The notes under the pieces are model-generated. The model had not been told where the DNA came from. It was given only the letters and a program-made list of their open reading frames with translations, and did not search any database. A stretch of DNA of 64,000 bases from Schaalia canis (GTDB lineage Bacteria; Actinomycetota; Actinomycetes; Actinomycetales; Actinomycetaceae), in NCBI RefSeq assembly GCF_003858455.1, contig NZ_RQZF01000001.1, forward strand, positions 1 to 64,000, in the 5' to 3' direction. Both the position numbers and the translations under genes were made by a program. This document shows positions 1 through 64,000 of the stretch, one piece after another (within the stretch, counting starts at the first letter, position 1; every line of letters starts with the position of its first letter).

Positions 1-1
1 C

Positions 2-67
2 AGACGACGAAGTCAACGTAGTGTAGAAGAGGTAACACACAATCATCCGAGCAAGGAGCTCTTATGA
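2..67 (+). CDS. 3' end of an unidentified open frame (partial)
   Basis: An open frame enters from the left edge and stops at TGA 65-67, overlapping the ATG at 64 as ATGA, a junction typical of coupled genes in this genome. Only about 21 residues are visible, rich in Arg and Ser at first and ending in KELL. No family can be recognised. It could be the tail of a real gene or chance. Confidence 0.2.
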   Translation, partial: RRRSQRSVEEVTHNHPSKELL

Positions 68-114
68 ATCTCGATGACCTCAAGAAGGCCGACTCAGCCC
101 AACGGCGGCGCTGA
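64..114 (+). CDS. Micro-ORF with good ribosome binding site (16 aa), possibly a truncated gene start
   Basis: AAGGAG at 53-58 stands 5 nt before ATG 64, and the ATG overlaps the stop of the preceding frame. The product is only MNLDDLKKADSAQRRR before TGA. A strong initiation site leading to so short a peptide suggests the 5' stub of a gene broken by a nonsense or frameshift mutation, or a leader peptide. No convincing continuation was found in the other two frames. Confidence 0.22.
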   Translation: MNLDDLKKADSAQRRR

Positions 115-310
115 TTTCGGAGCAAATTCTCTCAGCAAGTGTCTTGAGCTGTAAATCTGAGAGCTCGTGAAGCAGAGAACGCCCAGGTCGGGCAAGGAAG
201 TCAGTTTTGAGTTCTGCGCAGTCGGCATAGTGACGTCGCTCTTCAGCAAATTGCCCGAGCGCTTCAACGATAAGTGCAGATGTCCCAGGCTTTTGGAAGC
301 AGCCACAAAC
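80..310 (-). pseudogene. Possible 5'-truncated gene remnant (antisense open frame)
   Basis: On the minus strand a frame stays open from the TAA at 311-313 to TGA at 80-82 and looks protein-like, with alternating charged and hydrophobic residues (for example ALIVEALGQFAEERRHYAD, then LHELSDLQLKTLAERI). It has no ATG, GTG or TTG start. Its 5' end runs into the large inverted repeat at 303-338, so it may be the 3' part of a gene that lost its start. The GTSALIVEAL stretch faintly recalls ribbon-helix-helix antitoxins, but that is a guess. Confidence 0.25.
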
Positions 311-338
311 TTATCTCGATGCCGAGATAAGTTTGTGG
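303..338. repeat. Perfect 16-bp inverted repeat, 4-nt loop
   Basis: CCACAAACTTATCTCG (303-318) and its exact reverse complement (323-338) flank ATGC. It lies 53 nt beyond the stop of the minus-strand membrane protein gene, so it could terminate that transcript, but there is no T-run. The A/T-rich core (TTATCTCG...CGAGATAA) is unlike the GC-rich hairpins elsewhere in the window and could instead be an operator or a relic of a mobile or toxin-antitoxin locus. Confidence 0.75.
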
Positions 339-390
339 GGGAGAGATTTAATCGCTAAGGAAAGTCGCTCCTTCCTTGATGGGGGCACTC

Positions 391-1032
391 TTAATGTAGA
401 GAGGATGAGATCAAGTCCTTTCTATGCCTCACAATCAGGAAATGAGAAAGGAAGATCACCACGAGGCCCACATTTGCCCCCATCAATACCCGCCATACGA
501 GGAGTTCTGCCGCAGCAGCGCCGCCATACTCAAGAGGTGGTGGCGGTGCCACAAGAAGGACCAATGCTAGACCCAGTGGCACACACAAGCGCGCCAGTAA
601 GCCCAACAGTCCGGGGATTCTTCCGAAAGCGCCGACAACAGCGATGCCTGCAGCAGGTATCGCGCAGAGTGCTAGGGCTGTGAGGGCGAGTAAGGGGAGT
701 TGTGTACTTGGAGTGAGAGGGCCATACCAAGCAATGGTCGTTGCAGCCAGAAAACCTAGGCAGAGAAAGAAACTTTGCAGGTAACGGCGCCACCCAGACC
801 GCTGCGAATGGCGCATCCCAATCCATGTAGAGGCGCATGCCGCGACCGCCCACAGCCAGGTGCCGCTCGTCAGATGATTCACGAGCCACAATGGTGATCC
901 GGCTTCAGGGGCGGCAGGGGCAGCCTCGATAATCAGGCGCGCCAATGTGCCAAAGAGGGCGCCCCCACTCAGAAAAAGGACAATCGACCACAGAAACGAG
1001 TGGCTGTGAGACGGCGCTGCGCGGGTGCTCAT
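391..1032 (-). CDS. Predicted multi-pass membrane protein (possibly DUF6518-like)
   Basis: About 213 residues with some five or six hydrophobic segments separated by short Arg-rich turns, for example SQRSGWRRYLQ; the C-terminus is basic (RHRKDL). Size and Ala/Leu-rich layout resemble the actinobacterial DUF6518 membrane family, but the match is from memory and tentative. The frame could start upstream at 1161. The ATG at 1032 is preferred because the hydrophobic pattern starts soon after and TACAAT lies 6 nt upstream, giving a leaderless mRNA. It diverges from the small gene at 1278. Function unknown. Confidence 0.6.
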   Translation of the reverse strand: MSTRAAPSHSHSFLWSIVLFLSGGALFGTLARLIIEAAPAAPEAGSPLWLVNHLTSGTWLWAVAACASTWIGMRHSQRSGWRRYLQSFFLCLGFLAATTIAWYGPLTPSTQLPLLALTALALCAIPAAGIAVVGAFGRIPGLLGLLARLCVPLGLALVLLVAPPPPLEYGGAAAAELLVWRVLMGANVGLVVIFLSHFLIVRHRKDLISSSLH

Positions 1033-1038
1033 GGGCTC

Positions 1039-1044
1039 ATTGTA
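1039..1044 (-). promoter_or_regulatory. -10-like hexamer (leaderless start)
   Basis: On the minus strand TACAAT stands 6 nt before ATG 1032, so transcription would begin at or next to the start codon. No Shine-Dalgarno sequence is present, which fits a leaderless transcript. No clear -35 was seen. Confidence 0.45.
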
Positions 1045-1277
1045 AAGCAGCACATCTCGGTCGCTGATGCTGAGCGCGTCACTCATGACGGCAGTGGACA
1101 AGTGCGTACTTATGAGCACTGATCGCACAGCGCACGAAGATAGCCGGATAGTCTTAATCAAGATGATAGGGTGATGCTGAAGATTCAGTCACACTTTGCG
1201 CAGGTGCAAGGGGCACTTCATGACTGACTGTACCCTCATTCTCCACAAGATGAGGCTCACGACGAGGGGAGCAAAGA

Positions 1278-1448
1278 ATGTATATGTCTCATTCTGACGA
1301 GCAAGAAGTTCGTCGAATCACGCAGGTTCCCGATGGAGACCATTGGCGCGATAACTATTTCGCTACTCGTCTTATGTTCGGCCCGCTTTCTGCAGCATTT
1401 GGTGTCATCGCGGGGATCATCGCCGTCGTCGGCTATTTCTGGGGATGA
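1278..1448 (+). CDS. Small single-pass membrane protein (56 aa)
   Basis: ATG 1278 follows AGGGGA (1265-1270) at 7-nt spacing, a good ribosome binding site. The product has a charged N-terminal half (SDEQEVRRITQVPDGDHWRD) followed by one hydrophobic segment (about residues 35-54, PLSAAFGVIAGIIAVVGYF) ending in WG at the extreme C-terminus. This looks like a tail-anchored or single-pass small membrane protein. It is easily missed because of its length. Its partner is unknown; an alternative start is the ATG two codons later. Confidence 0.6.
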   Translation: MYMSHSDEQEVRRITQVPDGDHWRDNYFATRLMFGPLSAAFGVIAGIIAVVGYFWG

Positions 1449-1546
1449 GAATACCTCGGCTCTAAAAGCTCCCGCACTTGTGGCAGTAACAGACAACCTC
1501 CCCAATCCTGGTGCCACCTGTGCGTTTATCGCTCTAAGCTGAGGCA

Positions 1547-2503
1547 ATGGACTATCGCAACTATGGGAGTTTTCTTCCCCATCCGCGACAAGGAGCCGCC
1601 ACAGATCCTGCGACATCGCAGTCGTGGGCATGGAAGGGGCATACGATTCATGTCGCCCGGCGAGTGAACGCACACGCACCTGTCCAGATGATTGTCTGTC
1701 ACGGTGCCGGAGGGTACTCGGACGCGCTATGGCCGATATGCGCTCAAATCCCCGTGCGCCTATGCGACCTTCATATTCCTGATCTTCCTCTTTACGGGCA
1801 CACCTCCACCTCCGAACCGCGCATGGTTCGCTACGGGGACTGGATTGATTGTCTACACGACTACATCCAGAACATTGACGACGGACGCCCAGTTATCCTC
1901 TGGGGTTTTAGCATCGGGGGACTACTTGCTCGCGAGGTCGCTAGTCGCTTGCCTTTCGTCAACGAAGTTATCGCGACCTGCCTCGTTGATCCGCGTTCCC
2001 TTCGTGCTCGCCTCCATATTGGACGCTGGGGGTTAGGTGTGATGGGAGCGCCTTTCCTTGGTCTAGGCAGGCGTTCTCCGTTCGCAGAGCTCATGATTCC
2101 CATGCGATATGTCGCCAATATGGGGCGAATGAGTCGCAATAGTGACCTTTCGCTCCTGTGTATGCGTGATCCACGCGGAGGGGGAACAAGAATCCCTCTT
2201 GGCTTCTTGGCATCGTTCCTTACGTACCGTCATGCATTCACGACATCTCAAGGCCGGGAACCTGTACACACAACCCTCGTTCACCCTGCAAAAGATGCGT
2301 GGACGCCGCCCTCGTTAAGCGTGAAGACCTTGGATCGAATGGATGGATCGAAGCGGATCGTCATGTTGGAAAACTGCGGTCATTTTCCCGTGGAAGAACC
2401 GGGCCTGACACAGCTTATTGCTGTGGTGACCCAGCTCCTTGAGGACGCTACTAGAACTCCTGAGAAGAGCAGATCGAAACGTTTGATAAAAGGGAATGAA
2501 TAA
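1547..2503 (+). CDS. Alpha/beta-hydrolase family protein
   Basis: A 318-residue alpha/beta-hydrolase. HGAGG (52-56) forms the oxyanion loop, GFSIGG (120-125) carries the nucleophile Ser122, and the likely acid and base are Asp250 (HPAKD) and His279 (NCGHF). It has no signal peptide, so it is probably cytoplasmic; the substrate cannot be told from sequence. ATG 1547 is the only usable start because TAA lies just upstream in frame; the GAGG before it is unusually close. The last 20 residues are basic and probably disordered. Confidence 0.8.
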   Translation: MDYRNYGSFLPHPRQGAATDPATSQSWAWKGHTIHVARRVNAHAPVQMIVCHGAGGYSDALWPICAQIPVRLCDLHIPDLPLYGHTSTSEPRMVRYGDWIDCLHDYIQNIDDGRPVILWGFSIGGLLAREVASRLPFVNEVIATCLVDPRSLRARLHIGRWGLGVMGAPFLGLGRRSPFAELMIPMRYVANMGRMSRNSDLSLLCMRDPRGGGTRIPLGFLASFLTYRHAFTTSQGREPVHTTLVHPAKDAWTPPSLSVKTLDRMDGSKRIVMLENCGHFPVEEPGLTQLIAVVTQLLEDATRTPEKSRSKRLIKGNE

Positions 2504-2670
2504 TTCACCTCTAGAGGAGTAGGCGAGAGTTGTAGCGCTGAAAAATAGCCAAAAAATCGTTTCGACATCGGTTGCAAGGTGGCCCTGGCAGGTTTAGCAT
2601 GGCGATAAGCGCGCACGCAACGGAGCATGATGCGCTAACACCCTAACCACGCATCAGCAAAGGAGCTGTC

Positions 2671-4032
2671 ATGCCGCAGGTATTGAAGAACCTTGGGTTC
2701 TCGCCCCTCGCCCTCTTCCAACTCGCCCTCATCACCGTTAATGCCCAGCTCATCTATGCTTTCTGGGACATTCGCAACACCCTCCCCAAAGACTTCCCCA
2801 CGGCAATGGGAGTCACCGACGCCCAAGCTGGCCAGCTCTACGCCATGCAAGGCCTGGTGATTCTCCTCGGTACCATCGCACTGGGATGGATTGGCGATCG
2901 CTTCTCCATCCGCTCCATCATGCTCATCGCCACCATGGGTGTCGGTGCGATCTCCCTCTTCATCACCGTCAGTTCGCCCAACCTGTCCTTCCCCGTCCTT
3001 CTCATCTGCTTCTTCTCCATGCTCCTGCTCTCTGAAGTACTCTTCAAACCAGCAAACTTCAAAGCGGTGCGTATCTCAACGACAGAAGAACACCAGGGCG
3101 CAGCCTTTGGCTTCTTCGAGTTCGGCCGCGGCCTGCTCGCTTTCCTCATCTCCCTGCTGTGGACAGCCATGATCGGAGCAGATGCCTCTCCAAAGACCAT
3201 CATGATGACTGCATCAATCATCGTGCTCGTCACCGGCATTGCTGTTTACTTCGTTGTCCCCAAGGACACGCGTGTTGGAGACGACGAAGAGGTCACTGTT
3301 TCTAGCACGAAGGAAGCCATCAAGGGCGTAGCTGAGGTCGCCAAACTCCCTGTCGTCTGGGTAGCTGGCATTAACGTCTTTTGCATTTACGGCACCTTCG
3401 TTGCAGCGGGTACCTACTTCGCTCGATTCCTCCAAGCTGGCTACGGTACGAGCGCAGTCGCCGCAGCAGCCTTTGCCACCACTGTTATTGCGCTGCGTAT
3501 GCTGCCGTTGGTATCAACGATTCTTGTTGAAAAGGTCTTCAAGACAGCCACCCGCTTCATGCGCGCTATGGAAGTTGTCCTTGCAGTGCTGCTGGTTATC
3601 ATCGCTGTCATGTTCTACACGAACCCAGCCTCCGTCTCTGAGTTCCCAGCAGGACAAGCTCCCGACGGAATCGTCAGCAGTGGCGTCTTCTGGACGCTCA
3701 TTGTCCTCATGCTCATGGCTTCAGCCGTCACCTTCATGATCCGCGGCGTCTACTACGCTCCCATCGGTGAATTTGGCGTACCCAAGAAGCAGTCATCTTC
3801 GGCAATGTCCTTCGCCATCACCTTGGGATATATTCCAGCCCTACTTGCACCGCCGACCCTCGGTGCTCTCATTACGCCAGCCGTTAAAGATGCGGACGGT
3901 ACCGTTGTGACCGAGGTCCTCACACCAACAGCAACCTTGGGAACCGCCTTCATCGGACTGGCAATTCTGGCACTCGTAGCGGCAGTACTCTCACACATTC
4001 TTGTCACCATGCACGCCAAGCGCGCTGCCTGA
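2671..4032 (+). CDS. MFS transporter, organophosphate-antiporter-like
   Basis: A 453-residue major facilitator with about twelve hydrophobic segments and the conserved loop GWIGDRFSIRS after the second helix. The segment around EEHQGAAFGFFEFGRG resembles the equivalent loop of GlpT/UhpT-type organophosphate transporters, so a phosphorylated solute is plausible (inference). AAAGGAG lies 7 nt before the start. The gene is followed by a PI-PLC-like phosphodiesterase, an inositol-phosphatase-like enzyme and a LacI regulator, which suggests import of an inositol phosphodiester or phosphate. A strong hairpin separates it from the next gene. Confidence 0.8.
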   Translation: MPQVLKNLGFSPLALFQLALITVNAQLIYAFWDIRNTLPKDFPTAMGVTDAQAGQLYAMQGLVILLGTIALGWIGDRFSIRSIMLIATMGVGAISLFITVSSPNLSFPVLLICFFSMLLLSEVLFKPANFKAVRISTTEEHQGAAFGFFEFGRGLLAFLISLLWTAMIGADASPKTIMMTASIIVLVTGIAVYFVVPKDTRVGDDEEVTVSSTKEAIKGVAEVAKLPVVWVAGINVFCIYGTFVAAGTYFARFLQAGYGTSAVAAAAFATTVIALRMLPLVSTILVEKVFKTATRFMRAMEVVLAVLLVIIAVMFYTNPASVSEFPAGQAPDGIVSSGVFWTLIVLMLMASAVTFMIRGVYYAPIGEFGVPKKQSSSAMSFAITLGYIPALLAPPTLGALITPAVKDADGTVVTEVLTPTATLGTAFIGLAILALVAAVLSHILVTMHAKRAA

Positions 4033-4041
4033 AACCCTCGT

Positions 4042-4074
4042 GGGTGGGCGGAAGGCAACCCCTTCCGCCCACCC
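4042..4074 (+). terminator. Strong 14-bp hairpin after the MFS gene
   Basis: GGGTGGGCGGAAGG (4042-4055) pairs perfectly with 4061-4074 around the loop CAACC. No T-run follows and the next start codon is only 26 nt away, so this is more likely an attenuating or 3'-end-protecting structure than a full terminator. Confidence 0.65.
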
Positions 4075-4099
4075 CAACACGACAGAGGAAATGAAAGCC

Positions 4100-4966
4100 A
4101 TGAGCCTTGGAATCCCTCACACCCGAAACACCACATGGATGAGCGCACTCACAGACGACACTGCGCTTACCGCCCTCGCCATTCCCGGCACTCACGACAC
4201 CATGACTGCACGGTGCACTGAGCGTTACTACGCCACCCAAGAAGACTCACTCGCTGAACAACTCACCTACGGAGTGCGTTTCCTCGACATTCGCCTTCGA
4301 CGCACCCTCGTCGCCGCCCACCGAGAATGGGTAAGTGACATCTCAGGCCAGGATATCCTCGACACAGTCGGACAATTCCTTGCCGACAACCCCAGCGAAT
4401 GCGTCATTATGCGTATCCAAAATGCCAACGAGGCAAAGGACGACTACCCCGCCTACGGAGAGGCCATTCACGGCCTCATCGGAGCGAACCTCGACATCTT
4501 CCACCTCTGGGAAACACCACACTCCCCCTGGCCAACACTCGGACAATGCCGAGGCCGCGTGCTCGCACTTGAGTGTGCGCCCCCAATGTACGCATTCAGC
4601 GAGCGGCAGGGGATCGTGTGGGCACAAAACTGGCACGACAACCCCTACCTCGATATTCAAGATCTATGGGATGGCCCCAGTATCGAGGACAAGAAAAACG
4701 CCATTGCACGGGCGTTGCGCCACGGTGACGACGACTTAAATACCCTTATTATCAACCACATCAGTGCAACGAACGGCGAACTTGGCTACCCCGATGCCTA
4801 CGCTCAGATCCTTAATCCCTATACGCGGACGCTCAATGAGGCGATTCGCCACGAAGCAACCACGGAATCCGAAAACTACAGGGGGAGAGGAATCCAGATT
4901 TATGACTTCATCAGTCCTGAATTAGCGGCTGCGGTCATTGAACTCAACGACAAGAAAAACCACTAG
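4100..4966 (+). CDS. PI-PLC X-domain phosphodiesterase, cytoplasmic
   Basis: About 288 residues resembling the catalytic X domain of bacterial phosphatidylinositol-specific phospholipase C. IPGTHDTMT (28-36) carries the first catalytic His (32) and Asp33, GVRFLDIRLR (58-67) the substrate-binding Asp and Arg, and AAHREW (72-77) a candidate second His (74). The C-terminal IQIYDF strand also fits the barrel. There is no signal peptide, unlike secreted PI-PLCs, so it probably acts on an imported soluble compound rather than on membranes (inference). ATG 4100 is chosen over 4091 because AGAGGA (4084-4089) is then correctly spaced. Confidence 0.75.
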   Translation: MSLGIPHTRNTTWMSALTDDTALTALAIPGTHDTMTARCTERYYATQEDSLAEQLTYGVRFLDIRLRRTLVAAHREWVSDISGQDILDTVGQFLADNPSECVIMRIQNANEAKDDYPAYGEAIHGLIGANLDIFHLWETPHSPWPTLGQCRGRVLALECAPPMYAFSERQGIVWAQNWHDNPYLDIQDLWDGPSIEDKKNAIARALRHGDDDLNTLIINHISATNGELGYPDAYAQILNPYTRTLNEAIRHEATTESENYRGRGIQIYDFISPELAAAVIELNDKKNH

Positions 4967-4981
4967 GGAAAGAAGATCGTC

Positions 4982-5758
4982 ATGCCACTCAACCGAGAAA
5001 AACTCCTCGAGATCGCGGTTGACGTTGTCGCAGAGGCCGCACGCTTAGCGCGAGAATCACACAAAACATACGAAGTCTCGACTAAGTCAACACGCAATGA
5101 TCTTGTCACGACCGTCGACATAGCGATCGAAGGACTTATTACCTCCCGTCTGCACTCCAAGACCGGCTACCCCTGCATGGGAGAAGAAGGCCACAGCATC
5201 GACTCCTTTGCTGGACCCGTATGGGTCATTGATCCAATCGATGGGACAATGAACTACGTCATGACACACAGAGACTACGCCATATCATTGGCCCTGTGCG
5301 TTGACGGGATTCCAATCATCGGCGTGGTGTGTGATGTCACCGCAGATACCGTTTACACCGCCATCGAAGGGCAGGGAGCATGGTGTGACGGCAAACAACT
5401 CTCTTCCGTCCCCGAAAACACCTCATTTCGCGAGGGAATACTTATTGCCGACGTCAAGGAACTAGAAGCCCTGCCGCGCCTCACGCAGCTCGTGCGAGAA
5501 TCGCGCGGACACCGCCGTTACGGATCGGCTGCCCTTGAATGTATCGAGGTCGCCCGACAACAAGCTGCAGCCTTCGTCCATCTGTGGGTCTCTCCATGGG
5601 ACATAGCTGCAGCCCAACTGATTTGCCAAGAAGCTGGTGTGCGCGTAACGCGGATGGATGGCACCCCCTTGGATACCCGGTATAAGGGGTCCATTCTGGC
5701 TGCTTGGCCACAGGCGCACTCAGAGATGCTCCAACGACTCTGCATCGACCCCTGCTGA
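4982..5758 (+). CDS. Inositol monophosphatase family phosphatase
   Basis: A 258-residue IMPase-superfamily enzyme. The metal-binding set is present: Glu68-Glu69 in GEEG, WVIDPIDGTMNY (81-92) with Asp84 and Asp87, and Asp206 in SPWDIAA. The family removes phosphate from inositol monophosphates and related sugars in the cytosol with Mg2+. It starts 16 nt after the PI-PLC-like gene, so the two are probably co-translated. The pair could take a phosphodiester to inositol phosphate and then to free inositol (inference). A HisN- or CysQ-like role cannot be excluded. Confidence 0.85.
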   Translation: MPLNREKLLEIAVDVVAEAARLARESHKTYEVSTKSTRNDLVTTVDIAIEGLITSRLHSKTGYPCMGEEGHSIDSFAGPVWVIDPIDGTMNYVMTHRDYAISLALCVDGIPIIGVVCDVTADTVYTAIEGQGAWCDGKQLSSVPENTSFREGILIADVKELEALPRLTQLVRESRGHRRYGSAALECIEVARQQAAAFVHLWVSPWDIAAAQLICQEAGVRVTRMDGTPLDTRYKGSILAAWPQAHSEMLQRLCIDPC

Positions 5759-5881
5759 ATGTGGCACGTCAGTGTGGCTGCCACAGCCCTAGACGCAGAT
5801 CATGAAAAACAACGGAGGGAAATAGAACAGAATTCGCGTGCACATTAACGATGCGAATAAAAGGCTCTCAACGGCGAAAGA

Positions 5882-5909
5882 TATACTCACACATGTCACA
5901 TCTATGACA
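5882..5909 (+). promoter_or_regulatory. Candidate lacI promoter and operator
   Basis: TATACT at 5882-5887 is a plausible -10 hexamer. Directly downstream TGTCA (5894-5898) and TGACA (5905-5909) form an inverted repeat spaced by 6 nt, well placed for autorepression by the LacI-type protein at 5935. No good -35 is visible. Confidence 0.35.
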
Positions 5910-5934
5910 GATAAGAGAGATGTTTGGAGGGGAA

Positions 5935-7053
5935 ATGAAACAATCGCGCGTCACCTTGCGCGACATTGCCGACACAGTTGGAACCTCAATCAGCACCGTC
6001 TCTCTGGCACTACGCGACGACGCCCGTGTCAGCGAAAAACTACGCCGAACCATTCAAAACACCGCAGCAGAACTTGGGTACAAAGTTGACCTGCTCGGTT
6101 CCATGATGCGCTCCAATACCCCCCATGTCCTAGGAGTCGTCGGAAGATTCGACCAGGAACTACATGCACATTACATCCGCCTTCTGGGGGAAGAAGCCCG
6201 ATTGCGCGGTTATCAGCTTGTTGCAGAGAACGCCGCTGCCTACGAGCACATGAGCGAAGCATTCAAAACACTTGCCCAATTCCGAATTACGACAACTATT
6301 GCCATTAATCCTGACCCGGATGACCATAACGAGAGCTCTGAAAATGGGCCAAGCGTGGTTATCGGACAGGAAAGGGTTTTCCCACACGCTGACCTTATGA
6401 CCAGCCGAAATGAATCCGGCGCAGAAGAACTAGCCGAACATCTTGACACACTTGGCCATCGTTCCATTGTCTACTTCGATGGTGAACCCGGCGTATCAGC
6501 GCAAAGCCGACGTGAGGCCGTAATCGCGGCATGTCATCGCCACCGAATCCGAGTCGACACTGTTGCCGCCGGCGCAACGATGGATGCTGGTTTTACCGCA
6601 GCCTCCCGTTTGATGGCTGACCAGTGGGCGCAACGACGTCAAAGGACGCGAAGAACAGACGGCGGACGACTTGGAGACTACTCTGCGCTTGTGGGCTACA
6701 ACGACCATTGCATCCAGGGCGCCGCTGTCGCGCTCATGGGGGCCGGCGTGCGTATTCCCACAGATATCTCCCTAGCCGGCTTTGATAACTCTCAGGTCGC
6801 TCAGTCAACGACCTTCAACCTCACCAGCGTTGACCGCGGAGTCCGAAAAATCGCCACAATCGCCCTTGATCGCGCAATTGAGCGCATTACACATCCTGAC
6901 CTTGACGGCATCACCATAGGCGTTGATTCGCACCTTGTCATCCGCACATCAACCGGACGGGCGTTCTACCTCAATGACTCAACGCCTATCCTCTTTCCTA
7001 GCCGGAATCCTCCGACAGACGACAGCGTGGGCAGAGCCACATGTGAACACTGA
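5935..7053 (+). CDS. LacI-family transcriptional regulator
   Basis: About 372 residues. The N-terminal helix-turn-helix reads VTLRDIADTVGTSISTVSLA, followed by a LacI hinge and a periplasmic-binding-protein-like sensor domain containing GYNDHCIQGAAVALMGAGVRIP and the DISLAGFDN motif. ATG 5935 is favoured over 5920 because GGAGGGG lies between them at proper spacing. It sits next to the MFS / PI-PLC-like / IMPase genes in the same direction and is the natural candidate to control them in response to their substrate (inference). Confidence 0.88.
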   Translation: MKQSRVTLRDIADTVGTSISTVSLALRDDARVSEKLRRTIQNTAAELGYKVDLLGSMMRSNTPHVLGVVGRFDQELHAHYIRLLGEEARLRGYQLVAENAAAYEHMSEAFKTLAQFRITTTIAINPDPDDHNESSENGPSVVIGQERVFPHADLMTSRNESGAEELAEHLDTLGHRSIVYFDGEPGVSAQSRREAVIAACHRHRIRVDTVAAGATMDAGFTAASRLMADQWAQRRQRTRRTDGGRLGDYSALVGYNDHCIQGAAVALMGAGVRIPTDISLAGFDNSQVAQSTTFNLTSVDRGVRKIATIALDRAIERITHPDLDGITIGVDSHLVIRTSTGRAFYLNDSTPILFPSRNPPTDDSVGRATCEH

Positions 7054-7290
7054 GTTCGCCTCTCCACCTGCATGCGGATGCCGCGTATGATGAGAAGCAG
7101 TGTGAATGGCGTGCGCTCCAAGGACCCGCACGCCTCTGAATGCCCAGGCTATCTTGCGACACCACTGCGAGAACCAGTCCTGCGAAGCAACCAACAAACG
7201 ACGAATACGATCGTGAATGAATGCGTCCCAACTGGGACTGGCAGAAGAGACAGAAAACAATCGCCGCAACGGCAGAAATAGAGGAACACC

Positions 7291-10065
7291 ATGGCAGACG
7301 ATTACCGAGGACGACCCGACAACTCTCATGGTGGGCCCCGCCGTCAATGGCGCGATTCTGGTGACCGATCATGGCGCGGCGAAGATCGCCCACGTCGCTC
7401 ATTTGGCGATCGGGATGATCGCCGCAACAATTTTGATCGTGACGATCGTGGGGATCGTCGTTCCTTTGGTGATCGGGATGATCGTCGCGGTGGATTTGGC
7501 CGTGATGACCGAGGGGAACGTCGTGGCGGTTTTGGCCGTGATGACCGAGGGGAACGTCGTGGCGGTTTTGGGCGTGATGATCGCCGTGGTGGTTTTACCC
7601 GTGATGATCGTGGGGATCGTCGTTCCTTTGGTGATCGGGATGATCGTCGCGGTGGTTTTAGCCGTGATGACCGAGGCGAGCGTCGTGGCGGTTTTGGCCG
7701 TGATGATCGCCGTGGTGGTTTCACTCGTGATGATCGTGGGGATCGTCGTTCCTTTGGTGATCGGGATGATCGTCGCGGTGGTTTCACTCGTGATGACCGA
7801 GGCGAGCGTCGTGGCGGTTTTGGCCGTGATGACCGTCGTGGTGGTTTCACTCGTGATGATCGTGGGGACCGTCGTGGTGGTTTTGGGCGTGATGATCGCC
7901 GTGGTGGTTTTACCCGTGATGATCGTGGGGACCGTCGTTCCTTTGGCGATCGAGGCGAGCGTCGTGGCGGTTTTGGCCGTGATGACCGTCGCGGTGGTTT
8001 CACTCGTGATGACCGAGGGGATCGCCGGGGCGGCTTCCAACGAGACGACCGACGCGGAGGCCGCGACCAACAACGCGGCGCAGACTACCGCTCCACCGAC
8101 GAATACGTTTCTCCCACAGGTGACGAACCGACAATTCCCGCAGGCGTATCTGCCGAAGAACTTGACGCCCTCGCACTACGCTCTTTGAACACCCTGTCAG
8201 GGGCAAACCGCGATATCGTCGCACGCCATCTCGTCATGGCAGGCCAGCTCATCGACCTTGACCCCGAACAGGCCTACGCCCACGCTCAGGCTGCCGCCAA
8301 GCGCGCGGGACGAGTCGATGTTGTCCGTGAAGCAGCAGCACTTACCGCCTACGCTTCGGGCCGCTACGAAGAAGCCCTGCGCGAGGTGCGTGCCGTACGC
8401 CGCATGCGTGGCGACAACTCCCTACGAGCAGTCGAAGCCGACGCAGAACGCGGAATGGGACGCCCCGAAAAGGCTATCCAAATCATCGACGAAACCGAGA
8501 CGAAGGGCATGGAGCTTTCCGAGCAGGTTGAGCTCGTGCTCGTCTCCTCCGGTGCGCGGGCAGACATCGGACAAAATGAAGTTGGCCTACTCATCGTCGA
8601 CGAAGCTTTGGCAGCACTGCCTGAAGATACCGACCCGGCACTGGTCATGCGACTCATGTCTGTTAAAGCTGATCGCCTGCGTGAACTCGGCCGCGACGAA
8701 GAAGCCGACACAGTTGAGGCTGACATGCCCACGATCGTCGAGGATCCTGAGATCGTTGATCTTTCTCTCTACGCTGATGCGGATGTCGATAAGAAGACCT
8801 CACCGCTGCGAGGCACCGAAGAAGCCCTATGCGCCACCTACGACGTGGCCCTACTTGATCTTGACGGCACCGCATACCAGGGCAAGGAACCCATCGAACA
8901 CGCCGCGCAAGCTACCAACGAGGCACAAGATGCTGGCATGCTCGTTGCCTATGTCACGAACAACGCCATGCGTACGCCGGCCGCGATTGCTGAACATCTC
9001 AAGGAGCTTGGTTTCGATGCCGCGCCCGAGGCCGTCATGACCTCCTCCATGGATGTCACCGCCCTCATGGCCGAAGAAATCGAAGAAGGCTCCACAGTTC
9101 TCGTCATTGGCGCTCAGGGACTGCGCGAACCCATCGAGGCCGCCGGATACGTCGTTGTCGAATCCGCCGACGATGCCCCCGCTGCCGTCGTACAAGGCCT
9201 GGACAAGTCCCTCAACTGGGCAACCCTGTCTGAGGCAGCCTTCGCCATCCAGCGCGGCGCCAAATTCTTCGCCACCAACCTAGACTCGACCCTGCCCGTT
9301 GAACGAGGCTTCGCTCTGGGCAACGGCGCGCTCGTACGCGCGGTCCAGCATGCTACCGGTGTGCGCCCCATTGCCGCAGGCAAGCCTGAAGCTGGTATCT
9401 ACCATCGGGGCGCCGCCCTTGTTGGTGGCACCAACCCGCTGGCAGTAGGCGATCGTCTCAACACTGACATTGCCGGTGCCGTCACTGCGGGTATTCCCTC
9501 GCTGCATGTCCTCACCGGTGTTTCCTCTGCGCGCGATGTCATCTGCGCCCAACGAGGCCAACGCCCCACATACCTTGCGCTCGACATGCGCGGACTCAAT
9601 GAGTCCCACCCGCGCCCCAAGCACCACCGCGACGGCACCTGGACCTGTGGTGTCTCCCAAGTCGCCAAGGTCCTGCGTGACGGTACCCTGACTGTTGACG
9701 GCGTTGCCCTGACCAGTGACGTTACCGTTACCCTGGATACCTACCGCGCCTTGGCTGCAGCCGCATGGGAATATGCCATGGAACAACGTGCCGACGTTAT
9801 CTGCCCTGAGATCACGGTTGTTGAAAATGACGATCCGGCGGGTCTTGTTGTCGCTCCCGAAGAACCCGAGCATGTTGAGGCTCCACTCGATACCGATGCA
9901 GAAGAGGCTGACGGCTTCGACGACGCTGACATGGAACTCGGCGCCCATGCTGATGGTCTTGATGACGCTCCCGAAGAGACCGTGACCTTCCTTCCCGGAG
10001 AGGAAGAACTCGAAGAACTCCTCGGTGACATCTCCGACATGGATGACATCGTTGGGGACAACTGA
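7291..10065 (+). CDS. RG/D-rich repeat + TPR + HAD-IIA hydrolase fusion protein
   Basis: A 924-residue protein in four parts. Residues ~25-265 are a low-complexity repeat of RGGFGRDDR, RGGFTRDDRGD and RRSFGDRDD units, strongly polyampholytic and surely disordered. Residues ~275-500 are Ala-rich helical TPR-like repeats (for example ALREVRAVRRMRGD). From ~515 a HAD-IIA (NagD-like) phosphatase begins with DLDGTAYQG, has the TNN motif, and ends with GDRLNTDIAGA. The C-terminal ~90 residues are very acidic (EEELEELLGD). In Mycobacterium the HAD (Rv1692) and a TPR protein (Rv1691) are separate genes before tlyA, so this looks like their fusion. GAGGA lies 5 nt before the start. Substrate unknown. 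Confidence 0.85.
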   Translation: MADDYRGRPDNSHGGPRRQWRDSGDRSWRGEDRPRRSFGDRDDRRNNFDRDDRGDRRSFGDRDDRRGGFGRDDRGERRGGFGRDDRGERRGGFGRDDRRGGFTRDDRGDRRSFGDRDDRRGGFSRDDRGERRGGFGRDDRRGGFTRDDRGDRRSFGDRDDRRGGFTRDDRGERRGGFGRDDRRGGFTRDDRGDRRGGFGRDDRRGGFTRDDRGDRRSFGDRGERRGGFGRDDRRGGFTRDDRGDRRGGFQRDDRRGGRDQQRGADYRSTDEYVSPTGDEPTIPAGVSAEELDALALRSLNTLSGANRDIVARHLVMAGQLIDLDPEQAYAHAQAAAKRAGRVDVVREAAALTAYASGRYEEALREVRAVRRMRGDNSLRAVEADAERGMGRPEKAIQIIDETETKGMELSEQVELVLVSSGARADIGQNEVGLLIVDEALAALPEDTDPALVMRLMSVKADRLRELGRDEEADTVEADMPTIVEDPEIVDLSLYADADVDKKTSPLRGTEEALCATYDVALLDLDGTAYQGKEPIEHAAQATNEAQDAGMLVAYVTNNAMRTPAAIAEHLKELGFDAAPEAVMTSSMDVTALMAEEIEEGSTVLVIGAQGLREPIEAAGYVVVESADDAPAAVVQGLDKSLNWATLSEAAFAIQRGAKFFATNLDSTLPVERGFALGNGALVRAVQHATGVRPIAAGKPEAGIYHRGAALVGGTNPLAVGDRLNTDIAGAVTAGIPSLHVLTGVSSARDVICAQRGQRPTYLALDMRGLNESHPRPKHHRDGTWTCGVSQVAKVLRDGTLTVDGVALTSDVTVTLDTYRALAAAAWEYAMEQRADVICPEITVVENDDPAGLVVAPEEPEHVEAPLDTDAEEADGFDDADMELGAHADGLDDAPEETVTFLPGEEELEELLGDISDMDDIVGDN
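7430..8060. repeat. In-frame tandem repeat coding the RG/D-rich domain
   Basis: Imperfect tandem copies of about 27-36 nt, organised in a larger unit of about 126 nt (42 residues) that recurs with small changes. A 36-nt unit is duplicated almost exactly near 7500-7571. All units preserve the reading frame. The repeat keeps another plus frame and two minus frames open for hundreds of bases, producing spurious long ORFs. Confidence 0.9.
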
Positions 10066-10256
10066 TGACTGACCCCACATCTGTGGGAAGAAACGCCGTC
10101 CCCTCTCCAGCAGAGGGGACGGCGTCCCTCGTCCCCGACATTACCGCTCAGCTTGCTGATCTTGACGACCATGATCTCGACACACAGATCACTCTGTTGG
10201 GGCGGGCTGAGGCTCAACTACGTTCGGCACTTGATGTCACCAGGCAGCGTGTATGA
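10065..10256 (+). CDS. Small conserved-position protein between HAD and tlyA (63 aa)
   Basis: The ATG overlaps the stop of the HAD fusion gene and its TGA overlaps the tlyA start, so it is embedded in the operon. The C-terminal part, DITAQLADLDDHDLDTQITLLGR onward in helical pattern, looks conserved-protein-like and corresponds in position and size to the small Rv1693 protein between Rv1692 and tlyA of M. tuberculosis. The N-terminal third is encoded largely by a perfect hairpin (10094-10124) and may be an insertion. Function unknown. Confidence 0.65.
   Translation: MTDPTSVGRNAVPSPAEGTASLVPDITAQLADLDDHDLDTQITLLGRAEAQLRSALDVTRQRV
10094..10124 (+). repeat. Perfect 13-bp intragenic hairpin
   Basis: CGCCGTCCCCTCT (10094-10106) and its reverse complement (10112-10124) flank CCAGC. 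It lies 29 nt after the HAD fusion stop and inside the small ORF at 10065. It could attenuate transcription into tlyA or be a palindromic insertion in the coding sequence. No T-run follows. Confidence 0.7.
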
Positions 10257-11098
10257 AACTACGACGCATTGACTCAGAGTTGGTCCGCCGCGGCCTTGCA
10301 CGTTCACGCACGCATGCCCAAGAACTCATTGAAGGAGGACGTGTTGCGCTTGACGGGCAGGTCGTCACCAAGCCTGCGCGCCAAATGGATCCTGCCCAAG
10401 CCATCGTCATCAGCGAAGAAACCGGTGACGAATACGTTTCCCGAGGTGCCTTCAAACTTGCCGGGGCCCTCGACGCACTCGGAGAGAGAGCCCCTCGGGT
10501 AGAAGGGCGCCGCTGCCTTGATGCGGGGGCTTCTACAGGAGGATTCACCGACGTGCTTCTGCGTCGGGGTGCCACGCACGTTGTTGCTGCCGATGTTGGC
10601 TATGGTCAGCTCGCGTGGAAACTCCAACAGGACGAGCGTGTCGAGGTACGTGATCGAACGAATGTGCGCACCCTCGCTGCCGGTGACATTGAACCTGCCC
10701 CTGAACTGGTTGTTTCGGATCTCTCGTTCATCTCCCTCACCCTTGTTCTTCCTGCTCTTGTTGCCGTTGCTGAACCCGACGCGGATTTTCTTCTCATGGT
10801 CAAGCCGCAGTTTGAAATCGGTAAGGAACGCCTGGGGCATGGGGGAGTGGTACGAAACCCAGAACACCATGTAGAAACCGTTGAATCCGTTGCCCGGGCC
10901 GCCCAATCCCTTGGTCTTGAGATTCGTGATGTTGAAGCCTCACCACTCCCTGGGCCCTCAGGCAACGTAGAGTATTTCTTATCAATGCACGCCACCGGCA
11001 GAGGAGATCTGCGTGACGAGGCGGACGACCTCCACGAGAGGATCGTTGACGCCGTCCGTCGTGGGCCAGCCGGACAGGGGAAGAAAGGCAGAAAGTGA
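10253..11098 (+). CDS. tlyA: TlyA rRNA 2'-O-methyltransferase
   Basis: 281 residues. The N-terminal S4 RNA-binding domain (1-60) contains RRGLARSRTHAQELIEGG. An FtsJ/RrmJ-like SAM methyltransferase follows, with the motif DAGASTGGFTDVLL (90-103), Lys68 in RGAFKL, VVSDLSFIS and the MVKPQFE lysine, which complete a K-D-K type active site. The family 2'-O-methylates 16S and 23S rRNA and determines capreomycin/viomycin susceptibility in mycobacteria. The start overlaps the preceding small gene and the end overlaps nadK, so it is tightly coupled. Confidence 0.95.
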   Translation: MKLRRIDSELVRRGLARSRTHAQELIEGGRVALDGQVVTKPARQMDPAQAIVISEETGDEYVSRGAFKLAGALDALGERAPRVEGRRCLDAGASTGGFTDVLLRRGATHVVAADVGYGQLAWKLQQDERVEVRDRTNVRTLAAGDIEPAPELVVSDLSFISLTLVLPALVAVAEPDADFLLMVKPQFEIGKERLGHGGVVRNPEHHVETVESVARAAQSLGLEIRDVEASPLPGPSGNVEYFLSMHATGRGDLRDEADDLHERIVDAVRRGPAGQGKKGRK

Positions 11099-11994
11099 CT
11101 CAGCGGGTCATGGTGGTACGCCACGTCCACCGTCCAGATGCCATCGCTGCAGCCGAAGTGGCGCGGCGTGAACTCGAAGCCTACGGCATCGAGGTTCTTC
11201 CTGAGAACTGCACTGATTGCGAGGTCGATCTGGTCCTTGCGCTTGGTGGGGACGGAACAATCCTGGCTGCTGCAGACCTTGCGCGAACACATGACGTGCC
11301 ACTGCTCGGCGTCAATATGGGGCACATGGGCTTCCTTGCTGAGGTTTCAGGCGAAGGCATCCCGAAGGTCATTGAACAGCTTGCACGCAACGATTACCGC
11401 GTCGATACCCGAATGACTCTTGACGTTACCGTTCGATTCCCCGACGGTAGCGAAGTGCATGATTGGGCACTCAATGAAGCCGTGCTTATTCATACCGATG
11501 TCGCCCATCCAGTGCAGCTCGCCCTTGTTGTCGACGGGCAAGATGTTTCCACATACGGGGCCGACGGCATCATCCTGGCAACACCCACCGGCTCCACTGC
11601 CTACTCCTTCTCTGCAGGAGGGCCAGTGGTCTGGCCCGATACGGAAGCTATCGTGATCTCCCCCCTGGCCGCACACGGCCTCTTTACACGTCCTCTCGTG
11701 GTGGGGCCCTCATCCGTTGTTGAAGTCATTGTTCTAGAACACGACTGGTCAGCACCGGAAATGTGGTGTGACGGTCTACGCCAGACAACAGCTCCGGTTG
11801 GGACGAGCATTATCACCCGAGTTGGACAACGCCCCGTACGTCTTGTTCGCCTCGATGACACTCCATTCTCTACCCGACTGGTGCACAAGTTTCACCTACC
11901 GGTTCGCGGATGGAGACAACGCCAAGAAAACCGCTCCCACCAGGACACAGAACTTCTCGGCGAACACAATCAGCGCACTGGAGCACACGGATGA
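11095..11994 (+). CDS. nadK: NAD kinase
   Basis: 299 residues, GTG start overlapping the tlyA stop as GTGA. Catalytic GGDGT (51-55) with Asp53, the GVNMGHMGFLAE stretch, the NE motif (LNEAVL) and the glycine-rich ATPTGSTAYSFSAGGP loop are all present. It phosphorylates NAD+ to NADP+ in the cytosol using ATP or polyphosphate. The end overlaps recN as ATGA. The tlyA-nadK-recN order matches Rv1694-Rv1696. Confidence 0.96.
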   Translation: MTQRVMVVRHVHRPDAIAAAEVARRELEAYGIEVLPENCTDCEVDLVLALGGDGTILAAADLARTHDVPLLGVNMGHMGFLAEVSGEGIPKVIEQLARNDYRVDTRMTLDVTVRFPDGSEVHDWALNEAVLIHTDVAHPVQLALVVDGQDVSTYGADGIILATPTGSTAYSFSAGGPVVWPDTEAIVISPLAAHGLFTRPLVVGPSSVVEVIVLEHDWSAPEMWCDGLRQTTAPVGTSIITRVGQRPVRLVRLDDTPFSTRLVHKFHLPVRGWRQRQENRSHQDTELLGEHNQRTGAHG

Positions 11995-13658
11995 TTCATT
12001 CCATCACAATCTCCGCCTTGGGCGTCATCGAAGCAACCGACGTTGAGTTCGGACCGGGCCTGACCGTACTCACCGGTGAGACAGGCGCTGGTAAAACGAT
12101 GGTCCTCACCTCGGTGAACCTCCTCCTGGGACGACGCGCCGACCCCGGCCTCGTACGGGCAGGCCACAACGCCGCCACCGTTGACGGCATTTTCAGCCTG
12201 ACGCCCGCCCTCGCCAAGCGCGCTGAGGAGCTGGGCGCACAAACAGATGATGACGAAATCATCGTCTCCCGAACGGTGGCCGCGCAGGGACGCTCACGTG
12301 CACACCTGGGTGGACGCCCGGTACCCGCCGCAGTGCTCGCTGAGCTCGCTGATCAGCTTGTCACCATTCATGGGCAAGCCGACCAACTGGAGTTGCGTGG
12401 CACAAGCGCACAACGTGAGACTCTTGACGCTCACGGCGGAGCACCCCACGCTTCTCTTCTTGCCGCGTACAACGAGGCCTGGGCGCGTGCGGTGGCCGCC
12501 AAACGCGCCTTCGATGAGGCGTTGAACTCCCACGAGGATCGCAGCGCCGAAATTGAAAGCCTGCGCGGAGCGATTACAGCTATCGCTGAACTCAACGTTC
12601 AAGCGGGCGAGGAAGACGAACTACGCGCAGAAACTGAGCGCCTCACCAACATTGAGGACCTTCGCCAATACATCGGAAAGTCCCACGCGATGCTCACAGC
12701 GGGGGAGAGCTCATCAACTGCTCTTGACCTTGCCCGCCAATCCCTGGAAGAACTTCGTCACGCAACCCGCTTCGACCCTAGCCTTGATACCTTCTACGAA
12801 CGTCTCAACAGCCTGTGTCTTGAGCTCGATGCCTTTGCTGACGACCTCGGCCACTACCTGCGCGGCCTCGAAGCCGATCCCGTACGCTTAGCTGCGCTTC
12901 ACGACCGCAGGGCTGCTCTGCGCGAGCTTTTGCGCGGTCGAGCGAGCGACACCGCTGAGCTGCTCGACTGGTATGAGAAAGCTCAACAACGCCTTGACCT
13001 GTTGGAAAACTCTCGCCAAACACCCGAGGAATGTCAGCGCATCCTTGAGGAAGCGAAAGAGGAAGTACTGAGGATCGGCGCTGAACTCACTGCAGCACGC
13101 CAACGACACGCAACCAGCTTGTCTGAGGCCGTCACCACCGAATTGCGCGCCCTGGCTATGCCTAATGCGCGCTTCATCATCGAACTCACACCGCGCAAGC
13201 CTAGCCCGCACGGTTGTGAGGATGTCACCTTCCTCCTCCAAGCGCACCCTTCAATGCAGGCTCGTCCTCTGGGACAGGGGGCATCCGGGGGCGAACTCTC
13301 ACGCATTATGCTCGCCCTGGAAGTCGTGCTCGGACAGGGGAGTACCTCACCGACCTATATTTTTGACGAGGTTGACGCCGGTATCGGTGGTCGCACCGCT
13401 ACAGAGGTCGGACGACGACTAGCGAAACTTGCCCGGCATAAGCAGGTCATTGTCGTCACTCACCTTCCCCAAGTGGCAGCCTTCGCTGCGCAACATCTTG
13501 TTGTCAACAAAGAAGGGGCAAGCACGACAGTCCACGCTGTCAACGGAAACGAGCGCGTCGATGAGCTGGCACGCATGATGGGAGCCGATGAGGGCTCTGA
13601 CGTGGCACGCCGACACGCCCAAGAGCTCCTTGAGAGCGCGAGCATGGAAGAATCATGA
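11991..13658 (+). CDS. recN: DNA repair protein RecN
   Basis: 555 residues, an SMC-like ATPase acting on double-strand breaks. The Walker A motif GETGAGKT lies at about 29-36. The middle is a coiled coil rich in Glu and Arg. The C-terminal half carries the ABC signature SGGELSRIMLALEV and Walker B IFDEVDAGIGG, with the D-loop region THLPQVAAFA following. The start at 11991 overlaps the nadK stop (ATGA); upstream extension to 11910 is not credible because RecN proteins begin just before the first beta strand, as here. Confidence 0.95.
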   Translation: MIHSITISALGVIEATDVEFGPGLTVLTGETGAGKTMVLTSVNLLLGRRADPGLVRAGHNAATVDGIFSLTPALAKRAEELGAQTDDDEIIVSRTVAAQGRSRAHLGGRPVPAAVLAELADQLVTIHGQADQLELRGTSAQRETLDAHGGAPHASLLAAYNEAWARAVAAKRAFDEALNSHEDRSAEIESLRGAITAIAELNVQAGEEDELRAETERLTNIEDLRQYIGKSHAMLTAGESSSTALDLARQSLEELRHATRFDPSLDTFYERLNSLCLELDAFADDLGHYLRGLEADPVRLAALHDRRAALRELLRGRASDTAELLDWYEKAQQRLDLLENSRQTPEECQRILEEAKEEVLRIGAELTAARQRHATSLSEAVTTELRALAMPNARFIIELTPRKPSPHGCEDVTFLLQAHPSMQARPLGQGASGGELSRIMLALEVVLGQGSTSPTYIFDEVDAGIGGRTATEVGRRLAKLARHKQVIVVTHLPQVAAFAAQHLVVNKEGASTTVHAVNGNERVDELARMMGADEGSDVARRHAQELLESASMEES

Positions 13659-14860
13659 CTGTGAACCCCATCGACCGTTCCCAGAGTTCATCGCCACAGT
13701 CTGATCCGGCAGCCGGAATCCGGGCCCGAGTACGCGTTGACGCCCGAGCGCGCAAACTGGCTGCACGTCTTGAACGAGGCGAAATTGCCGTCATTGACCA
13801 CCCTGATGTTGATCGCGCAACAGCACAAGCTCTTATTAGCGCCGGCGCAGTAGCAGTCTTGAACTCGTCTCCGTCATCGTCAGGCCGCTATCCCAACCTT
13901 GGACCAGCGCTCCTTCTGGAGGCAGGCATCGTTGTCATTGATGACTGCGGCCCCGACATCATGACTTTGCGTGAAGGAGACGAAGTCGTCATCGTTGATG
14001 ACCGAGTAACGCGCAGCGGCACAACCATCGCTACCGGCGTGCGGCAAAGCCTGGCTGACATTCAAGCCTCCATAGAAAACACCCGTGATGGCCTGTCCAC
14101 TCGGGTTGCAGCATTTGCCGCTACCACAGGAGAATACTTCGAACGAGAAGCCCCGTTGCTTCTTGAACAGGTTGGCTTGCCTGAGATCGAAACAAAACTC
14201 GAAGGCGCCACAGTCCTTGTCGTCTTTGACGATCCAAACTCTGCCCAGGAACTCAAAGCATGCCGAGAGTGGATTCGAGACACCAACCCTCTGGTTATCG
14301 CTGTCGAAGGCGGCGCTGACATCGCGGCGAAGGCACGACTCCATCCCTCAATCATCGTGGGTGACATGGAACTTGTCTCCGAAAAACTTTTGCGTTCACG
14401 TGCTGAACTGATTGTCAGCGAGAGCCTTGACCGTCCTAGCCCAGGCAAGGAACGACTCAAACGCATGGGCCTGGAATACCGGGTGATGGAGACGTCCAGC
14501 ACTGCCAAGGATGCAGCTATCTTGCTGGCAACACTTGCACAAGCCCAAGTGATTGTTACGGTCGGTGATCGAACCAGCCTTGATGACTTCCTTGACCAGG
14601 GACGTACGGGCATGGCAGGAACTTTCTTCACGCGCCTTCTTGCAGGGACGCGTTTAGTATCGGCTGCAGCCATCGCAGCCACCCATCGTCCGCGCATCCG
14701 AGCAGCATCTGTGCTGTTCTTGATTCTCGCAGCCGTTGCCGCTCTAGGTGCAGCATTGAGCGTTACTCCTTTAGGGGAGGATCTCATCGGATACTTCGGT
14801 GATCTTGCCGGGGTATGGGTAACGCAAACTCCCCAGTCAGATACCGTTGTTGGGCAGTGA
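13655..14860 (+). CDS. steA: SteA-like cell-division/envelope protein
   Basis: 401 residues overlapping recN by 4 nt. Position and features match the actinobacterial SteA family (Rv1697): a cytoplasmic domain with a thiamin-pyrophosphokinase-like region (SIIVGDMELVSEKLL, GRTGMAGTFFTRLLAGTRLVSAAAIA) and one hydrophobic helix near the C-terminus (ASVLFLILAAVAALGAALSV). In Corynebacterium SteA acts with SteB in septation and envelope regulation. The N-terminal 20 residues are Ser/Pro-rich. It is followed directly by steB. Confidence 0.85.
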   Translation: MTVNPIDRSQSSSPQSDPAAGIRARVRVDARARKLAARLERGEIAVIDHPDVDRATAQALISAGAVAVLNSSPSSSGRYPNLGPALLLEAGIVVIDDCGPDIMTLREGDEVVIVDDRVTRSGTTIATGVRQSLADIQASIENTRDGLSTRVAAFAATTGEYFEREAPLLLEQVGLPEIETKLEGATVLVVFDDPNSAQELKACREWIRDTNPLVIAVEGGADIAAKARLHPSIIVGDMELVSEKLLRSRAELIVSESLDRPSPGKERLKRMGLEYRVMETSSTAKDAAILLATLAQAQVIVTVGDRTSLDDFLDQGRTGMAGTFFTRLLAGTRLVSAAAIAATHRPRIRAASVLFLILAAVAALGAALSVTPLGEDLIGYFGDLAGVWVTQTPQSDTVVGQ

Positions 14861-14875
14861 AAGAGAGCAAATTTT

Positions 14876-15799
14876 ATGATTAATTTCCGCTACCACCTGG
14901 TTTCTCTTATTGCTGTGTTTATCGCCCTTGCCATCGGGATTATCTTGGGGGCTGGGCCTTTGCAAGCACGTATTGCACGCTCCGTCACTCCCGCTGAGAC
15001 AGGCGCCATCAATGTTGATACCGAGGCTCTTGCCCAAGCCGAAGTTCTCATCTCCGCTGAAAGGGCAGGCCTTGATCATCTCTCCTCACGTTTAAGCGCT
15101 GGAAGCTTGAAGGGAATCCCCGTCGTAACTGTTGCTCTGCCAGGCACTGATGGCGCGGATATTGCCTCGGCACGCAATGCGTTGAGCCAGGCGGGCGCAA
15201 CAATGGCAGGCGCGGTGACACTGACTGACAACTGGGATATTCAAGGAATGGAGCAGTACCGCCAGACCTTGTCGACCCCCTTGTCTTCCCACACGGTTCG
15301 TCAGATTCCTGCAGATGCAACCTCTGATGCAGTCATTGCCTACGCCATCGTTGATGTCCTCACGACCACTGGTGCAGAGCGCGATATCGCAGCCGAGATC
15401 CTCACCGATGCTACGACCCCGATTATGACGCTTGACGAGGATCCGAAGGGGACTGCGCAAGCAGTCGTCGTTATCGGCCCTCGCAACTCAGTGCCGAAGA
15501 ACATTGCCACGGATGAAAATATTCCCGTGCGTTCTTCGTCTGCATGGATGGGCTTGGCTCGCGCTATCGCTGTTGCCCCGCGTGGCGGTGTTCTGGTGGG
15601 GGATGCATCGCACGCACAATCAATGCTCTCGCAAATCCGATCCCTGAGTGTTCCCGTCACGACAGTCGACCAAGTGGGCACCAGTTCCGCGAACCTGGCT
15701 ATGGTTCTTGCCTTGCCAACAGCCAATGAGCAGGCTCGTTCGTATGGGGTTGGGGAAGGGGCAAGTGAGGTATTCCCTCCCATTGACAAGCTGAAGTAA
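14876..15799 (+). CDS. steB: SteB / MctB-type membrane-anchored protein
   Basis: 307 residues beginning with MINFRYHLVSLIAVFIALAIGI, one N-terminal transmembrane helix followed by an extracytoplasmic coiled-coil (EALAQAEVLISAERAGLDHL) and a globular domain. This is the signature layout of the family annotated as copper transporter MctB in mycobacteria (Rv1698) and SteB in corynebacteria. Adjacency to steA supports the SteA-SteB pair. GAGAG lies 8 nt before the start. A role in division or cell wall is more likely than copper transport, but both are inherited from homologs. Confidence 0.87.
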   Translation: MINFRYHLVSLIAVFIALAIGIILGAGPLQARIARSVTPAETGAINVDTEALAQAEVLISAERAGLDHLSSRLSAGSLKGIPVVTVALPGTDGADIASARNALSQAGATMAGAVTLTDNWDIQGMEQYRQTLSTPLSSHTVRQIPADATSDAVIAYAIVDVLTTTGAERDIAAEILTDATTPIMTLDEDPKGTAQAVVVIGPRNSVPKNIATDENIPVRSSSAWMGLARAIAVAPRGGVLVGDASHAQSMLSQIRSLSVPVTTVDQVGTSSANLAMVLALPTANEQARSYGVGEGASEVFPPIDKLK

Positions 15800-15890
15800 G
15801 GCATACGCGCGTCAGTGCCGCAGGTGCCCAGTTATCGTGCACTAAGCCCTCGCAATCAATAGAGCTCGCTCAGACACATCGGAGATCAGA

Positions 15891-16541
15891 ATGCCCCTGA
15901 AAGAAATTGATCCTTTTATTGATGGTCCTCTCGTTGATGAGCCTTCAACACGTCGCGTGCATGCCCGCACTGACATCTGGCAGGGGAGGATCGTTGCTGT
16001 CACGGCAGAAGAGGTCGAGGTTGTTGAGGGGAGCGCTCCTGTCACCCGTGAGTACATCATCCATCCTGGCGCGGTCGCCGTGGTGGCTCTGCGGGGCGAG
16101 CCGGGTGCTGAGGAAATCCTCCTTGAACGCCAATATCGCCATCCGGTACGAGCCAACCTTTGGGAGATCCCAGCGGGTCTTCTTGATGTTGAAGGTGAAG
16201 ACTATCTTGCAGCGGCTCAGCGTGAACTTGCTGAAGAGACTGACCTGCAGGCGGCAACGTGGCATGTTCTGACTGACTACTTCAATAGTCCAGGGGGCTG
16301 CACCGAGTCGGTACGTATCTTCCTCGCGCGCGATATTACTCCCACAGGGGAGGAGTTTGAACGCGAGGATGAAGAGGTTGATATGGTCGCTGCGTGGTGT
16401 CCGTTGGACGAGGCTGTTGCCGCTGTGCTTGAGGGGCGATTCCACAATCCTTCTGCTGTGGCAGGTATTTTGGCTGTTGCGGCTGCCCGCGCGCGCGGGT
16501 GGAAGGATCTGCGTCCCGCAGACGCTCCGTGGATGCGTTAA
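15891..16541 (+). CDS. NUDIX hydrolase (ADP-ribose pyrophosphatase type)
   Basis: 216 residues. The NUDIX box reads GLLDVEGEDYLAAAQRELAE ending in the REL-EE signature, preceded by PAG as in ADP-ribose pyrophosphatases. It probably hydrolyses ADP-ribose or related nucleoside diphosphate sugars in the cytosol with Mg2+. It matches Rv1700 in the mycobacterial gene order after steB, but here pyrG does not lie between them. GGAG precedes ATG 15891 by 7 nt. Confidence 0.88.
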   Translation: MPLKEIDPFIDGPLVDEPSTRRVHARTDIWQGRIVAVTAEEVEVVEGSAPVTREYIIHPGAVAVVALRGEPGAEEILLERQYRHPVRANLWEIPAGLLDVEGEDYLAAAQRELAEETDLQAATWHVLTDYFNSPGGCTESVRIFLARDITPTGEEFEREDEEVDMVAAWCPLDEAVAAVLEGRFHNPSAVAGILAVAAARARGWKDLRPADAPWMR

Positions 16542-16739
16542 GGGATCCTTGGGAGATTTCATGGCGTGACGTCAGGAAAGTTGATATGTCTCACCTTCCG
16601 CAACGGGCAATTTAGCAACGACTATCTTCCCAAAAAGACGTACACTGGACTCTGTCAACTTAAACGGCGGGGATGAGTGCTCCTTGCGCCGAGGTGTCAT
16701 GCCCCCAACAACGGGAACAGAGAGAAGGTGGTGACAGCG

Positions 16740-17435
16740 ATGTCAGAGCATGTTGACGTTCGTACTCGCCAACAAGTCCTCGACCTCATTGTTGAAAAAG
16801 GGCCGGTAACGGCCTCGGCAATCGCCCGAATTCTTGGCCTCACCACGGCGGCAGTACGACGCCACATTACCTTGCTTGAAGAAGCCCACGAGATCGCTGA
16901 ACGAGAACCCGGCAATATTGGAAAACGAGGCCGTGGCCGTCCCGCCAGGCACTATGTTGCTACGGAGCGGGCACATGAGAAGCTCACCGACGGTTACCTC
17001 GAACTTGCCCTCAAGGCCCTGTCCTACCTCGGACAACTCAACGGTGATGAGGCTGTAGATGATTTTGCTGCAGCTCGATCCCGCGAAATCGAACGACGCT
17101 ACGCGCCCATAGTGCGTGAAGCAGGGAATGACCCTCGAGTTCGTGCTCAAGCTCTCGCTGACGCGTTGACCCAAGACGGCTATGCTGCCACAGTGCGTGA
17201 TATTGGCGGAGGAACCTTTGCCATTCAGCTCTGTCAAGGTCATTGCCCAATTCAGACAGTCGCTGGGGATTTCCCCCAACTATGCGATGCTGAAACCCAA
17301 GCTTTCTCTCGGTTGCTCGATGTGCATGTCCAAAGGCTTGCCACACTCGCCGGAGGAGAACATGTGTGCACCACCCACATTCCCGTGGGAGCACCGATCA
17401 TTCGCCCGGGAAGTCGGGCCGCATTGCGTAAATGA
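16740..17435 (+). CDS. sufR: SufR, iron-sulfur-sensing repressor of the suf operon
   Basis: 231 residues. An N-terminal winged helix-turn-helix (VTASAIARILGLTTAAVRRH) is followed by a C-terminal region with clustered cysteines, CQGHCPIQTVAG then LCDAE, and another in HVCTTHI, which can bind an Fe-S cluster. In Mycobacterium (Rv1460) and cyanobacteria SufR represses suf genes when clusters are plentiful. It heads the sufBDCSUT genes 41 nt before sufB. The ATG at 16740 is preferred; a GTG at 16731 is possible. TACACT at 16641-16646 may be the -10. Confidence 0.92.
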   Translation: MSEHVDVRTRQQVLDLIVEKGPVTASAIARILGLTTAAVRRHITLLEEAHEIAEREPGNIGKRGRGRPARHYVATERAHEKLTDGYLELALKALSYLGQLNGDEAVDDFAAARSREIERRYAPIVREAGNDPRVRAQALADALTQDGYAATVRDIGGGTFAIQLCQGHCPIQTVAGDFPQLCDAETQAFSRLLDVHVQRLATLAGGEHVCTTHIPVGAPIIRPGSRAALRK

Positions 17436-17476
17436 CGTAATGCATTGAGATTCACGATTACGACACAAGGACAAGT

Positions 17477-18925
17477 ATGACTCAGTCACCGCCGGTGCCT
17501 ACCGCGGAAAACCGCCCCATGAGCGATGAGGAAATCATCGACTCCATTGGCGCATATGAGTTCGGCTGGCATGACAACGATGACTACTCCAAGGATGTCC
17601 CCTACGGCATCAATGAGGACATCGTTCGCCAGATCTCGGCACACAAGAACGAACCTGAATGGATGCTTGAGCGTCGACTCAAAGCCCTTGAAATGTTCGA
17701 GCGCAAGCCGATGCCTACGTGGGGTCCCGACCTGTCGTACTTGAACTTTGATGATTTCAAGTACTACGTGCGTCCCACCGACCGACAGGTGAAGTCCTGG
17801 GAAGACCTCCCCGAGGAAATCCGCGACACCTACGATCGCCTGGGCATTCCAGACGCGGAAAAGAACCGTCTCGTTGCTGGCGTTGCTGCCCAGTACGAGT
17901 CTGAGGTCGTCTACCAGCAGATCCAAGAAGACCTTGAACGCCAGGGCGTGATCTTCCTCGATACCGACAGCGGCCTGCGCGAATACCCCGAGATCTTCAA
18001 GGAATACTTCGGTAAGTCCGTTCCCTCCGGTGATAACAAGTTCGCTGCACTGAACACTGCCGCATGGTCGGGTGGTTCCTTTATCTACGTCCCCCCGGGC
18101 GTGCATGTTGAGATCCCCCTGCAGGCCTACTTCCGCATTAACACCGAAGCAATGGGCCAGTTCGAGCGCACCCTCATCGTCGCTGACGAAGGCTCCTACG
18201 TTCACTACGTCGAAGGCTGTACCGCCCCCATTTACGACGTGAACTCCCTGCACTCAGCCGTTGTGGAAATCTTCGTCCGCAAGGACGCTCGCGTGCGATA
18301 CACCACCATCCAGAACTGGTCCACCAATGTCCTTAACCTGGTGACCCAGCGCGCCATTGTCGAAGAAGGCGCAACTATGGAATGGGTGGACGGCAACATG
18401 GGCTCAGCCGTCACCATGAAGTACCCCGCCTGCTTCCTCATGGGTGAGCACGCCCGTGGCGAAACCCTGTCCATTGGTTTTGCCGGGCCGAATCAGCACC
18501 AGGACACGGGCGCCAAGATGGTGCATATGGCCCCCCATACTTCCTCGTCCATCGTGGCGAAGTCCGTCTCCCGTGGCGGCGGTCGCACCTCCTACCGCGG
18601 CCTGGTTGAAGTCCACCAGCGTGCGCGTCACTCCAAGTCCAACGTGCTCTGTGACGCCCTGCTCGTTGACAAGATCTCCCGCACCGATACCTACCCCTAT
18701 GTCGACGTGCGCACCGACGACGTTGAAATGGGGCACGAGGCAACCGTGTCCAAGGTCTCCGAAGACCAGCTCTTCTACCTGATGAGCCGCGGCCTGGATG
18801 AAAACGAAGCAATGGCAACGATCGTTCGCGGCTTCGTTGAACCCATCGCGAAGGAACTCCCCATGGAGTACGCCCTCGAACTCAACCGCCTCATCGAGCT
18901 GCAGATGGAAGGATCGGTCGGCTGA
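17477..18925 (+). CDS. sufB: Fe-S cluster assembly scaffold SufB
   Basis: 482 residues, close to the usual length. Typical elements include [16 protein letters not shown] near the N-terminus, [19 protein letters not shown] and the C-terminal [17 protein letters not shown]. SufB forms the SufBC2D scaffold that builds Fe-S clusters in the cytosol. No intein is present, in contrast to the SufB of M. tuberculosis. AAGGA precedes the start. It lies between sufR and sufD. Confidence 0.96.
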
Positions 18926-18926
18926 T

Positions 18927-20126
18927 ATGACCCAAGAGACCACCACCCCCACCGACGACGTTCAGCGCAACGGCGCCAGCGACTCCATGGTGCACGTCAC
19001 CCGCGCAGATCGCTTCACCTCCTTCGACCTCGCTGAACACCCCGTCCCTCACGGCCGTGAAGAAGACTGGCGCTTCACCCCGATGCGTCGCATCCGTCAT
19101 CTTTTCGACCCGGCAACCTACGATACGAGTGACGCTCCTATCAGCGTTCACGCCACCGATGAGGTCACCGTCGAGACAGTCGCCCGCACAGACGAGCGCC
19201 TCGGCACCGTCCTCGCCCCGGGTGACCGCACCGCGGCTGTGGCATGGAATGGCTTCTCTGAGGCGACCATCGTTACCATCCCTAAGGCTGCTGCCGTTGA
19301 AGCCCCCGTTGTTATCACCATTGATAACGTCGAGGGCGCACACAACCAGCACCTGATGATTCGTGCCGAGGAGCTTGCCTCCGCAACGGTTATCATCAAC
19401 CACACCGGGTCGGCCCAGGCAGTGCTCAACCAGAGCGTCGAGATTGAAGCAGGGGACGCCTCCCAGCTCACCGTCGTTTCCGTCCAGGAATGGGATGACA
19501 GCACTGTCCACGCTTCCAACCACCGCGTGGCACTGGGACGCGACACCGTTCTGCGCCACATCGTTGTCACCCTTGGCGGCGACCTCGTGCGTATCAACGC
19601 CGAAACCGACTTCCGCGGCCCAGGCGGTCAGCTCACCATGCTCGGCCTGTACTTCGTTGACGCCGGTCAGCACCTTGAACACCGCGTTTTTGTGGATCAC
19701 TCACAGCCCAACTGCTACTCGCGCGTGACCTACAAGGGCGCACTGCAGGGCAAGGACGCACACTCGGTGTGGATCGGTGACTGCCTGATTCGTGAGGCCG
19801 CTGACGGCACCGATACCTACGAACTCAACCGCAACCTCGTTCTTACCGAAGGCGCGAAGGCGGACTCGGTGCCCAACCTTGAAATCGAAAACGGCGAGAT
19901 CGCAGGAGCCGGACACGCCTCCGCCACCGGCCGTTTCGATGACGAGCAGCTCTTCTACCTGATGAGCCGAGGCATCAGCGAAGCCGACGCCCGTCGCCTT
20001 GTTGTACGAGGCTTCTTCGCCGAGCTCATCGAGCAAATCGGAGTTCCCGCCGTCCAGGACCACCTGATGGCCTCCATCGAAGCCGAACTTGAACGCGCCT
20101 CAGCCGCTGGGGCACAAACGGTCTGA
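18927..20126 (+). CDS. sufD: Fe-S cluster assembly protein SufD
   Basis: 399 residues beginning one base after the sufB stop; the long upstream extension of this frame inside sufB is not real. It has the SufD-type N-terminus (HGREEDWRFTPMRRI), a right-handed beta-helix core and the C-terminal SRGISEADARRLVVRGFF that mirrors SufB. It forms the SufBC2D complex. Coupled translation with sufB is likely. Confidence 0.95.
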   Translation: MTQETTTPTDDVQRNGASDSMVHVTRADRFTSFDLAEHPVPHGREEDWRFTPMRRIRHLFDPATYDTSDAPISVHATDEVTVETVARTDERLGTVLAPGDRTAAVAWNGFSEATIVTIPKAAAVEAPVVITIDNVEGAHNQHLMIRAEELASATVIINHTGSAQAVLNQSVEIEAGDASQLTVVSVQEWDDSTVHASNHRVALGRDTVLRHIVVTLGGDLVRINAETDFRGPGGQLTMLGLYFVDAGQHLEHRVFVDHSQPNCYSRVTYKGALQGKDAHSVWIGDCLIREAADGTDTYELNRNLVLTEGAKADSVPNLEIENGEIAGAGHASATGRFDDEQLFYLMSRGISEADARRLVVRGFFAELIEQIGVPAVQDHLMASIEAELERASAAGAQTV

Positions 20127-20127
20127 A

Positions 20128-20143
20128 AGACGCCCGTGCGTCT
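20128..20143 (+). other. Small intercistronic hairpin after sufD
   Basis: AGACGC (20128-20133) and GCGTCT (20138-20143) pair around CCGT immediately after the sufD stop. It is short and may only modestly affect mRNA stability or coupling to sufC 79 nt downstream. Confidence 0.35.
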
Positions 20144-20205
20144 AATGACCACCGTATTAACAGACTGACAAGCAACACAGCGGCTGAGACCGCAAGGAGA
20201 AATAC

Positions 20206-20958
20206 ATGTCTACTTTGACCATCAAGGACCTGCACGTGTCCGTGGAGACCGCAGAAGGTCCCAAAGAAATCCTCAAAGGCGTCAACCTCACCATCAACTC
20301 CGGTGAAATCCACGCCATCATGGGCCCCAATGGCTCCGGCAAGTCCACACTGGCCTACGCCCTCGCTGGCCACCCCGCCTACGAAATCACCTCCGGTGAA
20401 GCATGGCTCGACGACCAGCTCATCACCGAAATGAGCGTTGATGAACGTGCGAAGGCTGGCCTCTTCCTCGCCATGCAGTACCCCGTTGAGGTTGCTGGCG
20501 TCTCCGTATCCAACTTCCTGCGCACAGCCAAGACCGCCATTGACGGCGAAGCCCCCCAGATCCGCACCTGGGTCAAGGACGTTAAGCAGTCCATGGAGAA
20601 CCTGCGCATGGATTCTTCCTTCGCTGACCGTGATGTGAACGTCGGTTTCTCCGGCGGCGAGAAGAAGCGTCTTGAGATCCTCCAAATGGAGCTACTCAAG
20701 CCCTCCTTCGCTGTCCTTGATGAGACTGACTCTGGCCTTGACGTTGACGCACTGCGCATCGTGTCCGAAGGCGTGAACCGCGTGCACGCTGAACAGGGCT
20801 GCGGCATCATGCTCATCACCCACTACACCCGCATCCTGCGCTACATCCACCCCAGCCACGTCCACGTATTCGTTGACGGCCGCGTGGCAGCAGAAGGCGG
20901 TCCTGAGCTGGCTGAACAGCTTGAGAATGAGGGCTACGACAAGTACCTCGCTAACTGA
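20206..20958 (+). CDS. sufC: Fe-S cluster assembly ATPase SufC
   Basis: 250-residue ABC-type ATPase. Walker A is GPNGSGKST (about 44-52), the Q-loop lies in AMQYPVEVAGVSVSNFL, the signature is FSGGEKKRLEI, and Walker B ends in LDETDSGLDVDAL with the switch His in ITHYTRIL. SufC powers cluster assembly in the cytosolic SufBC2D complex and is not a transporter. AAGGAG lies 8 nt before ATG. Confidence 0.97.
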   Translation: MSTLTIKDLHVSVETAEGPKEILKGVNLTINSGEIHAIMGPNGSGKSTLAYALAGHPAYEITSGEAWLDDQLITEMSVDERAKAGLFLAMQYPVEVAGVSVSNFLRTAKTAIDGEAPQIRTWVKDVKQSMENLRMDSSFADRDVNVGFSGGEKKRLEILQMELLKPSFAVLDETDSGLDVDALRIVSEGVNRVHAEQGCGIMLITHYTRILRYIHPSHVHVFVDGRVAAEGGPELAEQLENEGYDKYLAN

Positions 20959-20991
20959 ACTTCCCTACAAGGAAGCCCCCGCGCGTAGTAC

Positions 20992-21031
20992 GCCCGAAAG
21001 CGAAGAATGATGCCCGAAAGCGAAGAATGAT
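20992..21031 (+). repeat. 20-bp tandem duplication over the sufS start
   Basis: Two exact adjacent copies of GCCCGAAAGCGAAGAATGAT occupy 20992-21011 and 21012-21031. Each carries the same GAAGAATGATG initiation context. The first copy opens a 7-codon ORF (MMPESEE) whose TGA (21028-21030) overlaps the ATGATG of the sufS start in the second copy. Confidence 0.95.
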
Positions 21032-22358
21032 GCGAGAGAAGTCGGCCCCCGCATACCTTGACGATGTGGTGACACGCACCGCCCATCCCTTTAGCGACGC
21101 CGAGTTGGCGAAAATCCGTCAGGATTTCCCCATCCTCGATCGTGTTGGACGAGGCGGACGCCCTATCGTCTACCTTGACGCTGCCGCGACGGCTCAAAAG
21201 CCGCGCAGCGTCATCACTGCGGAGGCCGACTTCTACACTCTGCGCAACTCGGCCGTTCACCGCGGCACTCATTTGCTGGGCGATGAAGCCACCCAAGCCT
21301 ACGAGGACGCCCGTTACGACCTGGCTGCCTTCATCGGCGGACGCGGTGACGAGATCGTGTGGACCAAGAACGCCACCGAAGCCATCAACCTCGTCGCCTA
21401 CTCCATCGGCAACGCCTCCATGGGACGTGGGGGAGAGGCCTCCCGATCCTTGAGGATCGGGCCAGGTGACCGTATTGTCACCACCCGTGCAGAACACCAC
21501 GCGAACCTCGTGCCATGGCAAGAACTCTGCGCGCGCACAGGAGCCGAACTGGCCTGGCTTGACCTTGACACACACGGGCGTATTGACCTCGATACCCTTT
21601 CTGTCATCACCCCCAATACGAAGCTCGTCGCTTTCACCCATGTGTCGAATGTGACGGGTGCAGTCTCACCCGTGGCAGAGATTGTTGCTGCTGCACGCAA
21701 TGTGGGGGCACTTGTTCTGCTGGACACCTGCCAGTCTTCTGCGCATATGCCCATTGATGTGGCGGCATTGGGTGTCGATTTCGCCGTATTCTCGGCGCAT
21801 AAGATGATGGGACCAACCGGCATCGGTGCCCTGTGGGCACGCCGTTCACTGCTCGAAGCCATGCCCCCAGTCCTTGCTGGCGGCTCCATGATTGCCAGTG
21901 TCACCATGGAGGGCGCCGAGTACATGCCGCCGCCCGAACGTTTCGAGGCCGGAACCCAACCCGTCGCTCAGGCCGCCACCTGGCCCGTTGCCTTGGCCTA
22001 CCTCAAGTCTTTGGGCCTGGACCGTATCCACGCTCACGAAGCTGCGCTGACGGCTCACCTCATTGACGCCATCACCGACATGCCCGGTATTACGATCTTG
22101 GGCCCAACCGCACCCCGTGAGCGTATCGGCGTTGTTGCCTTCGCCGTCGATGGAGTGCACCCCCACGATGTTGGCCAGATTATGGATGGGGATGACATTG
22201 CTGTGCGGGTCGGCCACCACTGCGCTATTCCACTCCACCATTTCTTCGGAGTACGTTCCTCTACCCGAGCGTCACTTTCACCGTTCACAACAGTGGCCGA
22301 TATCGACCGTTTTGTGGAATCCTTGGGACGTGTCGGTTCCTACTTCGGAAGGGTCTAA
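21027..22358 (+). CDS. sufS: Cysteine desulfurase SufS
   Basis: 443 residues, PLP-dependent. The lysine is in FSAHKMMGPTGIG, AEHHANLVPWQ is the conserved class-V segment, and the active-site Cys is in GHHCAIPLHHFFGVRSSTRAS. It takes sulfur from cysteine and passes it to SufU. A stretch around GRGGEASRSLRIGPG, encoded partly by a perfect hairpin (21442-21461), appears to be an insertion relative to typical SufS. Two adjacent ATG codons (21027, 21030) can start it; a 20-bp tandem duplication covers this site. Confidence 0.95.
   Translation: MMREKSAPAYLDDVVTRTAHPFSDAELAKIRQDFPILDRVGRGGRPIVYLDAAATAQKPRSVITAEADFYTLRNSAVHRGTHLLGDEATQAYEDARYDLAAFIGGRGDEIVWTKNATEAINLVAYSIGNASMGRGGEASRSLRIGPGDRIVTTRAEHHANLVPWQELCARTGAELAWLDLDTHGRIDLDTLSVITPNTKLVAFTHVSNVTGAVSPVAEIVAAARNVGALVLLDTCQSSAHMPIDVAALGVDFAVFSAHKMMGPTGIGALWARRSLLEAMPPVLAGGSMIASVTMEGAEYMPPPERFEAGTQPVAQAATWPVALAYLKSLGLDRIHAHEAALTAHLIDAITDMPGITILGPTAPRERIGVVAFAVDGVHPHDVGQIMDGDDIAVRVGHHCAIPLHHFFGVRSSTRASLSPFTTVADIDRFVESLGRVGSYFGRV
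21442..21461 (+). repeat. 8-bp hairpin inside sufS coding sequence
   Basis: CCCGATCC (21442-21449) and GGATCGGG (21454-21461) pair around TTGA. They encode part of an apparently extra loop between the SIGNAS strand and GDRIVTTRAEHH. This may be a small palindromic in-frame insertion. Confidence 0.6.
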
Positions 22359-22828
22359 TGTCTAGTCTTGAACAGCTCTACCAGCAGGTGATTCTCGATC
22401 ACTCTCGCCTGCGCCGCGGCAGTGGCACCGTTGATGACAGCATGGGGGCAACCTCGCACCAGGTCAACCCCACCTGTGGCGACGAGGTCACCATGGGCGT
22501 GAGCCTCGGCGCCGATGGCAATATTGAGAGCATGGTGTGGGACGGAGACGGCTGCTCCATCTCTCAGGCGTCCCTGTCCATACTCAGTGATCTCATTGAC
22601 GGCAAGGACCTCACGCAAATCTCCGAGCTCTATGCCGCCATGGAAACAATGATGCACTCACGCGGTAAAGGCGTGCCTGACGAGGTTCTTGACCTTCTTG
22701 AAGACGGCGCCGCCCTTGAAGGCAGCTCCCAATTCCCTAACCGCATTAAATGTGCCCTGCTTGGCTGGTACGCTCTGCGCGATGCCTTGGCCAAGCTTGG
22801 AACCGACATTGCAGGAGAAACCCGATGA
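22358..22828 (+). CDS. sufU: Zinc-dependent sulfurtransferase SufU
   Basis: 156 residues of the NifU N-terminal/IscU fold. The three conserved cysteines appear in NPTCGD, DGCSIS and IKCALLGWYAL. In Gram-positive bacteria SufU uses a Zn-bound Cys to accept sulfur from SufS. ATG 22358 overlaps the sufS stop and the end overlaps sufT. This places sulfur donation and scaffold genes in one transcript. Confidence 0.95.
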   Translation: MSSLEQLYQQVILDHSRLRRGSGTVDDSMGATSHQVNPTCGDEVTMGVSLGADGNIESMVWDGDGCSISQASLSILSDLIDGKDLTQISELYAAMETMMHSRGKGVPDEVLDLLEDGAALEGSSQFPNRIKCALLGWYALRDALAKLGTDIAGETR

Positions 22829-23253
22829 GCCACACCGATTCGGCTGCCAACCCTATGGCGCAAAGTGACCCTGTCGAACAGCGCTTTGCCCCAGTTTTTG
22901 AGGAAGTCAAGCAACTCGAAGGCACTGAAATTATCGAGCAAGGCACCCTCGCAGGTGAGGATGTCCTTGAGGCGCTTAAAGATGTCATCGACCCTGAGCT
23001 TGGCATCAATATTGTTGACCTTGGCCTGGTCTATGGCGTCACCATCACGCCGGAAAACGCTATCCGCCTCAATATGACGCTGACCTCCGCAGCCTGCCCG
23101 CTGACTGATGTCATCGAGCGTCAGGCTGAAATGATCCTTGCTGAGTTCTCCTCCGAGGTATCGATCAACTGGGTGTGGCTGCCGCCGTGGGGGCCGGATC
23201 GCATTACCGCTGATGGTCGAGATCAATTGCGCGCCCTGGGGTTTAACGTCTGA
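22825..23253 (+). CDS. sufT: SufT, MIP18/DUF59 Fe-S maturation factor
   Basis: About 142 residues. The DUF59 core has DVIDPELGINIVDLGLVYGV, then LTSAACPLTDVIERQ with the conserved Cys and the C-terminal WGPDRITADGRDQLRALGF. This family helps maturation of Fe-S proteins and ends the actinobacterial suf operon (Rv1466 equivalent). The ATG at 22825 overlaps the sufU stop (ATGA); upstream extension of the frame is not needed. The following ~270 bases hold no clear gene, only small inverted repeats. Confidence 0.92.
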   Translation: MSHTDSAANPMAQSDPVEQRFAPVFEEVKQLEGTEIIEQGTLAGEDVLEALKDVIDPELGINIVDLGLVYGVTITPENAIRLNMTLTSAACPLTDVIERQAEMILAEFSSEVSINWVWLPPWGPDRITADGRDQLRALGFNV

Positions 23254-23527
23254 GGCGTAGGGCATCGGCTTCCATTTTGACAGACCGGCGAGGCGCCACC
23301 GTCGCTAGGCCGCCAACGTCTCGCCGTCGCCGGACCGCTAGGGTGCACTGCTCATGCCCATGAGCCTTTACGTCGTTAGGGCGCATATGCTCATACGCAC
23401 GCTGAAAGAAGTGAGTAGCCCAGTGCGCCCTGGCGGTCTTTGTACGCTGGCGGTTTTCTTCTCGGAGACGAGACAAGGCTTTTTGGTTCGCACATGCGTG
23501 CGCCCTTAATGTGCGGGGAGGACGACT

Positions 23528-25228
23528 CTACTTGCCACGCAGGCGGCTGATGATGTGCTCCTTGACGAGGCGACGTTGAACCTTACCGAGCTGATTGCGG
23601 GGCAAATCAAGGATGAACTCAATGCGGCGGGGGAGTGCATAATGGGGAAGAACTCGCTCTGCCCATGCGCGTACCTGGTCCAAAGAGAGGGCCTCCGCAG
23701 CGTTCTTGAGGATGATCGCGGCCGTCACTTCCTCGCGTGCATCTCCAGCAGGCAGGCCAATGACAGCGACATCTTCAACCTCGGGCATCGTGCGGATTGC
23801 CTGCTCCACCTGAGTGGGATAGACATTAAAGCCGCCCGACAGGATCAGTTCCTTCTTCCGGTCAGACAAGACAATGTAGCCGTTCTCATTCACACCGACG
23901 TCGCCCGTCCTGAACCAGCCGTCCTCTGTGAAGACCTGAGCATTCTCTTCGGGGGCATCAAGGTAACCTGAAAACACATTTGGACCCTTGAGGAGGATCT
24001 CGCCAGCCTCACCATCTTCCACGTCGCGGGAAGGATCCTCCAGATCAACCAGGCGAATCTCCATTGACGGGTAGGGCAAGCCCAACACGCCGTGACGGCG
24101 ATTGGGGGACAGTGGAGAGCCGCAGGACACTGGGGAGGTTTCCGACAGGCCGTAGCCTTCAATAATGGCTCCGCCCGTGTACTCTTCCCAGCGCCGAGCT
24201 AACGCTCCTGACAGCGGCATCGCACCACAGACCGACCAACGAACAGAGCTCAAAGGCTGTTCGGCCTTCTCTGCCGCCAGCAAAATACGCTCAAACATGG
24301 GGGGCACACCAGGCATGAAGGTGACCGGCCTTCGGCGCATTGCCTCCAACGTAAGCTCAGCGTCAAACTTTGGCAACACCAATTGAGTAGCAGCCAAACG
24401 AACAGCACAGCATAACAACAATGTCAGGCCAAAAGCATGGAAATAAGGCAGGGCTGACAAAAAGGTCTCGGCCCCCTCATGCAGCTTCCACACCCAGAAC
24501 ACATTCTGGTTGACGTTGGCGCCAATATTGAGATGCGTCAACGGCACCGATTTAGGAACGCCATTCGTGCCACCCGTATGAAGAATGACCGCACGATCTT
24601 CCACCGACGCATGAGGAGTGGCATCAGGCAGTGGAGAAGCCGCCGCAACCGCACGATCCCACGAACGTGTGCCCGCGGGAACCTCGCCACGCATCTGAGC
24701 GCGAGTCTCGCGTGCTTTCGCCACCGGCAACGACAGCAGGAAACGATGCCCGGTCGGCATATGCGCTGAAATATCAACGGTGAAGACCTGCTCAATCGAG
24801 GTCGAGCCATCAAGCGGATATGCCTCAACAGACTTCTCCCACACGACAGCCACGCGTCCACCGTGACGCTCCAACTGCCCCTTGACTTCGGCAGCGGGAG
24901 CCAAAGGATTATGCTGCGCGGCTACCGCGCCAATACGCATACACGCCCAGAAAACAACGAAGGCCTGCGGACAGTTTGGCAGTGCGATGGCCACCACGTC
25001 ACCCTTTGACACCCCCGCCTCAGACAACACTTGAGCGGCACAAAGGACTTGGTGATGGATTGCTTGGTAAGTGGTGGTCGCCCCGAAATAGTCGATCGCC
25101 GTGCGCGTGGGGTAGAGGCGGGCAGCATCGTCAAGTAAGGCAAAAAGAGAGGCCTCAGGGAGAGGGATCTCGTAGGGACAGCCCGGATCGTAGTGCGCGT
25201 GCGCCTGCTCAACGATGCTCGCGGCCAT
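23528..25228 (-). CDS. Long-chain acyl-CoA ligase (AMP-binding, FadD-like)
   Basis: 566 residues of the ANL superfamily. The ATP loop is AVILHTGGTNGVPKSVPLTH, which differs from the usual TTGxPKG by having N and S. The adenylation motif is IEGYGLSETSPV, and the hinge and C-domain contain SDRKKELILSGGFNVYPTQV; a near-C-terminal Lys lies in RNQLGKVQRR. It activates fatty acids to acyl-CoA through acyl-AMP. The true start is ATG 25228 with AAGGG upstream; the longer open frame is not coding. Single gene, minus strand. Confidence 0.88.
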   Translation of the reverse strand: MAASIVEQAHAHYDPGCPYEIPLPEASLFALLDDAARLYPTRTAIDYFGATTTYQAIHHQVLCAAQVLSEAGVSKGDVVAIALPNCPQAFVVFWACMRIGAVAAQHNPLAPAAEVKGQLERHGGRVAVVWEKSVEAYPLDGSTSIEQVFTVDISAHMPTGHRFLLSLPVAKARETRAQMRGEVPAGTRSWDRAVAAASPLPDATPHASVEDRAVILHTGGTNGVPKSVPLTHLNIGANVNQNVFWVWKLHEGAETFLSALPYFHAFGLTLLLCCAVRLAATQLVLPKFDAELTLEAMRRRPVTFMPGVPPMFERILLAAEKAEQPLSSVRWSVCGAMPLSGALARRWEEYTGGAIIEGYGLSETSPVSCGSPLSPNRRHGVLGLPYPSMEIRLVDLEDPSRDVEDGEAGEILLKGPNVFSGYLDAPEENAQVFTEDGWFRTGDVGVNENGYIVLSDRKKELILSGGFNVYPTQVEQAIRTMPEVEDVAVIGLPAGDAREEVTAAIILKNAAEALSLDQVRAWAERVLPHYALPRRIEFILDLPRNQLGKVQRRLVKEHIISRLRGK

Positions 25229-25367
25229 AACTATTCCCTTCGACGACGAATTACCTTCCCAGGGTACTCCTGTTGCGAGGCCGCCCCTGACACTTCCAGC
25301 GTAAAAAGACAAAGCCACGTGCTCACACGTGAGCGATCGGTGCGCGCCTTGCCCGTAGCGGCGCAGG

Positions 25368-26264
25368 TCAGAGCGAGCGGGCTTCCCACGTATTGCAGGC
25401 AGCAATAGAACCATTACTCAAGCCGTGCATCAGCCACTTCTGACGCTGCTCTGCCGAGCCATGCGTCCAAGACTCTGGATTAGAACTGCCCTGGAAGCGC
25501 TCTTGCAGACGGTCATCACCGATGGCCTGAGCGGTCTGCAGAGCCTGAGCAATTTCCTCTGATGTCGGCGTCTTGAGGAAGGCCGTTCCTGACTCTGGAT
25601 CAACCGTGTTTGACGCCCAGTGCATCCACACGCCCGCGTAGCAGTCCGCCTGCAGCTCTGAACGCACGCCGCCACCATTGGGGCCAGCCTCGCGAGTGTT
25701 GTAGCGAGAAAAGACGCCCGAAATATTCTGGATGTGGTGACCCCACTCGTGGGCGACCACATACTCTTGCGCGAGAGGAGCGTTAGCGGCGCCAAAATCG
25801 CGTTCCATCTGAGTGAAGAAATCAAGATCGAGGTATACCGTGTGGTCGGCTGGGCAGTAGAAGGGGCCGACCGCCGAGGTCGCATTCCCACAGCCTGTCG
25901 ATACCGAGTTCCTGAAGATCTCAAAGCCGGGCATCTTATAGGGCACGCCTGTCTGCTGCTGGGCCAACTGCGCATTCCACACCACGTCAAGAGAATCAGC
26001 AGTGGTGACCATACGGCACTCGGTGTAGGCATTCGCATCGGCGCCTGTCTTGCAATGAGACAGGTCAACGGCGCTTTGCGTGGGACCTTGAGCAACGGGG
26101 CTATCTGACAGCATCGAGGTCAGATCAATACCCGTGTACTGAGAGATCAGGAATAGTGCGATGACGCCCAGGATGGACCCGCCGCCAAGGCCTGCGGCGC
26201 GGCCTCGACCACCGGAGGTCCTCACTCGGGAGGAGTCTGATCGAACGCTCTCATTGAAACTCAT
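25368..26264 (-). CDS. Neutral zinc metallopeptidase (YpfJ-like), membrane anchored
   Basis: 298 residues. The N-terminus is a Gly/Arg-rich cytoplasmic stretch followed by a TM helix (about 30-46, SILGVIALFLISQYTG). The extracytoplasmic domain carries the metal-binding VVAHEWGHHIQN (HExxH), and the GVRSELQADCYAGVWMHWA segment supplies the third ligand region. This matches the predicted neutral zinc metallopeptidase family of E. coli YpfJ. Substrates are unknown. It lies 2 nt after tgt on the minus strand, so it is probably co-transcribed with the queuosine genes. Confidence 0.87.
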   Translation of the reverse strand: MSFNESVRSDSSRVRTSGGRGRAAGLGGGSILGVIALFLISQYTGIDLTSMLSDSPVAQGPTQSAVDLSHCKTGADANAYTECRMVTTADSLDVVWNAQLAQQQTGVPYKMPGFEIFRNSVSTGCGNATSAVGPFYCPADHTVYLDLDFFTQMERDFGAANAPLAQEYVVAHEWGHHIQNISGVFSRYNTREAGPNGGGVRSELQADCYAGVWMHWASNTVDPESGTAFLKTPTSEEIAQALQTAQAIGDDRLQERFQGSSNPESWTHGSAEQRQKWLMHGLSNGSIAACNTWEARSL

Positions 26265-26266
26265 GG

Positions 26267-27622
26267 TCAGCCTCTCTTTGCTGCCAAGGCGCCGACACGG
26301 TAGCGGCCCAGCATCTCGTCGCGGAATGACTCGTAGGTGCCTTCTGCAATGGAGCGTCGGATTCCATCCACCAAACGCACGGTGAACCACTCATTGTGGA
26401 TCGTTGCGAGAGTGGAGGCCAGAATCTCCTTTGCCTTGAAAAGGTGGCGGACATACGCCCGGGTGAAGTGAGTGCAAGTGTAACAGCCACAGCCTTCAAC
26501 CAGCGGGGTGAAATCTGAACGGAAACGCGCATTCGTGATGTTATAGCGGCCATCAGGCGTGTAAATGGACCCATTACGCGCCACACGAGATGGGTTCACA
26601 CAGTCGAAGGTGTCGGCACCGGCCTCGACAGCGCGGAAGAAGTCATCAGGTTCTGAGATGCCCAACAAGTGGCGAGGCAGATCCTCGGGCAGCTCCTCAC
26701 ACACCCAGGAAACAATGGTGCCGAGGTTTTCTTTCTCCAGCGCTCCACCGACACCAAAGCCGTCAAAACGCTGGCCGTCAACCTCCATCTGGGCCAAAGT
26801 GCGGGCAGCTCGACGACGTAGATCCTCGTACTGGGCACCCTGAACAACGCCCCAGAGCTGCTGGTAGGGTCGGTGGGAGCGTTCCTCGGTCAGGCGCTTG
26901 TGTTCGCGCAGACAACGCACGGCCCATGCTTCCGTGCGATCCAGCGACTCCTCCTGATAGGAGCGTGGGTGCAACAGGGAGGTCAGCTCATCGAAAGCGA
27001 ACATAATGTCCGAACCCAGCTCGTGCTGAATACCCATCGACACCTCGGGGTTGAAACGGTGGGCAGTACCATCAATGTGGCTGTGGAAGATCACGCCGTC
27101 ATCGTCAACGACAGCGCGCGAGGCCTTCACCACCTGACGCAAGAGGGCCTCATTCGTGGTGTCGGCATTGCCGGAAAACTCCTCAGAGAGCACCTTCTTG
27201 AAGCCCGCGCCCAGGCTGAGGACCTGGAAGCCACCCGAATCGGTGTAGGTTGGCCCGCGCCAGCCCATAAAAGACCCCAGACCACCGGCGGCATCCACCA
27301 GGTCAGAGCCGGGCTGGAGGTACAGGTGATAGGCGTTGGCCAGGACAGCCTGAGCTCCAAGACCCGCCACCATTTCGGGAACGAGGGCCTTCACATTGGC
27401 TTTCGTGCCCACGGGGATGAAAGCCGGGGTAGCAATGTCTCCGTGGGCGGTGTGGATGACGCCGGTGCGTCCCAGGCCCGCACCAGTATCGAGGCGTTCG
27501 CCCAGGGTAAAGCCACGATCAGCGGTAACAGCAGGTGCCTCTAAAACGGGGAAAAAAGACGAAGCAGCAGCGGAGGTTTTCTCTGTCTCAGCAAGAGGAG
27601 CTTCGATCCAATGGGCGTTCAT
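26267..27622 (-). CDS. tgt: tRNA-guanine (queuine) transglycosylase
   Basis: 451 residues. The active site contains YTDSGGFQVLSLG and DTFDCVNPSRVARNG with the nucleophilic Asp. The Zn site CGCYTC with a downstream Cys/His environment lies near the C-terminus. Tgt exchanges guanine 34 of GUN-anticodon tRNAs for a queuine precursor. The N-terminus has about 40 extra residues compared with E. coli. AGGAG lies 9 nt before ATG. The start overlaps the stop of yhhQ, so import and insertion of the base are co-expressed. Confidence 0.95.
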   Translation of the reverse strand: MNAHWIEAPLAETEKTSAAASSFFPVLEAPAVTADRGFTLGERLDTGAGLGRTGVIHTAHGDIATPAFIPVGTKANVKALVPEMVAGLGAQAVLANAYHLYLQPGSDLVDAAGGLGSFMGWRGPTYTDSGGFQVLSLGAGFKKVLSEEFSGNADTTNEALLRQVVKASRAVVDDDGVIFHSHIDGTAHRFNPEVSMGIQHELGSDIMFAFDELTSLLHPRSYQEESLDRTEAWAVRCLREHKRLTEERSHRPYQQLWGVVQGAQYEDLRRRAARTLAQMEVDGQRFDGFGVGGALEKENLGTIVSWVCEELPEDLPRHLLGISEPDDFFRAVEAGADTFDCVNPSRVARNGSIYTPDGRYNITNARFRSDFTPLVEGCGCYTCTHFTRAYVRHLFKAKEILASTLATIHNEWFTVRLVDGIRRSIAEGTYESFRDEMLGRYRVGALAAKRG

Positions 27623-28407
27623 GCGGTGGGCTCCTGCGTGGTCGAGGGGGAAACGGAGGTGGCGGCAGGGGAAGACGCGAAAGAGGCTGCGGGAAGGCCG
27701 GTTGAGGGAGCCTCGTCCACGGAGTTTGTGAGTCCTTCAAAGCGACGCACCCAGGCGATCACACGGTAGGTCAACGGCAGAAGAATAATCTCCACACCAA
27801 CCTTGTAGAGATAGCCAACGATGATGTAGTTGAGGAAATCAGCACCAGGGATAACCCCAAGGAAGGCGATCGTGCAGAAAATGATGGTGTCAGCAGCTTC
27901 ACCTACCACCGTTGAACCGACAAGACGCGCCCACAGGTGCTTGTCACCCCAACGTTGACGGATGCGCACAAGAACCAGAGCATTAAGGAACTGACCGGCA
28001 AGATAACCGATCACAGACGCAGCAACGATACGCGGAACAAAACCAAGCACCGCTTCGAAAGCAGCCTGATTCTCATAACCGGGGCCGACGGGGGCAAGCT
28101 GGACAAGGAAGAACGCAAGGGATGCGAGCAGGGAAGCGGCAAAGCCTAAGAAAATCGCTCGGCGTGCCCGCGAGAAACCATAGATCTCAGCCAGGACATC
28201 CCCCAGGATGTAGGTGAAGGGAAAGAGGATTGCCCCGCCATCAAACACAAGATGAGCTGGACCTACGTCAATACCAATCACCTTCGTTGCCGCAATATTT
28301 GAGATCAGCAAGAAAGACACAAACATGACGACAACAACGTCGTAAGCGCGAGGAAGCGCAGGTGTCCGATTGAGCGCAGCGGCAGTAGATGAAGTCTGAG
28401 TAGGCAT
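27619..28407 (-). CDS. yhhQ: Queuosine precursor transporter (YhhQ/VUT family)
   Basis: 262 residues with about six TM helices. Family features include ISNIAATKVIGIDVG near the N-terminus, the ILGDVLAEIYGFSRARR motif and VGEAADTIIFCTIAFLG. It imports preQ0, preQ1 or queuine in species that salvage queuosine. The C-terminal 40 residues are a Ser/Thr/Pro-rich tail. ATG 28407 with GGAGAG is preferred over 28440. The 4-nt overlap with tgt supports joint function. Confidence 0.92.
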   Translation of the reverse strand: MPTQTSSTAAALNRTPALPRAYDVVVVMFVSFLLISNIAATKVIGIDVGPAHLVFDGGAILFPFTYILGDVLAEIYGFSRARRAIFLGFAASLLASLAFFLVQLAPVGPGYENQAAFEAVLGFVPRIVAASVIGYLAGQFLNALVLVRIRQRWGDKHLWARLVGSTVVGEAADTIIFCTIAFLGVIPGADFLNYIIVGYLYKVGVEIILLPLTYRVIAWVRRFEGLTNSVDEAPSTGLPAASFASSPAATSVSPSTTQEPTA

Positions 28408-28541
28408 GAACTCTCCGGTGTCGATAGTCTTTCCCACCATTGTGCCTAATGACGCCTACTCCTCTCATCTTGATAGGGGTGGGAAGGCACACAACGCGTA
28501 GGGCGCTATGGGCGAAAGGCCAACACCCACGGGGCACACGG

Positions 28542-28547
28542 TAGAAT
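28542..28547 (+). promoter_or_regulatory. -10 element of a leaderless ABC-F mRNA
   Basis: TAGAAT ends 7 nt before GTG 28555, and no Shine-Dalgarno sequence exists, so the transcript probably begins at the start codon. No strong -35 was found. Confidence 0.5.
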
Positions 28548-28554
28548 TCCACGA

Positions 28555-30165
28555 GTGATTAACGTCCAGAACTTCTCCCTGCGAATCGGCGCCCGCGAAC
28601 TTGTCAAAGACGCCTCCTTCCGCGTTGACAAAGGAATGCGCATCGGTCTTGTTGGTCGTAATGGAGCCGGGAAAACCACCACCATGCGCCTTCTCGCAGG
28701 CGAGGACGATCGCGGCATCGCAGAACATGAGGGCGTGATCAGCCGCTCTGGCACAGTCGGCTACCTTCCTCAGGACACCCAGGCCGGAGACCCGGAACAA
28801 AAAGCCCGCGAACGCATTATTTCGGTGCGCGGTATCGACACCATCATTGCCCGCATCCGCAAAGCCGAACGTGAGATGTCCACTAGTGAAGGGGCGCGCC
28901 AGGTCAAGGCGATGGAGCGCTATGTGCGTCTCGATCAAGAATTCACCAACGCGGGTGGATGGGCGGCTAACGCGGAAGCCTCGCAAATTGCCCATGCCCT
29001 GGGTCTGGAGGATCGCGTCCTTGACCAGCCTCTTGCCACGCTTTCTGGCGGGCAACGCCGCCGCGTTGAGCTCGCCCGTGTGCTTTTCTCCGGTGCTGAC
29101 GTGCTGCTTTTGGATGAGCCCACGAACCACCTCGACCACGACTCCATTGTTTGGCTGCGTGACTGGCTTAAAACCTTCCCCGGAGGGGCCATCATTATCA
29201 GTCACGACGTGAAACTCTTGGGGGATACCGTCAACCAGGTGTTCTTCCTTGACGCCACCCGCGCCGTGATCGACATCTACCACCTGGGATGGACCGCCTA
29301 CCTGCAGCAGCGCGCCGAGGACGAGCGCCGCCGCCGCCGTGAGCGCGCCAACGCCCTGAAGAAAGCTGAGCAGCTTCGCGCACAGGGGGAAAAGATGCGT
29401 GCCAAGGCAACGAAGGCCGTCGCTGCCCAGCAGATGCTCAGGCGCGCTCAAGAACTCCTTGAGTCTGTGGGCGAGGAACGCCAAGAAGAAAAAGTTGCCC
29501 GATTGCGTTTCCCTGAGCCTGCACCCTGTGGGCGGGTTCCTTTGAGTGCTGAAGATCTTTCCAAGTCCTACGGCTCCCTGGAGGTATTTGCTGGAGTTGA
29601 TCTCTCCATCGACCGTGGAGCAAAGGTCGTTGTGCTGGGATACAACGGTGCCGGCAAGACGACTCTTCTGCGTATTTTGGCCGGTATTGAACAGCCCGAT
29701 ACCGGTGAGGTGCTTCCTGGTCACGGGCTTAAATTGGGTTACTACGCCCAGGAACATGAAACCTTGGATGGTGAAGCGACGGTCTATGACAATATGGCCC
29801 GCTCAGCCCCTGGTTTGGATAATACGCAGATCCGAAATGTTCTGGGACAGTTTCTTTTCTCTGGTGATGATGTAGAAAAACCGGCGTCGGTACTCTCGGG
29901 CGGGGAAAAGACGCGTCTGGCCCTGGCCACGTTGGTGGTATCGGCAGCTAATGTCCTCCTCCTGGATGAACCCACCAATAACCTGGACCCAGCATCGCGT
30001 GAGGAAATCCTCTCAGCACTGCGTACTTATGAAGGTGCCGTTGTCCTTGTTACTCACGACCCCGGTGCTGTTGAAGCGCTGAATCCTGATCGGGTTCTGC
30101 TCCTACCCGATGCCGATGAGGACCTCTGGGACGAGTCCTATCTGGATCTGGTGACGCTCACCTAA
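28555..30165 (+). CDS. ABC-F family translation ATPase
   Basis: 536 residues with two ABC cassettes and no membrane segment. First cassette: Walker A GRNGAGKT (34-41), signature LSGGQRRRVELAR, Walker B LLLDEPTNHLD. Second: GYNGAGKT (about 363), LSGGEKTRLALA, LLLDEPTNNLD. An Arg/Glu-rich linker (DERRRRRERANALKKAEQLR) is the ribosome-interacting domain. ABC-F proteins resolve stalled ribosomes or protect against antibiotics; which subclass this is cannot be told. GTG start, apparently leaderless. Its stop overlaps the convergent metX stop by 3 nt. Confidence 0.9.
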   Translation: MINVQNFSLRIGARELVKDASFRVDKGMRIGLVGRNGAGKTTTMRLLAGEDDRGIAEHEGVISRSGTVGYLPQDTQAGDPEQKARERIISVRGIDTIIARIRKAEREMSTSEGARQVKAMERYVRLDQEFTNAGGWAANAEASQIAHALGLEDRVLDQPLATLSGGQRRRVELARVLFSGADVLLLDEPTNHLDHDSIVWLRDWLKTFPGGAIIISHDVKLLGDTVNQVFFLDATRAVIDIYHLGWTAYLQQRAEDERRRRRERANALKKAEQLRAQGEKMRAKATKAVAAQQMLRRAQELLESVGEERQEEKVARLRFPEPAPCGRVPLSAEDLSKSYGSLEVFAGVDLSIDRGAKVVVLGYNGAGKTTLLRILAGIEQPDTGEVLPGHGLKLGYYAQEHETLDGEATVYDNMARSAPGLDNTQIRNVLGQFLFSGDDVEKPASVLSGGEKTRLALATLVVSAANVLLLDEPTNNLDPASREEILSALRTYEGAVVLVTHDPGAVEALNPDRVLLLPDADEDLWDESYLDLVTLT

Positions 30166-31382
30166 TCGTTGAGTGCCGCATTGGCATAGAAACGGCAAAT
30201 AGCATCGCTCACCTGATCGGATTCAATAAGAAAGCCATCGTGTCCACACGCAGAGGTGATCTCAACATAGTGGGCGCCCGGGATCACCTGCGCGCAGGCG
30301 CGCACTTCCTGCGGGTAGAAAAGGCGATCAGAGTCCACGCCAATGACAAGGGTTTCAGCGCGAACGCGGCCAAGGGCACGCTCAAGACCGCCCCTACCAC
30401 GGCCGACATCATGTGTAATCATTGTCCGGCACAGGGCAACATATGAGCCAGCATCGAAACGACGCACAAGTTTTTCACCGTGGTAGTCCAGGTAGGAGGC
30501 AATGGCCAATCGGCCACCGACGAGCGGGTTCTCGCCTTGCTGAGCCTCGTTACCGAATCGCGCGGCAAGTTCTTCAGGGGCGCGATAGGTGGTGTGGGCG
30601 ATCTGGCGTGCAAGAGCCAAACCGCGAGTAGGCGCTTCACCACTGGCGTAGTAGTCACCTCCTTGCCACGAGGGATCAAGAGTAATGGCCTGGATCTGCG
30701 TGTGTGCCCAGGCAGCCTGTTCGGCGCTGGCCCGTGCGCTGGAGGCCACAATAATGAGGCGTTCAAGACGCTCAGGGTAGCTCACCGCCCACTCGTAGGC
30801 GCGTTGGCCGCCCAGAGAAGCTCCAATGACAGTGTGCCAGCACTCAATACCAAGGTGGTCGGCAAGAAGCGCTTCAGCGTTCACCTGGTCGCGGGTGGTG
30901 AGTAGAGGGAAACGAGACCCCCACTCAAGTCCGTCAATGCTGGACGAGGACGGGCCGGTTGATCCCTGACATCCGCCCAGAACGTTTACGCCAACCACAA
31001 AGTGCTGTGTCGTGTCGATAGCGCAGCCTGGGCCAACGACCTCGTTCCACCATCCAGCAGTGGACTGTCCGGGAGTCGCTTCACCACCACTCCCACAGAC
31101 ATGAGCATCTCCAGTGAGCGCATGAAGGATGAGGATGGCGTTGCTGCGATCCTCATTGAGAGTGCCCCAGGTTTCGTAGGCCAGGCGCACATGCGGCAGG
31201 AAGTCGCCATTTTCTAAGGTGAGTCCACCGAGGTCAGCAAAGCGGCGTTCGCCGGCTGGATCGCCCTCTCTCCACCCTCCCTGACGGTGAGCCTGAGGCG
31301 CTGAAGATAATGGTGGAACGAGGGAGAGTGCGGGAGAGTTCTGCGTGTTGGCAGGAAGGAAAGGTCGGGCAGCAGCAGACAT
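30162..31382 (-). CDS. metX: Homoserine O-acetyltransferase MetX
   Basis: 406 residues, alpha/beta-hydrolase fold. Family signature VNVLGGCQGSTGPSS, nucleophile Ser189 in GASLGGQ, likely acid in GVDSDRLFYP and base in ACGHDGFLIE. It acylates homoserine for methionine synthesis. The N-terminal 45 residues are extra and probably flexible. The gene lacks a strong ribosome binding site at ATG 31382 and is preceded by a leader with long inverted repeats that may regulate it. Confidence 0.93.
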   Translation of the reverse strand: MSAAARPFLPANTQNSPALSLVPPLSSAPQAHRQGGWREGDPAGERRFADLGGLTLENGDFLPHVRLAYETWGTLNEDRSNAILILHALTGDAHVCGSGGEATPGQSTAGWWNEVVGPGCAIDTTQHFVVGVNVLGGCQGSTGPSSSSIDGLEWGSRFPLLTTRDQVNAEALLADHLGIECWHTVIGASLGGQRAYEWAVSYPERLERLIIVASSARASAEQAAWAHTQIQAITLDPSWQGGDYYASGEAPTRGLALARQIAHTTYRAPEELAARFGNEAQQGENPLVGGRLAIASYLDYHGEKLVRRFDAGSYVALCRTMITHDVGRGRGGLERALGRVRAETLVIGVDSDRLFYPQEVRACAQVIPGAHYVEITSACGHDGFLIESDQVSDAICRFYANAALND

Positions 31383-31424
31383 GGCGTTACCGTTCTGTTT
31401 TCTTCAAGGACCGTGGGGCATGTA

Positions 31425-31511
31425 CCTACATCAACGTAGGGAGCACGCAGGGGCCGTAACGCTATTTCGATCTGAGCGCAGATATAAACCTGGGGCTAAG
31501 GCTGCGTGCTC
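31425..31511 (-). ncRNA. Structured metX leader, candidate cis-regulatory RNA
   Basis: Read on the minus strand, GAGCACGCAG (31511-31502) pairs perfectly with 31450-31441, a 10-bp stem enclosing about 51 nt. That interior contains a hairpin ATCTG-CGCT-CAGAT (31483-31470). Directly after the long stem comes CCTAC-GTTGAT-GTAGG (31440-31425), then about 40 nt to the metX ATG. This multi-stem layout upstream of a methionine gene is what a riboswitch or attenuator looks like. It does not match SAM-I, SAM-II or SAM-IV as I know them. The rest of 31383-31737 shows only the terminator at 31679-31721. Confidence 0.45.
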
Positions 31512-31678
31512 AGCTACACATTCGACGCGTCAATCGAGAAAACATACGTTGAGTCTAAGTATCAATCTGGGTGAAGGTAACGTTCTTCTCACAATGAAAG
31601 ACAGCGTATGAATGATGTACGACGTGTGTCGGTATTGTGATGATCTGCAGACTGCACTTCTTACAGCGAATAATGCGG

Positions 31679-31721
31679 GGCCCGTGGGCTCTGCACAATA
31701 CCAGTGCATAGCCCACGGGCC
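31679..31721 (-). terminator. Terminator hairpin of the amino-acid ABC operon
   Basis: GGCCCGTGGGCT (31679-31690) pairs with 31710-31721. After one mismatch the stem continues with TGCAC/GTGCA around a 7-nt loop, giving 17 paired bases. It lies 16 nt past the ATPase stop. No long T-run follows. Confidence 0.75.
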
Positions 31722-31737
31722 ACCCATTAATAGAGGA

Positions 31738-32517
31738 TCACAAAACCTTGGAGAAAAACTCCTTGGTGCGCTCCTCCTGAGGACGATCAATCACCTGTTC
31801 AGGGGAACCTTGCTCGACAATGACCCCACCATCCATGAACACGACAGTGTCGGCAACTTCTCGAGCGAAGCCAACCTCGTGGGTAACGACAACCATCGTC
31901 ATTCCTGACTCGGCAAGTTTCTTCATGACTGCCAAGACCTCGCCAACGAGCTCAGGGTCAAGAGCGGAGGTGGGCTCGTCAAAGAGCATGAGCTCTGGTT
32001 CCATGGCCAGCGAGCGTGCAATGGCGACACGTTGTTGTTGACCACCGGATAGTTCTGAAGGGTAGTGGTCGGCGCGATCAGCGAGTCCGACAAGAGCGAG
32101 TAACTCCTCAGCGCGAGCCTTCGCTTGGGACTGAGGAACCTTGGCGACGTGAATGGGCGCTTCCATGACGTTTTCCAATGCCGTCATGTGAGGGAAGAGA
32201 TTAAATCGCTGAAAGACCATGCCAATCTTTGAGCGTTGTCGGGCGATCTCTTTATCCGGTAGATCGTGGAGCACTACCTGCCCGTTTTTTTCTTCCTCTC
32301 GATAGCCCAGCAGAGTGCCATCAACATACACGCGCCCGGCACTGATCGTTTCCAGTTGGTTGAGGCAACGAAGCAGGGTCGATTTACCTGACCCTGATGG
32401 GCCCAGAATGACACAGACTTCACCCGGTTGAACATCCAGATCCACACCGCGTAGCACATGGAGGTCGTCAAAGAACTTGTGGACGCCTCGGAGTGAGACC
32501 TTTGCTGAAGCGCTCAT
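31738..32517 (-). CDS. Polar amino-acid ABC transporter ATP-binding protein
   Basis: 259 residues. Walker A is [13 protein letters not shown], the signature [17 protein letters not shown], Walker [17 protein letters not shown] and the switch [15 protein letters not shown]. This is the GlnQ/HisP class that energises uptake of polar amino acids. It overlaps the permease gene by 4 nt and is last in the SBP-permease-ATPase operon. A large hairpin terminates the operon 16 nt beyond its stop. Confidence 0.94.
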
Positions 32518-33455
32518 GGGGTTACCTCGATAAAGGGATCGTCATTGGTGGTGTGGGAGCGGTTGATCGCTGCCTGGCGATCGTGAGTGGGAGTAGGGGA
32601 GTCGCGTCGGTCAAAGCCCTTTCCGAAATGGCGCTCAATACGGCTTTGAACCATCATCAGCAACGTGGTGATAAGCAAGTACCACAGGGCGGCGGCAATG
32701 AGTAGCGGGATCGGCAAGAAGAGCGCCTGACCCTTTGTGCGCGCGACAAAAGTGAGTTCGTAGGTGTAGGGGATTGCGCTGACTAGCGAGGTGGTTTTGA
32801 GCATGGAAATTGTCTCGTTCCCAATCGGAGGAACGATGACACGCATAGCTTGGGGCAAGATGATGCGGCGGAAAATCATCGGACGCGGCATTCCCAGAGC
32901 TGTTGCAGCCTCCCATTGGCCTTTATCGACAGATAGCAGGCCTGCGCGAATGATTTCGGCAAGGTAGGCGCCTTCGTTGAGTCCTAAGCCAATGAAGGCC
33001 ATCCACAGGGGGGTGAAGTAATCAATGGTAGGAAACTCGACGAAAGGTTCCATGAACGGGATGCCAATACCAATCGTGGGGTAGAGGCTGGGAAGCAAGG
33101 ACCAAAAGATGAGCTGGGTGTAGATGGGAGTGCCGCGGAAGAACCAGATGTAGAAGGTGGCAACCGCTCGCAGAATGGGGTTGACCGACTGGCGCATGAC
33201 AGCCATCGTGATAGCCAAAACGGTACCCAAAGCCATTGCGAGGACGGTGAGGAGCAACGTAAAGAAGACGCCGCTCACGATGGTCTGCGAAAAGACCCAC
33301 TGTGCCACGACGTCCCATTGATAATTGGGATTCGTTGCCAGGGAGTGCACAGCGATGACAGCAATGAGGCCAATAAAGGCGGCAGAAACCCATCGTCCAG
33401 GCCGAGGGACAGGCTTTGCCTCGAGGAATTGGATTCCGTTGTTCACAGGGGGCAT
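32514..33455 (-). CDS. Polar amino-acid ABC transporter permease
   Basis: 313 residues with about six to eight hydrophobic segments. The EAA loop reads [20 protein letters not shown], and [16 protein letters not shown] is typical of HisM/GlnP permeases. A single permease suggests a homodimer. The C-terminal tail beyond [13 protein letters not shown] is polar. It lies between the binding protein and the ATPase; a strong hairpin precedes it. The amino acid carried cannot be assigned. Confidence 0.92.
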
Positions 33456-33480
33456 AAGAGAGGTCTTTCCGCGTGATGCA

Positions 33481-33518
33481 ACGTCGTGGGATGCTCATAT
33501 TGGAGCATCCCACGACGT
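33481..33518 (-). other. Perfect 16-bp intercistronic hairpin after the binding-protein gene
   Basis: ACGTCGTGGGATGCTC (33481-33496) pairs exactly with 33503-33518 around a 6-nt loop. It starts 10 nt past the binding-protein stop, before the permease start. Such structures in ABC operons protect the upstream mRNA or cause partial termination, giving excess binding protein over permease. Confidence 0.8.
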
Positions 33519-33527
33519 GTGCTGTGG

Positions 33528-34463
33528 TCACTTACCGGGGTTGAGTTCTGCGGTTGTCAGTGCAGCATCTTCTGCGCCGTAGGCGCCGAGAATCTTGGCG
33601 AAATGGCCGTTATCCATGAGGTACTGAAGTGCGGATTGCACGGCCTTAGCCAGTTCAACATTGTCCTTAGCGACGGCGATCCCCTGAGGCTCAGACTCAA
33701 TGACCTCACCGATCTGTTCGAGCTTGCCTTCGGCAAGTTCAACGGTAAAGCCAATCACCGTGGAGTCAGCCAAGGTGGCGTCGTATTGCCCACCAATAAC
33801 CTTTGTTGCGATGGAGGTTTGGACGTCTTCCGGCTTGATCTCGATAGCTGCTTTGCCGTCAGCAACACACTTGTCAGAGAGCTCCTGAGCATAGTCTTGC
33901 TGATAAGTGCCGTTCTGGACGCCGATAGTGGTCCCGCAAGGGTCCTTCGGGTCAAATCCCTTCGGGTTTCCTGCTGCCACGGCATAGGCTGAGCCAACCT
34001 CAACGTAGGAGATCATGTTGACTTGCTCAAGACGCTCAGGGGTGATGGTGAAGGAAGATGCTGCCACGTCAAACTTCGTGCCGAGTGCGGGCAAGATGGT
34101 GGGGAACTCCGCATGGCTGGTTTGGCCGTCCTTGAGGCCCATCACCTTTGCGATGGCCTTAACCAGGTCAACGTCGTAGCCGACGGGGGTTTGACCGTCA
34201 TCGCCACGGAATTCGCCGGGGGCATAGTCGGTGGAGGCGCCGTTGGTAAGAATGCCCTTCTCCTTGATGTCTGCAGGAACAAGGGCGGCAATTTCGGGAA
34301 CCTCTGAGAGCGTCGAGACATCAAAGGGGGTGATGCCTGCAACGCCAGCGCCAGCGCTTGAATCGGCTGCGCTTTGTGTCGCACCGGTTGTGGGGTCTGC
34401 GCAGCCAGCCAAAGCCAGAGTAGCGGCAGCGGTGAAACCGATGAGTGCGTTCAGCTTCTTCAT
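33528..34463 (-). CDS. Amino-acid ABC transporter substrate-binding lipoprotein
   Basis: 311 residues with a lipoprotein signal peptide (MKKLNALIGFTAAATLALAG, then the lipid-modified Cys21). The mature protein is a family-3 solute-binding protein: YAPGEFRGDDGQTPVGYDVDLVKAIA near the front, FDVAASSFTITPERLEQVN and the C-terminal FAKILGAYG. It sits on the outer face of the membrane. ATG 34463 is chosen because AAAGG and the lipobox distance fit; the longer frame is not coding. First gene of the operon; promoter presumably in 34464-34585. Confidence 0.93.
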   Translation of the reverse strand: MKKLNALIGFTAAATLALAGCADPTTGATQSAADSSAGAGVAGITPFDVSTLSEVPEIAALVPADIKEKGILTNGASTDYAPGEFRGDDGQTPVGYDVDLVKAIAKVMGLKDGQTSHAEFPTILPALGTKFDVAASSFTITPERLEQVNMISYVEVGSAYAVAAGNPKGFDPKDPCGTTIGVQNGTYQQDYAQELSDKCVADGKAAIEIKPEDVQTSIATKVIGGQYDATLADSTVIGFTVELAEGKLEQIGEVIESEPQGIAVAKDNVELAKAVQSALQYLMDNGHFAKILGAYGAEDAALTTAELNPGK

Positions 34464-34585
34464 GGGAGTGCCTTTCTTTGTGGAGCAACTATGACAAGTA
34501 TGCGCATATTCGCATAATATGCGTTGGGATGTCTCGATATAAGAGACACGGCATGCCAATGCTCCAAAACACCGCAGAGATGACA

Positions 34586-34621
34586 ATGATGGCCCTCCCG
34601 ACAGAACGGGAGGGCCATCAT
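34586..34621. terminator. 15-bp hairpin between DUF4191-like gene and ABC operon
   Basis: ATGATGGCCCTCCCG (34586-34600) pairs perfectly with 34607-34621 around ACAGAA. It is 14 nt past the stop of the minus-strand gene at 34635 and separates it from the binding-protein promoter. No T-run follows, like most hairpins here. Confidence 0.75.
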
Positions 34622-34634
34622 GCACGGAGGAAAA

Positions 34635-35333
34635 TCAGCGTCCGCGTAATGCTCGGCGATTCATACGCACTCGATTGGGATCAATCCCCTTAGGAATAGG
34701 AGCGCTCTTTGAGGTCAAAGCATTCAGACGCTGACTCACAGAAGGCACTTCTTCACGGGTCAACACATTCTTAAACTTACGCAAACGTGACTGAAGGTCA
34801 GCGAGCCGAACCTGTCCCTCGCCGGTGCCAACCTGCAGGACATGCACGGGCACGTTCTGAGCCACACGCTGAACCTTCTTGCGTTCTGCTTCAAGCAGCG
34901 GACGAACGCGGGAGGATGGCCCCTCAGAAATCAATACGACACCAGGACGGCCAACAATACGCCACACCAGATCCTGCTCACGAGTGGCATTAATGGGTTG
35001 CTCGTGAACAATCCACCCACGCTTAATCTGGCTCAAAACGGCGTAGACGGCTCCAACGGTTCCTTCGATCTGCATGTACATCGCTCGGGGGGCGAAGTAC
35101 GACAGAAGGAGGGTTGCAAGAAGGATGCCGGTCATCACACCCATGAGGATCCACAGGATAATGCTGCCCTCAGACAGAACAGCAATCACGATGCTCAGCG
35201 CAATCGAAACAACGACGACAGCAGCAAGTACCCATTTAAACCACGGGTAAGAGCGTGCAGTAATCCGATAAGCGTCGGCCAGATTGTGGTACCAACGACG
35301 CTTCTTCACGGGGGAGGGAGTCTTATCAGCCAT
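34635..35333 (-). CDS. DUF4191-type membrane protein
   Basis: 232 residues. A basic N-terminus (VKKRRWYHNLADAYRITARS) is followed by two adjacent TM helices (about 35-80) and a soluble domain with GTVGAVYAVLSQIKRGW, LVWRIVGRPGVVLISEG and VQRVAQNVPVHVLQVG. This fits the actinobacterial DUF4191 family, often near lipoate genes. Function unknown. AAAGGG precedes ATG 35333; TAAGAT at 35343-35348 (minus strand) may be its -10. Confidence 0.82.
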   Translation of the reverse strand: MADKTPSPVKKRRWYHNLADAYRITARSYPWFKWVLAAVVVVSIALSIVIAVLSEGSIILWILMGVMTGILLATLLLSYFAPRAMYMQIEGTVGAVYAVLSQIKRGWIVHEQPINATREQDLVWRIVGRPGVVLISEGPSSRVRPLLEAERKKVQRVAQNVPVHVLQVGTGEGQVRLADLQSRLRKFKNVLTREEVPSVSQRLNALTSKSAPIPKGIDPNRVRMNRRALRGR

Positions 35334-35486
35334 AGCCCTTTGATCTTAGCGTGTTCTCCGACAATATGAATACTTCATGCCATGTGCTTGAACATGTCCA
35401 CCCCGGTGTTTCTCCGTCTGCAGGCGAAAGACCACCCGGAAAAGACCACTCAGAGAGGGGCGAGGCTTCCCCACGCGAAAACCTCG

Positions 35487-36692
35487 TTACGTAGTAGCGC
35501 GCGAACGCGCAATAAGCGGAAGTGCGCTCAGCGCGGCCACCGCGCACGCCGCCACGGAGACAAGGAAAGCAGCGTGTGGACCCGCTTCGGAGGCAGCAAA
35601 ACCACCAAAGATTGACCCCGCTGAGACTCCGATGGTGATAGCCGCAGGCATCGCCGTCATCGCAACCGCTAAACCTCCTGGGGGCGACAAACGTTCGGCA
35701 TTGGTGAACGAGGTAACCAGCATGATGCCAATATTGAGACCGGCAAGGAAAAGCACGCCCGCAATCACCGCCATTGAGGAAAGCTGGCTGGCTATCCACA
35801 TTGCCACCCCCGCAAAAAGAGCCGGAAAAGCGACTCGCATCGGTGGAGTCATGGACTCAGGAATCACCACTACCATGATCGCCATAATTGCTGAACCAAT
35901 GCCCATCGCCCCATAGACAACACCAGCCTGCCCAGGAGCCCCAATAGCAGAAGCAAGAGCTGTAAGACCCGCCTGAGTGGAACCAAAGAGAGTGCCAATG
36001 GCAGTCATCGCAACAATCGCAGGGGCAATTGCCCATAGAACACGGGGAATACTTGGACGCCGTTGCCCCTCAGCAATCTGAGAATCAGTCAACATGCGCG
36101 GAGCATGGTAAGCAAAAAGGCCGCCTGCCACACTCACTAGAGCAACAGCAAGAGCGAGTGGAGCTGCGGGGAAAAATACCGCAGTGAGGCCAACTAGAAC
36201 GGGGCCAAAGACAAACATCAGCTCGTCGACCATGGACTCGTAGGAAAACGCCGTAGCCAAAAGGCGCGGAGTCAACGAATGCGATACCCAGCGGGCGCGT
36301 GTAAGAGAACCAATTGGTAGCGATGTGAGGCCAGCAAGAAGGCAGGACAGCCATAGGCGCCAGTCTGACCACCCCATCAGGGCTGACAGTAGCAAAAGCC
36401 CTAATGACAGTGCCGATAGGGGCGTCATGATGAGAAGCATCCGCCTCTGACCGGCGTAGTCAGACCAGCGTCCGATAAAGGGGGAGGCGAGTGCTGTCGA
36501 CAAAGAGACGACGCCGGTCGCGAGACCACCTAATGCCACTGAGCCGGTAGACGAAGTGATTGCACTCATCGTTCCTAAAGGAACCATGGCGTAAGAGGCG
36601 CGTGCCGCGGCTGCAACGAGGAGGCGGCGCCAACTGACGATCTGAGGGAGGGATCGGTAGTGCGCAAGAGCGCGGAAAGGTGAGGTTTGCAC
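35487..36692 (-). CDS. MFS transporter (drug-efflux-like)
   Basis: 401 residues, about twelve hydrophobic helices with the loop GRWSDYAGQRRML after TM2, as in DHA1-type exporters. GTG start at 36692 with CGGAG 7 nt upstream. It stands alone on the minus strand, divergent from the pseudokinase gene. The substrate cannot be inferred. The spacer 35334-35486 before the next gene shows no feature beyond short direct repeats. Confidence 0.85.
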   Translation of the reverse strand: MQTSPFRALAHYRSLPQIVSWRRLLVAAAARASYAMVPLGTMSAITSSTGSVALGGLATGVVSLSTALASPFIGRWSDYAGQRRMLLIMTPLSALSLGLLLLSALMGWSDWRLWLSCLLAGLTSLPIGSLTRARWVSHSLTPRLLATAFSYESMVDELMFVFGPVLVGLTAVFFPAAPLALAVALVSVAGGLFAYHAPRMLTDSQIAEGQRRPSIPRVLWAIAPAIVAMTAIGTLFGSTQAGLTALASAIGAPGQAGVVYGAMGIGSAIMAIMVVVIPESMTPPMRVAFPALFAGVAMWIASQLSSMAVIAGVLFLAGLNIGIMLVTSFTNAERLSPPGGLAVAMTAMPAAITIGVSAGSIFGGFAASEAGPHAAFLVSVAACAVAALSALPLIARSRATT

Positions 36693-36752
36693 GTGTGTGC
36701 TCCGAATAATCGACTGCCCACAAGGGTCCCATCGTGGGGAGCATGTGGGCGT

Positions 36753-36764
36753 GCCTCGCGAGGC
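36753..36764. promoter_or_regulatory. 12-bp perfect palindrome in divergent promoter region
   Basis: GCCTCGCGAGGC is a perfect palindrome between the divergent MFS and pseudokinase genes, placed as an operator would be. The regulator is unknown. Confidence 0.35.
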
Positions 36765-36817
36765 GAGGTAACGGGAGCCATTTTATCGCGTGAACGATGA
36801 CTACGGGGACGGCAGAG

Positions 36818-36826
36818 TTATCCACA
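36818..36826 (+). promoter_or_regulatory. Perfect DnaA box
   Basis: TTATCCACA matches the consensus DnaA box exactly. It is single and lies 50 nt before the pseudokinase gene, so a regulatory or chance site is more likely than a replication origin. Confidence 0.4.
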
Positions 36827-36876
36827 GATCGTGAGAGTCACTTGGAGAAGCGTGCAATAGTCACCATTCTTGAGTT

Positions 36877-38277
36877 ATGGACGTCGATGGCTACGAAATT
36901 GGTGAGATTGCCTACCTCCGTGGAGGTGGGCCGCTGTGGGCTGCACGAGATGCACAGGGACGCGATGTACTTATCTCTTTTCATGCTCCAGCAGAAGGTG
37001 AAGAAAGAAGTGATCGCTGGCGGCAGTGGGCGAGTATTGCCAGTGCGCATGTTGCGGGTCTTCTTGATGTTGTTCGTCATGAGGACGGACGCTGGGCTTT
37101 GGTGCAAGAACGCATTGAGGGTGAGTCTCTCTCCATTCTTTTAGCTAATGGTGGCGTCCGCGAGAAAGCTGCTCGACATAGGATCTATCAGGGCATTTGC
37201 GAAGGCGTCGAGGCGATGCACCGCGTGGGTTTGGTGCATGGGGATCTCAGCCCAAATAACATCATCATCGCTCCGGGAAACAGGGCTGTCATCATCGACC
37301 TGTGTGACGATCCTGAGCTTCATGCTGGAACGGAGGGATGGAGCTCGCGGGAATCACCCAGCATGGAAGCTGATATTGATGCTGTTGAAAAAATACGCGA
37401 TGCTCTTTTGGCCACAGAGGGGATCGGTGAGGTAAAGGATCCGGCGATTCGCCTGCGACTCCACGCCACGCTGCCGGAAACACAACTGCGTTCGCCTGAA
37501 AAGATGTTGAGCAGGAGGGAGCGCTCCGCTCGCGCATCTTCTGGAGCGCGATGGGGGCGAATACGTCCCGCGATTCTTCTGAGCGCCGGTATCGTGACAC
37601 TGTCGATTCTCGCCGGAGCTGGATACGCTGTCGCAACAGCTCAAGGCGCCGAAAACGCCGCTTTCTCTACTCAAAAGACAAACACACAGGCGCCAAACAC
37701 TCAGGCCCCAAACACACAAGGCGCGAGAGAACAGGGCGCAAGTACGCAGGGGCATCCTGGTACAAGGGACTCTGGCGCAGGGGAGTCAGGCGCAGGGGAG
37801 TCTGGCGCACTCGAATCGCGTGAAGTCGTCAAAGGAAAAAGCCTTGAGCAGCGTGCAGCGCACACGGAAAATCTCCCCTACGCAGAAGGAGTTGATCGAG
37901 GATCCTTCTGCGATGGCGATGAGATAGCGGCCAGAGTCAGCGCTATCATGACGCTTCGAGATCAGGCTTTCAACAAGGCTGATTCTGGCAGCTTGTCGCA
38001 AGCGCTTGATGGAGCCTTACTGAGTGCAGACGAAACTCTTATCCGTCGTCTTCGTGAGGAAGAGATAAGTATTCATGGCTTTACAACGGAGGTGAGAGCT
38101 TTATCTGTTCAGACCTGCACCGAGGATGTTGCCAGGGTGGAAGTTACCCTTCGTCAAAACGTTCACGAGCGTTGCCAGAAGGGGACATGCGTGCAGATCC
38201 CAGCAGGAGAGGAACAGATGCTCGCCCTTGACCTTGCCGGGAATCCGTGGAAAGCAGTGCATGCCCTTCAGAAGTAG
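36877..38277 (+). CDS. Receptor-like membrane pseudokinase
   Basis: 466 residues. Residues ~1-210 form a reduced protein-kinase fold: a glycine-rich stretch (LRGGGPLWAAR), HGDLSPNN at 121-128 retaining Asp123 and Asn128, and IIDLC at 139-143 in place of the DFG motif. The strand expected to carry the ATP-binding Lys reads DVLISFHAP, without Lys. A single TM helix spans ~231-255. The extracytoplasmic part starts with a repeat linker (NTQAP, GAGES) and a C-terminal domain with Cys pairs. It resembles a bacterial Ser/Thr kinase receptor but is probably catalytically weak or dead. Ligand unknown. Confidence 0.72.
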   Translation: MDVDGYEIGEIAYLRGGGPLWAARDAQGRDVLISFHAPAEGEERSDRWRQWASIASAHVAGLLDVVRHEDGRWALVQERIEGESLSILLANGGVREKAARHRIYQGICEGVEAMHRVGLVHGDLSPNNIIIAPGNRAVIIDLCDDPELHAGTEGWSSRESPSMEADIDAVEKIRDALLATEGIGEVKDPAIRLRLHATLPETQLRSPEKMLSRRERSARASSGARWGRIRPAILLSAGIVTLSILAGAGYAVATAQGAENAAFSTQKTNTQAPNTQAPNTQGAREQGASTQGHPGTRDSGAGESGAGESGALESREVVKGKSLEQRAAHTENLPYAEGVDRGSFCDGDEIAARVSAIMTLRDQAFNKADSGSLSQALDGALLSADETLIRRLREEEISIHGFTTEVRALSVQTCTEDVARVEVTLRQNVHERCQKGTCVQIPAGEEQMLALDLAGNPWKAVHALQK

Positions 38278-38308
38278 CCTGATGCGCTCGTGGGGATCAT
38301 GGCGAAGA

Positions 38309-38350
38309 AAAGGTGGGGGCCACACGCATGAGCGTGTGGCCCCCACCTTT
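38309..38350. terminator. Bidirectional terminator, 19-bp stem
   Basis: AAAGGTGGGGGCCACACGC (38309-38327) pairs perfectly with 38332-38350 around ATGA. It separates the convergent pseudokinase and sucB genes. Read on the minus strand the stem is followed by TTTTCTT, so it is a good intrinsic terminator in that direction. Confidence 0.88.
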
Positions 38351-38382
38351 AAGCCGCTGTCTTTAACGGCGACAGAGTAGCC

Positions 38383-40137
38383 TCAGGCGAGGTCCGCTTC
38401 GAAAGCTGCCTCCTCTAGGCGCTTCTTCACAGCCATGAGGTAGCGAGCCGCGTCAGCGCCGTCGACCAGACGGTGATCGTAGGACAGGGACAGGTACACC
38501 ATCGAGCGGATGGCGATAGCGTCATTTCCTTCAGCGTCCTTGACCACCACGGGGCGCTTGACGATGGTTCCCACACCCATGATTGCGGTTTCAGGCATGT
38601 TAAGAACAGGGGTATCGAAGAGAGCGCCACCAGAACCAGTGTTGGTAATGGTGAAGGTCGAGCCGGTCAACTCTTCAACGCCGATCTTTCCGTCACGAGT
38701 GCGTGCAGCCAGGTCGTTGATGGAGCGGGCAATATCAGCAAGAGACTTTTCGCCAGCGTCCTTAATGACGGGAACGAAGAGGCCCTTGGGGGTGTCAACG
38801 GCGATACCAATGTGCTCGTGGCCGTGGTAGGTGACCTCGGTGTCATTGATAGAAGCGTTGATCTTGGGGTGGTAGGCAAGAGCTTCAGTTGCGGCCTTGA
38901 CGAAGAAGGGCAAGAAGGTGAGCTTAGTGTTCTCGCGGGCCTGGAAGGCGTCCTTGTTGCGTGCACGCAGGGCTGCGATGCGGGTGACATCAACCTCGAC
39001 AACGGTGGTGAGCTGGGCTGCGGTCTGCAGCGACTCCACCATGCGGCGGGCGATGGTCTGGCGCAGACGAGACATCTTCTCGGTGGTTCCACGTAGAGGT
39101 GAAGGCTCCTGAGCGGGGGCGGCAGGGGCAGCCGGCGCAGCAGGGGTTTGAGCGGGAGCTGCAGCCACGGGAGCGGGAGTAGCAACTGCCTGTCGAGCAG
39201 CAATAGCAGCTTCGACATCTTCACGACGGATGCGGCCGCCGACACCGGTGCCGGTCAAGGTGGCCAGGTCAATATCAGCCTCGCGTGCGAGCTTACGCAC
39301 GATGGGGGTGACGTAGCCATTGATGGCCGAGGCCGGAGCGGGCACCTCGTCAGCCTTCACGCCAGCGCTTTGGGCTACGGGAGCCAAAGACTCAGCGGTG
39401 GGGAAGGAGTGCGCGGGGGCGGCAGGCGCGGCCGGAGCAGGGGCAGGGGAAGGAGCGGGAGCTGGAACTGGTTCGGCAACAGGTGCTGGAGTGGACTCAA
39501 CTGCCGGAGCAGCTTCAGCAGCGGGAGCACCCGCCTGATCAGCAATAACAGCGAGAACAGTACCGACAGCGACAGTTTCATCTTCCTGGACGCGGATTTC
39601 TACGAGGTAGCCTGACACCGGGGAGGGAACCTCAGAGTCAACCTTATCGGTTGCCACTTCAAGCAGAGCTTCGTCAGCCTCAACCTTGTCGCCCACGGAC
39701 TTGAGCCAAGTAGTGACGGTGCCTTCAGCAACAGATTCACCCAGCGCGGGCATCGTCACCTCGGTACCTGAAGCCGGGGTGGCGGCAGGTGCTGCGGCTG
39801 CCGGCGCAGCCGGTGCTTCAGCGGCGGGGGCAGCAGGTGCAGCCGGTGCAGGTGCAGCGGGGGCTTCTTCTGCAGCGGGTGCAGGGGCGGAGGCCTCGGA
39901 GGCATCACCAATCATGGCGATGGTGGTGCCAACCTCAACGGTTTCATCCTCACCAACGAGGATCTCCAGCAGAACGCCGGCGGCGGGGGAGGGGACCTCA
40001 GAGTCAACCTTATCGGTGGCGACTTCAACGAGGGGTTCATCCAGAGCGACGGTATCGCCCACGGACTTGAGCCAAGTGGTGACGGTTCCTTCGGCGACGG
40101 ATTCGCCCAGGGCAGGCATAGTCACTGCGGTTGCCAT
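38383..40137 (-). CDS. sucB: Dihydrolipoamide acyltransferase (E2), two lipoyl domains
   Basis: 584 residues. Two N-terminal lipoyl domains with nearly identical sequence carry lipoyl lysines at about 43 and 165 in [14 protein letters not shown]. Long Ala/Pro linkers follow, then a peripheral subunit-binding domain ([20 protein letters not shown]) and the acyltransferase core ending with the catalytic [13 protein letters not shown]. It forms the core of a 2-oxoacid dehydrogenase complex; in actinobacteria a single E2 can serve pyruvate and 2-oxoglutarate dehydrogenase. AAGGAG precedes ATG. It is followed upstream by lpd in the same operon order. Confidence 0.92.
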
Positions 40138-40164
40138 TAGATTCTTCTCCTTGTTGACTTTTGG

Positions 40165-41538
40165 TCAGTTATGGGAGTGGAGAGGCTTACCCGCCAAGGC
40201 GAGGGCAGCTTCACCGATGGATTCGTTTTGAGTGGGGTGAGCGTGAATGAGCGCAGCCACATCTTCAGGGTACGCCTCCCAGTTCACCAAGAGTTCGCCT
40301 TCACCAACCTGTTCGCCGATGCGGGCACCAATACCGTGGAAGCCCACGATTGGACCACCCTCAACGGAAACCAGCTTAATAAAGCCGGTAGTACCAAGGA
40401 TATTGGACTTGCCGTTGCCTGCAAGGTTGTATTCAACGGAACGCACAGCATCGCCGTACTGTTCACGGGCTTGCTTTTCAGTCAGCCCCACAGAAGCAAT
40501 CTCAGGCTCACAGAAGGTCACGCGGGGGATTCCAGATTCCACAATGGGAGCAGGGTTAAGACCAGCGATTTCTTCGGCAACGAAAATGCCTTGAAGGAAA
40601 CCACGGTGAGCGAGTTGCAGCCCGGGCACAATGTCGCCGACGGCGTAGATATTGCCCACGCCGGTGTGGAGACGGTCATTGGTGAGAACGAAACCGCGAT
40701 CCATTGAGATGCCAGCTTCTTCATAGCCCAGACCCGCGGTAACAGGGCCACGGCCAACGGCTACAAGCAACACATCAGCGTCGAAGGTTTTGCCATCCTC
40801 GGTCGTCACATGGACACCTGATTCATCCTGGGTGGCACCAGTGAAGCGAGTGTTGGTGTGGAAAGCGATACCGCGCTTACGGAAAGAACGCTCCAGGTGC
40901 TTCGAGATGGCCTCATCTTCGTTAGCTGCCAGGTGGGGCAGTGCCTCAAGGATTGTGACTTCAGCACCGAAAGAACGCCATACGGAGGCAAACTCTAGGC
41001 CAATGACGCCGCCGCCAAGGACGATGGCCTTCTGGGGAACCCACTCCATCTGGAGAGCCTGATCGGAGCTGATAATGCGCCCACCAATCTCCAGGCCGGG
41101 GATGGACCGAGAGTAGGAGCCGGTGGCAAGAATGACATGACGGCCAGTGATTCGACGACCGTCAACCTCGACGGTGTCCTGGGAAACCAGTCGGCCCCAC
41201 CCCTGGATGATGTCAACATTGCGCGATGCGAGGAGTCCCTGCAGGCCCTTGTAGAGCTTCGTAATGACTGAATCGCGGTAGGCCCCCACCTTGGCCATGT
41301 CAATACCGTGGAAGGTTGATGACACGCCAAATTGTTCGGATTCACGAACGGCGTCAGCGGTTTCGGCGGCGTGCAGGTAAGCCTTGGTGGGGATACAACC
41401 GCGGTGCAGGCAGGTGCCGCCAACTTTGTCGCCATCGATCAAAGCTACTGTCATGCCCAACTGAGAACCGCGAAGGGCAGCAGCATAGCCGCCCGATCCA
41501 GCACCCAAAATGACGAGGTCGTACGTGGGTTCGCTCAC
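40165..41538 (-). CDS. lpd: Dihydrolipoamide dehydrogenase (E3)
   Basis: 457 residues. FAD site GAGSGGYAAAL, redox-active cysteines 43 and 48 in GGTCLHRGCIP, NAD site VLGGGVIGLEFA and the C-terminal active-site HAHPTQNESIGEA. It reoxidises the lipoyl groups of E2 enzymes. The GTG at 41538 is chosen because AAGGAG is 8 nt upstream; the GTG at 41547 overlaps that site. It is the first gene of the lpd-sucB pair. Confidence 0.93.
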   Translation of the reverse strand: MSEPTYDLVILGAGSGGYAAALRGSQLGMTVALIDGDKVGGTCLHRGCIPTKAYLHAAETADAVRESEQFGVSSTFHGIDMAKVGAYRDSVITKLYKGLQGLLASRNVDIIQGWGRLVSQDTVEVDGRRITGRHVILATGSYSRSIPGLEIGGRIISSDQALQMEWVPQKAIVLGGGVIGLEFASVWRSFGAEVTILEALPHLAANEDEAISKHLERSFRKRGIAFHTNTRFTGATQDESGVHVTTEDGKTFDADVLLVAVGRGPVTAGLGYEEAGISMDRGFVLTNDRLHTGVGNIYAVGDIVPGLQLAHRGFLQGIFVAEEIAGLNPAPIVESGIPRVTFCEPEIASVGLTEKQAREQYGDAVRSVEYNLAGNGKSNILGTTGFIKLVSVEGGPIVGFHGIGARIGEQVGEGELLVNWEAYPEDVAALIHAHPTQNESIGEAALALAGKPLHSHN

Positions 41539-41666
41539 GTAATCCACTCCTTAATTGTGAAAATAACGGGGATGTCCGTATGGGCCTATTGTCCCACTCT
41601 GGAGCGCGCTTTTCCTCCCTCTTTTGCAAAAAATCAGGGTGGGAACTCCCACATTAGGAAAATGTG

Positions 41667-41684
41667 TCCCACTGCTGTGTGGGA
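41667..41684. terminator. Small hairpin between trmL and lpd
   Basis: TCCCAC (41667-41672) and GTGGGA (41679-41684) pair around TGCTGT, 20 nt past the trmL stop. The same GTGGGA/TCCCAC motif recurs several times in 41590-41685, making alternative pairings possible. Confidence 0.4.
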
Positions 41685-41703
41685 ATACGGCGCTCTGGGG
41701 AGA

Positions 41704-42165
41704 TCAAGCGCCTCCGGGGAAACCGCACTGGCGCCAGGCCTCGTACAGCGCAATAGAAGCGGAGTTCGCCAGATTCAAAGAGCGAGCCCCTGGGCGCATA
41801 TGGATGCGCACGAGGCCGTCTACTTCGGGGTGGTCAAGCACCCACTGAGGGAGTCCATCTGGCTCTGGCCCAAACAGGAGGCCGTCACCGTCGCTGTAGG
41901 AAATGTCGGTGTAGAGAGTGGAGCTGTGCCCGGTGAAGGCCCAGATTTTGCCAGGGATCTCTGCCAAAGCATCTTCCAGCGAAGGGTGAACTTTCACATG
42001 GGCTAGGTCGTGATAATCCAGGCCAGCTCGACGTAGCTTCGCGTCATCCATATCGAAAGCCAAAGGCTCAATGAGATGGAGCATTGACCCTGTGCACGCC
42101 GACAGGCGAATTGCTGCGCCGGTATTTCCAGGGATCTTTGGTTCGAAGAAAATAATGTGAAGCAT
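41704..42165 (-). CDS. trmL: tRNA (cytidine(34)-2'-O)-methyltransferase TrmL
   Basis: 153 residues, SPOUT-class knotted methyltransferase. Typical beginning IIFFEPKIPGNTGAAIRLSA, then LFGPEPDGLPQWVLD and the knot segment MRPGARSLNLANSASIALYEA. It methylates the wobble base of tRNA-Leu isoacceptors. It lies upstream of lpd on the same strand but a spacer with repeated TCCCAC motifs separates them. The gene is of normal length. Confidence 0.92.
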   Translation of the reverse strand: MLHIIFFEPKIPGNTGAAIRLSACTGSMLHLIEPLAFDMDDAKLRRAGLDYHDLAHVKVHPSLEDALAEIPGKIWAFTGHSSTLYTDISYSDGDGLLFGPEPDGLPQWVLDHPEVDGLVRIHMRPGARSLNLANSASIALYEAWRQCGFPGGA

Positions 42166-42189
42166 CGGCTCTCAACTTAGACGAGGAAC

Positions 42190-42723
42190 TTAGGCGATGG
42201 CGTAGGTGGCAGTAAGGGTTGCCCGCGCAATCGTATGGAAGGCGAGATGAAAGGCACACTCGGCGGGAGTGGCTTCATCGTCAATCCCTAAAGTTTCCAC
42301 ATCAAGGGCGTGGATCGCAAAAATATAGCGGTGCGGGCGATCCTGGGGTGGGGGAGCGGCCCCAAAATACTCTGCCCCTCCGTGGTCGACGCGCAGGTGG
42401 AAGGCTGCGCCGTCAAGCAGAAGATCTGATCCCCCCTGGCCCTGGGTAAGCTCAGTTGTTGAGGCGTCAAGATCAACGATTGTCCAATGCCACCATCCCG
42501 AGGGAGTAGGGGCGTCGGGGTCGAAACAGGAGACAACAAAGCTTTGCGTTTCCTCTGGGAAATCTGACCAGCGCAAATGGGGGGAGACATTTCCTCCTTC
42601 AGCGCTATGAAGAGGTGGCAGAGCCTGTCCATCCTGCAGATCGTCAGACTCGAGAATGAAAGAGGGGACGGGAGGGAGAAGGTCGTAGGGATTAGGAGCA
42701 AGGGGGCGGTCAAGTGATGTCAT
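42190..42723 (-). CDS. YbhB/YbcL-type PEBP-family protein
   Basis: 177 residues of the phosphatidylethanolamine-binding (Raf-kinase-inhibitor-like) family. The ligand pocket motif DPDAPTPSGWWHW and the second conserved HRYIFAIHALD are present. No signal peptide, so cytoplasmic. Bacterial members have no firm function. ATG 42723 has GGAAGG at 8 nt; the upstream extension to 42777 would run into the LexA box and is not used. Confidence 0.87.
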   Translation of the reverse strand: MTSLDRPLAPNPYDLLPPVPSFILESDDLQDGQALPPLHSAEGGNVSPHLRWSDFPEETQSFVVSCFDPDAPTPSGWWHWTIVDLDASTTELTQGQGGSDLLLDGAAFHLRVDHGGAEYFGAAPPPQDRPHRYIFAIHALDVETLGIDDEATPAECAFHLAFHTIARATLTATYAIA

Positions 42724-42744
42724 GGCCGGGCCTTCCGGTGTGAA

Positions 42745-42792
42745 ACGACAAAAACGGGATCCCTCCCCTACAATCATCGAACAGGTGTTCGA
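42745..42792 (+). promoter_or_regulatory. SOS promoter of imuA'-imuB with perfect LexA box
   Basis: TCGAACAGGTGTTCGA at 42777-42792 is an exact match to the Gram-positive/actinobacterial LexA box TCGAAC-N4-GTTCGA. Upstream, ACGACA (42745-42750) and TACAAT (42769-42774) with an 18-nt spacer form a credible promoter, so LexA would cover the start of transcription. Confidence 0.88.
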
Positions 42793-42823
42793 TAGTTGTT
42801 GTGGGGAGTGAGGTGTTCATCCG

Positions 42824-43357
42824 ATGGCGCAAGAAAATGTTCATAGACTTGCGCACGCTCGTGACATTCTCATGGGCGCACACAACGCTATGGGAATAGC
42901 ACAGACACGTCCTGACCTCCAGCTTGCCTCAAAAAGTGGCAGAAAAACACCCCCAGGAACGATCTACTTCATTTCAGGAGCACAAAAAGACTTTAATGAT
43001 GCGCTTTTAGACTGTGCCACCCCTCTGTCCTGGGTTGCTGTTGCAGCACTACCCGAGATTGGTTGGCAACGCTTAAGCGAACAAGGGCTCAATCTCGACA
43101 GGGTTGTCATTATTCCCGAACTGGACGTTCTCGGTGAAAGAGTGCTCTACATTCTGGCCTCTGCGATGGACATTCTGTGTGTGGGGGATGTTCCACTCAG
43201 TGCCCAAGGACGTAAACGCATTGCAGCAAAAGCTCGACAAAAGGGCTGCCTCATTCTCAGTGCAACCCCGTGGCAGGGACTCTCGCGTCCTTTCCCTCAA
43301 ACCTCACAGGCAGTAGATGCGGCAGGGCATCTCTCTTCACGGATGGTGGGAACATGA
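42824..43357 (+). CDS. imuA': ImuA'-like mutasome accessory protein
   Basis: 177 residues with a RecA-like core lacking a Walker A motif: TIYFISGAQKDFNDALLDCA, then VVIIPELDVLGERVLYILASAMDILCV, resembling mycobacterial ImuA' (Rv3395c, somewhat longer). It is identified by position upstream of imuB and by the LexA box 32 nt before its start. In mycobacteria ImuA' and ImuB form the translesion-synthesis mutasome with DnaE2. It overlaps imuB by ATGA. Confidence 0.8.
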   Translation: MAQENVHRLAHARDILMGAHNAMGIAQTRPDLQLASKSGRKTPPGTIYFISGAQKDFNDALLDCATPLSWVAVAALPEIGWQRLSEQGLNLDRVVIIPELDVLGERVLYILASAMDILCVGDVPLSAQGRKRIAAKARQKGCLILSATPWQGLSRPFPQTSQAVDAAGHLSSRMVGT

Positions 43358-45060
43358 CCAGGGGAATACGGCGTTTTGTTCTTTGGGTACCTGACTGGCC
43401 CACAGCCTGCTTGATCCTAGGAACTCCTCCAGGCGCGCCAGCCGTCCTCGTTGAACGTGGTCGCATACACCACACCACTGTTGCTGCCCGCCAAGCGGGG
43501 GTGCGAACGGGGATGAGTACACGCACTGCTCAGCATCTGTGTCCAGAACTCCTGATGAGCAGCGCCGATCCTGACGCAGAAGCCGCTTACTTTGAAGAAA
43601 TTGTGCAAGCCTGCGAAGAAAAGGTTGCCAATATTGCTGTATTGCGCCCAGGACTTGCCTGGGGCCCCATCGGGCCTCCAGCGCGCTGGCACGGCAGTGA
43701 AGAACAGGCAGCAGAAGAGATCATCGACTCAGTGAGTCAACGCACCGGGGTTGAATGCTTCATTGGAATCGCCGACGGAACACTGGCCCCCCTACTGGCT
43801 GCCCGCTCAGGAAAGATCATTCCTCCAGGTCAGAGTCAGACTTATCTTGCAGATCTCTCTCTTGAGCGTATTCCCTATCTTCTTCCTGGATATGGAGACA
43901 TTTTCGCCCCGCTTATCGCCACTCTCAACAAACTCGGGATGAGTCATGTCCGAGATCTATATCGTGCCGATACTTACGCTCTGCGCTCTCGTTTTGGTCG
44001 ACCAATGGAGTCCCTCCTGGCATGTGTCACCGGCTCAGATCTACACCTGGCTCACAGGCAACGCGCCTGTACCGAACTCACATTCTCATGCGGCATTGAC
44101 CCTCCTGCATACCAGGTCGAACATGCGATCATTCCAATGCAGCGCATCGCTCAAGAAATCGCCGACGCTCTTGGCGCGCGTGGCGTGAGCGCCCAAAGCC
44201 TCAGGATCACTCTGCACAGTGAGGCCGGACAAACCCGAACCCGTACCTGGAATGGCTGCGATGCGCGCGATACTCACATTGTCCTTGAGCGCCTACGATG
44301 GCACGCTCAGGGCTGGATGACTCTGAATGACCTGTCTTCCGAAGACGCTCCCCGCGGCCCGCTCAGTGCGATTGATGTAATTGTCAGTGATTTTATTTCT
44401 GCCCCTGAAAGTGACTACCTGTGGGGAAAAGAAGCACGCAAAGAGGGCATTGACCGCGCCATCACGCAGATTCAGGCCCTACTCGGTGAAGATGCCGCCC
44501 TCAGCGTGACCCTCCAAGGAGGACATGATCCACGCAGCCGGACTCTTTTGCGCCCGTGGGGAAACAGCAAGGCAGGGGCAATCTCCTGTGAAGGAGAATG
44601 GGAAGGAGGCGTCACTCAAAACCCCGACACCCTCTGTCACCCTCCTATTCCCGCCACTTTATCGAGTGCGCAGGATCAAGAAAGCACAGAGGCGGAGGTA
44701 CACCTTCTGACCCCCGGGCCCCTAGCCTCCTCACTTGCTCAAGGTAGTGCCTCTGGGCGAGAGCCCTGCCTACCCCCCAAGCCGGTGGTCGTCACCGCGC
44801 GAGGAGTGCTGAGCGCCATCCCAACTCACATGAGTCTTCGTGCACGCCCTCGCTCGGCCGCTCTGGCTCATTGGGAAAAAGACCACCTCTACGCCATTCA
44901 AAGTGTGAGTCCCCTGTGGGTTGTACGCGGCCGATGGTGGGACCAAAAGGATCACGACAGAACACACAGAGCCTACATGCGCGTCACAACAGAAAAAGGG
45001 CCGGACCTGCTTCTGATGTTTCGTGCAGGTCAATGGTGGGTTGAAGGAGCCTACGCTTAG
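43354..45060 (+). CDS. imuB: ImuB, inactive Y-family polymerase-like mutasome protein
   Basis: 568 residues. The Y-family palm is recognisable (AAVLVERGRIHHTTVAARQAG region, TRTAQHLCPEL), but the usual catalytic start hhDhDxFF reads VLWVPDWPTACLI, lacking the metal-binding acids, as in known ImuB proteins. A little-finger domain and a long, poorly conserved C-terminal region with Ser/Pro linkers follow, ending in the WGVRGRWW-like segment typical of ImuB (VVRGRWWDQ). It bridges DnaE2 and the sliding clamp in SOS mutagenesis. ATG 43354 overlaps the imuA' stop. Confidence 0.88.
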   Translation: MTRGIRRFVLWVPDWPTACLILGTPPGAPAVLVERGRIHHTTVAARQAGVRTGMSTRTAQHLCPELLMSSADPDAEAAYFEEIVQACEEKVANIAVLRPGLAWGPIGPPARWHGSEEQAAEEIIDSVSQRTGVECFIGIADGTLAPLLAARSGKIIPPGQSQTYLADLSLERIPYLLPGYGDIFAPLIATLNKLGMSHVRDLYRADTYALRSRFGRPMESLLACVTGSDLHLAHRQRACTELTFSCGIDPPAYQVEHAIIPMQRIAQEIADALGARGVSAQSLRITLHSEAGQTRTRTWNGCDARDTHIVLERLRWHAQGWMTLNDLSSEDAPRGPLSAIDVIVSDFISAPESDYLWGKEARKEGIDRAITQIQALLGEDAALSVTLQGGHDPRSRTLLRPWGNSKAGAISCEGEWEGGVTQNPDTLCHPPIPATLSSAQDQESTEAEVHLLTPGPLASSLAQGSASGREPCLPPKPVVVTARGVLSAIPTHMSLRARPRSAALAHWEKDHLYAIQSVSPLWVVRGRWWDQKDHDRTHRAYMRVTTEKGPDLLLMFRAGQWWVEGAYA

Positions 45061-45065
45061 AGCGC

Positions 45066-45071
45066 TAGGAT
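45066..45071 (+). promoter_or_regulatory. Possible tdk promoter
   Basis: TAGGAT (45066-45071) with TTGAAG (45041-45046) 19 nt upstream could be a weak promoter between imuB and tdk. If active, tdk would not depend only on the SOS promoter. Confidence 0.3.
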
Positions 45072-45103
45072 GACAGGGACAACTCTTAAAGAAGGGGAGC
45101 CGA

Positions 45104-45718
45104 ATGGCTAAGTTGTACTTCCGGTACGGAGCGATGAACTCAGGGAAATCAACCGCTCTGCTGCAAGTCGCTTACAACTATGAAGAACGAGGGCAACGTG
45201 TCCTTCTAATGAAGCCCCACATCGACATCAAAGGGGATAAGAACATCCTCTCGCGTCTTGGAGTTGCTCGCGAAGTTGACATTCTCATCGAAACAGAAGA
45301 TTCCCTCCGCGAGCGCGTCGCCTGTGCCAGCGCCCAGGATGCGCAATCTCCCGAACATCCCCGGCCCGTAGCCGCCATTTTGATTGATGAAGCGCAATTC
45401 CTCACGCCCACGCAAGTAGACGATGCCCTGAGGCTAGCGGTAGAGGACAATATTCCCGTACTTGCGTACGGTATTCGCACAGACTTCAAAACCGTGGCTT
45501 TCCCGGGCGCTCGACGTCTTTTAGAAATCAGTCATTCCCTTGAGGAGCTCAAAACCATCTGCCGATGCGGCCGAAAAGCAATCTTCAATGGGCGTCGAAT
45601 CGGAGACGCCTTTGTCTTCGACGGGAATCAAGTATCTATTGACGGTATCGACGCTGAATATGAATCCCTCTGCGGAGTGTGCTACCTCCAAGAATCCCAC
45701 GGAGCGTTGGGGGAATAA
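45104..45718 (+). CDS. tdk: Thymidine kinase (type II)
   Basis: 204 residues. The P-loop GAMNSGKST lies at 9-17, ILIDEAQFL is the Walker B segment, and the zinc lasso has CRCG and CGVC pairs. It phosphorylates thymidine for dTTP salvage. AAGGGGAG precedes ATG by 4-5 nt. It begins only 43 nt after imuB and the SNF2 gene follows at once, so it may be read from the SOS promoter; a weak local promoter is also possible. Confidence 0.95.
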   Translation: MAKLYFRYGAMNSGKSTALLQVAYNYEERGQRVLLMKPHIDIKGDKNILSRLGVAREVDILIETEDSLRERVACASAQDAQSPEHPRPVAAILIDEAQFLTPTQVDDALRLAVEDNIPVLAYGIRTDFKTVAFPGARRLLEISHSLEELKTICRCGRKAIFNGRRIGDAFVFDGNQVSIDGIDAEYESLCGVCYLQESHGALGE

Positions 45719-45768
45719 CGATCGACACCGCCCGTACTCCACGCCAGCAGGAGCTCTTGCACCTGCTT

Positions 45769-48700
45769 ATGCGTCTAAGCGATGAAGACCTCAAAGCACA
45801 GGTTGGAAGCGTGCAATGGGGCCACGGTCAACGTGCCTTTCACCAGGGGCGAGTTTCCTCCTGCGAATGGGATGGGGACGCCGTAGCGGGTCGCATCCGA
45901 GCCGATGGCTTGGCCTACAGGGCTGTACTCGCCGCTCATGACGGTCGACTGCGTTCCCAATGTGCATGCCTTCTGGAAGGCGATTGCCAACACACGGTTG
46001 CGCTTTTTCTTCGGGCTCGGGAAACAGCTATTGCTCAGGAGCAACGCCTGCAGGTCAACGTTCAACATTGGCGTGAAGAACTCGATCTGCTGCTGGGGGG
46101 AAGTGGCGCTTCAGGTGATTCCCTTGCCCTTTACATTGAAGTCCGCGCACCCGGAGAAGAAATATGGCTCACCCCTATGCGTCCCGGACAAACTCGACGG
46201 TGGGTGACAAAACGAGCAAGTTGGACTGATCTGACATCTACCCAATGGGCATCCGTTACGGACGGATTAAATCCCACCCACGTTGCAGCCTTCCGAGACG
46301 GATACAGAATGTCACGGCGAGGCCGCCAATGGTTTTCTCCCGGAGAAGTGAGCCTGTCCTCCATAGGAGAAGAAGCTTTCAGTTGGCTACGACGTCTTCA
46401 GAGCATGGGCGTCACCCTGCTATGCGACACCCACGAATGGCAAGAGATCGTCTTAGAACACAAAGGACCCAGCTCCTTCTATTCCTTGAAGCGCACAACA
46501 GAAGGTATTACCCTCAGGCCGCAGCTACGTCCTGCCCCTCCATCACATGCTGTAGGCTTCCACGACCCTGATACCGGCCTGTTCATCATGGAGGGTGGTT
46601 GCCGCCTTCGCAGCCAAGACAGTAACGCAGAAGCCTGCCTCGAAGAACTGCCGATACTCAACATTCCTCACAGCGACGAGGCGGAGTTTTGGGCCTACCA
46701 TCTTGAAAGTCTGAAAGCACGCTACGACGTGGAAGTCGATAGTGACGCGGCCGTAGAAGCCCCTCGAGTCTGCCTGAATGTCGCAACAAGTAGCAAGGAA
46801 AAGATTCATGTGACATGGGGACTCACCTATGTCACCCCACAGGGGCCAACTACCGTGCCTCTAGATCCAGACTTTTTGCGTGAAGGAGTCATTGACCCGC
46901 GTGTGCCGCCCCTCTTGGAGCATGTGCGACGCTCCATCTGCGCCAGCGATACTGAACAGCTCCTCAACATGAGCACAGAGAAAGTTGCGCAGCATACTCG
47001 CGCATGGGAACCTCTTGCCCTGCCCGCTTGGCGCGCTCCCGAACTCCTCGACATGTCCGATTCTCTCTCAGAACACCCGCATATCGTGTGGCAGATTGCC
47101 CCCGAGATCGCTGAACTCGTTGTCAGCGACACGCCTTTGGAACTCGCAATTGACCTCCAAGCGACACGCGACAACGACTGGTTTGATCTACAGGCCACCC
47201 TCAGCGTAGGAAATGAGAAGGTTCCCTTTGAACGCGTACTACGCGCCGTTGCCGCAGGAGAAGAATATCTTCACGTCAACGGCACATGGGTACGTATTGA
47301 ATCCGAACGCATCGAAGAACTCCGGGACCTACTCGCGCAAGCTGCACTCATACACCCCACATCCACAGGGAAAGCTCGCCTTCAGCCCTGGCATGTCAGC
47401 CTCTGGGAATCAATCTGCGGGCTCTCCCACCACGCTACCGCCTCTCAACAATGGACCGAACGCATACAGTCTCTTCCTGGACGAGGCAGCATCGACCCAC
47501 TTCCCCTCGCAGGCATCGACGCTCACCTATTGCGTTCCTACCAGCGCGCAGGGCACGAATGGCTAACGGGCCTCATGCGCTCCAATATGGGAGGGATTCT
47601 TGCCGACGACATGGGCCTGGGAAAGACCCTACAGATCCTCGCAGCTATCGCCTCATACAAGCAGCATCAGCTCACACTCTCCACCACTCATAGCACAACA
47701 CCATCCACACAACCAGAAACAACTCCTTATAGCAACGCAGGCAAGGACGCGCGCACCCTTCCAATTCTGGTTGTCGCTCCCACCTCGGTCGTGGGAATCT
47801 GGGAGGCTGAATCACGCCGATGGTTCCCTCACCTCAAGATCGAAACAGTTACCACCACGCAGAAAAAAGCCCTACACGCCCTCACCCACATCCGAGAAAA
47901 AGCCGATATCGTCGTCACCTCCTACGCTGTCGCTCGACTCGATGCCTCCCTCTGGGCCGAACACCCCTGGGGCGGCCTCATCATCGACGAAGCGCAAATG
48001 GTGAAGAATCCCCGCACTGCGGCTCACAAAGCCCTCGCTGATCTCACAACACCCTGGTGCATCGCAGTAACGGGAACGCCCATAGAAAACTCCCTGACTG
48101 ACATATGGGCCATTTCTCGCCTCACCTGCCCGGGGCTACTCCCACGCTGGACAGACTTCAACGAAGGCATGCGGCGGCCCATCGAACAGGAGCGCTCCAC
48201 ACGTCACCTGCAACGCTTCCACTCCCTCGTTTCCCCCTTCATTTTGCGCCGAACAAAAGAAGACGTTGCCGCAGACCTTCCTGAACGCAGCGATTTCCTC
48301 CTCGAAATCCCCCTCACCGTCGAACATCGACGTCTCTACGAACGCCACCTCACCCGCGAGCGCGCCCATGTGCTAGGGATTTTGCGCCACGGGCGCGCCA
48401 ACCGGATGGAAGTGCTGGCCGCTATGACGCGATTGCGACAACTCGCACTCGACCCCGCCCTCGTTGACCGAGAACACGCGGATATCTCCTCAGCAAAAAC
48501 AGACTTCCTTGTCGAACAACTCGAACAAATCGTGCCCGGCGGACACCAAGTACTCGTGTTCAGCCAATTCACCTCCTACCTGGCACGAATAGCTCGCGCA
48601 CTCGCAGGCGCTGGAATCTCTTTCGTGCAGCTTGACGGCACAACTCGCCACCGGCAGGCAATCATCAATACCTTCCGCGAAGGCAAAGCAAGCGTTTTCC

Positions 48701-49002
48701 TCATCTCCCTCAAGGCAGGCGGAACAGGCCTTACCCTAACGGAAGCCGACTACGTCTACGTCATGGATCCCTGGTGGAACCCTGCCGCCGAAGAACAGGC
48801 CATCGACCGAGCTCACCGCATCGGTCAAGACAAGAAAGTCACGGTCTATCGCCTCGTCGCACAGAGCACCATCGAACATAAGGTTATTGCCCTTCAAGAA
48901 CGCAAACGCGCCCTCGTTGATGCAGTCATGAGCGAAGAATCCTTCGGACAAAATCAGCTCAAGGTAGAAGATATACGCGCCCTTTTCGACTCCGTCTGGT
49001 AA
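45769..49002 (+). CDS. SNF2-family DNA translocase with N-terminal SWIM zinc finger
   Basis: About 1077 residues. A SWIM finger lies at ~60-80 (CACLLEGDCQH). The SNF2 motor has ILADDMGLGKT (motif I, ~612), LIIDEAQMVKN (motif II), TGTPIENS, FSQFTSYLARIA (motif IV) and DRAHRIGQDKKVTVYRL (motif VI). Such proteins move along DNA and remodel protein-DNA complexes; bacterial roles include repair and defence. The frame is open from a GTG at 45679 inside tdk, but the start is placed at ATG 45769, with AGGAG 15 nt upstream; a TTG at 45757 is another option. It ends near the convergent dehydrogenase gene. Confidence 0.9.
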   Translation: MRLSDEDLKAQVGSVQWGHGQRAFHQGRVSSCEWDGDAVAGRIRADGLAYRAVLAAHDGRLRSQCACLLEGDCQHTVALFLRARETAIAQEQRLQVNVQHWREELDLLLGGSGASGDSLALYIEVRAPGEEIWLTPMRPGQTRRWVTKRASWTDLTSTQWASVTDGLNPTHVAAFRDGYRMSRRGRQWFSPGEVSLSSIGEEAFSWLRRLQSMGVTLLCDTHEWQEIVLEHKGPSSFYSLKRTTEGITLRPQLRPAPPSHAVGFHDPDTGLFIMEGGCRLRSQDSNAEACLEELPILNIPHSDEAEFWAYHLESLKARYDVEVDSDAAVEAPRVCLNVATSSKEKIHVTWGLTYVTPQGPTTVPLDPDFLREGVIDPRVPPLLEHVRRSICASDTEQLLNMSTEKVAQHTRAWEPLALPAWRAPELLDMSDSLSEHPHIVWQIAPEIAELVVSDTPLELAIDLQATRDNDWFDLQATLSVGNEKVPFERVLRAVAAGEEYLHVNGTWVRIESERIEELRDLLAQAALIHPTSTGKARLQPWHVSLWESICGLSHHATASQQWTERIQSLPGRGSIDPLPLAGIDAHLLRSYQRAGHEWLTGLMRSNMGGILADDMGLGKTLQILAAIASYKQHQLTLSTTHSTTPSTQPETTPYSNAGKDARTLPILVVAPTSVVGIWEAESRRWFPHLKIETVTTTQKKALHALTHIREKADIVVTSYAVARLDASLWAEHPWGGLIIDEAQMVKNPRTAAHKALADLTTPWCIAVTGTPIENSLTDIWAISRLTCPGLLPRWTDFNEGMRRPIEQERSTRHLQRFHSLVSPFILRRTKEDVAADLPERSDFLLEIPLTVEHRRLYERHLTRERAHVLGILRHGRANRMEVLAAMTRLRQLALDPALVDREHADISSAKTDFLVEQLEQIVPGGHQVLVFSQFTSYLARIARALAGAGISFVQLDGTTRHRQAIINTFREGKASVFLISLKAGGTGLTLTEADYVYVMDPWWNPAAEEQAIDRAHRIGQDKKVTVYRLVAQSTIEHKVIALQERKRALVDAVMSEESFGQNQLKVEDIRALFDSVW

Positions 49003-49063
49003 GCGCCGCCCAATCTGCAGGCAGGAAAGCAGCGGATTCGGGGAGTATTTCTAACGGTCCTGT

Positions 49064-50098
49064 TTACGGCAGGAGCGCTACTTTCAGCCCCAGGCGCTCG
49101 CGGACCGTGCGCACAGCTTCTTCAAGTTTGCTCAAGGGGAAGGTGTGTGTCACAAGAGCAGAAAGATCAATCTCTTCGTTGGCGATCATCTGCACAGCTC
49201 GTCGATGGTCCTCGAAGCGAGCATTTGCACTTCCCACGATGCTGATCTCACGATAGTGGATGGCATTGGGATCGATGTCGACCGTGATTCCCTTCGGGAA
49301 ACCGGCAAAGAAATCGATCGTTCCACCGGAACGCACACATTCCAAGGCGGGCGTGATCGCTTCAGAGGCGCCTACTGCAAGAATGGCGAGGTCTGCTCCC
49401 TGCCCTTCGGTTTCATTGAGGACAAAGTCTCGTAGGTCCTCGCCCGTCAGGGAAGTTGTCACGGTGGCGCCCATGCTGTGGGCAGGAGCGAGTCGCCCCT
49501 GCCTGCCGCAGGCGATCACCCGCGCACCTGCATGAGCGGCCAGAGCACAGTGCATCAATCCGATTGGCCCTGTGCCAATGACCAGCACGGTCATGCCAGC
49601 ATCAATGGGACTACGTCGCTGCCCGTTTAAGCAGCAGCTTAAAGGCTCAGCCAGGGCCAAAAGCGGGGCTGGCACTTCCTGTGGAGGTGAGATCACGCAT
49701 CCGCGTTCTAAAGCAGCGGCGGGAATACGCACATATTCTGCCAAACCGCCATCAAACTCATAGCCAAAGAGTTTCAGAGAATCGCAGAGATTCTCTTGTC
49801 CACGTCGGCAAGGTGGACACTGTCCGCACACCACAGCGGGGGAAACCGAAACCTGCTGACCAATATGCCAGTTCTTGACAGCGCTGCCGACTTCAGCAAT
49901 GCGACCGGCAAACTCGTGTCCAAGAATGACGCCGGGGCGAACACCGGCAGTTTTTGTCCCATCCATCAAACGTAAGTCAGTGCCGCAAATAGTGTTGGCT
50001 TCGATGGCAACCAAAAGCTCATTGGCATCAATCGTGGGGCGGGGCACGGGCTCATAGCTCAAATGGCCAGGCCTATGAAGGACGGCAGCGTTCATCAT
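49064..50098 (-). CDS. Zinc-dependent alcohol/polyol dehydrogenase (MDR family)
   Basis: About 344 residues. Catalytic zinc residues lie in TICGTDLRL and LGHEFAG; the structural zinc cysteines are CGQCPPCRRGQENLC; the Rossmann motif is VIGTGPIGLM. It resembles sorbitol or threonine dehydrogenases and uses NAD(P). The reading frame could start at GTG 50101, ATG 50098 or ATG 50095, and no ribosome binding site is seen. It diverges from dnaE2; the LexA box lies 53 nt from its start, so SOS co-regulation is possible but not shown. Confidence 0.86.
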   Translation of the reverse strand: MMNAAVLHRPGHLSYEPVPRPTIDANELLVAIEANTICGTDLRLMDGTKTAGVRPGVILGHEFAGRIAEVGSAVKNWHIGQQVSVSPAVVCGQCPPCRRGQENLCDSLKLFGYEFDGGLAEYVRIPAAALERGCVISPPQEVPAPLLALAEPLSCCLNGQRRSPIDAGMTVLVIGTGPIGLMHCALAAHAGARVIACGRQGRLAPAHSMGATVTTSLTGEDLRDFVLNETEGQGADLAILAVGASEAITPALECVRSGGTIDFFAGFPKGITVDIDPNAIHYREISIVGSANARFEDHRRAVQMIANEEIDLSALVTHTFPLSKLEEAVRTVRERLGLKVALLP

Positions 50099-50150
50099 CA
50101 CTGTTCTAGCCTAGTAATTTCAGCGCATGAGGCAAAACAAAAACAGGGAA

Positions 50151-50170
50151 TCGAACATATGTTCTATACT
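50151..50170 (+). promoter_or_regulatory. SOS promoter of dnaE2 (LexA box plus -10)
   Basis: TCGAACATATGTTCTA (50151-50166) matches the LexA box at 15 of its 16 positions counting the free spacer (the final base pair differs). It overlaps TATACT (50165-50170), which lies 6 nt before ATG 50177, implying a leaderless, LexA-repressed mRNA. Confidence 0.85.
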
Positions 50171-50176
50171 GTGGGG

Positions 50177-53100
50177 ATGGGCCCCGCAGCTTACGCAGAA
50201 CTTCACGCACACTCAGCTTTTACCTTCCTGGAAGGCTCTTCCCAACCTGAGGAACTTGTTGCTGCTGCCCGCAATGTCGGATTAGAAGCCCTTGCAGTCC
50301 TTGACGTCGACGGCATGTATTCGGCGATTCAAAGCGCAACGGCCGCACGACTTCAAGGGGTGCCCTATGTGCACGGTGCTGAACTGACCCTCGATCCGAC
50401 CTATTTTGTTGACCTTCGCTTCAACGAGGCTCTTTCCCCCGGCTGGGGGCTGGTAAAAGGTGCTGATGAACCGGGTATTCGACTGCCGATTCTTGCTCAA
50501 ACTCCTGAGGGATACACGCGTCTTTGCCGGGCTATGAGTGAGTACACCCTTTCTCACCCGGGGCAGCGCTTCTGCCGTCATTACCTGCCGACCTTGGCAG
50601 AACACGCTGGGGGCCAGTGGGCCGTGCTGACAGGAAGCGCACGAGGCCCCCTTCGCCGAGCGCTCCGCAGTGAAGGCATTGATGCCGCACGGAAAGTTCT
50701 TAGGGAGCTCATTGAGCTTTTTGGTTCTGAGAACGTGCTGGTGGAAAGCGTCTTGACGCCAACAGACCCCCCAGAATTAGCTGACACTCTTGCTGAACTT
50801 GCGCAGTGGGCGAAACTTCCCCTTGTCGCCACCGGGGCAGTGCGCAGTGCAACTCCCGCTGGTCAACACCTCGCAGATGTATTGACAGCAACGCGTCTGC
50901 ACGCCACTTTGACGCAGGTGGAAGCCCACCTGCCTGCACAAGGGGCCTTTTTGCGCAGTGCTGAAGAAATGTGTGCCATCCACTGGCGTCATCCGCAGGC
51001 TGTCAGAACTGCTGCCGAATACGGGCGAGAGTTCGCCTTTGATCTACGACTTATTGCCCCTGAGCTCCCACGCGCATATGTACCCGCAGGTCATACGGAC
51101 GCGACATGGCTCAGAGAGCTGACCTACCGTGGTGCTCAAGAACGCTATGGTACGCGCGAGGAACATCCACGGGCATGGCGCACTATTGATCACGAACTAG
51201 AAGTCATCGAAGCCCTCACATTCCCCGGATATTTTCTTATCGTCAAGGAAATCGTTGATTTCTGCGCTCAGCAGGGTATCTACTGTCAAGGGCGTGGCTC
51301 TGCAGCAAACTCAGCGGTGTGTTACGCCCTCGGAATTACCGCCGTAGACGCCGTCCAGCATCAGTTGCTTTTTGAACGTTTCTTATCAACAGGTCGCTCG
51401 GGGCCCCCAGATATTGACATTGACATTGAGTCTGAGCGCCGTGAAGAAGTCATCCAACATGTTTACGCTCGTTACGGACGAGAATATGCCGCACAGGTAG
51501 CTACAGTGATTAGCTACCGTGCTCGTTCAGCAACCTACGACGCGGCAAAGGCACTCGGCTTTCCTGAGGAAGTTTCTCGAGCATGGTCAAAGAATCGACA
51601 TCGCTGGGAAGAAGAGGAAGCGAGCACCATCCAGCAGCTCACGCAGGAATCCCCAGCCGACACCGACAACAATCGTCGTGAGCAAAGGAACCCTAGCCCC
51701 ACACATACCGCGGTCTCGATCTCTCAACTCCCGACACAGGTGCGCCGTGTTGCTGACGCTCTGAAACGTTTGCCTCGCCATATGGGAATCCACACCGGAG
51801 GGATGGTTCTGACAAAAACTCCAGTCTCAGAAGTGTGTCCAATTTCCTGGGCCGCCACCCCCGATCGCAGTGTCCTGCAATGGGACAAGGACGATTGCGC
51901 GGACGCTGGCCTTGTGAAGTTTGATCTTCTTGGTTTAGGGATGCTCAGTGCTCTTCGGCGTGGTTTTCAATGGATTGAATCCTTCGGTGAACGTGGGGAT
52001 GAGGGAACGCCGTACTCTTTACATAATCTTCCTCACGAAGATCCTCGTATTTACGACCTGCTGTGTGCAGCAGATACGGTTGGGGTGTTTCAAGTGGAGT
52101 CGCGAGCGCAGATGAACACTCTGCCTCGTCTGCGACCGCGTTGCTTTTACGACATTGTTGTTGAGGTGGCCCTCATCCGCCCTGGGCCTATCCAGGGGCA
52201 GGCCGTTAACCCCTATTTGCGGCGTCGACGAGGTGAAGAAGCGATCACATACCTGCATGAGGCTCTCAAACCTGCCCTTGAAAAAACTATGGGAGTAGCG
52301 ATCTTTCAGGAACAACTGATGCAGATCGCGATGGATGCAGCAGGTTTTACTCCTGCGCAAGCTGATGAGCTGCGTCGTGCCATGGGGTCTAAACGATCAC
52401 CGGAACGGATGGCGGCTCTTTACCCCCTATTGGTTGAAGGGATGGCTGAGCGGGGGATCGGACAAGAAGTGGCCGACCAGGTGTATCGGCATTTGCAGGG
52501 CTTTGCTGAGTTTGGTTTTCCAGAATCGCATGCTTTTTCTTTTGCTCACCTGGTGTACTCCTCATCCTGGATGAAGGTCTACTACCCGGAAGTTTTCTAT
52601 GCGGCGCTTCTTGCTTCCCAACCAATGGGTTTTTATTCGCCGGCTTCGCTTGTGCATGATGCGCGACGCCATGGCGTGCGTGTGGGGCGTCCTGATGTGA
52701 ATCTTTCGCAGATAAAGGCCCATCCGCGATTGTGCTGTGAGGAACAAGACGCTGAGGAAAGGCGCTGGAGCAGGGGAGTGAGGGTGTCTTCCCGGTGGGA
52801 GTTGCGACTTGGATTGGACAGTATCGCAGGACTTGGCGAGGCCGCTCGCCGGATCGTTGACGCCAGGGGAGAGCATCCTTTCGTTGATAGTGCGGATTTA
52901 GCTCGGCGCTCTCGTTTAAGTCGGCATGAAATGGATTTGCTTGCTCAGGCTGGCGCTCTGGAGAGTATGGGAATCGAACGTCGTGCGGGGATGTGGGAGG
53001 CGGCACAAGTTGGGGGAGAGAAGGAAGAACAAGCAGTTCTGCCGGGATTGGAGCTTGTTGTCCCGTCTCCCCAGTTCGATGCCATGAATGGTGCTGAAGT

Positions 53101-53497
53101 TCTGGTTGCTGACTACGAAGCCATGCGCGTGACCCCGGAAAGTCACCCTATCGAGCATATTCGTCAGCGCTTAGATTCAAGGGGGGTCAGCAGGGCGGAT
53201 CGCATCTGTCGAGGATTAAAAGGGCAAATCGTGAGTGTTGCCGGATTAGTTACTCACCGCCAAGCTCCTGCAACAGGGAAGGGGATTGTTTTTCTCTCCC
53301 TTGAAGACGAAACAGGTCTTATTAACATCACCTGCAGCGCGGGTATGTGGAAGAGATTCTCAACCGTGGGCCGAGAAAGCTCAGCATTGATCGTTCGGGG
53401 CATGGTTGAGGAAGGACATGGTGCGGTGAGTATCCTGGCACATCATATGGAGCCAATAGCAGGACGAAAGATGGTTCACTCTCGTGATTTTCGCTAA
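50177..53497 (+). CDS. dnaE2: Error-prone DNA polymerase DnaE2 (ImuC)
   Basis: About 1106 residues, C-family polymerase. The N-terminal PHP domain begins AYAELHAHSAFTFLEG. The palm contains CQGRGSAANSAVCYALGIT and PDIDIDIESERREEV, holding the catalytic aspartates. The HHIGIHTGGMVL-like segment reads HMGIHTGGMVLTK. A C-terminal OB fold follows (VSVAGLVTHRQAPATGKGIVFLSL). DnaE2 performs mutagenic translesion synthesis with ImuA' and ImuB. The frame is open from 50063, but a LexA box and TATACT lie at 50151-50170, so the ATG at 50177 is the start. Confidence 0.94.
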   Translation: MGPAAYAELHAHSAFTFLEGSSQPEELVAAARNVGLEALAVLDVDGMYSAIQSATAARLQGVPYVHGAELTLDPTYFVDLRFNEALSPGWGLVKGADEPGIRLPILAQTPEGYTRLCRAMSEYTLSHPGQRFCRHYLPTLAEHAGGQWAVLTGSARGPLRRALRSEGIDAARKVLRELIELFGSENVLVESVLTPTDPPELADTLAELAQWAKLPLVATGAVRSATPAGQHLADVLTATRLHATLTQVEAHLPAQGAFLRSAEEMCAIHWRHPQAVRTAAEYGREFAFDLRLIAPELPRAYVPAGHTDATWLRELTYRGAQERYGTREEHPRAWRTIDHELEVIEALTFPGYFLIVKEIVDFCAQQGIYCQGRGSAANSAVCYALGITAVDAVQHQLLFERFLSTGRSGPPDIDIDIESERREEVIQHVYARYGREYAAQVATVISYRARSATYDAAKALGFPEEVSRAWSKNRHRWEEEEASTIQQLTQESPADTDNNRREQRNPSPTHTAVSISQLPTQVRRVADALKRLPRHMGIHTGGMVLTKTPVSEVCPISWAATPDRSVLQWDKDDCADAGLVKFDLLGLGMLSALRRGFQWIESFGERGDEGTPYSLHNLPHEDPRIYDLLCAADTVGVFQVESRAQMNTLPRLRPRCFYDIVVEVALIRPGPIQGQAVNPYLRRRRGEEAITYLHEALKPALEKTMGVAIFQEQLMQIAMDAAGFTPAQADELRRAMGSKRSPERMAALYPLLVEGMAERGIGQEVADQVYRHLQGFAEFGFPESHAFSFAHLVYSSSWMKVYYPEVFYAALLASQPMGFYSPASLVHDARRHGVRVGRPDVNLSQIKAHPRLCCEEQDAEERRWSRGVRVSSRWELRLGLDSIAGLGEAARRIVDARGEHPFVDSADLARRSRLSRHEMDLLAQAGALESMGIERRAGMWEAAQVGGEKEEQAVLPGLELVVPSPQFDAMNGAEVLVADYEAMRVTPESHPIEHIRQRLDSRGVSRADRICRGLKGQIVSVAGLVTHRQAPATGKGIVFLSLEDETGLINITCSAGMWKRFSTVGRESSALIVRGMVEEGHGAVSILAHHMEPIAGRKMVHSRDFR

Positions 53498-53529
53498 CTA
53501 GGTCTAAGGGATGTTAGAGAAGAGCAAAG

Positions 53530-53561
53530 AGTATGCCAGACTATTGGTGTGTAGACATACT
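53530..53561 (+). promoter_or_regulatory. Inverted repeat upstream of marR gene
   Basis: AGTATG (53530-53535) and CATACT (53556-53561) form an inverted repeat spanning the likely promoter, 22 nt before the start of the MarR gene. It may be an autoregulatory operator. Confidence 0.35.
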
Positions 53562-53582
53562 TTCTCATAAAGGGAGCTTAAT

Positions 53583-54101
53583 ATGTCTGCCGAGGTGACC
53601 ATGAAATCTGGGGGAACTATGACTGAAGGACAACGAAAAAATCCGATCAATGAGTTTGACAACCAGCGCTCCAAGGCCTGGCGAGTATTTTTTGAGGCGT
53701 CGGGTCGCCTGCAAGGCATCCTTGAAGCGCGTTTGAAGAAGTCGTACAACGTTAGTCTGCCTGACTACAACATTCTTCTGGCGCTATGGGAGGCTGAGCT
53801 TCACACCCTGCGTATGGGGGAGATTGCCGAGAAGGTTGTCTACTCGCCCTCTCGAGTGACCTACCTGGTCAATAACCTCGTCAAGGACGGGCTCGTTGAA
53901 CGAGTGCCAGCGGCAAACGATGGCCGAGGCTATGACGCAGTTTTGACAGAAAAGGGCGTCACAACAGTTCTGAAGGTGACTGAATTGCACCAAGAGACTG
54001 TGCGTGAGTACCTGCTTGATGGCATGACAGAAGAAGACATCGACCAGATTGTTCGCGTCTTCTTGGCCGTTGAGCGACGTCTGAAAAAGAGCGCTATCTG
54101 A
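53583..54101 (+). CDS. MarR-family transcriptional regulator
   Basis: 172 residues. The winged helix-turn-helix contains LPDYNILLALWEAELHTLRMGEIAEK, the recognition segment YSPSRVTYLVNNLVKDGLVERV and the wing DGRGYDAVLTEKG, flanked by dimerisation helices. Such regulators respond to phenolics, antibiotics or oxidative signals; no effector can be inferred. GGGAG lies 6-7 nt before ATG 53583; later ATG codons (53601, 53619) are possible. It has its own promoter region and no co-directional partner nearby. Confidence 0.9.
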   Translation: MSAEVTMKSGGTMTEGQRKNPINEFDNQRSKAWRVFFEASGRLQGILEARLKKSYNVSLPDYNILLALWEAELHTLRMGEIAEKVVYSPSRVTYLVNNLVKDGLVERVPAANDGRGYDAVLTEKGVTTVLKVTELHQETVREYLLDGMTEEDIDQIVRVFLAVERRLKKSAI

Positions 54102-54138
54102 GTGCGAGTGACTTTCTAACGAGCTCTCAGTCGCACTC
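54100..54138 (+). terminator. Weak stem-loop at the end of the MarR gene
   Basis: GAGTGCGA (54100-54107) pairs with TCGCACTC (54131-54138) over a 23-nt loop. Without a T-run it is at best a weak terminator. The rest of the spacer to 54338 shows nothing clear except the presumed tRNA promoter. Confidence 0.35.
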
Positions 54139-54338
54139 TTCATGCGTCCGACGTGACTGACGCCACTGCCTTAATTAGTGGCTGAAAGTGCGTCGAAGTC
54201 GGGTTCAAACCCGAAGAAAACGCTCAAACCTGCGGAAAAATCGAAGAATACAGCCGATTTGGCGAAGGTGACCCCAAACGTGCTAATCTCTTACTCGCAC
54301 ACGGGGCCAGAACTTGTGACTGACTCGTGAAGTCACCT

Positions 54339-54425
54339 GCGCGGGTGGCGGAATAGGCAGACGCGCTAGCTTGAGGTGCTAGTCCTCATTATTCGAGGGT
54401 GGGGGTTCAAGTCCCCCTCCGCGCA
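54339..54425 (+). tRNA. tRNA-Leu (anticodon GAG)
   Basis: The acceptor stem pairs GCGCGGG (54339-54345) with TCCGCGC (54418-54424), with A as discriminator and no encoded CCA. The anticodon stem CTAGC/GCTAG holds loop TTGAGGT, so the anticodon is GAG (54373-54375). The long variable arm (CCTC...GAGG) and the T arm GGGGGTTCAAGTCCCCC confirm a class-II tRNA-Leu. It decodes CUC and CUU. Confidence 0.96.
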
Positions 54426-54460
54426 CTTAACTGAATAGGTGGGAAACCGCCAGTCAGTTG

Positions 54461-54498
54461 CGGCGACATGGTTTCGACCATGTCGCCGTTTTTCTTTT
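54461..54498 (+). terminator. Intrinsic terminator of tRNA-Leu
   Basis: CGGCGACATGGT (54461-54472) pairs perfectly with 54477-54488 around a TTCG tetraloop, followed by TTTTTCTTTT. This is one of the few classical terminators in the window. Confidence 0.95.
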
Positions 54499-54606
54499 CT
54501 TCTGGTGAATCCACGCTGAACCGCATACCTGAGTCGGCTCAACACTCACCGAAAATAGCTGAGTTACGACACGCTGCTCGTGGAGATGACTCTTAAGGGA
54601 GGCACA

Positions 54607-55293
54607 ATGCATATTGACGTGTGGGCCGATGTCACCTGCCCGTGGTGCTACCTGGGGGTGCGCCACCTACGCGGAGCACTCGCCTCTTTCCCTTATGCTG
54701 ATCGTGTTGAGGTCGCACTCCATGCGTACTTCCTTGATCCAGAGCTTGACGTGCGCTGGGAAAAATCCCACGCCCACTACATGACGAACCGTCGAGGCTG
54801 GGACTTCCAAGAACTGCAGGCAGCATACGAGCGCCTGGACAAACTTGGTCGCGCTGAAGGGATTGTCTTTGATTGGGATCGCACTGTCGTTGCCCCCACG
54901 TCTAATGCCTTCCGTCTGATTGCTGCAGCGCGTGAAGAAGACCTCTACCGCGACCACACAACGGGGGCAGACACCCTCCACTTCAAGGTCTGGGAGGCAA
55001 TCGCTCGCGCGCACTTGGAGATGGGCCTCGATATTTCCCATCCCGAGGAGCTTGTCGGCTGCGCTCAGGATGTCGGCATGGACCCTCACGATGCCCTCAG
55101 CGCTTTAGCGGACGAGGAATACGCCGCTCAGGCATTTTCCGACTACCAGATCGCCGTACAAATGGGTATTGAATCTGTGCCCACCTTCCTCATTAATCAA
55201 CAATTCGTTGTCCAAGGTGCCCAACCTGTTACCGCTATGACGAATATGCTGACAACCGCTTGGAATACCACCCATGAAGGAGACCCCCGATGA
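54607..55293 (+). CDS. DsbA-family oxidoreductase (FrnE-like)
   Basis: 228 residues. The thioredoxin-fold active site is CPWC (11-14) in VTCPWCYLG, and the C-terminal VPTFLINQQFVVQGAQ carries the cis-Pro loop. It has the long helical insertion of FrnE proteins and no signal peptide, so it is cytoplasmic. FrnE enzymes catalyse disulfide exchange or 2-hydroxychromene-type isomerisation. AAGGGAGG lies 5 nt before ATG 54607. Its stop overlaps the start of the GNAT fusion gene. Confidence 0.88.
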   Translation: MHIDVWADVTCPWCYLGVRHLRGALASFPYADRVEVALHAYFLDPELDVRWEKSHAHYMTNRRGWDFQELQAAYERLDKLGRAEGIVFDWDRTVVAPTSNAFRLIAAAREEDLYRDHTTGADTLHFKVWEAIARAHLEMGLDISHPEELVGCAQDVGMDPHDALSALADEEYAAQAFSDYQIAVQMGIESVPTFLINQQFVVQGAQPVTAMTNMLTTAWNTTHEGDPR

Positions 55294-56363
55294 GTCGAAA
55301 CGGCCAAGTTGACGCACTTGAACCCCGCACCCTTATCGGTGAGCGCATCATCCTCGCGCCCTTGACGCTTGACGACGTGACGGATATGCACCATCACGCT
55401 CAAGACCCTGAAATTCCGCGCTGGACCACAGTCCCCAACCCCTACACCCGAGATATGGCCGAGGAATGGATCAAGGGAGCGGTTCAGGCCACTACCTGGG
55501 ACAAAGGCGAGCCTATCTGGGCAATTCGTCAGAGTGGCGCGGGCACATTCATGGGTCTTTTCTCTCTGTTCCGCGCAGGCGACCGCGCCCACGAAGTCGC
55601 CTACTGGATTGGAAAAGAATTCCGCGGCCAGGGTTACGTGACCGAGGCTGTTAATCTTGTTGCCGATTGGGCATTTCGTGACCTTCATGCGGGTCGTATC
55701 CTCTGGCGTGCCAAGGTCGGAAACTGGCCCTCCTGGAAGATTGCTTGGCAATGTGGTTTCAAGCGCGAAGGCGTCTGGCGCGGTGTGACAATGGGGAATG
55801 AGGTTACCGACCAGTGGGCAGCGTCCTTGCTTCCTGGCGATACTCGTAGCCCTCGCACGCCGTGGGACGGGCCTGGCCCCGCAGCAGGCCAAGGGCCCGC
55901 ACTTGATCCCTCGCAGCCGGGGGAACTGGTTGCCCAATTCCACCGCACCTACTCCATGCCTGACCGCCTGGCAGCAGGTGAAACGCCTACGGTGGACTAC
56001 GAGCGCCTCAATATGCGTATGGGACTCATTGGCGAGGAATTTGCCGAACTCATGGGTGCTGTTTACGGGCCCCAGGCGCGTGCCATTACGGAAGAGGCTT
56101 TCGCTCGTGGCGTAGCCTCTGACGAAGGCTCACGCGACGTCGTAGAGGCAGCAGACGCCCTAGCTGACATGATCTACGTCATCTACGGCATGGCCCTCGA
56201 ATCCGGCATTAACCTTGACGCTGTTCTTGCTGAAGTCCAGGCATCCAACCTCTCCAAGCTCATGCCCGATGGCTCCGTGAAACTGCGAGAAGACGGCAAA
56301 GTCCTCAAGGGGCCCGATTTCTTCCCGCCAAACGTGGCACGCGCCCTCGGCCTCGACAAATAG
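55290..56363 (+). CDS. GNAT acetyltransferase fused to a MazG-like NTP pyrophosphohydrolase
   Basis: 357 residues in two domains. Residues 1-185 are a RimJ/RimL-type GNAT acetyltransferase with the acetyl-CoA loop IGKEFRGQGYVTEAV and NWPSWKIAWQCGFKREG. After a Gly/Pro linker, residues ~220-357 are an all-alpha NTP pyrophosphohydrolase-like domain with GEEFAELMGAV and EAADALADMIYVIYGMALESG, the acidic metal-binding helices. The combination suggests nucleotide clean-up plus N-acetylation, with substrates unknown. ATG overlaps the FrnE-like gene stop (ATGA). Confidence 0.8.
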   Translation: MSRNGQVDALEPRTLIGERIILAPLTLDDVTDMHHHAQDPEIPRWTTVPNPYTRDMAEEWIKGAVQATTWDKGEPIWAIRQSGAGTFMGLFSLFRAGDRAHEVAYWIGKEFRGQGYVTEAVNLVADWAFRDLHAGRILWRAKVGNWPSWKIAWQCGFKREGVWRGVTMGNEVTDQWAASLLPGDTRSPRTPWDGPGPAAGQGPALDPSQPGELVAQFHRTYSMPDRLAAGETPTVDYERLNMRMGLIGEEFAELMGAVYGPQARAITEEAFARGVASDEGSRDVVEAADALADMIYVIYGMALESGINLDAVLAEVQASNLSKLMPDGSVKLREDGKVLKGPDFFPPNVARALGLDK

Positions 56364-56377
56364 GAACGGCCCGAAAC

Positions 56378-56410
56378 GGTCGTGAGGGATTCCGAGGCGT
56401 CCCCACGACC
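56378..56410 (+). terminator. Hairpin after the GNAT fusion gene
   Basis: GGTCGTGAGGGA and TCCCCACGACC pair with one bulge around a 10-nt loop, 15 nt past the stop. No clear T-run; a likely terminator or processing signal. Confidence 0.55.
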
Positions 56411-56531
56411 AAACAGGGAGGCAATAGCGTCATCATCCTCACACTACTGAGTAGGCCCTCAGTCATCTATTACGGATGGCACCTGACGTGAGATGATGGA
56501 GTGAGTTTTAAAGCAGACAGGAGAAACAACT

Positions 56532-57629
56532 GTGGCTCGTATCGTGGTGATTGGTGGCGGTTATGGCGGCATTACCGTAGCGAAGGGGCTTGACCCGCTG
56601 GCCGACGTCATTCTCATCGAACAAAAAGATCAGTTTGTTCACCATGCTGCCGCACTGCGCGCAGCCGTTGATGACGTGTGGGAAAACGCCATCTTCATGC
56701 CCTACTCCAACCTCCTTACCCGCGGCACCGTTATCCAGGGAACCGTCGCGAAGGTTGAAGGCACCACCGTTTACGTTTACGGTCAAGACCCTATCGAAGC
56801 TGACTACGTCATCTTCGCAACCGGGTCAACCTACCCCTTCCCCGCGAAGTATTCCTCCTCACGCGCTCAAGTTGCTAAAGCCCGTCTGGAACAGCTGCAT
56901 GAGAACCTCGCCGCAGCCGAATCCGTGCTCATTGTTGGTGGCGGCACCGTCGGTATCGAACTCACCGGCGAGCTAGCCAGCGCCTTCCCCTCCCTCCAGA
57001 TCACCATCGTGGAAAAAGCTGACGATCTGCTCTCCAACCCGGGTTACACCAATGAACTGCGCGAAGAAATCAAGGACCAGCTCAAGGAACTCGGCGTCCG
57101 CGTGATCACCGGAGCTGAACTGGCATACCTTCCGCCTCACAATGTCGGCGAACTCGGACACTTCACCGTTGCCACTAAAGACGGTGAAACCATTGAGGCT
57201 GACATCTGGTTCCAGTGCTTTGGATCCCGCGCAAACTCTGGCTACCTAGTTGGCACTGAATACGAGGCGCTTCTTCACCCCGATGGCACTTTGCGGGTCG
57301 AACCGACCATGCAGGTCACCGGACACGAGAATGTCTACGCCGTGGGTGACCTGACCGACGTGCGCGAATCGAAGCGAGCCGATGCCGCTCGTCAGCAGGC
57401 CCGCGTTGTCATCTCTAATATTGCTTCGCAGCTTTCTGGCGATGCACCCGAAGTGTCCTACCAGCCCACGAAGGAATGGGTCATTCTTCCCCTCGGGCCA
57501 CAGATGGGTGCTTCGCAGCTTCTCGATGCCGATGGTGAAACCCGCATCCTTGGTATGGAAGAAACTGCGGAAATCAAGGGAACTGACCTGATGGTGTCGG
57601 TTATCCGATCGCAGCTCAACCTGCCCTGA
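56532..57629 (+). CDS. NDH-2/AIF-type FAD-dependent oxidoreductase
   Basis: 365 residues. The FAD Rossmann motif is VVIGGGYGGITVAKGL at the N-terminus, the ATG motif reads IFATGSTYPF, the NAD(P) motif is VLIVGGGTVGIELTGELA and the second FAD motif is VYAVGDLTDV. This is the family of type-II NADH dehydrogenases, AIF and FSP1-like quinone reductases. There is no C-terminal membrane anchor. GTG start with AGGAGA 7 nt upstream. It probably passes electrons from NAD(P)H to a quinone or small acceptor. Confidence 0.88.
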   Translation: MARIVVIGGGYGGITVAKGLDPLADVILIEQKDQFVHHAAALRAAVDDVWENAIFMPYSNLLTRGTVIQGTVAKVEGTTVYVYGQDPIEADYVIFATGSTYPFPAKYSSSRAQVAKARLEQLHENLAAAESVLIVGGGTVGIELTGELASAFPSLQITIVEKADDLLSNPGYTNELREEIKDQLKELGVRVITGAELAYLPPHNVGELGHFTVATKDGETIEADIWFQCFGSRANSGYLVGTEYEALLHPDGTLRVEPTMQVTGHENVYAVGDLTDVRESKRADAARQQARVVISNIASQLSGDAPEVSYQPTKEWVILPLGPQMGASQLLDADGETRILGMEETAEIKGTDLMVSVIRSQLNLP

Positions 57630-57651
57630 TCGATAACAGATAGGCTGCTTT

Positions 57652-57680
57652 ATGAGCCCCCGGTCACACCGGGGGCTCAT
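57652..57680 (+). terminator. 12-bp terminator hairpin
   Basis: ATGAGCCCCCGG (57652-57663) pairs perfectly with 57669-57680 around TCACA, 22 nt past the oxidoreductase stop and just before the acidic-protein gene. No T-run. Confidence 0.75.
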
Positions 57681-57694
57681 GTGCAGGTAGGCTT

Positions 57695-57994
57695 ATGTCT
57701 ATGGGTACTGAACCGCGTAAAGCACTCGATGAGCTTATTGAAGCCTTCCGACTCCACTTTGAGGTGGCGAACTCTGATGTCGATAGTGACTCAGACGAGT
57801 TGCTTGACGCTGAGGAACGCCTATCGGACGCATTTTTCACCTACGATGACATCCTCTTCACAACACTCGGTATTGAATTGCCCTTCGACATTGTTGATGA
57901 GGATGATTTTGAGGATGACTTCGACGAAGATGACCTCGACGACGATGACCTTGACGAGGATGAAGACGACGATCTTCTCATCATTGAGGTTTAA
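57695..57994 (+). CDS. Small acidic protein of unknown function (99 aa)
   Basis: A helical N-terminal half (EPRKALDELIEAFRLHFEVAN) and a C-terminal tail dominated by Asp and Glu (for example DEDDFEDDFDEDDLDDDD). No signal peptide or known motif. The extreme acidity suggests a nucleic-acid mimic or a partner of basic proteins, but this is speculation. It has only a weak AGG before ATG 57695 (ATG 57701 possible) and stands alone between a terminator and the convergent reductase. Confidence 0.7.
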   Translation: MSMGTEPRKALDELIEAFRLHFEVANSDVDSDSDELLDAEERLSDAFFTYDDILFTTLGIELPFDIVDEDDFEDDFDEDDLDDDDLDEDEDDDLLIIEV

Positions 57995-58036
57995 GCCTTC
58001 GGGGATACTCCGACTGCTTCCTTGATCGCCGCGCGT

Positions 58037-58978
58037 TTATCGCGTGGCGATTTCCGTGAGTACCTGACGAATCTGTCCAGGCAGAGGCTCCGTTGACCCT
58101 CCAAGAATCTGCTCCAACTGGCGTAGAGTACGCGGCCCGACAATCGTTGATGAAACTCCCGCGAGGTCACGGACCCAGGCCACAGCAACATCAAGTGGCG
58201 TCCGCCCCAAGCCTTCAGCAGCCCGAACGACCGCTTCAACAATGCCCAGGTGTTCTCCGCTGAGCGCCCACTCCACAAGGTGATGAAGATGCGCCGAGGC
58301 AGCCCGCGAATCCGGCGGAGTCGAATGGCGATACTTCCCAGTCAACACACCTCCGGCCAAAGGTGAATGGGCCAGCAATCCAAGGCCCTCCTTCTGCGAC
58401 AGATGGATGAGGGAGGCGCCGCGCGGGTATGTCAGTAAAGAGACATCCTCTTCGCAGGCAGTTAAGGGTGCTTTCCCAGCTCCGTTGACATATCCGCAGG
58501 CCCAGGCCGTATCCCAGAGCCCACGGTGAGACATACCCAAATAGTGCACAGTGCCTCGCTCATGGAGAGCAACTGCAGTATCTACCGTTTCTTTTAACGG
58601 TGTGACGTGATCTGGACCTGTGACAAGAAGATCAAGGTAGGGCGTATCCAATACGCGACGAGCAGTATCCACGGCTCGCAGCAAGGAAGCACGCGAAGCA
58701 GCAGGTGAAGAAACATCGCTATGCACAGGGGATAGCCCTTCACGCAGCGCAATGACAATACGGCTACGCTCGACTTCTTTCAGGGCTATGGCAAGTGTCT
58801 CAAGAGCTGCGCCGTCACCATAGGAAGTGGACACCTCAACGAGGGTGCCGCCCGCATCAACGAAGGCAGCAAGCATGTCAATTGCTTCATTTTCCTGTGT
58901 ATCACGGCCCCACAATAAGGTCCCTAGTCCAAGGTTAGAAACAAACAAACCTGAGTATCCACAGCGGCGAGAATCCAT
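58037..58978 (-). CDS. Aldo/keto reductase with altered catalytic tetrad
   Basis: 313 residues with the (beta/alpha)8 aldo/keto reductase pattern. At the catalytic positions, the Asp-x-x-x-x-Tyr region reads LVEVSTSYG (Tyr kept, Asp replaced), the TK lysine reads VIALREG (Arg instead of Lys), and the DLxxxH histidine reads DLLVTG (no His). The NADPH-binding C-terminal part (TIVGPRTLRQLEQIL) is kept. It may bind NADPH but lack normal reductase activity. It is divergent from uppP; TACGGT 6 nt before ATG suggests a leaderless mRNA. Confidence 0.85.
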   Translation of the reverse strand: MDSRRCGYSGLFVSNLGLGTLLWGRDTQENEAIDMLAAFVDAGGTLVEVSTSYGDGAALETLAIALKEVERSRIVIALREGLSPVHSDVSSPAASRASLLRAVDTARRVLDTPYLDLLVTGPDHVTPLKETVDTAVALHERGTVHYLGMSHRGLWDTAWACGYVNGAGKAPLTACEEDVSLLTYPRGASLIHLSQKEGLGLLAHSPLAGGVLTGKYRHSTPPDSRAASAHLHHLVEWALSGEHLGIVEAVVRAAEGLGRTPLDVAVAWVRDLAGVSSTIVGPRTLRQLEQILGGSTEPLPGQIRQVLTEIATR

Positions 58979-58984
58979 GTCACT

Positions 58985-59002
58985 ACCGTAATGGGTATTA
59001 CG
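58985..59002. promoter_or_regulatory. -10 of the aldo/keto reductase gene overlapped by an inverted repeat
   Basis: On the minus strand TACGGT (58990-58985) lies 6 nt before ATG 58978. The inverted repeat CGTAAT-GGGT-ATTACG (58987-59002) overlaps it and could be an operator between the reductase and uppP. Confidence 0.4.
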
Positions 59003-59055
59003 CCACTAAGCGGGTAATCATCGCGCAGACAGACAAGATTCTTCAGGGCGGAGCG

Positions 59056-59061
59056 TAAAGT
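59056..59061 (+). promoter_or_regulatory. -10-like hexamer before uppP
   Basis: TAAAGT lies 7 nt before ATG 59069, consistent with a leaderless or near-leaderless transcript. Confidence 0.4.
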
Positions 59062-59068
59062 AGAACGC

Positions 59069-59926
59069 ATGAGTTGGCTCGATGCAATCATTCTTGGCCT
59101 CGTTCAAGGCCTCACGGAATTCCTTCCTATTTCCTCATCCGCACACCTGCGTATTGTCAGTGAACTACTCGGAATTACTGATCCAGGTGCAGCTTTTACC
59201 GCCATCACCCAGATTGGCACCGAGCTTGCGGTCCTCATTATCTTCTGGAAGGACATCGTCCGAATCCTCGGTGCATGGTTTTCCTCCATGCCGTGGGTAC
59301 CCGCCGCCAAGCGCACAGCTTCCTCGAACCCTGATGTTCGCATGGGATGGATGATCATTGTCGGCTCGCTGCCGATCGGTATTCTGGGCCTTCTTCTTCA
59401 AGACTGGATTGACACGACGTTCAGGAACCTGTGGATTACCGTTGTCATGCTTGCCCTGTTTGCTGTGCTCCTTGGATGGGCTGACCGCCACGGGCCACGC
59501 ACCAAATCTCTTAGCACCATGTCGTGGAAGGATGCCGTCCTCTACGGTTTCGCTCAGGCAATGGCGCTTATCCCCGGCGTGTCTCGTTCGGGAGGAACCA
59601 TCACGATGGGGCGTTTTATGGGCTATTCCCGCCCTGAAGCAGCACGCTACTCCTTCCTCCTCGCCCTCCCTGCCGTTTTCGCCTCGGGCTTCTACAAGGT
59701 TGCTAAGGTTGCCACAGGCGGCGACTATGTTGAGGTTGGCCCCACGATCCTGGCTACTGTCGTAGCTTTTGCCATCGGGTACGCGGTCATTGTCTGGTTC
59801 CTCAAGCTCATCTCGACCGGCTCTTTCGCACCCTTCGTCTACTATCGTTTGGGCCTGGCGGCAGTAATTACTGTTCTTCTTGTCACCGGTGTTCTCTCGC
59901 CTGTCTCCACCGCAGTAGGAGTCTAA
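59069..59926 (+). CDS. uppP: Undecaprenyl-diphosphatase UppP
   Basis: 285 residues, polytopic membrane protein. Conserved motifs are [18 protein letters not shown] near the N-terminus and [17 protein letters not shown], which form the active site facing the periplasm. It dephosphorylates undecaprenyl pyrophosphate for peptidoglycan synthesis and confers bacitracin tolerance. It is immediately followed by a HAD phosphatase gene and lies near trmI, as in mycobacteria. Confidence 0.95.
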
Positions 59927-59931
59927 GTCTC

Positions 59932-60624
59932 GTGTCCGTGCACCTTCCCGCCGCTGTCCTTTTAGATCAAGACGGCACAATTATTGACTCTGAGCCAATT
60001 TGGGATGAGGTTGAATTCGAGCTCACCCGCGAGCTGGGCGGCACTCTCACCCCCGAGATTCGCCAGACCTTTATAGGCGGACCGCTTGATGCCACCGCAC
60101 GCACCATTATCGAACTCACGGGTACCTCGGTCAGCCAAGACGAGATCGAGCATGAGATCGTCGAACGTGTGGCCCGCACCATCCACACACGAGGTGTCCG
60201 CTGGCTTCCCGGCGTTGCTGACTTCCTGACCCGAATGAGGAGCTTGGGTTTGCCCATTGCCGTCGTGACAGCCTCTTACCACCGCATCGCTGATGCGGTC
60301 ATGGCAAATGCTCCTGTTGAAGGCATCACGCTCATGGTTGCCGGCGATGACGTGGAGCGCCCTAAGCCGGACCCGGCTGGCTACCTATTGGCTGCTGAAC
60401 GCCTGGGAGTCCCCCCAGAAGACTGTGTCGCGGTGGAGGATTCCTTCCCGGGGATGCGTGCGGCCGTTGATGCCGGGGCGCGCACGATTATGGTGCCAGG
60501 TATGCAACACCTCGAACTTTTCCCTGGGGTGAGTCGAGTGAGGTCCTTGGCCGATATTGACGCTGACCTTCTTAGTCGTGTCATGTCAGGAGAGAGCGTC
60601 GATTTGAGTGACGTTGCGGCTTGA
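59932..60624 (+). CDS. HAD-superfamily phosphatase (beta-phosphoglucomutase-like)
   Basis: 230 residues. The nucleophile motif is LLDQDGTIIDSEPIW, motif II VTASYHR, motif III with RPKPDPAGYLLAA and motif IV VEDSFPGMRAA. This is the PGMB-like subfamily, cytosolic, acting on small phosphate esters; substrate unknown. GTG start at 59932, 5 nt after uppP, so the two are probably co-transcribed; the GTG at 59938 is possible. Confidence 0.88.
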   Translation: MSVHLPAAVLLDQDGTIIDSEPIWDEVEFELTRELGGTLTPEIRQTFIGGPLDATARTIIELTGTSVSQDEIEHEIVERVARTIHTRGVRWLPGVADFLTRMRSLGLPIAVVTASYHRIADAVMANAPVEGITLMVAGDDVERPKPDPAGYLLAAERLGVPPEDCVAVEDSFPGMRAAVDAGARTIMVPGMQHLELFPGVSRVRSLADIDADLLSRVMSGESVDLSDVAA

Positions 60625-60646
60625 ACTCCGATAAGGAGCCCGTGGC

Positions 60647-61600
60647 TTAGCTCGCGCGCGTCTGGAGTAGCTTTTCAATTCCATCCTCTGGCAGAGGAGG
60701 GGTCGTCCCGCCAAAGAGTGGGCAGGCTGCACGCACACCGCACCAGTTACACAGCGGATTTTTCCGAGGCGCGAAGGCCCCGCGGCGCGCATCGGCTTCA
60801 ATGGCGTCCCAGAGGCGTGCGATCTCGAAACGGAAACGTTCAATGTCGGCGGCTTCAGGATCAAAGGTTAGAACCTGACCAGACTTGAGATAGAGCAGTT
60901 GTGTCCGAGCCGGAAGGCGATCTGTGAGCTGAAGTAGCAGCGCGTAGAAACGCATCTGAAAGAGTGCATCTTCCTGGAAACGTGGAGAGGGCGCACGCCC
61001 CGTCTTGTAGTCCACCACACGCAAAGCCCCATTGGGCGCCCGATCAATGCGGTCAATGAAGCCGCGCAGGCGCACGCCTTCGGGGGTGTGAGCAACCACA
61101 TGGCTTTCACGCCCGTAGGGTTCAAGCCAGCGCGGATCTTCGATACGGAAGTAATGATCGACCATGTCTCTGGTCTGTGCCATCCACTCACTGAACTCTT
61201 CGACGGTGGGAAAGAGCGCACTGACCTCGTCATTGTTCTCTTTCATTGCCTCCCACAGCGGAGTGACCAGCTCCTGGGCAGCTTCACGAGTGCGTTCTGC
61301 AGCGGGCGCATCGTAGAGATTCTCTAGGACAGAGTGGACGAGTGTGCCTCTTGCCGTGGCCTGGGTGGGAGGTTCTTTCATGCGATCCACCACATGAAGC
61401 CGGTACTGCAACGGACAGCGTTGATATTCCTTGGCCCGAGATGCTGATAGGGCTGGCCGCCAATCCTGCCCCACTTCTGCACCACCCCGCACACCCGGAG
61501 CCTGCAATTGCGGGGCCTGCGTGGAGGCAGCAATGGGCCCAGCGGATACCGAAGCTGGGGAAGAAGAGAGAGAAGAGTCGGCGGTGGTGGAATCAGTCAT
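60647..61600 (-). CDS. RecB-family / Cas4-like PD-(D/E)XK exonuclease
   Basis: 317 residues. The nuclease core shows LRGFIDRIDR, VVDYKTGRAP (the D...DYK motif) and a QMRFYALLL helix. Cys at ~61 (YQRCPLQYRLH) and the cluster CNWCGVRAAC near the C-terminus can hold a 4Fe-4S cluster, as in AddB/Cas4. The N-terminal ~45 residues are a Ser/Ala/Pro-rich tail. It matches Rv2119, next to trmI in mycobacteria. TACGGT 6 nt upstream suggests a leaderless mRNA. It is divergent from trmI. Confidence 0.88.
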   Translation of the reverse strand: MTDSTTADSSLSSSPASVSAGPIAASTQAPQLQAPGVRGGAEVGQDWRPALSASRAKEYQRCPLQYRLHVVDRMKEPPTQATARGTLVHSVLENLYDAPAAERTREAAQELVTPLWEAMKENNDEVSALFPTVEEFSEWMAQTRDMVDHYFRIEDPRWLEPYGRESHVVAHTPEGVRLRGFIDRIDRAPNGALRVVDYKTGRAPSPRFQEDALFQMRFYALLLQLTDRLPARTQLLYLKSGQVLTFDPEAADIERFRFEIARLWDAIEADARRGAFAPRKNPLCNWCGVRAACPLFGGTTPPLPEDGIEKLLQTRAS

Positions 61601-61606
61601 GGACTA

Positions 61607-61612
61607 ACCGTA
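61607..61612 (-). promoter_or_regulatory. -10-like TACGGT of the nuclease gene
   Basis: TACGGT lies exactly 6 nt before ATG 61600, the same hexamer and spacing as in front of the reductase gene at 58978, supporting a recurrent leaderless promoter type. Confidence 0.4.
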
Positions 61613-61668
61613 ACCGGTTCCACCCGAAACAGTGTGATTCTCACAGGCCTGGAAGACGAAGAAAGCGG

Positions 61669-61674
61669 TAGGAT
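61669..61674 (+). promoter_or_regulatory. -10-like TAGGAT before trmI
   Basis: TAGGAT lies 9 nt before ATG 61684 and would start transcription one or two bases before it. No ribosome binding site is visible. Confidence 0.4.
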
Positions 61675-61683
61675 CGTCAAACG

Positions 61684-62778
61684 ATGAGCATCGAATCAAA
61701 TACCACCAGCACTCGTCCTCTTCTTGGTCAAGACGCGCGCCGCGGCCCCCTGCGTGAGGGGGACCGCGTTCAGATCCGCGACCCGAAGGGACGGCTTCAT
61801 ACGATCGTCCTCCAAACCGGCGGACGCTTCCAAACCAACCGTGGCACGCTTTTGCATGACGAGGTGATCGGCCGCCCCGATGGACAGGTAATCCTCACGC
61901 CCGAAGGTAAGCAATTCCAGATCCTGCGCCCCCTCCTGTCGGACTATGTCATGTCCATGCCGCGTGGCGCCGCAGTGGTCTACCCCAAGGATGCTGGAAC
62001 CATCGTCCAAATGGGAGATATTTTTCCCGGTGCTCGCGTTGTTGAAGCAGGTGTCGGCTCTGGCGCGCTCGCCATGTCGCTGCTGAGCGCAGTGGGGGAG
62101 CACGGACACCTGATTTCTGTTGAACGTCGTGAAGAATTTGCTGAGATTGCACGCGGGAATGTCGACCTGTGGTTTGGCCGCCCCCACCCCGCGTGGGATC
62201 TGCGTGTTGGAGATGCCGCAGACGTCCTGATGAGTCTTGAGGCGGGGTCTGTTGACCGTGTTGTCTTGGACATGCTGGCCCCGTGGGAGAATCTCGAAGC
62301 CGTTGCTCACGCGCTTACTCCCGGTGGTGTGCTCCTGTGCTACATCGCCACCGTCACTCAGATGTCTCGTCTCGTTGAGGATCTACGGTCAACGGGCGAT
62401 TTTACCGACCCTATCGCGTGGGAAACGCTCCAACGTGAGTGGCACCTTGATGGCCTCGCGGTACGCCCCGAACATCGAATGGTCGCCCACACGGGCTTCC
62501 TTCTCACTGCGCGTCGCCTTGCCCCCGGCGTTGATCCGCAAGAGCGCGACGTGCGCCCTGCGAAGTCTGCGGAAGGGCTTGACGGCATGTGGGATAACGA
62601 GGACGGCTGGTCAGACGAGGCCGTCGGCGCCCGCGTTCCCTCCGATAAGAAACTTCGGAAGGTGCGCCGTGACCTCAAAGCGAAGGTCGACGTCCTTGTC
62701 GCCGTTGATGAAGTGACGCCCGAGGGCACCACGCCTCGTGTAGAGACTGACGCAGAGGAAGGCCGAAATAATGAGTGA
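61684..62778 (+). CDS. trmI: tRNA (adenine(58)-N1)-methyltransferase TrmI
   Basis: 364 residues. A small N-terminal beta domain (GDRVQIRDPKGR, IVLQTGGRFQTNRG) precedes the SAM-binding VVEAGVGSGALAMSLLSAVG and the catalytic VVLDMLAPWEN. It methylates A58 of the T loop of tRNAs. The C-terminal tail of ~60 residues is charged and variable. It overlaps mpa by 8 nt, the same order as Rv2118c/mpa in mycobacteria. Confidence 0.95.
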   Translation: MSIESNTTSTRPLLGQDARRGPLREGDRVQIRDPKGRLHTIVLQTGGRFQTNRGTLLHDEVIGRPDGQVILTPEGKQFQILRPLLSDYVMSMPRGAAVVYPKDAGTIVQMGDIFPGARVVEAGVGSGALAMSLLSAVGEHGHLISVERREEFAEIARGNVDLWFGRPHPAWDLRVGDAADVLMSLEAGSVDRVVLDMLAPWENLEAVAHALTPGGVLLCYIATVTQMSRLVEDLRSTGDFTDPIAWETLQREWHLDGLAVRPEHRMVAHTGFLLTARRLAPGVDPQERDVRPAKSAEGLDGMWDNEDGWSDEAVGARVPSDKKLRKVRRDLKAKVDVLVAVDEVTPEGTTPRVETDAEEGRNNE

Positions 62779-64000
62779 GGATTTCCTTGCCTCCCAGGTC
62801 GAGGACCTCAAAACTCGACTGATCTCTCAAGAGGAGAAGAACACTCGGCTAGCGGCTGCTTTGAGCACCGCTCGTAATCAGCTGGCCGCCATGCAACAGC
62901 AGGTGCGTCAGATTAACCAACCGCCGCATAACCTCGCCATTTTTGTCAGTGCTGATAGCGATGGACGCACCATCGAAGCTATCGTGCAAGGGCGCCTTAT
63001 GCGCCTTGCCGTGGCACCTCAACTTGACCTCTCGTCCCTGTCAGCCGGCCAGCTTGTTCGTGTGGATGACAAGCTCATTGCCGTTGCTGCTGATCGTTTC
63101 CCACGCACGGGTACAGTCGCCACCGTCCTTGAACCTGTCGGTTTGGATCGGGTACTTGTTGGCGTCGAGGGCGGCGCCGAACACCTCCTGACCCTGGCAG
63201 GCCCGCTTCGTCATGGGAACTTGCGATCGGGGGATTCTGTCATTACCGATCTGCGCTCGGGCTATGCGTTTGAACGTATCGTGCGTTCTGACGTTGAAGC
63301 ATTGCTCACCCCCGAGGTTCCTGACGTGTCCTATGAGGACATTGGTGGCCTGGCCTCGCAGATTCAGCAGGTACGCGACGCTATTGAGCTACCCTTCCGC
63401 CACCCGGAACTGTATCGCGATTATGGACTGCGCCCACCTAAAGGCATTTTGCTGTACGGCCCGCCAGGATCGGGAAAGACCCTCATTGCTAAGGCTGTTG
63501 CGAACTCATTGTCGGGGAAGGGCGCGGGTCAGCGCACCTACTTCCTGTCGATTAAAGGCCCTGAGCTGCTGAATAAGTTTGTGGGTGAGACGGAACGCCA
63601 AATTCGCGCGATCTTCTCTCGCGCCCGTACTTTGGCCAGCTCTGATGTGCCTGTTGTCATCTTCTTCGATGAGATGGAAGCCCTGTTCCGTACACGCGGC
63701 ACCGGTATTTCTTCCGATGTTGAGACCATGATCGTCCCTCAACTCCTGGCGGAAATGGACGGCGTGGAATCCCTCGACAATGTCATCATTATCGGCGCCT
63801 CCAATCGCGCTGACATGATTGATCCTGCGGTACTCCGCCCCGGACGACTGGACGTGAGGATCCGTGTTGAACGCCCCGATCGCGAGGGTGCGCGTGACAT
63901 TTTCTCGAAGTACCTCACCCCCGATCTGCCGCTACGCGCTGACGAGGTTGCCTCCGCAGGGTCGGTAGAGGCCGCTTTGAATGCCATGACCGAGGCCGCA
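62771..64000 (+). CDS. mpa: Proteasome-associated AAA+ ATPase Mpa/ARC (3' end beyond window)
   Basis: At least 410 residues, cut by the window edge. A coiled-coil (EDLKTRLISQEEKNTRLAAA) is followed by two OB domains and the AAA+ module with Walker A GPPGSGKT (about 230-237), Walker B VVIFFDEMEALF, and the arginine-finger region RPGRLDVRIRV. Mpa unfolds Pup-tagged proteins for the 20S proteasome. ATG 62771 has AGGAAGG 8 nt upstream and overlaps the trmI stop. Its presence implies a Pup-proteasome system; the other genes (dop, pup, prcBA) are expected just to the right. Confidence 0.94.
   Translation, partial: MSEDFLASQVEDLKTRLISQEEKNTRLAAALSTARNQLAAMQQQVRQINQPPHNLAIFVSADSDGRTIEAIVQGRLMRLAVAPQLDLSSLSAGQLVRVDDKLIAVAADRFPRTGTVATVLEPVGLDRVLVGVEGGAEHLLTLAGPLRHGNLRSGDSVITDLRSGYAFERIVRSDVEALLTPEVPDVSYEDIGGLASQIQQVRDAIELPFRHPELYRDYGLRPPKGILLYGPPGSGKTLIAKAVANSLSGKGAGQRTYFLSIKGPELLNKFVGETERQIRAIFSRARTLASSDVPVVIFFDEMEALFRTRGTGISSDVETMIVPQLLAEMDGVESLDNVIIIGASNRADMIDPAVLRPGRLDVRIRVERPDREGARDIFSKYLTPDLPLRADEVASAGSVEAALNAMTEAA

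What the first reader, a model, noticed from the sequence alone, without database searches (positions are those of the whole stretch)
2671..7053. Possible inositol-phosphodiester utilisation cluster (MFS + cytoplasmic PI-PLC + IMPase + LacI)
An organophosphate-antiporter-like MFS gene is followed by a signal-less PI-PLC X-domain enzyme, an inositol-monophosphatase-family enzyme 16 nt later, and a LacI regulator. The order fits import of glycerophosphoinositol or another soluble inositol phosphodiester, its cleavage to inositol phosphate plus alcohol, and dephosphorylation to inositol. Inositol is in demand in actinobacteria for phosphatidylinositol and mycothiol. An intracellular PI-PLC in this setting, rather than a secreted virulence factor, would be a new use of the fold.
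Basis: inference. Interest (0 to 1): 0.72.

Follow-up and report, generated by a model that had tools for sequence, protein, structure and literature searches.

The report
Inositol-phosphodiester import and salvage gene cassette
A small gene cassette, found in some animal-associated bacteria, probably imports a soluble inositol-phosphate compound and cuts it inside the cell with an enzyme type otherwise known as a secreted lipid-cutter, so that the freed inositol can be used as food.

Summary
In detail: window 2671-7053 encodes an MFS transporter, a PI-PLC X-domain enzyme with no sign of a signal peptide, an inositol-monophosphatase-family enzyme and a LacI regulator. MFS and PLC occur in the same 16 of 200 family genomes and lie together in all 22 loci examined, including Histophilus, Gallibacterium and Propionibacterium acidifaciens. 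In Histophilus they lie between iolB and iolA; in genome G142 beside an iol cluster. IolD, marker of myo-inositol catabolism, is in 16/16 cassette-positive but 78/184 cassette-negative sampled genomes. MshA above cut-off is in 0/16 and Ino1 shows no association, so the inositol is most likely burned. Nine of 22 loci replace the phosphatase with a homologue of T. maritima TM0415, a PPi-dependent myo-inositol kinase whose product, Ins(1)P, is what a PI-PLC makes; the seven inositol-pocket residues checked are identical. An operator-like palindrome (TTCAAACGTTTGAA) precedes the MFS gene in 13 loci, not in exact form in the window. Best explanation: import of glycerophosphoinositol (or cyclic inositol phosphate), cytoplasmic cleavage to Ins(1)P, conversion to inositol, iol catabolism. 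Substrate and activities are inferred, not shown. My paper searches found no description.

The parts
2671..4032 (+). MFS transporter, 453 aa, of a distinct subfamily that was found only together with this PLC in the genomes searched; proposed importer of a soluble inositol phosphodiester
   Evidence: in the same 16 of 200 family genomes as the PLC and in 1 of 396 genomes of the phylum sample, the own one (E<=1e-60); model pLDDT 68.7 with MFS-fold matches including Spns2, G6PT1/SLC37A4 and DgoT
4100..4966 (+). PI-PLC X-domain enzyme, no sign of a signal peptide (ATG 4100; alternative ATG 4091); proposed cytoplasmic phosphodiesterase giving inositol 1-phosphate (via the 1,2-cyclic form)
   Evidence: residues aligned with B. 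cereus H32, D33, D67, R69, H82 and with the late Asp of 1aod are invariant in the 11 members aligned (H32, D33, D63, R65, H74, D269; catalytic roles recalled)
4982..5758 (+). inositol-monophosphatase-family enzyme, proposed to hydrolyse Ins(1)P to inositol
   Evidence: same slot in 8 of 22 loci, the window included
5920..7053 (+). LacI-family regulator (likely start 5935)
   Evidence: homologue near the cassette in 15 of 22 loci, the window included
2474..2487 (.). operator-like site TCGAAACGTTTGAT (in the 3' end of the upstream ORF)
   Evidence: score 9.7, a weak match to the relatives' motif; TCGAAACGTT core conserved in L018
2555..2565 (.). operator-like site AATCGTTTCGA in the MFS 5' region
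   Evidence: By eye: conserved with L018 but for one base; not found by the motif scan

Best explanation
The cassette is a peripheral salvage module for soluble inositol phosphodiesters that feeds myo-inositol catabolism. The MFS imports the diester, most likely glycerophosphoinositol (from deacylated phosphatidylinositol of host or fungal cells). The cytoplasmic PI-PLC homologue cleaves it by the usual PI-PLC chemistry, through inositol 1,2-cyclic phosphate, to 1D-Ins(1)P plus glycerol. The IMPase (in this genome) hydrolyses Ins(1)P to inositol and phosphate; in most of the Actinomyces loci and in P. acidifaciens a TM0415-like inositol kinase has that slot; where neither is in the cassette, another IMPase of the genome could serve. 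Inositol then enters the iol pathway. The LacI regulator represses the operon from operators upstream of the MFS gene. Shown: gene content, linkage, co-occurrence with IolD, conserved catalytic and inositol-binding residues, a recurring operator-like palindrome. Inferred: transport substrate, enzyme activities, direction of the kinase, repression.
For: MFS and PLC: the same 16 of 200 family genomes, together in 22 of 22 loci examined, the window included. IolD above cut-off in 16/16 cassette-positive against 78/184 negative genomes and in 4 of 4 further genomes searched, H. somni, two Gallibacterium and P. acidifaciens. In H. somni (L019) MFS and PLC lie between iolB and iolA (TIGR04378 and TIGR01722 above cut-off), with iolD about 10 kb after the MFS start. 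In G142 they adjoin an iol cluster (IolA, IolD, IolC, IolG above cut-off; IolE-like below). The own genome has iolA, B, C, D and E matches, all above cut-off, on another contig. In 9 of 22 loci the slot holds a TM0415 homologue whose seven checked inositol-pocket residues are identical; TM0415 itself makes Ins(1)P from inositol (PMC5931981, text parts 1-3 of 6 read). Operator-like site (score 18 or more) in 12 of 15 loci with the LacI and 1 of 7 without (Fisher p = 0.007; cut-off chosen afterwards).
Against: No biochemical data. The MFS substrate cannot be read from sequence; the model is of moderate confidence (pLDDT 68.7) and similarity to GlpT/UhpT/UhpC is weak (hhalign probability 20.6%, E 0.0011). 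The IolD association is not corrected for phylogeny, and 78 genomes have IolD without the cassette. In the window's genome the iol genes lie on another contig and no cassette-type operator (score 11 or more) was found there; the window itself has only weak variants of the operator. Five of 22 loci have neither phosphatase nor kinase in the cassette. Neighbours in P. acidifaciens only resemble iol genes, below cut-offs, and in it and Gallibacterium I saw no iolD beside the cassette.
Confidence: 0.7

Rival explanations
1. The imported substrate is inositol 1,2-cyclic phosphate (released by secreted PI-PLCs of other cells), and the PLC works only as the cyclic phosphodiesterase that opens it to Ins(1)P.
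For: The same downstream genes fit. Bacterial PI-PLCs also catalyse this second step (recalled). Nothing I saw in the sequence tells the two diesters apart.
Against: In PI-PLCs the cyclic-phosphate step is usually the slow one (recalled); no call tests it.
Confidence: 0.15
2. The PLC cleaves the cell's own phosphatidylinositol (lipid turnover) and the MFS carries something else.
For: PI-PLC fold and catalytic residues are intact; actinobacteria can contain phosphatidylinositol (recalled).
Against: The pair is kept in three Pasteurellaceae loci, Gram-negatives not known to me to make phosphatidylinositol (recalled). Ino1 was not found in the own genome and is in 4 of 16 cassette-positive genomes. 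MFS-PLC linkage and IolD association. The position aligned with the B. cereus interface Trp242 (role recalled) is Y, N, I or T in the 11 rows (by eye).
Confidence: 0.07
3. The inositol phosphate is a biosynthetic precursor (phosphatidylinositol, other inositides), the cassette compensating for loss of Ino1.
For: Ino1 is not found in the own genome and is missing from 12 of 16 cassette-positive genomes.
Against: Ino1 is missing from 112 of 184 cassette-negative genomes too (p = 0.30). MshA above cut-off in 0 of 16. IolD in all 16. Actinobacterial phosphatidylinositol synthesis uses Ins(3)P (= L-Ins(1)P), the other enantiomer (recalled).
Confidence: 0.06

Closest known systems
Bacterial secreted PI-PLCs (Listeria, Bacillus, S. 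aureus; Pfam PF00388)
   Same: Fold (TM 0.82 to 1aod) and the catalytic residues checked
   Different: No sign of a signal peptide in 21 of 22 loci scored; beside an MFS gene in 22 of 22 loci; linked to inositol catabolism; a family-typical RIQNANEAKDD-like stretch
GlpT/GlpQ glycerophosphodiester use (E. coli)
   Same: Logic of using glycerophosphodiesters; glpT and glpQ are neighbours
   Different: GlpQ-type enzymes give glycerol 3-phosphate plus the alcohol (stated in the abstract of PMC4926365); here a PI-PLC would give inositol phosphate plus glycerol inside the cell, and the MFS is not evidently GlpT-like
iol myo-inositol catabolic pathway (survey PMC9430895)
   Same: Cassette co-occurs with IolD and in two loci lies beside iol genes
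   Different: Adds an entry point from phosphodiesters; the survey's main text has no occurrence of 'phospholipase', 'phosphodiester' or 'glycerophospho' (word search and two passages only)
TM0415 PPi-dependent myo-inositol 1-kinase (Thermotoga maritima; PMC5931981)
   Same: Cassette kinase of Actinomyces and P. acidifaciens: pocket residues D11, I76, N78, S89, L116, Q141, R145 and donor residues K171, R229, R232, M266 identical in 9 of 9; RXGRGD motif
   Different: F221 is Leu in 9 of 9; genomic partner is a PI-PLC; physiological direction may be reversed (inference)

Membership tests
PI-PLC X-domain (PF00388) | Domain score above gathering cut-off | tested here: met
   24.5 against 23.1 bits; 25.7 in the genome search
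PI-PLC X-domain (PF00388) | Catalytic His/Asp/Arg/His/Asp set | tested here: met
   H32, D33, D63, R65, H74, D269 invariant in 11 of 11 aligned (L027, L029 and the nine loci not in that alignment); equivalences, roles recalled
PI-PLC X-domain (PF00388) | Cleaves inositol phosphodiesters | not testable with these tools
   Needs an assay
Secreted PI-PLC (virulence type) | Signal peptide | tested here: not met
   No hydrophobic stretch of that kind in 21 of 22 loci scored; hydrophobicity only, no predictor; L027 could not be scored
Inositol monophosphatase family (PF00459) | Score above cut-off | tested here: met
   181 bits against 27. All seven NCBIfam equivalog hits are below their cut-offs, so the substrate within the family is open
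Organophosphate:phosphate antiporters (GlpT/UhpT/PgtP) | Clear profile similarity | tested here: not met
   hhalign 20.6% against E. coli GlpT/UhpT/UhpC; PgtP model matched by 9 of 13 members, best 8.2e-6, RbtT by 13 of 13, best 8.8e-9 (E up to 1). Fold matches include G6PT1/SLC37A4 but also Spns2 and DgoT
PPi-dependent ribokinase-family inositol kinase (kinase-type cassettes, not the window) | Five donor-site signature residues of PMC5931981 | tested here: inconclusive
   4 of 5 identical in 9 of 9; F221 replaced by Leu in 9 of 9
PPi-dependent ribokinase-family inositol kinase (kinase-type cassettes, not the window) | Acceptor-pocket residues that go with the Ins(1)P product | tested here: met
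   7 of 7 positions checked identical in 9 of 9
Myo-inositol catabolic gene set | IolD present in the genome | tested here: met
   16/16 and 4/4 cassette genomes above cut-off; the genomes of L025 and L029 were not searched

The most novel reading that the evidence does not exclude
Bacteria have domesticated the PI-PLC fold as a cytoplasmic catabolic phosphodiesterase with a dedicated inositol-diester importer. In Actinomyces and P. acidifaciens the phosphatase step is replaced by a PPi-dependent inositol 1-kinase running backwards (Ins(1)P + Pi gives inositol + PPi), so that the phosphoester energy is kept as pyrophosphate.
Probability: 0.25. Interest if true: 0.78.

Novelty: new variant of a known kind. 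Interest (0 to 1): 0.64.

Why it matters
The bacterial PI-PLCs with solved structures that matched here come from Listeria, Bacillus and S. aureus, known to me as secreted, membrane-attacking enzymes. A cytoplasmic, transporter-coupled one would show how animal-associated bacteria can use the phosphatidylinositol breakdown products of host and fungal cells as carbon and phosphate, and would give a substrate-based name to an MFS subfamily. The alternation of IMPase with a TM0415-like kinase offers a physiological setting for the PPi-inositol kinase; its discoverers raised the possibility of a different true acceptor because of the 12 mM Km for inositol. A reverse, Ins(1)P-consuming role would fit a poor affinity for inositol (my inference).

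Tried and rejected
Mycothiol or Ino1 compensation: not supported. PPi-based glycolysis in the kinase-type genomes as support for a PPi-making role: the seven phosphofructokinases read have GGGGT where I recall PPi types having GGDDT (TIGR02483 above cut-off in 0 of 12), so the idea got no support. My recollection of a PPi-PFK in Actinomyces naeslundii was not found in print (one search gave reference-list hits only). Cassette on plasmids: no match at E<=1e-60. Cassette-type operator in iol clusters: none at score 11 or more in L041, L042, L043, L045-L048; one in L044 inside iolD; low hits inside ORFs of L030, L019 and L021, and one of 12.9 upstream of the MFS in L033. In that scan 20 sites scored 11 or more in 29 loci (378,442 bases) against 4 in one letter shuffle; the motif was built from nine of the sites, so finding those again is by construction (new at 18 or more: L023, L024, L029, L034). 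Alpha/beta hydrolase 1547-2503 as part of the cassette: found only in the window and L018, left out. IMPase-like hits at 25-26% identity in L020 and L021, about 1.4 kb upstream of the MFS, were not counted as cassette phosphatases. Promoter/terminator scan: 4 and 6 sites against 2.7 and 4.6 in shuffles, none used. An operator-like hit at 51966 (score 16.4) lies inside a 1144-aa ORF. Literature: no description found (listings; of PMC9430895, PMC3426162 and PMC3339403 only passages, of PMC5931981 parts 1-3 of 6); the library holds open-licence papers only. PLC rows L027 and L029 have broken reading frames (sequence error and decay not told apart) and were left out of the PLC alignment, not mended. 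The exclusion of IMPase and kinase (0 of 22 loci with both) rests on few events: in the MFS tree the kinase loci need two changes.
Full report
What is there. Window 2671-7053 holds four forward genes: MFS transporter, PI-PLC X-domain enzyme, IMPase-family enzyme, LacI regulator. The gaps are 67, 15 and 176 nt (with starts 4100, 4982, 5935). The four genes are under purifying selection between the two (dN/dS 0.028, 0.115, 0.063, 0.101).

The enzyme. The PLC has the PI-PLC fold (model pLDDT 89.0, pTM 0.90; best solved match 1aod, TM 0.82, 31% identity). The residues aligned with the known catalytic set are invariant in the 11 members aligned (roles recalled). No sign of a signal peptide in 21 of 22 loci scored, by hydrophobicity only; L027 could not be scored. 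In the own genome it is the only PF00388 match.

Linkage. In a sample of 200 genomes of the family (own genome included) the PLC is in 16 (E<=1e-10) and the MFS subfamily is in the same 16 (E<=1e-50). In a phylum sample the MFS is in 1 of 396, the own genome (E<=1e-60). MFS and PLC lie together in all 22, nine times with a kinase gene between them. Three loci are Pasteurellaceae and one is Propionibacterium acidifaciens. The MFS is 67-68% identical between the window and the Pasteurellaceae, and in the MFS tree the Pasteurellaceae group with six Actinomycetaceae rows (96/93; root only for drawing). I infer horizontal transfer.

Inositol context. In Histophilus somni (L019) the pair lies between iolB (other strand) and iolA, followed by a Gfo/Idh dehydrogenase and sugar ABC transporter genes; iolD follows about 10 kb after the MFS start, L047 overlapping L019 identically. 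A published comparison of two H. somni strains lists a myo-inositol locus (PMC3339403, one passage read); I did not check that it is this one. In G142 the PLC gene faces an IolE-like gene of an iol cluster with IolA, IolD, IolC and IolG above NCBIfam cut-offs, IolE-like below. In P. acidifaciens a sugar porter and Gfo/Idh genes nearby resemble iol genes but score below cut-offs. IolD is above cut-off in 16 of 16 cassette-positive and 78 of 184 cassette-negative genomes of the sample (Fisher p = 2.7e-6, not corrected for phylogeny), and in 4 of 4 further cassette genomes searched. The own genome has iolA, B, C, D and E matches above cut-off. Results against use in biosynthesis: MshA above cut-off in 0 of 16; Ino1 in 4 of 16 against 72 of 184 (p = 0.30).

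The phosphate step. Eight of 22 loci, the window among them, have the IMPase after the PLC; nine have a PfkB-family kinase between MFS and PLC; five have neither (L019, L020, L021, L030, L034); none has both. In 20 genomes searched this kinase (E<=1e-20) is found in 7, each time at the place of the cassette. Its only solved relatives at E<=0.01 are TM0415 and chain 7e4l. TM0415 uses PPi and not ATP or ADP, and makes 1D-Ins(1)P (PMC5931981, text parts 1-3 of 6 read). Of the residues named there, the seven acceptor-pocket positions I checked are identical in 9 of 9 cassette kinases; of the five donor-site residues four are identical and F221 is Leu in 9 of 9. PI-PLC cleavage gives the 1-phosphate (recalled), so both alternatives act on the same compound. 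The kinase could run backwards, as the paper says PPi-PFK and PPi-acetate kinase can; for TM0415 the main text has 'reverse' once, about PPi-PFK, so this is my inference. Against a strict need for it: each of the 20 genomes has at least one IMPase-family protein. The alternation rests on few evolutionary events.

Regulation. A CG-centred palindrome TTCAAACGTTTGAA lies upstream of the MFS in 13 loci (14 sites scoring 18 or more of 25); nine of these sites made the motif. It is in 12 of 15 loci that have the LacI homologue and 1 of 7 that do not (Fisher p = 0.007; the cut of 18 was chosen after seeing the scores). Window and L018 lack the motif at that score but share two variants, at window 2474-2487 and 2555-2565. 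The own iol cluster shows no such site.

Transporter. The MFS has no solved sequence relative at E<=0.01. Its model is of moderate confidence; fold matches include Spns2, G6PT1/SLC37A4 and DgoT at TM 0.5-0.7. It is not shown to be an organophosphate antiporter. Its substrate is inferred from its partners only.

Verdict. It is best described as an entry module of inositol catabolism built on an intracellular PI-PLC, with a lineage-dependent phosphate step.

Noticed in passing
window 7291-10065: A long ORF (924 aa) starts with many RGGF/DRDDR-type repeats and continues into a HAD-hydrolase-like part (judged by eye, no family search); a like ORF is in L018.
   Followed up: no
L022-L029 and L038, between MFS and PLC genes: TM0415-like kinase homologues, 9 of 9 with the RXGRGD motif: candidate PPi-dependent kinases in Actinobacteria.
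   Followed up: yes
L027 about 7010-7040 and L029 after 7693: PLC reading frame broken in the Actinomyces sp. oral taxon 448 and A. ruminis records; sequence error and decay not told apart.
   Followed up: no
L041:3399-4535; like ORFs by eye at L030:9002-10147 and L044:15934-17061: A zinc-alcohol-dehydrogenase-like gene (best NCBIfam hit NDMA-dependent type, below cut-off; only the L041 one scanned) recurs near iol genes or the cassette in three genomes.
   Followed up: no
L053-L059: Phosphofructokinases with a GGGGT stretch where donor-specific residues are expected (recalled); all below the TIGR02483 cut-off.
   Followed up: partly
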